Below, piece after piece: positions 1-25,193 of a stretch of DNA of 25,193 nucleotides; the first letter of the stretch is position 1; each line of letters begins with the position of its first letter. Origin of the DNA: a virus. The stretch lies in IMG/VR virus record IMGVR_UViG_3300036835_000434, positions 1 through 25,193 of that record, one strand, 5' to 3'. Under the pieces are notes generated by a model. That model had not been told where the DNA came from. It saw nothing but the letters and a program-made list of their open reading frames with translations, and did no database searches. The position numbers and the translations under genes are program-made.

Positions 1-654
1 GAGCCCCTTATTACTTTGCATGAGTGGACACTCTTGCAAGAGGCGCTTGATGAGAGGCGGAGATATTGGAAGACTTCGCCCAACTTCCATATGATGCTAC
101 GGATTGCATTTTGTGGTGAATGCGATAACCCGTTTCATCATCAGCACAACGGCAACAACGATTATTACCGCGATCACGGCACCCATAGCCTCCCCGGCAT
201 CCGTACCGAAGCACTAGAGGCTATGACAGAGGATCTCTTGATTTCCAACTACGGCAAGCGGGGAATCGAGAGGCGCGCTCGTGCGGGCAAAGACTACACG
301 GCCGAGATCAAGCTAACCGAGCGGGAGCTTAGCGAGCTTGAAAATCAATACGTTGCTCACAACGTTTCGGCTGAGCGCTTCGCCAAGGTGGCTAGCCGGC
401 TTGAAGCCCGCTTGGCGCAGCTTCGGCAGGCTCAGGAAGCGGCAAGCTCTACCGATTGGGAGCCGACCGGGGAGACCGTCAAAGAGCGCTGGATGCGCTC
501 AGACAAGGCTGAGCGTCACACGATGCTTAGGAGCCTGGGCCTCCGCGTGGAGCTTCGGAGGCAATACCGGATCTCCGATCATGCTTGGCGCTGGTGGCTT
601 GAGTTTGTGTGGGACTCAGAAGCCCACGAGCGGCTAGCCAGGCTGCCCGGCTGA
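1..654 (+). CDS. Large serine recombinase (integrase), C-terminal part, 5' truncated by window
   Basis: The frame is open from the first base, so this is the 3' part of a longer gene. The visible 217 residues fit the C-terminal region of large serine integrases: a zinc-ribbon-like start (FCGEC about residue 38), then a long charged coiled-coil segment (residues about 85-150, with KLTERELSELENQYV and RLEARLAQLRQ), then an end segment seen in this family (SDKAERHTMLRSLGLRV). These enzymes recombine attP with attB to integrate phage DNA and use the coiled coil with a directionality factor for excision. The catalytic N-terminal domain is outside the window. Oddity: the second cysteine pair of the usual zinc ribbon is not seen; the equivalent stretch reads YYRDHGTHSLPG. 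A strong terminator follows directly. Confidence 0.88.
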   Translation, partial: EPLITLHEWTLLQEALDERRRYWKTSPNFHMMLRIAFCGECDNPFHHQHNGNNDYYRDHGTHSLPGIRTEALEAMTEDLLISNYGKRGIERRARAGKDYTAEIKLTERELSELENQYVAHNVSAERFAKVASRLEARLAQLRQAQEAASSTDWEPTGETVKERWMRSDKAERHTMLRSLGLRVELRRQYRISDHAWRWWLEFVWDSEAHERLARLPG

Positions 655-660
655 GCCAAC

Positions 661-707
661 GGAAGGCCCCGCGCCGCGTGCCCCCTCGATGCGGCCCGGG
701 GCCTTCC
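661..707 (+). terminator. Terminator hairpin after integrase
   Basis: The arms GGAAGGCCCC (661-670) and GGGGCCTTCC (698-707) are perfectly complementary, extended by G671-C697, enclosing a 25-base loop. It starts 6 bases after the integrase stop. There is no long T tract, as is common in high-GC actinobacteria. Confidence 0.75.
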
Positions 708-745
708 TCATGCCTAGACTACTCTCCGTGAAGCCGGTTACCTAA

Positions 746-756
746 GGTTAACTAGC
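746..756 (+). promoter_or_regulatory. GGTTAACTAGC motif, copy 1
   Basis: Perfect 11-mer, preceded by a related half-copy GGTTACCTA (736-744) exactly 10 bases upstream. The longer context TACCTAAGGTTAACTAGCA matches copy 2 (minus strand, 14582-14564) at 18 of 19 positions. It lies in the 182-base gap between the integrase and the exported protein. I infer a regulator binding site; no good promoter hexamers were found beside this copy. Confidence 0.5.
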
Positions 757-789
757 ACGAAATCCCTCCGGATAGCCTCCCCCTCTGCC

Positions 790-816
790 ATACTTGCCGC
801 CTCGGCAATACTTGCC
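790..816 (+). repeat. Direct repeat ATACTTGCC upstream of exported-protein gene
   Basis: ATACTTGCC occurs at 790-798 and 808-816, 18 bases apart, just upstream of the ribosome binding site of the exported-protein gene. It could be part of a promoter or an operator for that gene, but no clear -35/-10 pair was seen. Confidence 0.35.
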
Positions 817-836
817 TATGGGGAGAGGACAAAACC

Positions 837-1646
837 ATGCTTAGACGACTCATCACGCCCGCGCTCGTTGCGGGAGTCCTGGCCGCCGTTGTGACCGTGG
901 CCGGGCCCGCCACGGCGGCAACCGCCATCAAGACGCCCGGCCCGCCGATCGGCTCCGCCGGCCAGACAGGGCACGCGGTAACCGGGGCGAACTTCCGCTA
1001 CGCGGCAGGAACGATCTTCCTCCGCAACGGGGGACTCTTCGCTGCAACCAACCTCGGGGTTGGGGGCTCCGTCTCGCTCAAGAGCACCACGGGGAAGACG
1101 GTACTTCTCGGGATCTCAACCGACACGAGCGGGCCGCATCACCCTTGGAGCCCGGGTATCAACGTGTACCAAGGTCACACGCTCATAGCCTCACAGAACG
1201 ATGCTTCTGTGAACGGGGAGACATGCACGGCCGGGGTTTGCACCCCCGGAGACTCTGGCCTCTGGCCTGACAGGCAGCATGCAAGGCTTTCGCTCTATTA
1301 TGACCGGGCTCATGGGCAAATCGTCTTTGAGGCTCTCACGGATGCGGGCGACAGCTACCATGGGCATTACTTCATCGGCACAGGGCTTCTCTTCCGCCAG
1401 GCCCGCGTTACGGGCGATTTCGGCAATACCCCGTTTGATTCCGTGGGTTACACGGCTCCGCCGGCGGCCGTCACCAAGTACCTCTCATGGAGCGCGGCCA
1501 CCTTCACCAACTATGCCGGAGTACACGGCAACTTCCGGGGGCCGTGGACACGGAACATTGTGCGCCTCGTTGACGCCCAGGGGCACGCCTACGCGGGCAC
1601 GCTCAACAAGGCAGGAGACCACTTCGCTACCTCGCTCGCTCCCTAG
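837..1646 (+). CDS. Secreted protein with signal peptide, putative moron
   Basis: A 269-residue protein with a clear Sec signal peptide: MLRR, a hydrophobic core (residues about 8-25) and a likely cleavage site in ATAATA near residue 30. The mature part is rich in Gly, Thr and Ser with alternating hydrophobic strands (for example NFRYAAGTIFLRNG and RLSLYYDR), suggesting an all-beta, lectin-like fold. I think it resembles a family of uncharacterised secreted proteins of actinomycetes, but no catalytic motif is visible. Two cysteines (ETCTAGVC) may form a disulfide outside the cell. GGGAGAGG (821-827) precedes the ATG. Strong hairpins lie before and after the gene, so it is a stand-alone unit, typical of lysogenic-conversion genes expressed from a prophage. 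Confidence 0.82.
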   Translation: MLRRLITPALVAGVLAAVVTVAGPATAATAIKTPGPPIGSAGQTGHAVTGANFRYAAGTIFLRNGGLFAATNLGVGGSVSLKSTTGKTVLLGISTDTSGPHHPWSPGINVYQGHTLIASQNDASVNGETCTAGVCTPGDSGLWPDRQHARLSLYYDRAHGQIVFEALTDAGDSYHGHYFIGTGLLFRQARVTGDFGNTPFDSVGYTAPPAAVTKYLSWSAATFTNYAGVHGNFRGPWTRNIVRLVDAQGHAYAGTLNKAGDHFATSLAP

Positions 1647-1665
1647 AGGCCCAGGGGGCCCGGAG

Positions 1666-1711
1666 GCGGGCCCCGGGCCCGTGTTACCCAGGCACGGGCT
1701 CCGGGGCCCGC
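1666..1711 (+). terminator. Strong GC-rich terminator after exported protein
   Basis: The arms at 1666-1683 (GCGGGCCCCGGGCCCGTG) and 1693-1711 pair over almost their whole length, with one bulged position and a 9-base loop. It begins 19 bases after the stop codon. It separates the exported-protein gene from the promoter at 1716. Confidence 0.75.
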
Positions 1712-1715
1712 TTAG

Positions 1716-1744
1716 TTGTCTGGGGGGCCTCATGGGGGTACGAT
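1716..1744 (+). promoter_or_regulatory. Sigma70-like promoter for the left small-gene operon
   Basis: TTGTCT (1716-1721) and TACGAT (1739-1744) are separated by exactly 17 bases, directly after the terminator hairpin. The same -10 hexamer is used by the leftward early promoter at 14588-14583. Motif copy 4 lies 15 bases downstream, inside the predicted transcript. Confidence 0.6.
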
Positions 1745-1759
1745 CCTCGCGGGGTGGCA

Positions 1760-1770
1760 GGTTTACTAGC
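1760..1770 (+). promoter_or_regulatory. GGTTTACTAGC motif, copy 4 (one mismatch)
   Basis: Differs from the GGTTAACTAGC consensus at one base. Match to copy 2 continues through GGTTWACTAGCAACA (15 of 16 positions), and both copies are followed by a ribosome binding site (GGGAGG) within about 25 bases. It lies in the 5' leader from the promoter at 1716-1744. It could act as DNA operator or RNA element. Confidence 0.5.
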
Positions 1771-1794
1771 AACACGCTTCAAGCGGGAGGAAGC

Positions 1795-1905
1795 ATGAAG
1801 CTCCGCCACCTCGTATGTACGGCCGCCATGGCAGCCGGGGGCCTCCTTGCGGCCCTCGTGCTTCTGGGCGTGGCTCTCGTGAGCCTCAGGTACGGCAACC
1901 CATGA
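1795..1905 (+). CDS. Small single-span membrane peptide
   Basis: A 36-residue peptide, too short for most gene callers. GCGGGAGG (1783-1790) lies just upstream of the ATG at 1795. A short basic start (MKLRHL) is followed by one hydrophobic segment (residues about 8-31, rich in Ala, Leu and Val) and a short tail SLRYGNP. The stop overlaps the next gene start (ATGA at 1902-1905), so translation is probably coupled. Function unknown; I predict an inner-membrane location. It is the first gene after the promoter at 1716-1744. Confidence 0.6.
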   Translation: MKLRHLVCTAAMAAGGLLAALVLLGVALVSLRYGNP

Positions 1906-2165
1906 CGGAGGCTCCACGGCGGCCGAGGAAGCCACGGGACAATGACCGGGTTAACACTGGGGGCCTCTTCCGTTGCTGCCTCGACACGCTAGCCGGGCTC
2001 TACCTTGACGGGCCTGCCCGGATAGCGAAGGAAGGTCAAACCCTCCAATGCAAGTATGCCCCGGACTCCCCCAATCATCGGATGATCTTCCGTAAAGGTT
2101 GCTGGGAGTGGGACCGGAAAGCGGCAGGACTAGAAGAGGAAGCGTCTAATGCCGGAGCTAAATAG
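1902..2165 (+). CDS. Hypothetical phage protein, 87 aa
   Basis: Starts at ATG 1902 in an ATGA overlap with the membrane peptide. The frame is open further upstream, but that extension would overlap the previous gene. It has a basic, proline-rich N-terminus (TEAPRRPRKPRD), then a more structured region with GGLFRCCLDTLAGL and a Cys/Trp-containing end (FRKGCWEWDRK). No family recognised. Its end overlaps the next gene by 17 bases, consistent with a compact phage operon. Confidence 0.6.
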   Translation: MTEAPRRPRKPRDNDRVNTGGLFRCCLDTLAGLYLDGPARIAKEGQTLQCKYAPDSPNHRMIFRKGCWEWDRKAAGLEEEASNAGAK

Positions 2166-2454
2166 GCTTATGGAGCTAGCCCGGACGGCAGACGGGCTCC
2201 GGATCAAGGAAACGGAGACTCACAGAATCTTCGTTATCCCGATGCTCTATAATTGGCGGATTGCCCGGAGCCCGAAAGATAACCCAATGACCTATGACCG
2301 GGGTTGGTGCTATGCGGGCCGTGGCATGGCTTCCTTCGTTGCGGCCGTGTTGGCTGCCTGGGCCTGGGATGGGGCCGACGATACGGAGCCTGAGGGCTGG
2401 AATAAGAATATTCAAACGGGCGCTTGGCGAGAGCCGGAAAGCCCGAGGGAGTGA
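2149..2454 (+). CDS. Hypothetical phage protein, 101 aa
   Basis: ATG at 2149 within the end of the preceding gene, preceded by AGAGGAAG. The protein has several aromatic residues in a conserved-looking middle (YNWRIARSPKDNP, DRGWCYAGRG) and a hydrophobic Ala-rich helix (FVAAVLAAWAWDG, residues about 62-75). The composition is that of a small soluble protein. No known domain recognised. It is co-transcribed with its neighbours. Confidence 0.65.
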   Translation: MPELNRLMELARTADGLRIKETETHRIFVIPMLYNWRIARSPKDNPMTYDRGWCYAGRGMASFVAAVLAAWAWDGADDTEPEGWNKNIQTGAWREPESPRE

Positions 2455-2456
2455 AT

Positions 2457-2750
2457 ATGTCTCTCATGAAACACGGGGATTTCGTAGCCCCGGCCAAGAC
2501 AAAGGAAGAGGCTATAGCGATAGCCGTTAGGTGTAACCGGCTCATTGAGGGCCTCGACAAAGCCGACCAATTTTGTGCAGTGCTACGGCTCACGTTGCTA
2601 GGGCAGCACAAGCTATCGGGCAGGATAGCGGCACCATGGGGCGTCTATCTCATGGATATGACCTTGCCTGAGGGGGAAGGCGAGCTTCCCGGCCAGGCGG
2701 CCCCGGAGGCGCTCCCGGTACACACAAGCCCCGGGCTCCGTGAGTCATGA
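2457..2750 (+). CDS. Hypothetical phage protein, 97 aa
   Basis: Start chosen at ATG 2457 because CCGAGGGAG sits just upstream and the previous gene stops at 2454. A longer open frame would run from 2424. N-terminal half looks helical (TKEEAIAIAVRCNRLIEGLDKADQFCAVLRLTLL), while the tail is Pro/Gly rich. No family recognised. The stop overlaps the next small gene. Confidence 0.6.
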   Translation: MSLMKHGDFVAPAKTKEEAIAIAVRCNRLIEGLDKADQFCAVLRLTLLGQHKLSGRIAAPWGVYLMDMTLPEGEGELPGQAAPEALPVHTSPGLRES

Positions 2751-2842
2751 CGCTAGGAAACTGGGCTCTTGTCTTCGGATCGGGCTTCCTCCTGGGAGCC
2801 GTGATCGGCTTCTTTGTTGTCTATCACTTCCGGAAGGGCTGA
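2747..2842 (+). CDS. Tiny single-span membrane peptide, 31 aa
   Basis: ATG at 2747 overlaps the stop of the upstream gene (ATGA), a strong sign that this very short frame is translated. The peptide is one hydrophobic helix (WALVFGSGFLLGAVIGFFVV, residues about 6-25) ending in a basic tail HFRKG, which predicts an N-out/C-in single-span inner-membrane peptide. Function unknown. It is the second membrane peptide of this operon. Confidence 0.6.
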   Translation: MTLGNWALVFGSGFLLGAVIGFFVVYHFRKG

Positions 2843-2850
2843 GCCGTCCG

Positions 2851-2946
2851 ATGTATTACGATCGGCAAGGCAAACCCCTTAGCATGATGCAATGGGCGAA
2901 GCTGCACAGTAATCCCGGTTATAAGCGGATTGCCCAGCATGAGTAG
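2851..2946 (+). CDS. Tiny hypothetical protein, 31 aa
   Basis: ATG at 2851, 8 bases after the previous stop. The sequence MYYDRQGKPLSMMQWAKLHS resembles short phage proteins that begin with a tyrosine-rich DRQGKP motif, found here and there in actinophage operons. I know no function. It ends the rightward left-arm operon. Confidence 0.5.
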   Translation: MYYDRQGKPLSMMQWAKLHSNPGYKRIAQHE

Positions 2947-3193
2947 GGCAACGTGTTCTGGCTCCAGGAGAGCAACTTCATCTGGCTCCACTCACCTCCA
3001 CGGTAGCCGTCGTGGCAGCTAGATCTGGCCCCACTTCACCGACCCGGATCACGACCCGGATCGCAAGGAGTTTTGGCCCCACCTCGGCCCTGCTGTGGGC
3101 ACCTGACTAGGCCCTAGCATTGGGTTCAGGAATCGGGCCGGTCGATCCTCTCCCTGACAGAGCTGGGTTTCCCGGCTCGGTTCCCCAATGCGG
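2947..3193. other. Convergent gap with direct repeats and gene remnants
   Basis: No intact gene seen between the rightward left arm and the end of the leftward operon. It has three direct-repeat pairs: TCTGGCTCCA (2957-2966, 2981-2990), TGGCCCCAC (3026-3034, 3074-3082) and GACCCGGATC (3041-3050, 3053-3062). A frame without a start codon (3023-3106) reads like coding sequence (WPHFTDPDHDPDRKEFWPHL), suggesting a gene remnant. A hairpin GAGCTGGG-TTT-CCCGGCTC (about 3161-3179) could terminate the leftward operon. Confidence 0.5.
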
Positions 3194-3424
3194 TCATGAC
3201 GGGCTCCATGCGGTCTTCTTGATCCAGTCCAGCGCCGACACCGACCAGCGGGCCACGATCGCACGGTTCACCACCGGCCAGTCCACCGCACCCGGCTCCA
3301 GTGTTGCCAGCCGGTACGTCAGCGCCACCTGACGGCGGGTCATCTTCGGGTCCGCGATCTCCTCCAAGAGCTGCCCCTGCGGGTCAGCTAGGACGCACAG
3401 GAACTCCCCGTTGTAGTTGCTCAC
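3194..3424 (-). CDS. Hypothetical phage protein, 76 aa
   Basis: GTG start at 3424 in a GTGA overlap with the gene upstream. A small mixed alpha/beta-looking protein: MSNYNGEFLCVLADPQGQ, a helical middle (KMTRRQVALTYRLATLEPG) and DWPVVNRAIVARWSVSALDWIKKTAW. The last part has the look of a small phage regulatory or unknown protein, but no DNA-binding helix is certain. Codon usage is distinctive: all valine codons I read are GTG or GTC and leucine is mostly CTG, unlike the rest of the window, where GTT and CTT are common. It is the last gene of the leftward operon. Confidence 0.65.
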   Translation of the reverse strand: MSNYNGEFLCVLADPQGQLLEEIADPKMTRRQVALTYRLATLEPGAVDWPVVNRAIVARWSVSALDWIKKTAWSPS

Positions 3425-3645
3425 TTGCGACCTCCAGTATTAGGTTCGGTTCCCCATCGCATGCTGTCCGGGATGGAAACCCCAGGTGCGGCCTGGACAT
3501 GCACCCAAGCGCCGAGCCCCGTGCCGCAGACGCAGTTGCCCGACCCCGAATGGACGTCACGGGCGTAGACGTGCGGCTTCCCGTACTGTGCCGGCCCTGG
3601 GCCGATGGAGCCTTCCCATCCGGGGATGTCGCTTCGTTCGCTCAC
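3421..3645 (-). CDS. Hypothetical Cys-containing phage protein, 74 aa
   Basis: GTG start at 3645; GTGA overlap with the next gene at its end. Central motif SGSGNCVCGTGLGAWVH gives one CxC pair that could bind metal with nearby histidines, although this is not proven. Rich in Gly and Pro, with little predicted helix. Belongs to the block of five genes with G/C-ending valine and aspartate codons. Function unknown. Confidence 0.55.
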   Translation of the reverse strand: MSERSDIPGWEGSIGPGPAQYGKPHVYARDVHSGSGNCVCGTGLGAWVHVQAAPGVSIPDSMRWGTEPNTGGRK

Positions 3646-3657
3646 AGAGTCTCCTTA

Positions 3658-3981
3658 TCACCGTTCGCTCGGCAGGAACACGGACCACTCCCCGCCCTTG
3701 TGATGGCCGTCCTCGAATGTGCAGCCGAACCGCTCGACCTGGACCGTGACGCCGAGGGCCTTGGACTGAAGTATGCAGCCGGACGGCTCAATGTCCGCGG
3801 CTGTGAGAAGGATCGCGTCGAGGCCGATCTGTGCGCTCTCGCCGCACCAGCGGAGCTGCGCGAGAGCTGCTTGTAGTAGGGGCGTGCGGCTAAGCAACGC
3901 CTCCACGCCCTCGCTAACGAGCGTGACCGGGGCACCGCGGAACTCGATCTTGGCGTCAGTCGGTATCATGTGCCCGGCCAT
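3658..3981 (-). CDS. Hypothetical phage protein, 107 aa
   Basis: ATG at 3981 overlaps the stop of the gene upstream by one base. The protein has a helical section (VSEGVEALLSRTPLLQAALAQLRWCG, about 23-48) followed by beta-strand-like segments (IGLDAILLTAADIEPSGCILQ, VTVQVERFGCTFEDG) with three cysteines. No family recognised. Part of the compositionally distinct block. Confidence 0.6.
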   Translation of the reverse strand: MAGHMIPTDAKIEFRGAPVTLVSEGVEALLSRTPLLQAALAQLRWCGESAQIGLDAILLTAADIEPSGCILQSKALGVTVQVERFGCTFEDGHHKGGEWSVFLPSER

Positions 3982-4220
3982 CAGAAGTCCAGATCGTCCG
4001 CACTATCACATATCAACGGGACTTCCTCCCATGGGCCATAGCTCACCGTACGGCGGACGAGCTTTCCGTTGACCCTCGCGTGATCAGCGGCGGCCTGCCG
4101 CGCGGCCTTCTCGTCGTGGCCATAGTCGTGCAGGCAGTCGTCATGACGCATGCCCCACCCGGTCAGGATGAACTCGGTGCGGCCTGTGACGATCTCCTCG
4201 GTCAGGTCAGGATTATTCAT
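3981..4220 (-). CDS. Hypothetical phage protein, 79 aa
   Basis: ATG at 4220. Acidic protein with an His/Asp-rich centre (GMRHDDCLHDYGHDEKAARQAAADHARVNG) and an end EEVPLICDSADDLDF. Several His/Cys residues could bind metal but no standard motif is present. One-base overlap with the next gene. Leucine and valine codons are again mostly C/G-ending. Confidence 0.6.
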   Translation of the reverse strand: MNNPDLTEEIVTGRTEFILTGWGMRHDDCLHDYGHDEKAARQAAADHARVNGKLVRRTVSYGPWEEVPLICDSADDLDF

Positions 4221-4236
4221 CGTGCCGTCAGTCCTT

Positions 4237-4449
4237 TCACGGTGCCCAGTCCGGCACGTCGAACATGCCCTGGTCTCTCATTGCCGCCAGGGACTCGGCT
4301 ACGGAATCTTCGTCCAGGCCCTGGTCGCGGAGCTGGTCGCGGACCTCGGCCTCGAGGATCTCGTCACGCATCTCCCGCTCTCTCCCTGCCTTCCCCAGGT
4401 CGTGGCCATACTCCTCGGCGTGCCCCTCGCATAGAAGCTTGCCGTCCAC
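4237..4449 (-). CDS. Small acidic zinc-finger-like protein, probable broken or missing 5' end
   Basis: The longest frame with a recognised start begins at GTG 4449, but there is no ribosome binding site there. The same frame reads on upstream in convincing coding sequence (EHYWTCTAPGTVDV) back to a stop near 4499, without any ATG, GTG or TTG. With this extension, WTC and LLCEGH would form a small Cys/His zinc site. The rest is a charged helix (GREREMRDEILEAEVRDQL). I infer that the true start was lost by mutation or recombination. An ACG codon just before EHYW could be a mutated ATG, although the RBS-like GCGGAG is then too close. Confidence 0.5.
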   Translation of the reverse strand: MDGKLLCEGHAEEYGHDLGKAGREREMRDEILEAEVRDQLRDQGLDEDSVAESLAAMRDQGMFDVPDWAP

Positions 4450-4661
4450 GTCAACGGTGCCGGGAGCGGTGCAGGTCCAGTAGTGTTCCGTGCTCCGCTA
4501 CCGGGATTGGGGATCGCTGCCGGATTGATTGCGCTTCCGCTCGTGTCGTGCTGACAATCGCACCATGTTCCCCCGGGGCAATCCCTATGGAATAGCTCAG
4601 CGTTGCGGTTAAGCCCCTGGCTCAGCCGATCCCCGGCCAAAAGGCAAGAGTGACAGATCAT
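4299..4661 (-). CDS. Zinc-ribbon phage protein with probably chimeric C-terminus
   Basis: Start at ATG 4661 with GGAGG (4670-4666) 4 bases upstream, overlapping the previous stop by one base. The N-terminal about 42 residues are convincing: MICHSC, a helix, LFHRDCPGGTWCDCQH, a Cys/His-rich small domain known in actinophages as a stand-alone short protein ending soon after CDCQH. Here the frame continues for about 78 more residues of low-complexity sequence, and for the last 151 bases it runs out of frame over the 4237-4449 gene. I infer that the original stop was lost at a recombination joint near 4490-4550. The real product may be 120 residues with a meaningless tail. Confidence 0.5.
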   Translation of the reverse strand: MICHSCLLAGDRLSQGLNRNAELFHRDCPGGTWCDCQHDTSGSAINPAAIPNPGSGARNTTGPAPLPAPLTWTASFYARGTPRSMATTWGRQGESGRCVTRSSRPRSATSSATRAWTKIP

Positions 4662-5317
4662 CAAACCTCCATTTGCGTACACTCATAACCGCAACCCGCA
4701 TAACCCGCGATATCAACCCAGTGATCCCGCTTGCCCGGAGTCCACATAAGGCGGGAGAGCTTCACGCTCATAACCATGATGGCGATATCGTGCGGCTGTA
4801 GGTGCCTGCCATCGGGCCCGCGGTAACCATAGGCGTTGAGCGCCTCAGCCGACCGCATGAAGTCTTGGGAGGGCGGCCCGTAGGAGTTATTACGGTCTCC
4901 CGTGATGAGTGCCTTAGCTTCGTCCAGAGCGCTTGCCCGGGGTGAAGGTGTCTCCGTTGGCGTCTCGATCGGATCAAAGATCCAGCCTAGTAGCTGAGAC
5001 TCGCTCGCTTGCACGAAGCGCTTTCCGGTTGCCTGGGCAACCCTCACCTCAAGCTTAGCGCCTTCGCTCTTTTCCCATCCGGGCAGCAACACAACCACGT
5101 CACTATTTAGCACATGCTGTATATCGGCTTGCATATACATCGTTGTCGGCAACGTTTGATCTCCGCCCCAATTGCGGGCCGGATTGAGGATCTTACACGT
5201 CCCGTCAGTCTCCCAGGTGAAATCCGCGGACTCAAGAGCATCCTCAACGGCAAGGAACGCGGGATAGTTGTGCTCAGGGATTCCCCGCATGGGCCCCGAC
5301 AGATAATAAGTTGTCAT
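4661..5317 (-). CDS. DUF4406 - DUF6378 fusion, nucleoside-processing-like protein
   Basis: A 218-residue protein with two domains. Residues 1-110 match DUF4406: YYLSGPMRGIPEHNYPAF at the start, VVVLLPGWEKSEGAKLEV in the middle, i.e. a fold related to nucleoside 2-deoxyribosyltransferases, with the glutamate of GAKLE in the position of a family-conserved acidic residue. Residues about 128-218 match the phage family DUF6378: DEAKALITGDRNNSYG, then HDIAIMVMSVKLSRL and RDHWVDIAGYAG. The two domains are commonly separate phage proteins. Substrates are unknown; handling of nucleosides or nucleotides is an inference. It overlaps neighbours by one base on each side. Confidence 0.75.
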   Translation of the reverse strand: MTTYYLSGPMRGIPEHNYPAFLAVEDALESADFTWETDGTCKILNPARNWGGDQTLPTTMYMQADIQHVLNSDVVVLLPGWEKSEGAKLEVRVAQATGKRFVQASESQLLGWIFDPIETPTETPSPRASALDEAKALITGDRNNSYGPPSQDFMRSAEALNAYGYRGPDGRHLQPHDIAIMVMSVKLSRLMWTPGKRDHWVDIAGYAGCGYECTQMEV

Positions 5318-5562
5318 CAGCTATCGCATCCATAATCATGCTTCAAATCAAGGAAGAGCAAATAAAACCTGTAGGCCCGCTTCTGCTGCTCTGTAGCGTC
5401 CGGTCCTGGCTTAGCCACTGGTATCTGAGCCGACAGATTGAAGATAGCGCACCAACGCGATTGCGATTGCTGCACACTATAGATCGTTAGCCAAGTGCTA
5501 GCGCCAAACGATACGAACATGAGCAGCACGAGCGCGGCAATAGATAGGTGAAGTGATCTCAT
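5317..5562 (-). CDS. Membrane-anchored small protein, 81 aa
   Basis: ATG at 5562. One N-terminal hydrophobic segment (LSIAALVLLMFVSFGASTWLTIY, residues about 6-28), then a soluble tail with conserved-looking RWCAIFNL, a Pro-rich stretch and an end YRFYLLFLDLKHDYGC. This layout (TM, WC, GC end) is familiar from small membrane proteins of actinobacteriophages. It follows the 74-residue membrane protein with a 4-base overlap. The pair may act together, for example in the membrane during lysis or exclusion, but this is a guess. Confidence 0.65.
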   Translation of the reverse strand: MRSLHLSIAALVLLMFVSFGASTWLTIYSVQQSQSRWCAIFNLSAQIPVAKPGPDATEQQKRAYRFYLLFLDLKHDYGCDS

Positions 5563-5783
5563 GGTGCGGCCCTGCCCTTCACTCCCTCAAGGAAGGCGAG
5601 GCGCTCCCGGAGCCCCACCATATCATTAACAACATCTCTCAGATTTCCGTTAAGCTCTTTGATAGCGGCAGTGTTTTCCTTCGTTGCGTTGGTTAGTGCG
5701 AATCCACTGCGGACGATAACGAAGATTGCGCCAAGCAATGACACAAGCCCGCCCACGGCGGCCAGGATCGTTACAATAATCAC
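5559..5783 (-). CDS. Membrane protein with coiled coil, DUF2746/holin-like
   Basis: GTG start at 5783, three bases after the preceding stop at 5787. Residues 3-24 form one hydrophobic helix (VTILAAVGGLVSLLGAIFVI); residues about 33-66 are an amphipathic coiled coil (KENTAAIKELNGNLRDVVND, then RERLAFLEG). This resembles small DUF2746-type phage proteins sometimes annotated as holin-like. Placement in the early operon, far from any lysin, argues that a lysis role is not certain. Confidence 0.6.
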   Translation of the reverse strand: MIIVTILAAVGGLVSLLGAIFVIVRSGFALTNATKENTAAIKELNGNLRDVVNDMVGLRERLAFLEGVKGRAAP

Positions 5784-5786
5784 GTC

Positions 5787-5963
5787 TTACCCCTTAGCTC
5801 TTCCCCCGGGCGTTGCAACCGCGATAGCTTCGGGGTGCATGCGCTCTGTTGGGATAACCGGGCAACCGTAAAGCCCTGTATCAAGGTGATACCACTCCCC
5901 GTACTCGGGATCTTTGGCGATTGCGTTATGACAGATTGAGCAAAACTCCGCTTGCTTCTTCAT
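5787..5963 (-). CDS. Small zinc-ribbon-like protein, 58 aa
   Basis: Short frame of 58 codons starting at ATG 5963 in an ATGA overlap with the gene upstream. It encodes CSICHNAI near the N-terminus and YHLDTGLYGCP in the middle, so one CxxC plus a further Cys and His that could make a small zinc site. The tail ends TPGGRAKG. Such short Cys-rich proteins are common in phage early operons. Role unknown. Confidence 0.6.
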   Translation of the reverse strand: MKKQAEFCSICHNAIAKDPEYGEWYHLDTGLYGCPVIPTERMHPEAIAVATPGGRAKG

Positions 5964-6313
5964 TTAGCCTCCCTCTTGAGGGCTTCCGCCCGTTGCTTCA
6001 ACAATCCTTCAAGAGCCACATACGTGGCTTGCCTAAACACGGCATCCCCTGGGAAGGGGTTGCCTGGGATCGGGATAGGCGATATCAGATCCGTATAACC
6101 GATCAACGGGTTTCTCATGGTGAGCGTGATAACCCAGACGGGCCCAAGGAAGGTATCCGCCTGGCCAGGAATCGGCAGGAGCCCGAAGGAATGCCCAACC
6201 TCGTAGGCGATAGTGTCACGGTTCACTAGGCCATATTCGGAAGCCAGCTTTACGGCCGCGTCGGCTATGGCGTCTTTAACGAGCGTCTCCAGCCGTTGCC
6301 TTTGATCGATCAC
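5960..6313 (-). CDS. Hypothetical phage protein, 117 aa
   Basis: GTG start at 6313, overlapping the TAG of the previous gene by one base. N-terminal helix (RLETLVKDAIADAAVKLASEYG), then a beta-rich centre (TFLGPVWVITLTMRNPLIG) and a C-terminal helix ending ALKREAK. No motif that allows a function. Tightly coupled on both sides. Confidence 0.65.
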   Translation of the reverse strand: MIDQRQRLETLVKDAIADAAVKLASEYGLVNRDTIAYEVGHSFGLLPIPGQADTFLGPVWVITLTMRNPLIGYTDLISPIPIPGNPFPGDAVFRQATYVALEGLLKQRAEALKREAK

Positions 6314-6621
6314 TAGGCCACTCTCCCTACTGGGTTCCCGCCTGCCGCCGTCCGTGTCGGCCGGTAGATAACCGGGGCCTCAAAGTCACATTTGCAGCCT
6401 GAGCCCATTTGCTTGCCGCATATGCCGCATTTGAGCCCGTAAGCTCCGGTCACGCGGAGCCATCCGAAAGGGGTACGGACATACCGCTTGTTGGTGAATC
6501 CCCGCCTCCGCATAGCCAGCCAACGCCTATCGGTAGCCAGGCGGCCCCTCAGGAAGTGATCCCAGGGGCCGTAGTCAACGGGGCCCCGGCCTCCGTGCCC
6601 CTCAACCATGGGCGGAAGCAT
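6313..6621 (-). CDS. Zinc-finger-like basic protein, 102 aa
   Basis: ATG at 6621 chosen; a second ATG at 6609 is possible. The protein is basic and Trp/Arg-rich (WLAMRRRGFTNKRYVRTPFGW), then carries LKCGICGKQMGSGCKCDF, with five closely spaced cysteines forming a probable zinc site at residues about 64-80. Could bind nucleic acid, but this is an inference. One-base overlap with the next gene. Confidence 0.6.
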   Translation of the reverse strand: MLPPMVEGHGGRGPVDYGPWDHFLRGRLATDRRWLAMRRRGFTNKRYVRTPFGWLRVTGAYGLKCGICGKQMGSGCKCDFEAPVIYRPTRTAAGGNPVGRVA

Positions 6622-6793
6622 CTTGCCATTCCGTCACATAGACGGCCCGAAACTTGGCTTTGCCTTCGCGGCTCTCCGCAATCTTGTAGGCTTCCTCAAT
6701 ATCATCACAAGGCAAAATGAAGCCACTATCAAAGATAACCGCGAAATCATATCTATACCATTCAAGCTTCGCCCCATTAGCTTTAACCGCCAT
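6602..6793 (-). CDS. Hypothetical phage protein, 63 aa
   Basis: ATG at 6793, with AAGAGG 4 bases upstream. A GTG three bases earlier is an alternative. The sequence (AKLEWYRYDFAVIFDSGFI, then EEAYKIAESREGKAKFRAVYVTEWQ) suggests a small beta-alpha-beta domain. No family recognised. It overlaps the TOPRIM gene by 11 bases and the next gene by 20. Confidence 0.6.
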   Translation of the reverse strand: MAVKANGAKLEWYRYDFAVIFDSGFILPCDDIEEAYKIAESREGKAKFRAVYVTEWQDASAHG

Positions 6794-7493
6794 CACGCCT
6801 CTTATCCGGGAAGACCTGCCGTCTTAGCGTCTCCGTCTCACCCTTCGCAACCATGCTTGACACGTCTTCCCCTTCGGGGCATTCAATGATCCGGACTCGC
6901 CAGCCGAGGGTTTCCGCTATCGCCCTGGATAGCTCTAGTCCTGGCCGTTGCCCCGTCCGGGAATCTTCGGGATCTCCGTCTGTGAATACGATCACGCTCC
7001 TAAAATCTTTGAGCACGGGGGCCCATATTTTTCTTTTGTCATGCCATACTTTCGCCCCGGGGATTCCTAGGGTTGGGAGCCCTAGTATTTCCGTGGCTAC
7101 GATGGCGTCTATTTCGCCTTCGGCTAGCCCGATCGATTCGCCTGCCGCAAAATAGGCGTTGACGTTATAGAGCCGTTTCTTTTGCCCCGCGTATTGTGAA
7201 AATTTGGGGACGTTATTCCCGTGGGTTGCGAGCTTCCTAAACGTGATTGCAGCTACCCCGGCCGGGGTGAGGTAGGGGATTGAGAGCATCCCCCGGAATC
7301 GCTCATCCCCTGGCAGGGGTGAGGTGACGAGGCCCAGGCGGTAAAGCTCGCTTGCCGCGATGCCGAGAGTGAGCCCGTGGCTAGTCAAGTAGGCTTCTGT
7401 CCCATGAGGATCGTTGGGGCTTATGGCCTCTAGCTGGCTCGCGTATTCCCCGGCTGCTAGCTCCAAGGTTTCTCTCCGCAAACTCAAGGGCAC
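6783..7493 (-). CDS. DNA primase, TOPRIM catalytic subunit
   Basis: A 236-residue protein from a GTG start at 7493. It contains a DnaG-type TOPRIM domain: SIPYLTPAGVAAITFRKL before it, the TOPRIM glutamate in IGLAEGEIDAIVA (about residue 127), and the paired acidic residues in VIVFTDGDPED (about residue 170). DnaG-type primases make RNA primers for lagging-strand synthesis. Here the zinc-finger part is a separate upstream gene in another frame, and the two frames overlap by 113 bases. Homologous actinophages also split primase in two. Together with the 12437 helicase this forms the phage replication set. Confidence 0.85.
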   Translation of the reverse strand: MPLSLRRETLELAAGEYASQLEAISPNDPHGTEAYLTSHGLTLGIAASELYRLGLVTSPLPGDERFRGMLSIPYLTPAGVAAITFRKLATHGNNVPKFSQYAGQKKRLYNVNAYFAAGESIGLAEGEIDAIVATEILGLPTLGIPGAKVWHDKRKIWAPVLKDFRSVIVFTDGDPEDSRTGQRPGLELSRAIAETLGWRVRIIECPEGEDVSSMVAKGETETLRRQVFPDKRRDGG

Positions 7494-7713
7494 CCCTGTA
7501 ATCTAGATTTTCCGCGCGTTTGATCACTCCTATAGCGTCTCCGCCCATGTTGCATGCATGGCAGAGGAAGGCGTTAGCTTCAAGGTTGACGGAGGCTGAG
7601 GCTATCCGGTCGGCATGAAAAGGGCACTTAACTGGCCGCCATCCGTAGCCATTGACGCGGGCGAGGTCGGCTCCGTAATGCTCTAGGACGGCCGAGATTG
7701 TTAGCTCACTCAT
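7381..7713 (-). CDS. DNA primase, CHC2 zinc-finger subunit
   Basis: ATG at 7713 (MSELTIS); the frame is open to 7869 but that overlaps the endonuclease gene. Encodes a 110-residue protein with the CHC2 zinc finger of DnaG primases: KCPFH at residues about 27-31 and FLCHAC at about 47-52, followed by GGDAIGVIKRAENLDYRGALEFAER. This domain binds template DNA for priming. It ends in an Arg-rich tail that is encoded by the same DNA as the first 37 residues of the TOPRIM gene in another frame. Confidence 0.85.
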   Translation of the reverse strand: MSELTISAVLEHYGADLARVNGYGWRPVKCPFHADRIASASVNLEANAFLCHACNMGGDAIGVIKRAENLDYRGALEFAERNLGASSRGIREPARGHKPQRSSWDRSLLD

Positions 7714-8110
7714 ACTTAAATCGTGGCCGCGATTCAATAATAGAAATCGCCTCGTTAGCCTTCGTTCGCCTACGCTGCCCCAGCCACGGCATAAAGGCCA
7801 ATAGAATAACCCCGTTGTCCTGGGGCTTGTACGAGCGCCAAATCTGCGCACGCTTATAGGGCTTACCATCTAGGCGAGTTTTACCGTAATAGGAATGCTC
7901 CGCTACGATGCCGCATCCAACTATGTCCGCAAAGCGTTGCAAGGAATCAAGGTCTGTATTGCACAAGGTTAGTCGCACATAAGGGCCGCCCCGTGTGCCC
8001 GCAACGCGGCCGTTCATATACGTATAAATGCATCCTTCCCCTTCAAAATAGCCCGCTGCCCATGCCGTATCTTCGGGCGAAGCGCTCCAAATTATCTTCT
8101 CAATTCGCAT
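7706..8110 (-). CDS. LAGLIDADG homing endonuclease
   Basis: ATG at 8110 gives 134 residues. A LAGLIDADG-type motif is present as AAGYFEGEGCIYTYM (about residues 18-32), whose acidic residue takes part in metal-dependent cleavage. The following GPYVRLTLCNTDLDSLQRFADIVGCG is the typical second half of such a domain. One motif copy implies a homodimer. Free-standing homing endonucleases cut a specific site and spread by repair. The gene sits between two early genes and overlaps the primase zinc-finger gene by 8 bases, with a weak ribosome binding site, suggesting a later insertion. Confidence 0.8.
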   Translation of the reverse strand: MRIEKIIWSASPEDTAWAAGYFEGEGCIYTYMNGRVAGTRGGPYVRLTLCNTDLDSLQRFADIVGCGIVAEHSYYGKTRLDGKPYKRAQIWRSYKPQDNGVILLAFMPWLGQRRRTKANEAISIIESRPRFKYE

Positions 8111-8117
8111 TGGGCAC

Positions 8118-8441
8118 TCACTTAACCCGGCCAGCCCTGTAAGCGTCAACCGCGTTAACAAACTCATCCCGCTTCCGGTCAATGTGAGCCTTGGCCGCCT
8201 TGTCTGCCTCATCGCCAAGAGCCTTCCTCAAGGCTTCCGTTGCCTGCCTCACGAGATGCTCAAGGAAGCTCTCCATTAGGCCAACTTCAACCGGGGGCAT
8301 GTAGCTCTGGGTTGTAAGGCGCTTGCCGTTATAGCCGACCTCAATCCGGTAAGTGGGAATATAGTTCCCGAAGCCGTCAAAGGGTCCGTAGCCCGGTCCT
8401 TCTGGCGTAACCTCAAAACGGAAATAGTTAAGCTTGCTCAT
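8118..8441 (-). CDS. Hypothetical phage protein, 107 aa
   Basis: ATG at 8441 with GAGAGG a few bases upstream. N-terminal beta-like part (KLNYFRFEVTPEGPGYGPFD, TYRIEVGYNGKRLTTQ) and a long C-terminal helix (VGLMESFLEHLVRQATEALRK, then KAAKAHIDRKRDEFVNAVDAY). No family recognised. It overlaps the gene upstream by 14 bases and is followed after 7 bases by the homing endonuclease. Confidence 0.65.
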   Translation of the reverse strand: MSKLNYFRFEVTPEGPGYGPFDGFGNYIPTYRIEVGYNGKRLTTQSYMPPVEVGLMESFLEHLVRQATEALRKALGDEADKAAKAHIDRKRDEFVNAVDAYRAGRVK

Positions 8442-8703
8442 TGATACCTCTCCCGATGATCTCAAAACGCCTCTTGCCGTCTGGTAGGATATGGAGACAC
8501 ATTTGCACTTGCCGCCGTGCCTGCCTTAGCTTCTCTTCCTTGATGACGGCCAGGACTAGCCGATCATGGCCAGGCTTCCTCTTGCCGGAATGCCCGTTAT
8601 AGTCACTCCGATTTTTGCCCCGCGGTTTCGGGGCCCTGTACTTCAATTTGAGATTCGGCCCCGTTAGCTCTATCAACGATTCCCCTTCGGGATAGCTCAT
8701 CAT
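8428..8703 (-). CDS. Basic hypothetical protein, 91 aa
   Basis: ATG at 8703 (or 8700). A strongly basic middle (KYRAPKPRGKNRSDYNGHSG, then KRKPGHDR) is followed by a helix and a strand-rich end (LVLAVIKEEKLRQARRQVQM, then ILPDGKRRFEIIG). The first 101 bases overlap the resolvase gene in another frame. The basic composition would suit nucleic-acid binding, which is an inference. Confidence 0.6.
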   Translation of the reverse strand: MMSYPEGESLIELTGPNLKLKYRAPKPRGKNRSDYNGHSGKRKPGHDRLVLAVIKEEKLRQARRQVQMCLHILPDGKRRFEIIGRGINEQA

Positions 8704-8998
8704 CGGCCAGCCGGCGAAGCACCAAATACTCTGACGGATCTTCCCCCTGGCCGTTGCTCCGGATGATCACGCACGGACGGTCCCCCCGGGCCGCGTTACC
8801 CTTGGATTGCTCAAGCCATGCCATAGGCCGGAAATCCGACCGGGCTTTAACCTCGATGGCATGCCCTGGTACTCCCAGGATGTCGCGGCCCGGGTAGCTC
8901 GCTGGCACACGCCTGGCACGGGACCAACCGTGCTCCCTAAGCCAACGGGCAACGTTGGCTTCCGTTCGCCTTGAGCGCCTTACACGGGCGTTAGCCAT
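8603..8998 (-). CDS. Hjc-like Holliday-junction resolvase / PD-(D/E)xK nuclease
   Basis: ATG at 8998, 131 residues. The first 100 residues show the archaeal-Hjc-like nuclease pattern: RRTEANVARWLREHGW with an active-site Glu, RVPASYPGRDILGV with the Asp, and HAIEVKARSDF with the ExK pair (about residues 48-54). This fold resolves branched DNA from replication and recombination before packaging. The core ends near LVLRRLADDE; the last 30 residues are read from DNA that also encodes the start of the next gene. The neighbouring nuclease and primase genes fit a replication/recombination module. Confidence 0.78.
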   Translation of the reverse strand: MANARVRRSRRTEANVARWLREHGWSRARRVPASYPGRDILGVPGHAIEVKARSDFRPMAWLEQSKGNAARGDRPCVIIRSNGQGEDPSEYLVLRRLADDELSRRGIVDRANGAESQIEVQGPETAGQKSE

Positions 8999-9001
8999 GG
9001 C

Positions 9002-9160
9002 TCAGAGGGCTAGCGCCGCTAGCACCATGACAACGATTAGGAAGAGATCGATAAGCACGGAGAAGACTAGCGCGCTCCGGCTGCTAGTCAGGTAATAGAT
9101 GTTTGCGAGCATGCCAGCGAAGAGCAACGTAGCCCCGGTAAACAAGAGGATCTCAAGCAT
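9002..9160 (-). CDS. Small membrane protein, two spans, 52 aa
   Basis: Short frame from ATG 9160, ending three bases before the resolvase start. It has two hydrophobic segments, residues about 2-23 (EILLFTGATLLFAGMLANIY) and about 30-52 (ALVFSVLIDLFLIVVMVLAA), joined by a polar turn LTSSRS, i.e. a hairpin in the membrane. Overlaps the gene upstream by 8 bases. Function unknown; its shape is similar to many small phage membrane proteins. Confidence 0.65.
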   Translation of the reverse strand: MLEILLFTGATLLFAGMLANIYYLTSSRSALVFSVLIDLFLIVVMVLAALAL

Positions 9161-9509
9161 TCGGCTTGTCCTTCGCCTCACGGAGCCTCTCTACCGGAAG
9201 TGTCGGCTCACCTTCTGGCACAATCGGCGGATCGGGATTAATCCTCATACGATGCCAGCCGTCCGGGCGTCTCATCCAGTAGAGCCCCTTGGCGTCAATG
9301 TGTACCCCGTTTTTGTACTGGGATTCATGCGTGACCGTGAAGCTAGCGTTAGAGTCAAGGGTAAACAATACCTCCATATTACTTGGCACGTAATCAAGGC
9401 CCCAAGGATCGGCAATGAGGCTGTATCTGTTCTTCCGTATGGAAACGTCAGTACCCCTCGTTGCAATCTTGCCGCTAATGGTGATCGTAAGCTTGTCGCC
9501 CGGTTGCAT
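9153..9509 (-). CDS. Hypothetical phage protein, 118 aa
   Basis: ATG at 9509 chosen because AAGGGG lies 7 bases upstream; a GTG at 9533 would add 8 residues. The protein is beta-rich (KLTITISGKIATRGTDVSIR, MEVLFTLDSNASFTVTHES) and includes WMRRPDGWHRMRI, then a Pro-rich tail. The first half looks like a small barrel. The same general shape recurs in the protein at 11423-11791 (MSHGFTPGTKVRVEFEGTVT), which may be a distant paralogue. Confidence 0.62.
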   Translation of the reverse strand: MQPGDKLTITISGKIATRGTDVSIRKNRYSLIADPWGLDYVPSNMEVLFTLDSNASFTVTHESQYKNGVHIDAKGLYWMRRPDGWHRMRINPDPPIVPEGEPTLPVERLREAKDKPNA

Positions 9510-9523
9510 TCCTGGCCCCTTCG

Positions 9524-10009
9524 TCACGTCCACTTATTAAACCCGCACTTGTTACGCCAATCGTCGCCCGATCCCTTCGCGCAACGGTAAGCGTTGAAGA
9601 AACCGCCCTTAGCCTTCGGCCCATGCACCAACGCGGCCGGCTCGTCACAGTCACAGTTGGGCCCGCCCGGGGGGTTGAGCGTCCAGGTTTGCATGCCGTT
9701 GGGGCCCTTCACGTTGAGCACGGCAGGCCCCCTCGATTGCTGCCCGGCATCCTGGGCATAGGAGGCACTCCCTGCCGACCTCTCCGGAGCACTTGCTACA
9801 GAGCCACGGCCGCCGGCGGGCGTCGTGCCATCGGGGGAAGGGTTTGCACGGCTCTCTGTGGCTCTCAGGGCCGTAGAGGGCCCGTCTGAGGCCCAGGGAT
9901 CGGCCGGGGCCGCCTGGCCTCCGGAGCCCCCGGAAACCGTGGGCATGATCCGGTCTAGGATCTCTGCCGCTACATAATCTAGGACTTCCCTTACCGCGTC
10001 ACTAATCAT
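9524..10009 (-). CDS. Zinc-ribbon protein with long Pro/Ser/Gly linker
   Basis: ATG at 10009 in an ATGA overlap with the nuclease gene. A short N-terminal helix (AVREVLDYVAAEILDRIMP) is followed by about 75 residues of low-complexity Gly/Pro/Ser/Ala sequence, then a C-terminal Cys cluster CDCDEP ... YRCAKG ... NKCGFNKW, which fits a four-cysteine zinc ribbon like those of topoisomerase tails and phage single-strand-binding companions. Position next to the Cas4-like exonuclease suggests a role in DNA processing, by inference only. Confidence 0.65.
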   Translation of the reverse strand: MISDAVREVLDYVAAEILDRIMPTVSGGSGGQAAPADPWASDGPSTALRATESRANPSPDGTTPAGGRGSVASAPERSAGSASYAQDAGQQSRGPAVLNVKGPNGMQTWTLNPPGGPNCDCDEPAALVHGPKAKGGFFNAYRCAKGSGDDWRNKCGFNKWT

Positions 10010-10809
10010 GCTGCCGCCTTCCGTCCCGTGATCTTCGGGGCAACCATAAACGTCTTGCCGTCGTTAGCCATTGACTCATCAAAAACCGCCTTCATGCCAA
10101 GGAAGCCGTCAAAGGCACTATTGATCACCTCGGAGGGCACAAGGCTTAGCTCCGCAAACCTCGGCCGGAGGTGCAAAACCGCGCAACGGTCAAACTTCGG
10201 TAGCTCCCGCTCCGTGCCATCAACGTCAAGGATGATATCCGCGTTAGCCAGGGCCGCTAGCTGATATCTCACGTCTTCGTAAACCCGGTTGCCCGTCTTC
10301 GTGTCGCCCAGGACAAACCAATTTTTGATGTATGCTGCCCAATCGGCCGTGCCCGCATATCCGTACCTGTTAGACCAAACGGTAAATTCTGACATCTCCC
10401 ATGCGGGCTCATAGCTGGCCGTGAAGTCTTCAAAGCGGGCGAACATTTCCCGGGCCGCGCGGGGGGCCTTATCCCATTCGATCGCATCATCATGCCTAGG
10501 CTCTACGCCCGTTTTGATAAAACCGTCAATCCATGCATGCACGAGATCCCCAATAGCGGCCGGATCATCCGGGCCCCGCATGAAGGGAGCTTGCCTCACA
10601 AGCTGTACCCGCTCGTTGCGGTCAAGGGCCTGGAGCTTCTCAAGGTTGTCTGCCGCGTACTCTCCCGCCTTCCTGGCGGCCCAGTGCTTCAAGCCGTCTA
10701 TGCTCTTGATGCCCTTAATGTTGGTGATGCTTGGCACTTGGACGCCTCTTGTTGGGTGAGCATAGAAGCGGCCGAAGGGCGTTGATGTACTTAGAGCCGG
10801 AGCCGTCAT
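10006..10809 (-). CDS. Cas4/RecB-like PD-(D/E)xK exonuclease
   Basis: ATG at 10809, 267 residues. Active-site pattern of the RecB/Cas4 group: IGDLVHAWIDG with the His (about 91), GYAGTADWAA with Asp (about 156), LGDTKTG with the DxK pair (169, 171) and VRYQLAALANA with the Gln helix (183). Opening VPSITNIKGIKS is also typical of phage members. These nucleases degrade DNA ends for recombination. The iron-sulfur cysteines of true Cas4 are not seen. There are no CRISPR genes or repeats nearby, so this is a phage recombination nuclease rather than CRISPR adaptation. Confidence 0.82.
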   Translation of the reverse strand: MTAPALSTSTPFGRFYAHPTRGVQVPSITNIKGIKSIDGLKHWAARKAGEYAADNLEKLQALDRNERVQLVRQAPFMRGPDDPAAIGDLVHAWIDGFIKTGVEPRHDDAIEWDKAPRAAREMFARFEDFTASYEPAWEMSEFTVWSNRYGYAGTADWAAYIKNWFVLGDTKTGNRVYEDVRYQLAALANADIILDVDGTERELPKFDRCAVLHLRPRFAELSLVPSEVINSAFDGFLGMKAVFDESMANDGKTFMVAPKITGRKAAA

Positions 10810-11061
10810 GCTGCCAGCCTCTCTTGCCGCTCCCAGACGGCTAGACCGAAGACGTTAACGATTACAATGGGCTTTTGCAGGCCCCGGGCATACCGGATCG
10901 TTGCCCATGTGCCTCCCCCGGTATCGGCAAGCATGGCGGGAGCGGCAACCAATACATCGGAGGCCCGGACGATTGCCCGGTTACGGGCAAGGTAGGGCTC
11001 CGGCGGAAGGTAACTCGCGGCATGGTGGCACCAAGCCCCCCGTGAAGCCTACGCTTAGCAT
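10806..11061 (-). pseudogene. Decayed SLOG/LOG-family nucleotide-binding protein
   Basis: An ATG at 11061 overlaps the stop of the upstream gene and begins MLSVGFTGG, the normal beta1-glycine-rich start of a SLOG protein. That frame stops soon. In a second frame, from about 11030 to the TGA at 10806, the C-terminal half is intact: YLPPEPYLARNRAIVRASDV, then GGGTWATIRYARGLQKPIVI. No start codon serves this frame. Compared with the family, about 60 residues from the middle are missing and the frame is shifted. The end still overlaps the Cas4-like gene in ATGA. I conclude it was broken by an internal deletion and is no longer functional. Confidence 0.7.
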
Positions 11062-11426
11062 GCCCACACGGCCCCAAAGATCCGGAGTTGATCCGATCGG
11101 CTCCAAGGGTCATTGAGGCGGATATCCTCCGCCATCATCAAGAGGTGAGAAACGTAGGTTTCAAGCCCGGGAACCCTTACCGCCTTCCGGGCTTCGCCCA
11201 GGATGCGGCAGAGGGTTTTTTCGCTAGGTGTGACCTGGGCGGATACCTCATGTATCCGGGCTTCTAGGGTGATTCCCTCAATAACCCGACTCTTGAGGCG
11301 TTTCCCCACGTCGCGTGATTTACGCCATGCGGGCTTGCAAGCCTCGCAAATCCTCTGTTGCTTAACCCTCCGGCTGAACTTCGTCTCACACTTCCGGCAA
11401 CGGATCGGCCGCAAGGTGACGCTCAC
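11055..11426 (-). CDS. Zinc-ribbon protein, 123 aa
   Basis: GTG start at 11426 in a GTGA overlap. N-terminal CRKC (10-13) and CEAC (27-30) form a classic four-cysteine zinc ribbon, followed by a basic, helical region (KPAWRKSRDVGKRLKSRVI) and a helical C-terminus (PGLETYVSHLLMMAEDI). Probably a nucleic-acid-binding or protein-docking factor; no named family recognised. The stop overlaps the start of the broken SLOG gene. Confidence 0.65.
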   Translation of the reverse strand: MSVTLRPIRCRKCETKFSRRVKQQRICEACKPAWRKSRDVGKRLKSRVIEGITLEARIHEVSAQVTPSEKTLCRILGEARKAVRVPGLETYVSHLLMMAEDIRLNDPWSRSDQLRIFGAVWAC

Positions 11427-11791
11427 TCTTCGCCCCTCCGGTAAACGAGCTTCGGGCTTGACGCCCTAAGATCGGCGGGATGGATGCCGTATCCGGTTGA
11501 TTCCTCAACGAAGACGGTCCCCCCGCCTTGGAGGTGAACAAAATAACGCTTGCCGCGTTCGGTTTCCCAAATGTCGCCCGCCGCAGGCGGCCAGGATTCC
11601 GGCTCGCTCCGCTGGATAACCCTTACCTCTCGGGCGCTCCCTGCCCATATGAGATGATGCACATTGCGGGAGTCCTTAACCTCTACCCAAAATTCTTTAC
11701 TAAGCGCGCCATCGTTGAGATAAACGGGCCGGGTAACCGTGCCCTCAAACTCAACCCGAACCTTAGTGCCAGGCGTGAAACCGTGACTCAT
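11423..11791 (-). CDS. Hypothetical beta-rich phage protein, 122 aa
   Basis: ATG at 11791 (MSHGFTPGT), with GGGAAGG 3-4 bases upstream. An ATG at 11803 is possible but lacks an RBS. Alternating strands (KVRVEFEGTVTRPVYLN, then EFWVEVKDSRNVHHLIWAG) and a second half DIWETERGKRYFVHLQGGG suggest a small SH3-like or OB-like barrel. No enzymatic motif seen. Confidence 0.62.
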   Translation of the reverse strand: MSHGFTPGTKVRVEFEGTVTRPVYLNDGALSKEFWVEVKDSRNVHHLIWAGSAREVRVIQRSEPESWPPAAGDIWETERGKRYFVHLQGGGTVFVEESTGYGIHPADLRASSPKLVYRRGEE

Positions 11792-11806
11792 TAGCCTTCC
11801 CATCTT

Positions 11807-12136
11807 TCAGAGCGCCTCATCCGGAAACGGGTTACCAATAACCATGCTGAATCCGTGCCCCTCAACCGCGGAGAGCACAACATCACGGACAAGCCCGCTA
11901 GGCTCGTTATCGTCGTTGAGCATTCCCCTATCGTGAAGCTCACAGACAGAATCCGTCATAGCGATATAGCCCGGATCGCGGCACATGCAGACAAGCTCAT
12001 AAAACGAGACCGGATCATTGTGCATGAGATCGACAAGACAAAGCTTGACCACTCCCGCCATATAGAGCGGGATCTTCCTGCCGCCATGCTTGAGCGGGGC
12101 GAGATCGGTAATCTTCCGCCCTCCGGTAGTGCTCAC
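11807..12136 (-). CDS. Hypothetical phage protein, 109 aa
   Basis: GTG start at 12136 chosen: it overlaps the stop of the 34-residue membrane peptide (GTGA) and has GGGAG 7 bases upstream. The frame is open to 12169. Helical segments (GVVKLCLVDLMHNDPVSFYE, GLVRDVVLSAVEGHG) with several cysteines (LVCMCRDPGY) and an end GNPFPDEAL. No family recognised. Confidence 0.6.
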   Translation of the reverse strand: MSTTGGRKITDLAPLKHGGRKIPLYMAGVVKLCLVDLMHNDPVSFYELVCMCRDPGYIAMTDSVCELHDRGMLNDDNEPSGLVRDVVLSAVEGHGFSMVIGNPFPDEAL

Positions 12137-12237
12137 AGAACCACTCCCATCATGTAGACAATGAGCCACACTCCCGCCAGATAGGCGAGTTGAAGCCAGA
12201 ATTGCAGAGGGAAAAGCCAGCTAAATATTGCCCTCAC
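12133..12237 (-). CDS. Tiny membrane peptide, 34 aa
   Basis: GTG at 12237 overlaps the TGA of the gene upstream, and its own TGA overlaps the next GTG; both junctions are GTGA. The peptide is almost entirely hydrophobic and Trp-rich (IFSWLFPLQFWLQLAYLAGV, then WLIVYMMGVVL). It would lie in the inner membrane. The double coupling is good evidence that it is translated. Confidence 0.6.
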   Translation of the reverse strand: MRAIFSWLFPLQFWLQLAYLAGVWLIVYMMGVVL

Positions 12238-12440
12238 GTAACCGTCACCCAACGCATAGCGGCACGGAGCAAGCCCTCATAATCGCCCGACGTTGCCTCT
12301 TCCCGGAAGGCGCTAACCTCCGCCTCCGGGACTCCCGCGCGGCGCAAAGCCCGCGAAACCCGCGCCAGGATTGCAAACGCATTGCCATCCTGGCCGCTAA
12401 GCTCAACCTCAACATCCGGGTACTTAACCTGAGCGCTCAT
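12234..12440 (-). CDS. Conserved small protein, 68 aa
   Basis: ATG at 12440 overlapping the helicase stop by 4 bases. The sequence YPDVEVELSGQDGNAFAILA followed by a helix (RVSRALRRAGVPEAEVSAF) and EEATSGDYEGLLRAAMRWV is a pattern I recognise as widespread in actinobacterial phages and plasmids, without assigned function. One compact alpha/beta domain. It is coupled to the helicase gene. Confidence 0.72.
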   Translation of the reverse strand: MSAQVKYPDVEVELSGQDGNAFAILARVSRALRRAGVPEAEVSAFREEATSGDYEGLLRAAMRWVTVT

Positions 12441-13237
12441 CTAGTCTCCAGTTGATAACTCACGTCTTCAATCGCCAAATCGTCATGAACCCAAAACGAA
12501 AGAAACGTCTGTGCAAGGGGATCTTGCGGGCCGTTAGTATTCTTCACACACGACACATTCAAAGCCATATGGCTAGCGGCACACGTCAACACGAGGCGAG
12601 GGATCTGGGTTACTTTCCCCTGTATCTCCCAGTCCGCCGGCGGGCTCCCGTTGTTGTTATCCTTATCCACCTTCGCATGATGCAAGATGCAAACGTGAGC
12701 CCGTGTCTCCCTCGCCAGTACGTCTAGTTGCTTCGTCAATTCGATTTGGCTAACCCAGTCCCCCGCGCTATCCGCGTAATCGATCAAGTTATCGATGATG
12801 GCGAAATCCGGCCAGGCACCATACACGGACTCAAACGAGCTAAACCGGGAAGCGATCCCCGCCATATCGAGAGACTCATACACGAAATGCACGGAGCCCA
12901 GGCGGGTTAGCGCTTCCTCATAGCGGCCCGTATCCTTGCCCTCAAAGCGGCGCTCAACCGCCGTGCCCGTGTCCCCCGTCAGGATCGCGCCAAGGCGCTT
13001 GCAAACGGTTCCCTCGTCAGAGTCGGCCGAGAAGTAAAGCCCCCGCTTGCCCGCCCTGGCCCATGCGATGATCATGTTGAGCGCTAGTACAGACTTGAAG
13101 CTCCCGGGCTTTCCCGCGATCATGCTTGTTGCCCCCTGGCGGAATTTGATGCGGGCAAGCTCAAACGAGGGGAAGGGATCGGGCAGAGGCCGGCCCAGGG
13201 AGCCTACCCGGTTGGCGAATTTCCACGGGCTGAGCAT
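12437..13237 (-). CDS. RecA-fold ATPase, replicative-helicase-like (RepA/DnaB type, AAA_25)
   Basis: ATG at 13237, overlapping the previous TGA by one base; 266 residues. Walker A AGKPGSFKS (about 41-49), then LYFSADSDEG, Walker B DFAIIDN (about 144-150) and VCILHHAKVDK, with the histidines typical of RepA/AAA_25 proteins. These form hexameric helicases or loaders. With the split primase gene it supplies replication-fork function. The protein is short and lacks the N-terminal domain of cellular DnaB, as in plasmid RepA-type helicases. Confidence 0.85.
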   Translation of the reverse strand: MLSPWKFANRVGSLGRPLPDPFPSFELARIKFRQGATSMIAGKPGSFKSVLALNMIIAWARAGKRGLYFSADSDEGTVCKRLGAILTGDTGTAVERRFEGKDTGRYEEALTRLGSVHFVYESLDMAGIASRFSSFESVYGAWPDFAIIDNLIDYADSAGDWVSQIELTKQLDVLARETRAHVCILHHAKVDKDNNNGSPPADWEIQGKVTQIPRLVLTCAASHMALNVSCVKNTNGPQDPLAQTFLSFWVHDDLAIEDVSYQLETR

Positions 13238-13389
13238 CAACGATCACGCTTCCGCAGATAGGCGGCAATCCGCCAAAGCAAGTTAGCTATCGCGTGCCCG
13301 TCTTGGTTGATCTCCGATAGGTCAAGCCCGCTAACCGTGTTGCCGGCTTCCTCGATGATCCGGGCCGCTATCCGGTCAAAGCTCATCAT
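13237..13389 (-). CDS. Small hypothetical protein, 50 aa
   Basis: ATG at 13389 overlaps the methyltransferase stop (ATGA); the open frame extends upstream but only inside that gene. Helical throughout (MSFDRIAARIIEEAGNTVSG, then HAIANLLWRIAAYLRKRDR). One-base overlap with the helicase gene suggests co-expression and possibly a helicase accessory role, which is a guess. Confidence 0.6.
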   Translation of the reverse strand: MMSFDRIAARIIEEAGNTVSGLDLSEINQDGHAIANLLWRIAAYLRKRDR

Positions 13390-14129
13390 GCGGCCCGCCC
13401 AAGGGTTGCCAGGGCTTCGGCCTCCGCCTCCCAAGGCGGGAGGTCAAGGCTCAGGGCTGCGCGAAGGTGCCATCCGACGTAAGTGGCGAAGACGGGCGGG
13501 ATAGCCTCAGCTAGCTCTTCACGGTTCATCCAGTCAACGCCCATAACCTCATATGCCGCCTTCTGGTGACCACGGCCGCGAAGAGAGCTGCCCTTGCCTG
13601 GCCCATGGCCGGCCACCAAGACGGGGCGCAATGAGTGATCACACTTGACCGGGGGCGCGGGAATGCTCACGTTGGACTCAAAGCCCCTATGCCGCCAGAG
13701 CCCAACCTTCCCATGAGGCTCCCAAACCGTAGAGAGCCCGAAATGAGAGCCACACAACGTAACCGGCCAGCGAAGCGGGGCTTGGGGCACATTCTCAATC
13801 ACGTAAGGCACCCCGAGCTTTGCCAGGCGTTCCCTCGTGGGAGGGATCAAGTTGGGATATTGCGCCGCTAGTCCTGGCCGACAACGAGCCATCTTGCTAA
13901 ACGCCTGACAAGGCGGGGAAGCATGCACGGCATCAAACCAAAACGATCCCCCATCCGGCCGGGCAGCCATCATCAAATCAAGATATTGCAAAGCGTCACC
14001 TTGGATGAAAGAAAACGGATAGTGAGGCTGAGGCTCTTTATCAACCCCGATCACGTTAAAACCTGCCCGATGGTAGCCAACGGCGGCCCCGCCCGCCCCG
14101 CAAAAGAGGTCAAGCAAAAGCGGTTTCAA
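13386..14129 (-). CDS. DNA cytosine-5 methyltransferase
   Basis: TTG start at 14129 (TTGA overlap with the PRTase gene), 247 residues. Motif I LLLDLFCGAGGAAVGYHRAG (SAM binding), motif IV HASPPCQAFS with the catalytic Cys at about 74, motif VI YVIENVPQ with the Glu at about 112, and IPPVFATYVGWHLRAAL near the end for motif X. Shorter than bacterial C5 enzymes because the target-recognition region is small. No cognate restriction enzyme is next to it, so it is an orphan methylase that may protect phage DNA from host restriction. The target sequence cannot be read from this. Confidence 0.88.
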   Translation of the reverse strand: MKPLLLDLFCGAGGAAVGYHRAGFNVIGVDKEPQPHYPFSFIQGDALQYLDLMMAARPDGGSFWFDAVHASPPCQAFSKMARCRPGLAAQYPNLIPPTRERLAKLGVPYVIENVPQAPLRWPVTLCGSHFGLSTVWEPHGKVGLWRHRGFESNVSIPAPPVKCDHSLRPVLVAGHGPGKGSSLRGRGHQKAAYEVMGVDWMNREELAEAIPPVFATYVGWHLRAALSLDLPPWEAEAEALATLGRAA

Positions 14130-14539
14130 CTTGTGATCTCAGGCATAGAGTTACGGATATTGAGCTTGTAAGAATGGGTCCGGAGGATACGGCGGGCGTA
14201 AAGGTAGGTTGCCGCATGCTTAGAGCCGTAACGCTCAAGGAGGCTCACGACACGGCGGGCCGTAGTCCCGTCTTGTATGAAATCGTCAAGGAAGAGGAAG
14301 CGGAGGCCCAGGCCAGCGAGATTTTCAACGAGAGAGCATCCGTGATGCTCGTCTGACGGCTTCCGGGCGATCACGAGCGGCTTATCAAGCTCCATGGCGG
14401 CCGGGAGGCCAATAACGATACCGCTTAGGCCGGTAACCGCGATGGTATCGAAACGGCGGGAAACGGGGCGGAGATCGGCAACCGCATTGGCCACGGTCGG
14501 CCCAAGGTCGGCCAGGCCCGACATTCCGTGATAAAGCAT
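14126..14539 (-). CDS. Type I phosphoribosyltransferase
   Basis: ATG at 14539 with GGGAGG upstream; 137 residues. The PRPP-binding loop is LFLDDFIQDGTTARRV (about 82-97), the family hallmark of two acidic residues followed by a Gly-Thr-Thr turn; an earlier VTGLSGIVIGLPAAMEL holds the pyrophosphate-loop region. The family transfers phosphoribose to purines or pyrimidines. It is the first gene after the leftward promoter and is coupled to the C5 methyltransferase, which suggests that both act early on nucleotides or DNA. The substrate cannot be told. Confidence 0.82.
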   Translation of the reverse strand: MLYHGMSGLADLGPTVANAVADLRPVSRRFDTIAVTGLSGIVIGLPAAMELDKPLVIARKPSDEHHGCSLVENLAGLGLRFLFLDDFIQDGTTARRVVSLLERYGSKHAATYLYARRILRTHSYKLNIRNSMPEITS

Positions 14540-14553
14540 TCTGCCTCCCGGGA

Positions 14554-14572
14554 AACTAGCCTGTTGCTAGTT
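14554..14572 (-). repeat. Perfect inverted repeat in the early leader
   Basis: AACTAGC (14554-14560) and GCTAGTT (14566-14572) are exact inverted copies around a 5-base loop. The stem would form just before the PRTase ribosome binding site and shares its right arm with motif copy 2, so it may be a dimer operator or a leader hairpin. Confidence 0.55.
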
Positions 14573-14576
14573 AACC
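14566..14576 (-). promoter_or_regulatory. GGTTAACTAGC motif, copy 2, at the leftward early start site
   Basis: Read leftward, the motif begins 6 bases after the -10 box TACGAT (14588-14583), so it covers the expected transcription start. That is the classic place for a repressor operator. Longer match to copy 1: TACCTCAGGTTAACTAGCA against TACCTAAGGTTAACTAGCA. Confidence 0.58.
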
Positions 14577-14582
14577 TGAGGT

Positions 14583-14611
14583 ATCGTAGCATACGGGTTT
14601 TGAGGCTGTCC
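14583..14611 (-). promoter_or_regulatory. Leftward early promoter
   Basis: Read leftward: GGACAG (14611-14606), 17 bases, TACGAT (14588-14583). The -35 is weak but the -10 is good and has an upstream TGC. It would drive the whole leftward operon starting with the PRTase gene. It mirrors the rightward promoter about the centre 14634. Confidence 0.6.
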
Positions 14612-14678
14612 GGTCCTGGCCGGCGGGCATTTGTTGACGGAGGCCAGGAAAGGACCGGACAAGCAAGAGCCCCGTATG
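14590..14678. repeat. Nested palindrome at the divergent promoters
   Basis: CATACGGG (14590-14597) and TGTCCGGTCC (14607-14616) on the left are exact inverted copies of GGACCGGACA (14652-14661) and CCCGTATG (14671-14678) on the right. Both pairs, and the two -10 boxes outside them, share one symmetry centre at 14634. TGGCC/GGCCA (14617-14621, 14642-14646) adds an off-centre inner pair. Confidence 0.75.
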
Positions 14679-14685
14679 GTATGAT
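14657..14685 (+). promoter_or_regulatory. Rightward mirror promoter
   Basis: GGACAA (14657-14662), 17 bases, TATGAT (14680-14685), the mirror image of the leftward promoter (CCCGTATGGTATGAT against CCCGTATGCTACGAT). Expected start near 14692, in the AT-rich segment that ends with the 13-bp stem at 14789-14816. Confidence 0.55.
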
Positions 14686-14763
14686 CATATTGAGTAAAGA
14701 CATTTAGCCCAAAAAAATCGTGAAGAATAGGTTTAAGGATCTTGAATACTGGGTACTAAAGTT

Positions 14764-14787
14764 ACATATATATAATACATATATATA
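14764..14787. repeat. Direct repeat ACATATATATA
   Basis: The 11-mer occurs at 14764-14774 and 14777-14787, 13 bases apart, inside the AT-rich segment. A TATAAT sequence bridges the two. It could be an unwinding element or protein-binding iteron, but two copies are too few to prove it. Confidence 0.5.
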
Positions 14788-14788
14788 A

Positions 14789-14816
14789 AGACACACACTC
14801 TACAGAGTGTGTGTCT
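14789..14816. terminator. Perfect 13-bp stem, probable terminator
   Basis: AGACACACACTCT (14789-14801) and AGAGTGTGTGTCT (14804-14816) are exact inverted copies with a 2-base centre. The stem has A/T-rich flanks on both sides, so it could stop transcription from either direction. A TATAAT (14819-14824) follows directly. Confidence 0.6.
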
Positions 14817-14830
14817 TCTATAATTAAATA

Positions 14831-15210
14831 TATGTGTCCTGAGCGGAAGATTAGACCGCGTGGACTTCTGGCCGGGGGATCTCTGGGCAGCAAGACGGTT
14901 GGCACTTGCCGTCTCCCGCCTCCCGCTAGCGTCTTCGTGCCGCCTCAGGGCAAGGGGTTTCCGTCTTTTCCCCCCGGAGCTACCGGAAACAAAGACGGGA
15001 CAATTTAAGCCCGCCTGGGCCGGCTTGAGCGGCCCCAGAAGGGCAATGATCGGCTCTCCGTGAGGTGAGGGATCGGGTTACCGCCCGGCCGGCAAAGCCG
15101 GGGCCGTGGGGCCCGGAGATTCACCCCGGTTGGCCACGGGGAGCGGAGGGAGCCAGGCGGCAACCGACATGGGTTGTCTGATTCTGGCAGTAGCCCCGGA
15201 GAGCCTTCGC
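14831..15210. other. Gene-poor stretch with competing hairpins
   Basis: I see no convincing gene. Short frames exist on both strands, but they lack ribosome binding sites. Four segments are mutually complementary: AAGACGG (14892-14898), CCGTCT (14909-14914), CCGTCTTT (14961-14968) and AAAGACGG (14991-14998). A further stem GTTTCCG/CGGAAAC (14957-14963, 14984-14990) competes with the last pair. This is attenuator-like, but no known riboswitch class was recognised. Confidence 0.4.
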
Positions 15211-15429
15211 TTACGGCCGCCGTGAGTTGAGCACAACCCTGGCGGCCAGGCCAACGGCCAGGCCCACAACAGCACCTATTAGCCTTCCGAGAGGATCACG
15301 TTGCCGAAGCTCGCCCGCTTCCCCGCGTTTGCTGCCCGTGTCGTCTATGTCTTCGTCAGTGAGTACCGGAGGCTTGACGCTCCGCCCCCGGGCCCGGTAC
15401 GGGCAGAGATCTCGTGTACCTCGGCCCAC
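15211..15429 (-). CDS. Possible small C-terminally anchored membrane protein
   Basis: Leftward frame of 72 residues from a GTG at 15429 without a good RBS. The C-terminal half looks real: an acidic stretch PPVLTDEDIDDTGSKRGEAG, then LGRLIGAVVGLAVGLAARVV, a plausible membrane helix. The same frame continues upstream, after two adjacent stops, into a short frame (15508-15621) starting MSEAPGTTREDG with GGGGAG before it, so this may be a once-longer gene broken by stop codons. The opposite strand is also open, so confidence is low. Confidence 0.35.
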   Translation of the reverse strand: MGRGTRDLCPYRARGRSVKPPVLTDEDIDDTGSKRGEAGELRQRDPLGRLIGAVVGLAVGLAARVVLNSRRP

Positions 15430-15507
15430 GTTGAGCGGGCCTGGCAGCCCTACTCCTACGCCCGCCGGCTTGGGAGTGTCGGCTTCGCCCGGCCTCAGGA
15501 AGCGTCA

Positions 15508-15621
15508 CTAACGGAGCCCGGCCGTCAATCGCGGGGGCCACGAGACGGCCAGGCCCCGCCGTGACGGGCTAGGCTCTACCCCGGAGCCATCCTCCCTAGT
15601 TGTGCCGGGGGCTTCGCTCAT
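15508..15621 (-). CDS. Possible short peptide, 37 aa, or 5' remnant of the 15211 gene
   Basis: ATG at 15621 preceded by GGGGAGTG. It encodes MSEAPGTTREDGSGVEPSPS and ends in TAG-TGA. It is in the same frame as the possible membrane protein downstream. Without a homologue I cannot tell a real peptide from a remnant. Confidence 0.22.
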   Translation of the reverse strand: MSEAPGTTREDGSGVEPSPSRRGLAVSWPPRLTAGLR

Positions 15622-15672
15622 CACTCCCCAGGCGGGCTCACGGTCGCCCAACCAAGCCCGCCTAAGGTGATG

Positions 15673-15698
15673 GTCAACCGAAGGTCAAGAGTTGTCAA
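15673..15698 (-). promoter_or_regulatory. Three helically phased TTGAC repeats
   Basis: On the minus strand TTGAC starts at 15698, 15688 and 15677, one DNA turn apart. The first is a perfect -35 (TTGACA), but only weak -10 candidates follow. The arrangement is more like a set of operator half-sites next to motif copy 3. Confidence 0.4.
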
Positions 15699-15700
15699 GG

Positions 15701-15711
15701 GCTAGTTAACC
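15701..15711 (-). promoter_or_regulatory. GGTTAACTAGC motif, copy 3
   Basis: Perfect 11-mer on the minus strand, 2 bases from the TTGACA repeat. It lies in the gene-free region before the tRNA. Same orientation as copy 2. Confidence 0.5.
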
Positions 15712-15872
15712 CCCCGTTATGAGGCGGCCCGCCCCCGGGTTAGCTCGCTAGCTTGCGTGCCCAGCGTGCGGCACATCGGGCCCTGGCTGCCAGGGGCGGG
15801 CCTTAAGGGCGGACGGGCTGAGACTTGGAGCCGACGCATGCCCGCCCTTGTTTAACGGTAGCACAATCTCAG

Positions 15873-15946
15873 GGCGGGATAGAGCAGTTAGGTAGCTCGC
15901 TAGCCTCATAAGCTAGAAGTCATAGGTTCAAATCCTATTCCCGCCC
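15873..15946 (+). tRNA. tRNA-Met (CAU anticodon), phage-encoded
   Basis: Full cloverleaf: acceptor GGCGGGA/TCCCGCC, D stem GAGC/GCTC, anticodon stem CTAGC/GCTAG with loop CTCATAA (anticodon CAT at 15907-15909), T stem ATAGG/CCTAT with TTCAAAT loop. The G-C first pair and overall form resemble the CAU tRNAs common in actinophages. The sequence alone cannot exclude tRNA-Ile with a modified C34. No CCA is encoded. It lies alone upstream of the rightward late genes. Confidence 0.92.
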
Positions 15947-15958
15947 CCTAATTGATGG

Positions 15959-15976
15959 ATCGGGGGTGATGCCCCG
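15959..15976 (+). terminator. Small hairpin after tRNA
   Basis: CGGGG and CCCCG around a GTGATG-like loop, 13 bases after the tRNA. It may end or help process the tRNA transcript. No T tract follows. Confidence 0.3.
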
Positions 15977-16033
15977 TGATTAATACATACAGCCCGCCTG
16001 GGCTTGGCGGTTGGGTGGGAGGGTAAGCCTTAC

Positions 16034-16546
16034 ATGCGGGATATCCGCCTGGCATTGCAACGGGCAATCAAGTTTGCCGATGGCGTGCCCGATGTATCGG
16101 GCCTGCCATGCGACAAGATCTCACGTCCCGACGTGGGCGAATATATGCGCCGCTTTCACCTTGAGTTTACCAAGGACCGCTCTATCCGGTTTCATGAGAT
16201 CTTGGCCAGTGATCCCGGTACAGACTTGCATGATCACCCCTGGGACTTTGTAAGCGTCATGCTTAACGGCACATATGATGAGGTTACCCCAACCGGGACC
16301 ATACGCTACGAGGCCCCTTGCGTAATCATGCGTAAGGCTGAGCAATTGCATAGGCTCATACTGCCAGAGGGCCCAGCTTGGACATACGTTGTATGCGGCC
16401 GTGTCCGCCGAAGGTGGGGCCTTGCTACCGCTAACGGATGGGTGCCGCATTCCTCATATAAAGGCGCTAGCATGGCGGTTGATTGTGAGCCCAAGGCTAT
16501 AGCCGGGCCTAGTCCTGGCCGCCGTCGCTGGTTATGCGTAAAGTAA
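16034..16546 (+). CDS. Cupin-fold phage protein
   Basis: ATG at 16034 chosen (GGGAGGG about 10 bases upstream); a TTG at 16004 is an in-frame alternative. The 170 residues include cupin signatures: RFHEILASDPGTDLHDHPWD with two likely metal-binding His, a strand VSVMLNGTYDEV, HRLILPEG and TYVVCGRVRRRWGL. This small single-domain cupin type is frequent in phage genomes near packaging genes; its reaction is not known. It overlaps HNH by 13 bases, so the two are probably one operon. Confidence 0.75.
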   Translation: MRDIRLALQRAIKFADGVPDVSGLPCDKISRPDVGEYMRRFHLEFTKDRSIRFHEILASDPGTDLHDHPWDFVSVMLNGTYDEVTPTGTIRYEAPCVIMRKAEQLHRLILPEGPAWTYVVCGRVRRRWGLATANGWVPHSSYKGASMAVDCEPKAIAGPSPGRRRWLCVK

Positions 16547-16824
16547 ACCGGGCAGGGCTAGGCTATAAGCACAAAAAGCAAAGACGTATTGCACTTGAAA
16601 CATTCGTGCCCGGTACTATTTGCTTTAGATGCAAGCGGCCCATGCATTCATGGCAAAAGCTAGACCTCGATCACATAATACCGAGATCACGCGGGGGAAT
16701 TGATACTCCTGCCATTCTTACCCATGCTCATTGCAACCGGAGCGCGGGCGCTAGCATGGGAAATCGGATGCGAAAAAGCCCAGGTAGGAGGCTCCGTCGC
16801 CTCAAGTCTCAAGATCGTTGGTGA
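16534..16824 (+). CDS. HNH endonuclease
   Basis: ATG at 16534, 96 residues. CFRCKRPM (about 30-37) and a later THAHCN supply the zinc cysteines and His; LDLDHIIPRSRGGID (about 43-57) is the catalytic DH of the HNH fold. HNH proteins next to terminase are needed for efficient packaging cuts in HK97-like phages. Followed by small and large terminase genes, which supports that role. Confidence 0.88.
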   Translation: MRKVNRAGLGYKHKKQRRIALETFVPGTICFRCKRPMHSWQKLDLDHIIPRSRGGIDTPAILTHAHCNRSAGASMGNRMRKSPGRRLRRLKSQDRW

Positions 16825-17000
16825 GTTTCCGCAGGTCAGAGGCTTGTGATCTTTTAGCGTTTGCCCTGGACGGAGCCGGCTCGCTTATCGAATTTCTCTC
16901 CCCATGCCATTCCGGAGCCATTGTTAAATGGGCAGAATTGAAAGTGGAGTCAAATCCGACCTCCGCAAGCTTGGCATTTCCCGGCCAAAATCAGCGCTAG
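16821..17000 (+). CDS. Possible coupled small protein, 59 aa
   Basis: GTG at 16821 overlaps the HNH stop (GTGA). The frame reads MSFRRSEACDLLAFALDGAG and continues 73 bases into the small terminase gene in a different frame. The stop-start overlap and the otherwise empty 103 bases favour a real gene; the long overlap and lack of homologues are against it. Confidence 0.38.
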   Translation: MSFRRSEACDLLAFALDGAGSLIEFLSPCHSGAIVKWAELKVESNPTSASLAFPGQNQR

Positions 17001-17170
17001 AAATGCTCGCTATTCGCCTCGCCCAATTGCTTGATTCGGAAGAAATAGATGACCGGCAGGCGGCCGGGATCGCCCGGGAGCTTCGGCTCACCATGGCGGC
17101 AATAGCCTCTCAGCCGGCCCCGGAAACAGATAGAATTGCCGACCTTGCCCGCAAAGTGCAGGAGAAATGA
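16928..17170 (+). CDS. Terminase small subunit (probable)
   Basis: ATG at 16928, 80 residues, all helical: MGRIESGVKSDLRKLGIS, EMLAIRLAQLLDSEEIDDRQ, then AAGIARELRLTMAAIAS. This is the pattern of short terminase small subunits in actinophages, which bind phage DNA and direct the large subunit. Position two genes before the large subunit supports it. The stop overlaps the next gene (ATGA). Confidence is moderate because short helical proteins are hard to assign. Confidence 0.65.
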   Translation: MGRIESGVKSDLRKLGISRPKSALEMLAIRLAQLLDSEEIDDRQAAGIARELRLTMAAIASQPAPETDRIADLARKVQEK

Positions 17171-17334
17171 TTACCACCTCTAGCGGGCTCCGCTATTGCT
17201 TTGATTGCTGGTGGGCCTCTTTCGCGGAAGATCCGGATGAGCGCTCGGATATTCACCTCTGCTATTCGGACGAATGCGAGTGTGAGATTTGCTCCCGGGA
17301 GCAATGCTCTATCCCGTCCGGGATTAAGCTTTGA
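17167..17334 (+). CDS. Cys-rich small protein between terminases, 55 aa
   Basis: Short frame with ATGA coupling at 17167 and TTGA coupling to the large terminase at 17331. Encodes YCFDCWW, then LCYSDECECEICSREQC: eight cysteines in 55 residues, able to bind two zinc ions. It may be a terminase or HNH partner; no family recognised. Confidence 0.62.
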   Translation: MITTSSGLRYCFDCWWASFAEDPDERSDIHLCYSDECECEICSREQCSIPSGIKL

Positions 17335-18965
17335 TAGGTGAGCAGAGACCGCGGCTCTTCTCATATCCGCAAGATATAGCCAAATCATACGGGGCCGAGG
17401 CGATAGAGCTTGCCGCCTCGGCAAGCCTCTTCCTTGATGACTGGCAATCCTTCGCGCTAGACAAGATGGTTAGCGTAAGGACTGACGGCAAATGGAGCGG
17501 GTTTGAATTTCTCGCCATCCTTGGGCGTCAAAACGGTAAGGGCAGCATCATTGAGGCCAGGGAGCTAGCCGGCCTCTTCCTCTTCCCCTCCGATCGCTTG
17601 ATCATTCACACGGCACACGAGTTTAAAACTGCGGAAGAGGCCTATTTTCGCGTCAAGTATCTGATACAAAACACTCCAGACCTTGACCGTAGGATAAAGA
17701 AATATAGCGATTCCCATGGGCAAGAGGGCATAACGCTTCTGCCTTCCCCAACAATCATCATGGGCCCAGGCGGAAGGCACATAACTCGGAGGGCTGAGAA
17801 GCGGCTAAGGTTCCTCGCCCGGTCGGGCGGGAGCGGCCGGGGCTTTACCGGGGATCTCGTCATTTATGACGAAGCCATGATCCTTGACGCGGCCAAGGTC
17901 GGGGCTACGCTTCCAACGCTCTCGGCCAGGCCCAACCCTCAAGTCCTGTATATGGCTAGCGCGGGGATGATCACCTCAACGCAGCTAGCGAAGGTGAGAA
18001 GGCGCGGGGTTGCGGGTAGCTCGCCTTCCCTCGTTTTCCTTGAGTGGAGCATTAACGCTCACGGGGAGGAATGCGACCCATCCTGTAAAGCCCACGATGA
18101 TCCGGACGATATACGCTCTGTTGCCCGCGCCAACCCGGCTCTAGGTATCCGGATCTCCGAAGATTACATAGTCAAAGAGAAAGAGGCTATGGATGAGACG
18201 GAGTGGCTCCGGGAGCGTATGGGAGTCGGCCAGTACCCGGCCCCGCTGGATGGCTGGCTTGTCATCCCGCGTAAATGGTGGGATGCAACCCAGGACAACA
18301 ATGATGATCCTGCCCGCCCGGCCCGTCCCGTCTTCGCGGTCAATGTCTCCCCGGATCGCAAATGGGCGTCTATCGGCCTGGCGGGAGCCCGGCCAGATGG
18401 CCGGATGGGGATTGAGGTTGCCGACCGGAGGCCCGGTACCAACTGGGTTGTGCCTCGTTGCGTGGAGCTTCAAGAGCGCTGGCACTCGCCCGCCTGGATC
18501 ATCAACCCCCGGGGGGCTTCTGGCTCCCTCGTTGATGATTTGGAGCGGCAGAAATTCAACGTCGTAAAGCTTACGACTCAAGACGTGGGGCATGCTTGCG
18601 GGCAATTCTTTGACTCGCTCCGTGATGATCTCGTGTGGCATCTCCGCCAGAAGCCTTTGCGGGATGCGCTGGCCGGGGCCGACAAGCGGACTCTTTCCGA
18701 ATCGTGGGCCTGGGACGAGAAGAATGCCGCGGTTGATCTCTCGCCTCTTGTTGCCGTGACGTTTGCTCTATGGGGCTTCATGAAGTTTGGCGAGGATACA
18801 GATTATGAGGCACGGGATTCCGTGCATTTTGATGTTGACGAGATTACCCGCCTCGCCCGTGCGGGATTCTATAGCCCCTCGGATTTGCAACGGCTGAGGG
18901 ATCAAAAGCTGATTACGGACGCTGAGCTAGAGACCGTGCTAGAGGCATTGAAGGTGGATACATGA
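17331..18965 (+). CDS. Terminase large subunit
   Basis: TTG start at 17331 (TTGA overlap). 544 residues. ATPase domain with a variant Walker A LGRQNGKGS (about 64-72) and Walker B DLVIYDEAM (about 175-183), typical of HK97/P27-type terminases, then a C-terminal RNase-H-like nuclease part starting near FAVNVSPDRKWASIGLAG with a first acidic residue (about 337-354). The enzyme pumps DNA into the prohead and cuts it. The stop overlaps the next small gene (ATGA). Confidence 0.92.
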   Translation: MIGEQRPRLFSYPQDIAKSYGAEAIELAASASLFLDDWQSFALDKMVSVRTDGKWSGFEFLAILGRQNGKGSIIEARELAGLFLFPSDRLIIHTAHEFKTAEEAYFRVKYLIQNTPDLDRRIKKYSDSHGQEGITLLPSPTIIMGPGGRHITRRAEKRLRFLARSGGSGRGFTGDLVIYDEAMILDAAKVGATLPTLSARPNPQVLYMASAGMITSTQLAKVRRRGVAGSSPSLVFLEWSINAHGEECDPSCKAHDDPDDIRSVARANPALGIRISEDYIVKEKEAMDETEWLRERMGVGQYPAPLDGWLVIPRKWWDATQDNNDDPARPARPVFAVNVSPDRKWASIGLAGARPDGRMGIEVADRRPGTNWVVPRCVELQERWHSPAWIINPRGASGSLVDDLERQKFNVVKLTTQDVGHACGQFFDSLRDDLVWHLRQKPLRDALAGADKRTLSESWAWDEKNAAVDLSPLVAVTFALWGFMKFGEDTDYEARDSVHFDVDEITRLARAGFYSPSDLQRLRDQKLITDAELETVLEALKVDT

Positions 18966-19153
18966 CGGCTATTACCGCTAGCCTCTCGCGGGCTCGGGGC
19001 TTGCTCCGGCCGCTACTGTCGGCCAGGATCGCGGCAACGCTGCCCGGGATCGCGGGCATGGTGCTTATCTCGTTCGGGGCTTCGCTCATTTACCTTCCGG
19101 CCGGGCTCATTATCGGCGGGGTCCTGTTGCTTCGTATAGACGCGAGGCTGTAA
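18962..19153 (+). CDS. Small membrane protein between terminase and portal, 63 aa
   Basis: ATG at 18962 in ATGA overlap. Basic N-terminus (SLSRARGLLRPLLSARI), then a long hydrophobic part (TLPGIAGMVLISFGASLIYL, PAGLIIGGVLLL) making two membrane spans. Short membrane proteins at this place are seen in actinophage head operons; function unknown. Confidence 0.72.
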   Translation: MTAITASLSRARGLLRPLLSARIAATLPGIAGMVLISFGASLIYLPAGLIIGGVLLLRIDARL

Positions 19154-19156
19154 CCC

Positions 19157-20386
19157 GTGGGCCTGATTTCTGGCCGGCCCATGGCTGAGCGCCTCTGGGG
19201 GATCTCTACCGTTGGGGAGCTTATCCCCGCCCGTGTTCCCACGAGCTTGTATCCGAGGCCGATTGTCACGCCTGAGCGGGCTATGCAGCAATCCGCCGTA
19301 TGGGCGTGCCTGAGACTCCGGGCCGATCTTGTTAGCACTCTGCCTATAGATGTCTTCCGGAGGATCACGCTCGTTGCCGGGGAGCCGTCCATACAGATCC
19401 CGGCGGCCGTACCCCCGCTCCTGGTGAGCCCAGGCGGGGAGCGCGTGGGCATCAAAGAGTGGCTCTACATGGGCCAAGTTGAGCTTGACCGATCGGGCAA
19501 CAACATCGGGATTATCCGGGAGGTTGACGCGCAAGGCTACCCCGCCCGTGTTGATCTCGTGTGTTCCTCGTCTTGCGCCATCCGTGGCCGTTATGAGGAA
19601 GTCACGGAATATTTGATCGATGGCGAAAGCTATGCGCCTGAGTACATTTGGCACGAGCGGCAATATCCCCTGGCGGGCGTGCCGTTTGGCCTCTCGCCCA
19701 TAGCTTACGCGGCATACACGCTTGGCGAATATGTCTCCGTGCAAGAGTTTGTTACATCGTGGTTTGGCGGGGGCGCTGTTCCCAGGGCCCGGCTCCGCAA
19801 CACGGAGAAAAAGCTTAAGGGCACGGAGGCTGCCGTTGTCAAGGAGGCTTGGCGGGCTTCTATCGCCATGGGTGAGCCCTTCGTGCACGGTAATGACTGG
19901 GAATATTCGCTTATCCAGGCGGAGAAAGCTAGCGCCGACTGGCTAGAGGCCAAGCGTTACACGGACGTTGATATTGCCCGTTTCCTTGGCTGCCCGGCCG
20001 ATCTCATAGACGCGGCCGTTTCTGGCCAGAGCATCACCTATGCAAACATTACGGAGCGCAACCTTCAATTCCTGATCATGCATCTTGGCCCCGCGATCTC
20101 CAGGCGGGAAGACGCCTTGACGCGGGCTATTCCCCGGCCAAGATTCGTGAAGCTCAATTCTGAGGCGCTCTTGCGCATGGACCCAATGACGCGGGCAGCG
20201 TACATCAAGACTCAGATTGACTCTCGTGTACTGGCCCCGTCTGAGGCCCGCGCTATCGACAACCGGCCGCCGTTTACCGCTGATCAAATCGCGGAGTTTA
20301 CGGAGCTTGGCCTTATCAAGAGCGCCGCTCCTGCTGATCAGGGTATGGCCGCTCCGCCTCCGGAGGATAACGCAAATGCAAACTAG
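19157..20386 (+). CDS. Portal protein (HK97 family)
   Basis: GTG start at 19157, 409 residues. Family features: AMQQSAVWACLRLRADLVST near residue 35, later GLSPIAYAAYTLGEYVSVQE, and FLGCPADLIDAAVSGQSITY followed by TERNLQFLIMHLGPAISR. Twelve copies form the ring through which DNA enters the head. Located between terminase and protease, as expected. The last 11 bases overlap the protease gene. Confidence 0.92.
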   Translation: MGLISGRPMAERLWGISTVGELIPARVPTSLYPRPIVTPERAMQQSAVWACLRLRADLVSTLPIDVFRRITLVAGEPSIQIPAAVPPLLVSPGGERVGIKEWLYMGQVELDRSGNNIGIIREVDAQGYPARVDLVCSSSCAIRGRYEEVTEYLIDGESYAPEYIWHERQYPLAGVPFGLSPIAYAAYTLGEYVSVQEFVTSWFGGGAVPRARLRNTEKKLKGTEAAVVKEAWRASIAMGEPFVHGNDWEYSLIQAEKASADWLEAKRYTDVDIARFLGCPADLIDAAVSGQSITYANITERNLQFLIMHLGPAISRREDALTRAIPRPRFVKLNSEALLRMDPMTRAAYIKTQIDSRVLAPSEARAIDNRPPFTADQIAEFTELGLIKSAAPADQGMAAPPPEDNANAN

Positions 20387-21152
20387 CCAGACTGTCACGA
20401 GCAATGTAACCCTTGTCCCATTTGATATCCGTGATGCCAGGGCCCAGGCGGGCAGGCCCGCCGGCCCCGCCCGTATGCACCGTTTCCCAAGCGAGATCCG
20501 GGCGAAGCTCACCAAGCGTGACGGCAAGAGCTTCTATGAGGTTGATGGATACGCAAGCGTTTTTAACGTTTGGTATGAGATGTACGACATGTTTGGCCCA
20601 TATAAAGAGAAGGTTGATTCTGCCGCCTTTGATATGACGCTGGCGAATGATCCGGACGTTGCGTTTTTGCTCAATCATCGCGGCATGACTATGGCCAGGA
20701 CTAGCAACGGCACGCTTGATCTCTTCAAGGATGATACTGGGCTAGGCGTCCATGGCTTGCTTAACGCGGAGCGGCAAGACGTTAAGGATCTGGCTAGCGC
20801 GATTGACGACAAGCTTATTACCGAAATGTCTTTTGCCTTTATGCTCAATGAGGGCAAGTGGAATGATAATTATGATCATTTCACTATCTATGAGGCGGAT
20901 ATTGACCGCGGAGATGTTTCGGCCGTCAACTATGGGGCCTCGCCTTACACGAGCATTGAGGCGCGGGCTCAGGAGTATCTAGCGGACACGGAGCGCCTCC
21001 CGCTCCCGGTTGCCCGTGCCGCTCTCTCCCGTCTCTCCGTGAGGCTCTCTGAGCCCGCGAGAGAGACTCCCGAAGCTCCCCACGAGGGCCCAGGCGCGGG
21101 CCCGTCGCTGGCGATCGTCAGGCGGAGATTTCTGGCGCTTGACGAACGGTAA
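20376..21152 (+). CDS. Prohead protease (HK97 gp4-like)
   Basis: ATG at 20376 (MQTSQTV) gives 258 residues. Protease core: VDGYASVFNVWYEMYD, then VAFLLNHRGMTMARTSNGTL with catalytic His about 101, ITEMSFAF with catalytic Ser about 152, and DIDRGDVSAVNYGASPYTS. It cleaves the scaffold-like N-terminal part of the capsid protein during maturation. The C-terminal 50 residues are Pro/Glu-rich and probably self-cleaved. Sits directly before the capsid gene. Confidence 0.9.
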   Translation: MQTSQTVTSNVTLVPFDIRDARAQAGRPAGPARMHRFPSEIRAKLTKRDGKSFYEVDGYASVFNVWYEMYDMFGPYKEKVDSAAFDMTLANDPDVAFLLNHRGMTMARTSNGTLDLFKDDTGLGVHGLLNAERQDVKDLASAIDDKLITEMSFAFMLNEGKWNDNYDHFTIYEADIDRGDVSAVNYGASPYTSIEARAQEYLADTERLPLPVARAALSRLSVRLSEPARETPEAPHEGPGAGPSLAIVRRRFLALDER

Positions 21153-21154
21153 GC

Positions 21155-21235
21155 CCTGGCGAGATCAAACGCGGGGTTTTTACCCGGAGGTCACACCGGG
21201 TTAGCGCCTTTTGTTTGGCCTGGCGAGATCACACG
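21155..21235 (+). repeat. Direct repeat flanking a hairpin before the capsid gene
   Basis: CCTGGCGAGATCAAACG (21155-21171) and CCTGGCGAGATCACACG (21219-21235) differ at one base of 17, 64 bases apart. Between them lies a hairpin ACCCGG/CCGGGT (21182-21201) followed by a T-rich tail. The layout suggests control of capsid expression, such as regulator binding or an RNA processing site. Confidence 0.6.
21182..21217 (+). terminator. Hairpin with T-rich tail before capsid gene
   Basis: ACCCGG (21182-21187) pairs with CCGGGT (21196-21201); TTTTGTTT follows about 7 bases later. It may partly end the upstream head-gene transcript so that capsid has its own control. No clear promoter was found. Confidence 0.4.
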
Positions 21236-21283
21236 AAGGCCAATCGTTGATCACATTTCTTTGAATGATTGGAGTGTGCCGCT

Positions 21284-22708
21284 ATGGCCACGATTGACGA
21301 ACTGATTTCCTCGATTGAGGTTGAGCTTGAGGCAGAGCAGAAGCGTGAGCAGAAGGCTCGCGCGGAGATCAAGCTCATGATTGAGACGGCCGGAAATGAG
21401 GGCCGTTCTAACCTGAGCGAAGAGGAAGACAAGCGCTCAGAGGATCTCTTTGCCGCCGTTGAGGGCTCCAAGGAAGCCCAGGCGGGCATTAAGCGCAAGC
21501 TCGCCAACGCTACGAAGGTCAAGGCTGAGGAAGCCGAGGCGGAGGCCCGCGCTCGTGAGACGCGGGAAACCCCGGTTAGGCGTCCGAAGTATGACGAGGT
21601 TGCCCGGGTTGGCAAGGAAGAGCGCACCTATCACAAGGGTAACGATCCTTCCGGGGATATGTTTATCCGTGACGTTTGCCACCAGTTCCTTAACAACGAC
21701 GTTTCGGCCGGGACTAGACTTGCCCGCCATATGCACGAAGAGCGCGTTGAGCGTCCGCAGTATTTCCAGAGGGCGGCAGGCGACCTTGCGACAACCGCCC
21801 TGGGCGGGCTCGTTGTGCCTCAGTTCCTTGTGGATATGACCGCTCCGGCCGTTGCGAACCTTCGCCCGTTTGCGGACGTGTGTAACCATCACATTCTGCC
21901 TGATCAGGGCATGACGGTTACGATCCCGAAGATTACCACGGCCACGAGCGCGGCTCTCCAAGCAACTCAGCTTACGGGCGTTTCGGCAACCTCCCTGGCT
22001 GAGACCGATCTCAACGTGTCGGTACAGACGGCCGCCGGCCAGCAGAATGTCTCCCGTCAGGCTCTTGACCGCGGCTATGGCATTGGCGACGTTGTGCTAC
22101 AGGATCTCTTTAAGAGGTACGCTACCGTTCTGGATAACACGCTGATTAATCAGGCTACTAACGGGCTTGATGCGGTTTCCGTGACCAACACTTACACGTC
22201 GGGCTCTCCCACGGGCACGGCGCTGTTTACGAAGGTCGTTGGCGCGATGTCCGGAGTTGAGGCGGCACTTCTGGCCATGGGCCGGCCAACTCATGTGATC
22301 ATGCATAGCCGGCGCTGGTACTGGCTCCAGTCTCAGCTAACCTCCACTTGGCCGCTCGTTAACATGGGCGGGGATTCCCGGGTTGGTGGTTCCGCAAACG
22401 AGGGTTCTTCGTATGCGAGCGGGATTCGCGGACAGCTTCCTAACGGGCTTGGCGTTGTGGTTGACAACAACGTTGTCACTAACCTTGGCGTTGGGACTAA
22501 CCAGGATCGCGTTTATGTCGTGCCTCAGGATGAGTGCCACCTTTGGGAACAGGCCGGGCAGCCAGCTTTTATCAGGGCTGAACAGCCTAACTCGCCTTCT
22601 CTGGGCGTGCTCCTTGTCGTGTACGGCTATTTTGCCTACACCTTTGCCCGCTATTCCTCGATTATCCAGAATATTGACGGTACCGGATTGGTTACCCCGG
22701 CATTCTGA
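21284..22708 (+). CDS. Major capsid protein (HK97 fold)
   Basis: ATG at 21284 with GGAG 9 bases upstream; 474 residues. The first about 110 residues are a charged coiled coil (ELISSIEVELEAEQKREQKA and onward), the delta domain that acts as an internal scaffold and is removed by the protease. The shell domain follows from about residue 150, with GGLVVPQFLVDMTAPAVANL and later GRPTHVIMHSRRWYWLQSQ. Follows the protease, as in HK97. Confidence 0.92.
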   Translation: MATIDELISSIEVELEAEQKREQKARAEIKLMIETAGNEGRSNLSEEEDKRSEDLFAAVEGSKEAQAGIKRKLANATKVKAEEAEAEARARETRETPVRRPKYDEVARVGKEERTYHKGNDPSGDMFIRDVCHQFLNNDVSAGTRLARHMHEERVERPQYFQRAAGDLATTALGGLVVPQFLVDMTAPAVANLRPFADVCNHHILPDQGMTVTIPKITTATSAALQATQLTGVSATSLAETDLNVSVQTAAGQQNVSRQALDRGYGIGDVVLQDLFKRYATVLDNTLINQATNGLDAVSVTNTYTSGSPTGTALFTKVVGAMSGVEAALLAMGRPTHVIMHSRRWYWLQSQLTSTWPLVNMGGDSRVGGSANEGSSYASGIRGQLPNGLGVVVDNNVVTNLGVGTNQDRVYVVPQDECHLWEQAGQPAFIRAEQPNSPSLGVLLVVYGYFAYTFARYSSIIQNIDGTGLVTPAF

Positions 22709-22713
22709 GTTAG

Positions 22714-22750
22714 CGGGGAGCCCGGGGTTTAGCTGGCTCCGGGCTCCCCG
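22714..22750 (+). terminator. Strong hairpin after capsid gene
   Basis: CGGGGAGCCCGG (22714-22725) and CCGGGCTCCCCG (22739-22750) form a perfect 12-bp stem with a 13-base loop, 5 bases after the stop. It would reduce expression of downstream genes compared with capsid, or protect the capsid mRNA 3' end. Confidence 0.72.
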
Positions 22751-22766
22751 GCAAGGGGTTTAGCCA

Positions 22767-23141
22767 ATGCGGCAAATGAGTCATGTAGCGCCATACCCGG
22801 TTGAGCTAGAGGAAGTAATCTCCAAACTGGAGTTTGCCCCGGGCTGGAGTTTTGAGCTACGCGATTGCGAAAAGCACGCGGGAGCCCGCGGTCTCACCCT
22901 AGTTATCTCGATTGAGACAACGGATGCCTACAATCCTGGCGAGCCTTACACGGTAACTCACTATATGAGCGTGCCGCCTGCCTCACACAATCTCCGCAAC
23001 TGGGCCCGCTGGGTACTAGAGCAGATCCTTCTAGTACAGCGTCATGAGGCTATGGAGGCTTTCGTTGTTGACGGCAAGAGACCGTTTCCGCCTGGGCATG
23101 GCGGGGGCCGTGATCCTTATTACCCGCTAGTGATTTATTGA
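22767..23141 (+). CDS. Conserved head-module protein, 124 aa
   Basis: ATG at 22767. Mixed alpha/beta protein: ELEEVISKLEFAPGWSFELR, then LVISIETTDAYNPGEP and a helix NLRNWARWVLEQILLVQRHE, ending with GGRDPYYPLVIY, a tail that I recognise from many actinophage proteins downstream of capsid. No proven function; it may be a head-completion protein or an accessory. Confidence 0.7.
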   Translation: MRQMSHVAPYPVELEEVISKLEFAPGWSFELRDCEKHAGARGLTLVISIETTDAYNPGEPYTVTHYMSVPPASHNLRNWARWVLEQILLVQRHEAMEAFVVDGKRPFPPGHGGGRDPYYPLVIY

Positions 23142-23151
23142 GAGGCCGGGC

Positions 23152-23535
23152 ATGGCAGTTATCATCAACAACCGCGAGGTTAATCTTTCCTCGGCCCAGA
23201 CGGGCAACGGCCAGAGTACCAACATAGCCGACCGCATGCAGCCGGAGACATTCGTACAGTCTCGCGGCCCGGCAATGCTCGTGATCACGACAACGATAGG
23301 CGCAACGCCAACTTGCACATATGCGGTTGAGGGTTCGGCCGATGGCTCTAACTGGTGGGCCCTGCAATATGCGGACTCGGCAACCCCGGGCACGGTCGTT
23401 ACAACCACGTTTGCGATTACGACCGCCACAACTAAGCAAGTGATTATCCAGCCGAATCAGCCGTTTAAGCAGCTTCGTATTACTTATTCGGCTAACACTA
23501 ATGTCACCAATACGGCCAACGTCTATTTCTTCTGA
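23152..23535 (+). CDS. Probable virion structural protein, 127 aa
   Basis: ATG at 23152. Thr/Ser/Asn-rich all-beta sequence with repeating strands (PAMLVITTTIGATPTCTYAV, EGSADGSNWWALQYAD, KQLRITYSANTNVTN) and few charged residues, as in phage decoration or tail proteins. The SADGSNWWAL segment is typical of immunoglobulin-like or decoration domains. Placed after capsid, so head decoration is likely, but not proven. Confidence 0.7.
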   Translation: MAVIINNREVNLSSAQTGNGQSTNIADRMQPETFVQSRGPAMLVITTTIGATPTCTYAVEGSADGSNWWALQYADSATPGTVVTTTFAITTATTKQVIIQPNQPFKQLRITYSANTNVTNTANVYFF

Positions 23536-23598
23536 GTAGCTATGTACGAAGTGATTACGTTTACTGTTGATTACCCGGAAGCCGTTACGGAGCCCCCT

Positions 23599-23817
23599 AT
23601 GTCTGACAACGAAAAATACATTGCGGCACTGTTGCGGGAGCGGGAGGCGGCACCCCGGCTTGGCGCTCCGGAGCGGGTAGCGGAGATCGATGCGGAGCTA
23701 GAGCGCCATGGATTCGGCCCGGACGGTAAGCCTCTCAAGCGTAAGCAAGGCGAGGCTCCGCCTGGCCGCAAGGAGAGCCCGGAGCGGCGCAACACGGCCA
23801 GGCGGGCAGCCGGATGA
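23599..23817 (+). CDS. Small charged phage protein, 72 aa
   Basis: ATG at 23599 chosen because GGAG lies 6 bases upstream and MSDNEKYIAALLREREAA is the usual beginning in actinophage relatives. A start at 23542 is possible but has a weak RBS. A helix with many Glu/Arg residues (APERVAEIDAELERHGFG) is followed by a basic disordered tail. Function unknown; coupled to the next gene by ATGA. Confidence 0.7.
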   Translation: MSDNEKYIAALLREREAAPRLGAPERVAEIDAELERHGFGPDGKPLKRKQGEAPPGRKESPERRNTARRAAG

Positions 23818-24050
23818 GCAATGCCTACCGGGACAAGCTTCTAAGCGTCGGCTATCTCCCGCGCGGCCGTGCCCGCTCACGCATCCGTGAAGGCCGGGAG
23901 CATCCGGAAAGCGGGGCCGCCTTCAAAGAAACGACAGACGAGCTAGGCAACACGGTTACCGAACATGCCACGAAGGATGATCGCGTTGACGTGAATATCC
24001 GGCCTGAGACCGTCCGGGTAAAGATTGGGGCCATCAATGGCATGGACTAA
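23814..24050 (+). CDS. Conserved small head-module protein, 78 aa
   Basis: ATG at 23814 (ATGA). Sequence AYRDKLLSVGYLPRGRARSR, then GAAFKETTDELGNTVTEHAT and RPETVRVKIGAINGMD. I have seen this pattern in actinophage head operons, without function. It overlaps the following structural gene by 14 bases. Confidence 0.7.
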   Translation: MSNAYRDKLLSVGYLPRGRARSRIREGREHPESGAAFKETTDELGNTVTEHATKDDRVDVNIRPETVRVKIGAINGMD

Positions 24051-24558
24051 AAGCGGGCTCTATGTCCACACGTTCCAAGAGATCCTCCGCGGTACCTCGC
24101 TAACTGGCGGGCAATTTGACTGGCGTTTGGCAACATACAAGATCGCGCTTCACAACTCGTCTAACACGGACGGATCTTCGCCAATCAATTTCTCTACCGC
24201 TACTCCGTCTTGGGTTAACACTAACGAGGTTTCCGGTACAGGCTGGGCCGCCGGCGGTATCACGCTTTCAACGGCCGCCTCCGGGGGCGGCAGTGTTACC
24301 CCGACGCTCGCGGAAGGCACCACGGGCAGTATCCGGTATAACTGGACTAGCGCGCTCTCCGTGGCCAGTACAACGCTCAATTCCGGGGGCGGGCCCTTTG
24401 GCTGCATCATCTATGCCGATCCGGTTACGTCACCTTCGGATATGGCCGATGCCATGATTGTCGCTATATGCTTCGCGGCTTCATATCCGACGAATAACGG
24501 CACTTTTGGGATTACGCCTAGCGGCACGGGCCTTGTTGAGATTGACATAACGCCCTGA
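24037..24558 (+). CDS. Virion structural protein, 173 aa
   Basis: ATG at 24037 (MAWTKSGLY). Beta-rich, Ser/Thr/Asn/Gly-rich protein: FDWRLATYKIALHNSSNTDG, GWAAGGITLSTAASGGGSVT, GPFGCIIYADPVTS and GTFGITPSGTGLVEID. The pattern fits a capsid decoration or minor structural protein in which the N-terminal part is a phage-specific domain. No enzyme motif. Confidence 0.75.
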   Translation: MAWTKSGLYVHTFQEILRGTSLTGGQFDWRLATYKIALHNSSNTDGSSPINFSTATPSWVNTNEVSGTGWAAGGITLSTAASGGGSVTPTLAEGTTGSIRYNWTSALSVASTTLNSGGGPFGCIIYADPVTSPSDMADAMIVAICFAASYPTNNGTFGITPSGTGLVEIDITP

Positions 24559-24620
24559 GTCTCTACATGGGTAGCTAATCGCGGAAGCGGTTAACAGGGC
24601 CCGGGAATTTAGGGTGCCTC

Positions 24621-25193
24621 ATGGCTGTTGGCCACATTCTAACTACGCAATCACATAGCTCCGGCTCTGCCTCAACTAATCAGGCTTCATTTAACTGGTC
24701 ACACGCTAACGGCGGCACTACGCCCAGAGGCGTTCTAGTCTACACTTTCCATACTCCGGCAACTGGCGATATCGTCACTAACGTTACCTATGGTGGCGTG
24801 GCGCTTACTGCCGTTCCTGGCGGCCGGGCCGCCGATACCGCCACTGAGCCGGGCGATTGTAAAGCATGGTTCCTCGGCTCCGGTATCCCAACAGGTACGC
24901 AAACGGTCGAAGTTACCCGCACTAACAATAGCGATCAAGTGTGGGCAACCGCAACGACCGTTTCGGCAGATGATGATACCGAAGTTGTCGGCACCACAAT
25001 TCAACAGGAAAACGGCACCTTCGCGGCCATTAGCGTTAACGATGGCTCTACCGGCGTTAACTCAATGCGTTTTGCCGGCGGCTATTCTGGCGGGGCTAAT
25101 ATTCTCAGTGCCGCCACGGGCTCAACGGTCACGGCATCTAACGACCTCGGCAACTACACTGACACGGTATGCCGCGAGTCTACCGCCGGCCAA
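24621..25193 (+). CDS. Virion structural / tail-associated protein, 3' truncated by window
   Basis: ATG at 24621; open to the right edge (191 codons visible). Sequence is all-beta: GHILTTQSHSSGSASTNQAS, GVLVYTFHTPATG, VTNVTYGGVALTAVPGG and VEVTRTNNSDQVWATA. The GVLVYTF...NVTYGG layout occurs in minor structural and fibre proteins of actinophages. Rest of the protein, and so its exact role, is outside the window. Confidence 0.75.
   Translation, partial: MAVGHILTTQSHSSGSASTNQASFNWSHANGGTTPRGVLVYTFHTPATGDIVTNVTYGGVALTAVPGGRAADTATEPGDCKAWFLGSGIPTGTQTVEVTRTNNSDQVWATATTVSADDDTEVVGTTIQQENGTFAAISVNDGSTGVNSMRFAGGYSGGANILSAATGSTVTASNDLGNYTDTVCRESTAGQ

Follow-up and report, generated by a model that had tools for sequence, protein, structure and literature searches.

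The repressor of cluster A phages recognises an asymmetric operator site that overlaps P-left, and it also binds oriented intergenic stoperators (PMC5712189, PMC9283540). Bidirectional promoters of Escherichia coli have one common -10 region, with starts typically 10 to 23 bp apart, and are mutually exclusive (Warman et al. 2026; PMC12825309). The locus that we compared with these systems lies in a 25,193-nt IMG/VR virus record, the whole stretch of which is here called the window. HNH, terminase large subunit, portal, and major capsid genes, all rightward, occupy its right half, and its other landmarks include the following.

4661 to 14129, minus strand: other early/replication genes of the leftward operon (methyltransferase, DnaB-like helicase, exonuclease, RusA-like resolvase, primases, nucleotide enzyme)
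14126 to 14539, minus strand: phosphoribosyltransferase-like gene, first of the leftward operon (phrog_2068, E 5.7e-12)
15873 to 15948, plus strand: tRNA-Met, first recognised gene rightward of the palindrome

The terminase has its nearest cultured relatives in Rhodococcus, Arthrobacter, and Mycobacterium phages, at ~39% or less, and the best helicase matches come from cluster A mycobacteriophages (~33%). The same phage was present in another metagenome (L005, L029, and L030), where overlaps with the window are 100% identical, and that contig adds ~20 kb beyond the window, bringing the genome to ~45 kb. Since the extra ~20 kb encodes a serine integrase (E 1.2e-87) and a repressor-like gene, the phage is probably temperate, and we regard it as probably an uncultured actinobacterial virus of the L5-like (cluster-A-like) kind.

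As in the cluster A phages L5, D29, and StarStuff, a leftward early promoter, here a predicted one, precedes the replication operon and is overlapped by an asymmetric site, the motif is repeated elsewhere, with one orientation relative to transcription at those sites that precede identifiable genes, and the late genes run rightward (PMC5712189, PMC9283540). The serine integrase and a cluster-A-type DnaB-like helicase extend the likeness. The phage differs from cluster A in its motif, which is AGGTTWACTAGC and not GGTGGMTGTCAAG, in the number of sites (~8 to 13 versus ~24), and in its repressor, which is only remotely similar; unlike L5, whose late genes are transcribed from a start ~230 bp in from the opposite genome end, it has a mirror second promoter within ~116 bp. 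The palindrome region looks like a variation on a known type of phage control region, not like a new kind of system. We read the palindrome as back-to-back copies of one extended -10 promoter of the sigma-70/SigA type, of which only the left one has a phage operator over its start, a reading to which we assign a probability of roughly 60%.

Geometry of the palindrome and twin predicted promoters

An earlier note on this DNA had described a mirror palindrome with all its elements centred on 14634. The palindrome proved to be real and correct in every coordinate, and it comprises the following elements.

14583 to 14617, no strand assigned: left arm of the inverted repeat, 26 of 35 positions symmetric about 14634
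14583 to 14588, minus strand: -10 hexamer TACGAT of the leftward promoter (ATCGTA as written on the given strand), preceded by TGn (14590-14591)
14590 to 14597: outer left arm CATACGGG
14607 to 14612, minus strand: -35 hexamer CGGACA of the leftward, P-left-like promoter, 18-nt spacer
14607 to 14616: inner left arm TGTCCGGTCC
14651 to 14685, no strand assigned: right arm of the inverted repeat, 26 of 35 positions symmetric about 14634
14652 to 14661: inner right arm GGACCGGACA
14656 to 14661, plus strand: -35 hexamer CGGACA of the rightward promoter, 18-nt spacer
14671 to 14678: outer right arm CCCGTATG
14680 to 14685, plus strand: -10 hexamer TATGAT of the rightward promoter, preceded by TGn (14677-14678)

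The two 35-nt arms (14583-14617 and 14651-14685) are 74% complementary, with a mismatched centre of 33 nt, and no longer inverted repeat was found in the window; the perfect runs of 11 and 8 nt that the arms share in one register are unique within ~45 kb of phage sequence. Counted outward from the centre, the symmetric blocks cover k = 17 to 27 (AGGACCGGACA) and k = 37 to 51 (CCCGTATGnTAnGAT). These blocks, which hold the -35 and the extended -10, account for most of the mirror symmetry, and the unmatched arm positions lie mostly between them.

Both promoters read CGGACA-18-TAYGAT, the -35 hexamer matching TTGACA at 4/6 positions in each case. The mirrored -10 boxes of the earlier note were both present, and each of them is in addition extended by TGn. 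The -35 elements do lie within the arms, as had been claimed, but the hexamers GGACAG and GGACAA with a 17-nt spacer were one base off, CGGACA with 18 nt being the better choice. With a threshold of 4/6 or better in each hexamer, ~44 kb yielded just five extended -10 promoter matches, of which the mirror pair accounts for two, and this pair occupies the one place in the window where operons diverge. The starts are predicted at ~14576 (left) and ~14692 (right), ~116 bp apart. Two complete -35/-10 sets on opposite strands make this a divergent pair of the sigma-70 type. Like the bidirectional promoters of E. coli, it combines divergent starts, here predicted, with pseudo-symmetric DNA, but it consists of two complete back-to-back promoters whose starts are ~116 bp apart and belongs to the class of merely divergent promoters (PMC12825309). 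A bidirectional promoter in the strict sense is ruled out because of this distance, the -10 regions being not common but separate (14583-14588 and 14680-14685).

Alternatively, only the leftward promoter might be real, and the GC-rich DNA around it might be symmetric by chance. None of 60 dinucleotide shuffles of the whole window matched the 26/35 symmetric positions, whereas the ungapped symmetric score of 17 was reached in 4 of 200 whole-window shuffles, and under a harsher mismatch penalty the palindrome was unexceptional window-wide (80 of 200 shuffles). The palindrome is also absent from relatives. On the other hand, none of 2,000 local 600-bp shuffles reached the score of 17, and the symmetry falls exactly at the divergent boundary with the elements of both promoters in register. 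By itself the symmetry is moderately significant; it becomes convincing because it coincides with two extended -10 promoters at the sole divergent operon boundary of the window, and we consider an accidental origin highly unlikely.

The leftward leader and the operator-like motif

The leftward promoter had been proposed to drive the early replication operon, and the anatomy downstream of it supports this assignment. The predicted left transcript would start at ~14576 and carry a 37-nt leader with GGGAGG before an ATG at 14539, a layout that, as judged from the sequence, fits the expectation for an early promoter. By seeking words common to the left leader and the rest of the genome, we found an operator-like motif, and the sites discussed here are the following.

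14545 to 14550, minus strand: Shine-Dalgarno sequence GGGAGG in the 37-nt leader
14566 to 14577, minus strand: operator/stoperator-like site in the leader, AGGTTAACTAGC when read as the transcript, spanning the predicted left start at ~14576
746 to 756, plus strand (transcript orientation): operator-like site before gene 837-1646
1760 to 1770, plus strand: operator-like site GGTTTACTAGC, behind a promoter-like TTGTCT-17-TACGAT and before an ATG near 1780
15701 to 15711, plus strand: motif copy GCTAGTTAACC in a non-coding stretch, in the other orientation
L029, around 2502, 5591, 5606, and others: stoperator-like copies of the motif

The motif is asymmetric, and its exact form GCTAGTWAACC occurs at 8 sites in ~45 kb, while 98 of 100 shuffles contained none. 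Allowing up to one mismatch gave 13 sites in ~45 kb, and a 15-mer of the motif with up to three mismatches was observed 7 times against 0.37 expected. Two tandem copies lie directly before the repressor-like gene and one lies before the integrase gene. Relative to the next gene, the motif has the same orientation at six sites, namely, those before the early operon, gene 837, the ATG near 1780, the repressor-like gene (two sites), and the integrase gene; the others are in unclear context, and the copy at 15701 would be opposite if transcription there is rightward. Two features of the cluster A P-left/stoperator arrangement were found, an asymmetric ~13-bp motif repeated through the genome and a site, here 14566-14577, overlapping the early leftward promoter at its predicted start, 14576. 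The palindrome itself does not contain the motif, which covers the left start and is missing from the rightward one.

These observations bear on the possibility that the arms themselves are operators, a phage regulator on GGACCGGACA and/or CCCGTATG switching both promoters with one dimer per arm or by looping. Such a role would account for the symmetry that reaches past the hexamers (AGGAC, CCCG), and the mirrored elements of a relative described below (L040) resemble genuine dimer sites. However, GGACCGGACA showed no excess (26 matches with up to two mismatches versus 26.65 expected), no further good copies of the arms were found in ~45 kb, each arm is itself non-palindromic, and the properties of a phage operator belong to another motif. 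We therefore consider arm operators unlikely. The version in the earlier note, a single dimeric regulator covering both arms, is not supported: 45 bp separate the arm centres, too far for one simple dimer, and the over-represented motif is placed outside the palindrome. In our preferred reading, the arms would match because both are the same promoter, with the -35 and extended -10 blocks conserved and the spacer and centre drifted, and not because a dimer bridges them.

According to that twin-promoter reading, the left copy would be an early lytic promoter of the P-left type that drives the replication operon. A phage immunity repressor would bind the asymmetric site over its start, and the same site scattered elsewhere would act as stoperators. 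The right copy should escape this repressor, since it is without the operator.

The candidate for the repressor is the repressor-like protein, which is encoded at 4995-5579 of L029 and gave a weak match to phrog_3929 (E 1.2e-4), also matched by the immunity repressor of the cluster A phage used for comparison, HuhtaEnerson15. Because the two share only this weak profile match, with a pairwise BLAST comparison between them not significant and a single-sequence fold model of the candidate (pLDDT 44.9) too poor for a structure search, we describe the immunity system, by analogy, as one that appears to work like the cluster A operator/stoperator system and do not count it as a member. A PDB sequence search with the candidate gave no matches. 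If the twin-promoter reading is true, an uncultured actinophage lineage joins the users of operator/stoperator-type immunity, with a new motif. The layout, an early promoter and its mirror copy within ~100 bp with the operator apparently on one only, would be compact and would lend itself to straightforward tests of how one of two twin promoters is controlled alone.

The AT-rich segment and the rightward side

The rightward promoter had been said to enter an AT-rich segment, and this agrees with the anatomy of the region.

14683 to 14832, no strand assigned: AT-rich segment, ~29% GC, lowest duplex stability in ~45 kb (z -5.65, the next being ~-3)
14763 to 14788, plus strand: two tandem 13-mers TACATATATATAA
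14788 to 14817, no strand assigned: perfect 14-bp inverted repeat with a 2-nt loop, a possible terminator or cruciform (RNA fold z -4.0)

No clear gene lies directly behind the rightward promoter; the AT-rich segment is followed by ~1 kb of GC-rich DNA in which no genes were recognised and then by tRNA-Met. Transcription from the predicted promoter could stop at the hairpin and yield a short RNA, continue into the right arm, or trigger a replication origin. As one of the twin promoters, the right copy would start at ~14692 and run into the AT-rich DNA toward the hairpin, with read-through reaching tRNA-Met, HNH, and terminase.

The GC-rich stretch (14840-15870, ~1 kb, 67% GC) has no family match and ends before tRNA-Met, and the minus strand of 15401-15700 folds unusually well (z about -4.8). 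An Rfam scan of the window, aimed at this non-coding stretch, returned tRNA only and no other known RNA. The stretch is possibly an unrecognised structured RNA or a set of decayed genes.

The inverted repeat could alternatively act as a structure, either a cruciform, as the earlier note suggested, or an RNA hairpin/terminator, and single-strand folding of the palindrome was indeed favourable (z -5.6 as DNA, -5.2 and -5.4 as RNA). Its 33-nt mismatched centre speaks against this, a T-run is present on neither side, and the perfect hairpin at 14788-14817 is the better cruciform candidate. It is chiefly the promoter spacer that holds the unmatched bases, which is what promoters would lead one to expect, and a purely structural role seems barely plausible.

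The primary origin of phage T7 has promoters followed by AT-rich DNA. The present locus resembles it in that a predicted promoter fires into AT-rich DNA beside replication genes, and differs in that this promoter is host-type and the origin role only a candidate one. The palindrome region would then be a replication origin, or part of one, in which the AT-rich segment unwinds, rightward transcription opens or primes the DNA, and palindrome and hairpin serve as structural or initiator sites, all of which is compatible with the promoters. In line with this, the segment is much less stable than any other DNA in ~45 kb and contains the tandem 13-mers and the perfect hairpin, the cumulative GC-skew minimum of the window lies near 14 kb, the replication operon adjoins, and the least stable DNA of L040 is likewise placed. 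Yet the GC skew also tracks gene orientation, which flips at the palindrome, no initiator protein was recognised, and promoters and terminators are AT-rich too, and we consider an origin unlikely. If true, it would indicate a candidate replication origin in this phage group, in which origins are, to our knowledge, poorly defined.

Relatives and other recurrent elements

No relative spanning the palindrome was found in IMG/VR with the first left gene, the helicase, the right gene, the terminase, a terminase profile, or the repressor-like protein, nor in GTDB genomes with the terminase profile. Exact-pattern searches gave six unrelated matches for the inner arm, all without outer arms or -10s, and zero matches for the outer arms, and GenBank phages and plasmids gave nothing beyond tRNA-type and weak gene matches.

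The same layout was found in a 21.6-kb locus (L040) from a 54-kb contig whose terminase matches at 51%, with leftward genes (a DNA polymerase among them), a divergent gap, tRNA-Met, tRNA-Asn, HNH, and terminase. Its gap (6058-6127) contains two symmetric CRP-like boxes, TGTGAN6TCACA, 54 bp apart and the sole two in 21.6 kb, and the least stable DNA of the locus lies just right of them. As an inverted repeat, these mirrored boxes are not significant (reached by 5 of 60 shuffles), and the CTAGTTAAC motif is not common to this relative, its counts equalling those of the reversed-pattern control. This comparison of sequences is suggestive of mirrored control elements recurring at this spot with different sequences. 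One could go further and propose a mirror-built element that couples immunity and replication, in which the repressor-controlled left promoter would make the replication proteins, the repressor-blind mirror copy would activate an origin in the weakest DNA, and relatives would keep the layout and swap the element sequences; we consider this proposal quite unlikely.

Among other relatives with divergent regions beside the terminase, no comparable palindrome was found except the L040 boxes and a paired GGTGGTATACCACC in L006, and none was found in L044, L045, and L047, which have leftward genes near this place. L006, the closest relative, has extra leftward genes there and carries the palindrome GGTGGTATACCACC twice (2640-2690), in the gap before the terminase. 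Between HNH and terminase, L058 (8720-8810; L009, 7610-7696) carries four copies of AATTCGAACGG that form an inverted repeat, and a dense array of mirrored GTAGGGGGTCA/TGACCCGCTACG repeats fills 3291-3612 of L073, in a divergent gap.

Certain short words are over-represented across the window and L029, GCCCAGGCGG at 14 places and GTCCTGGCC at 13, many of them inside genes. The window also contains the element GCAGGTCAGAGGCTTG between HNH and terminase (16831-16846), and its core CAGGTCAGA occurs in the same region of more than 10 related phages, often in several copies and in both orientations. Two contigs of the same phage break at 16845 and 16855, and the element is a candidate cos/packaging or other recognition site.
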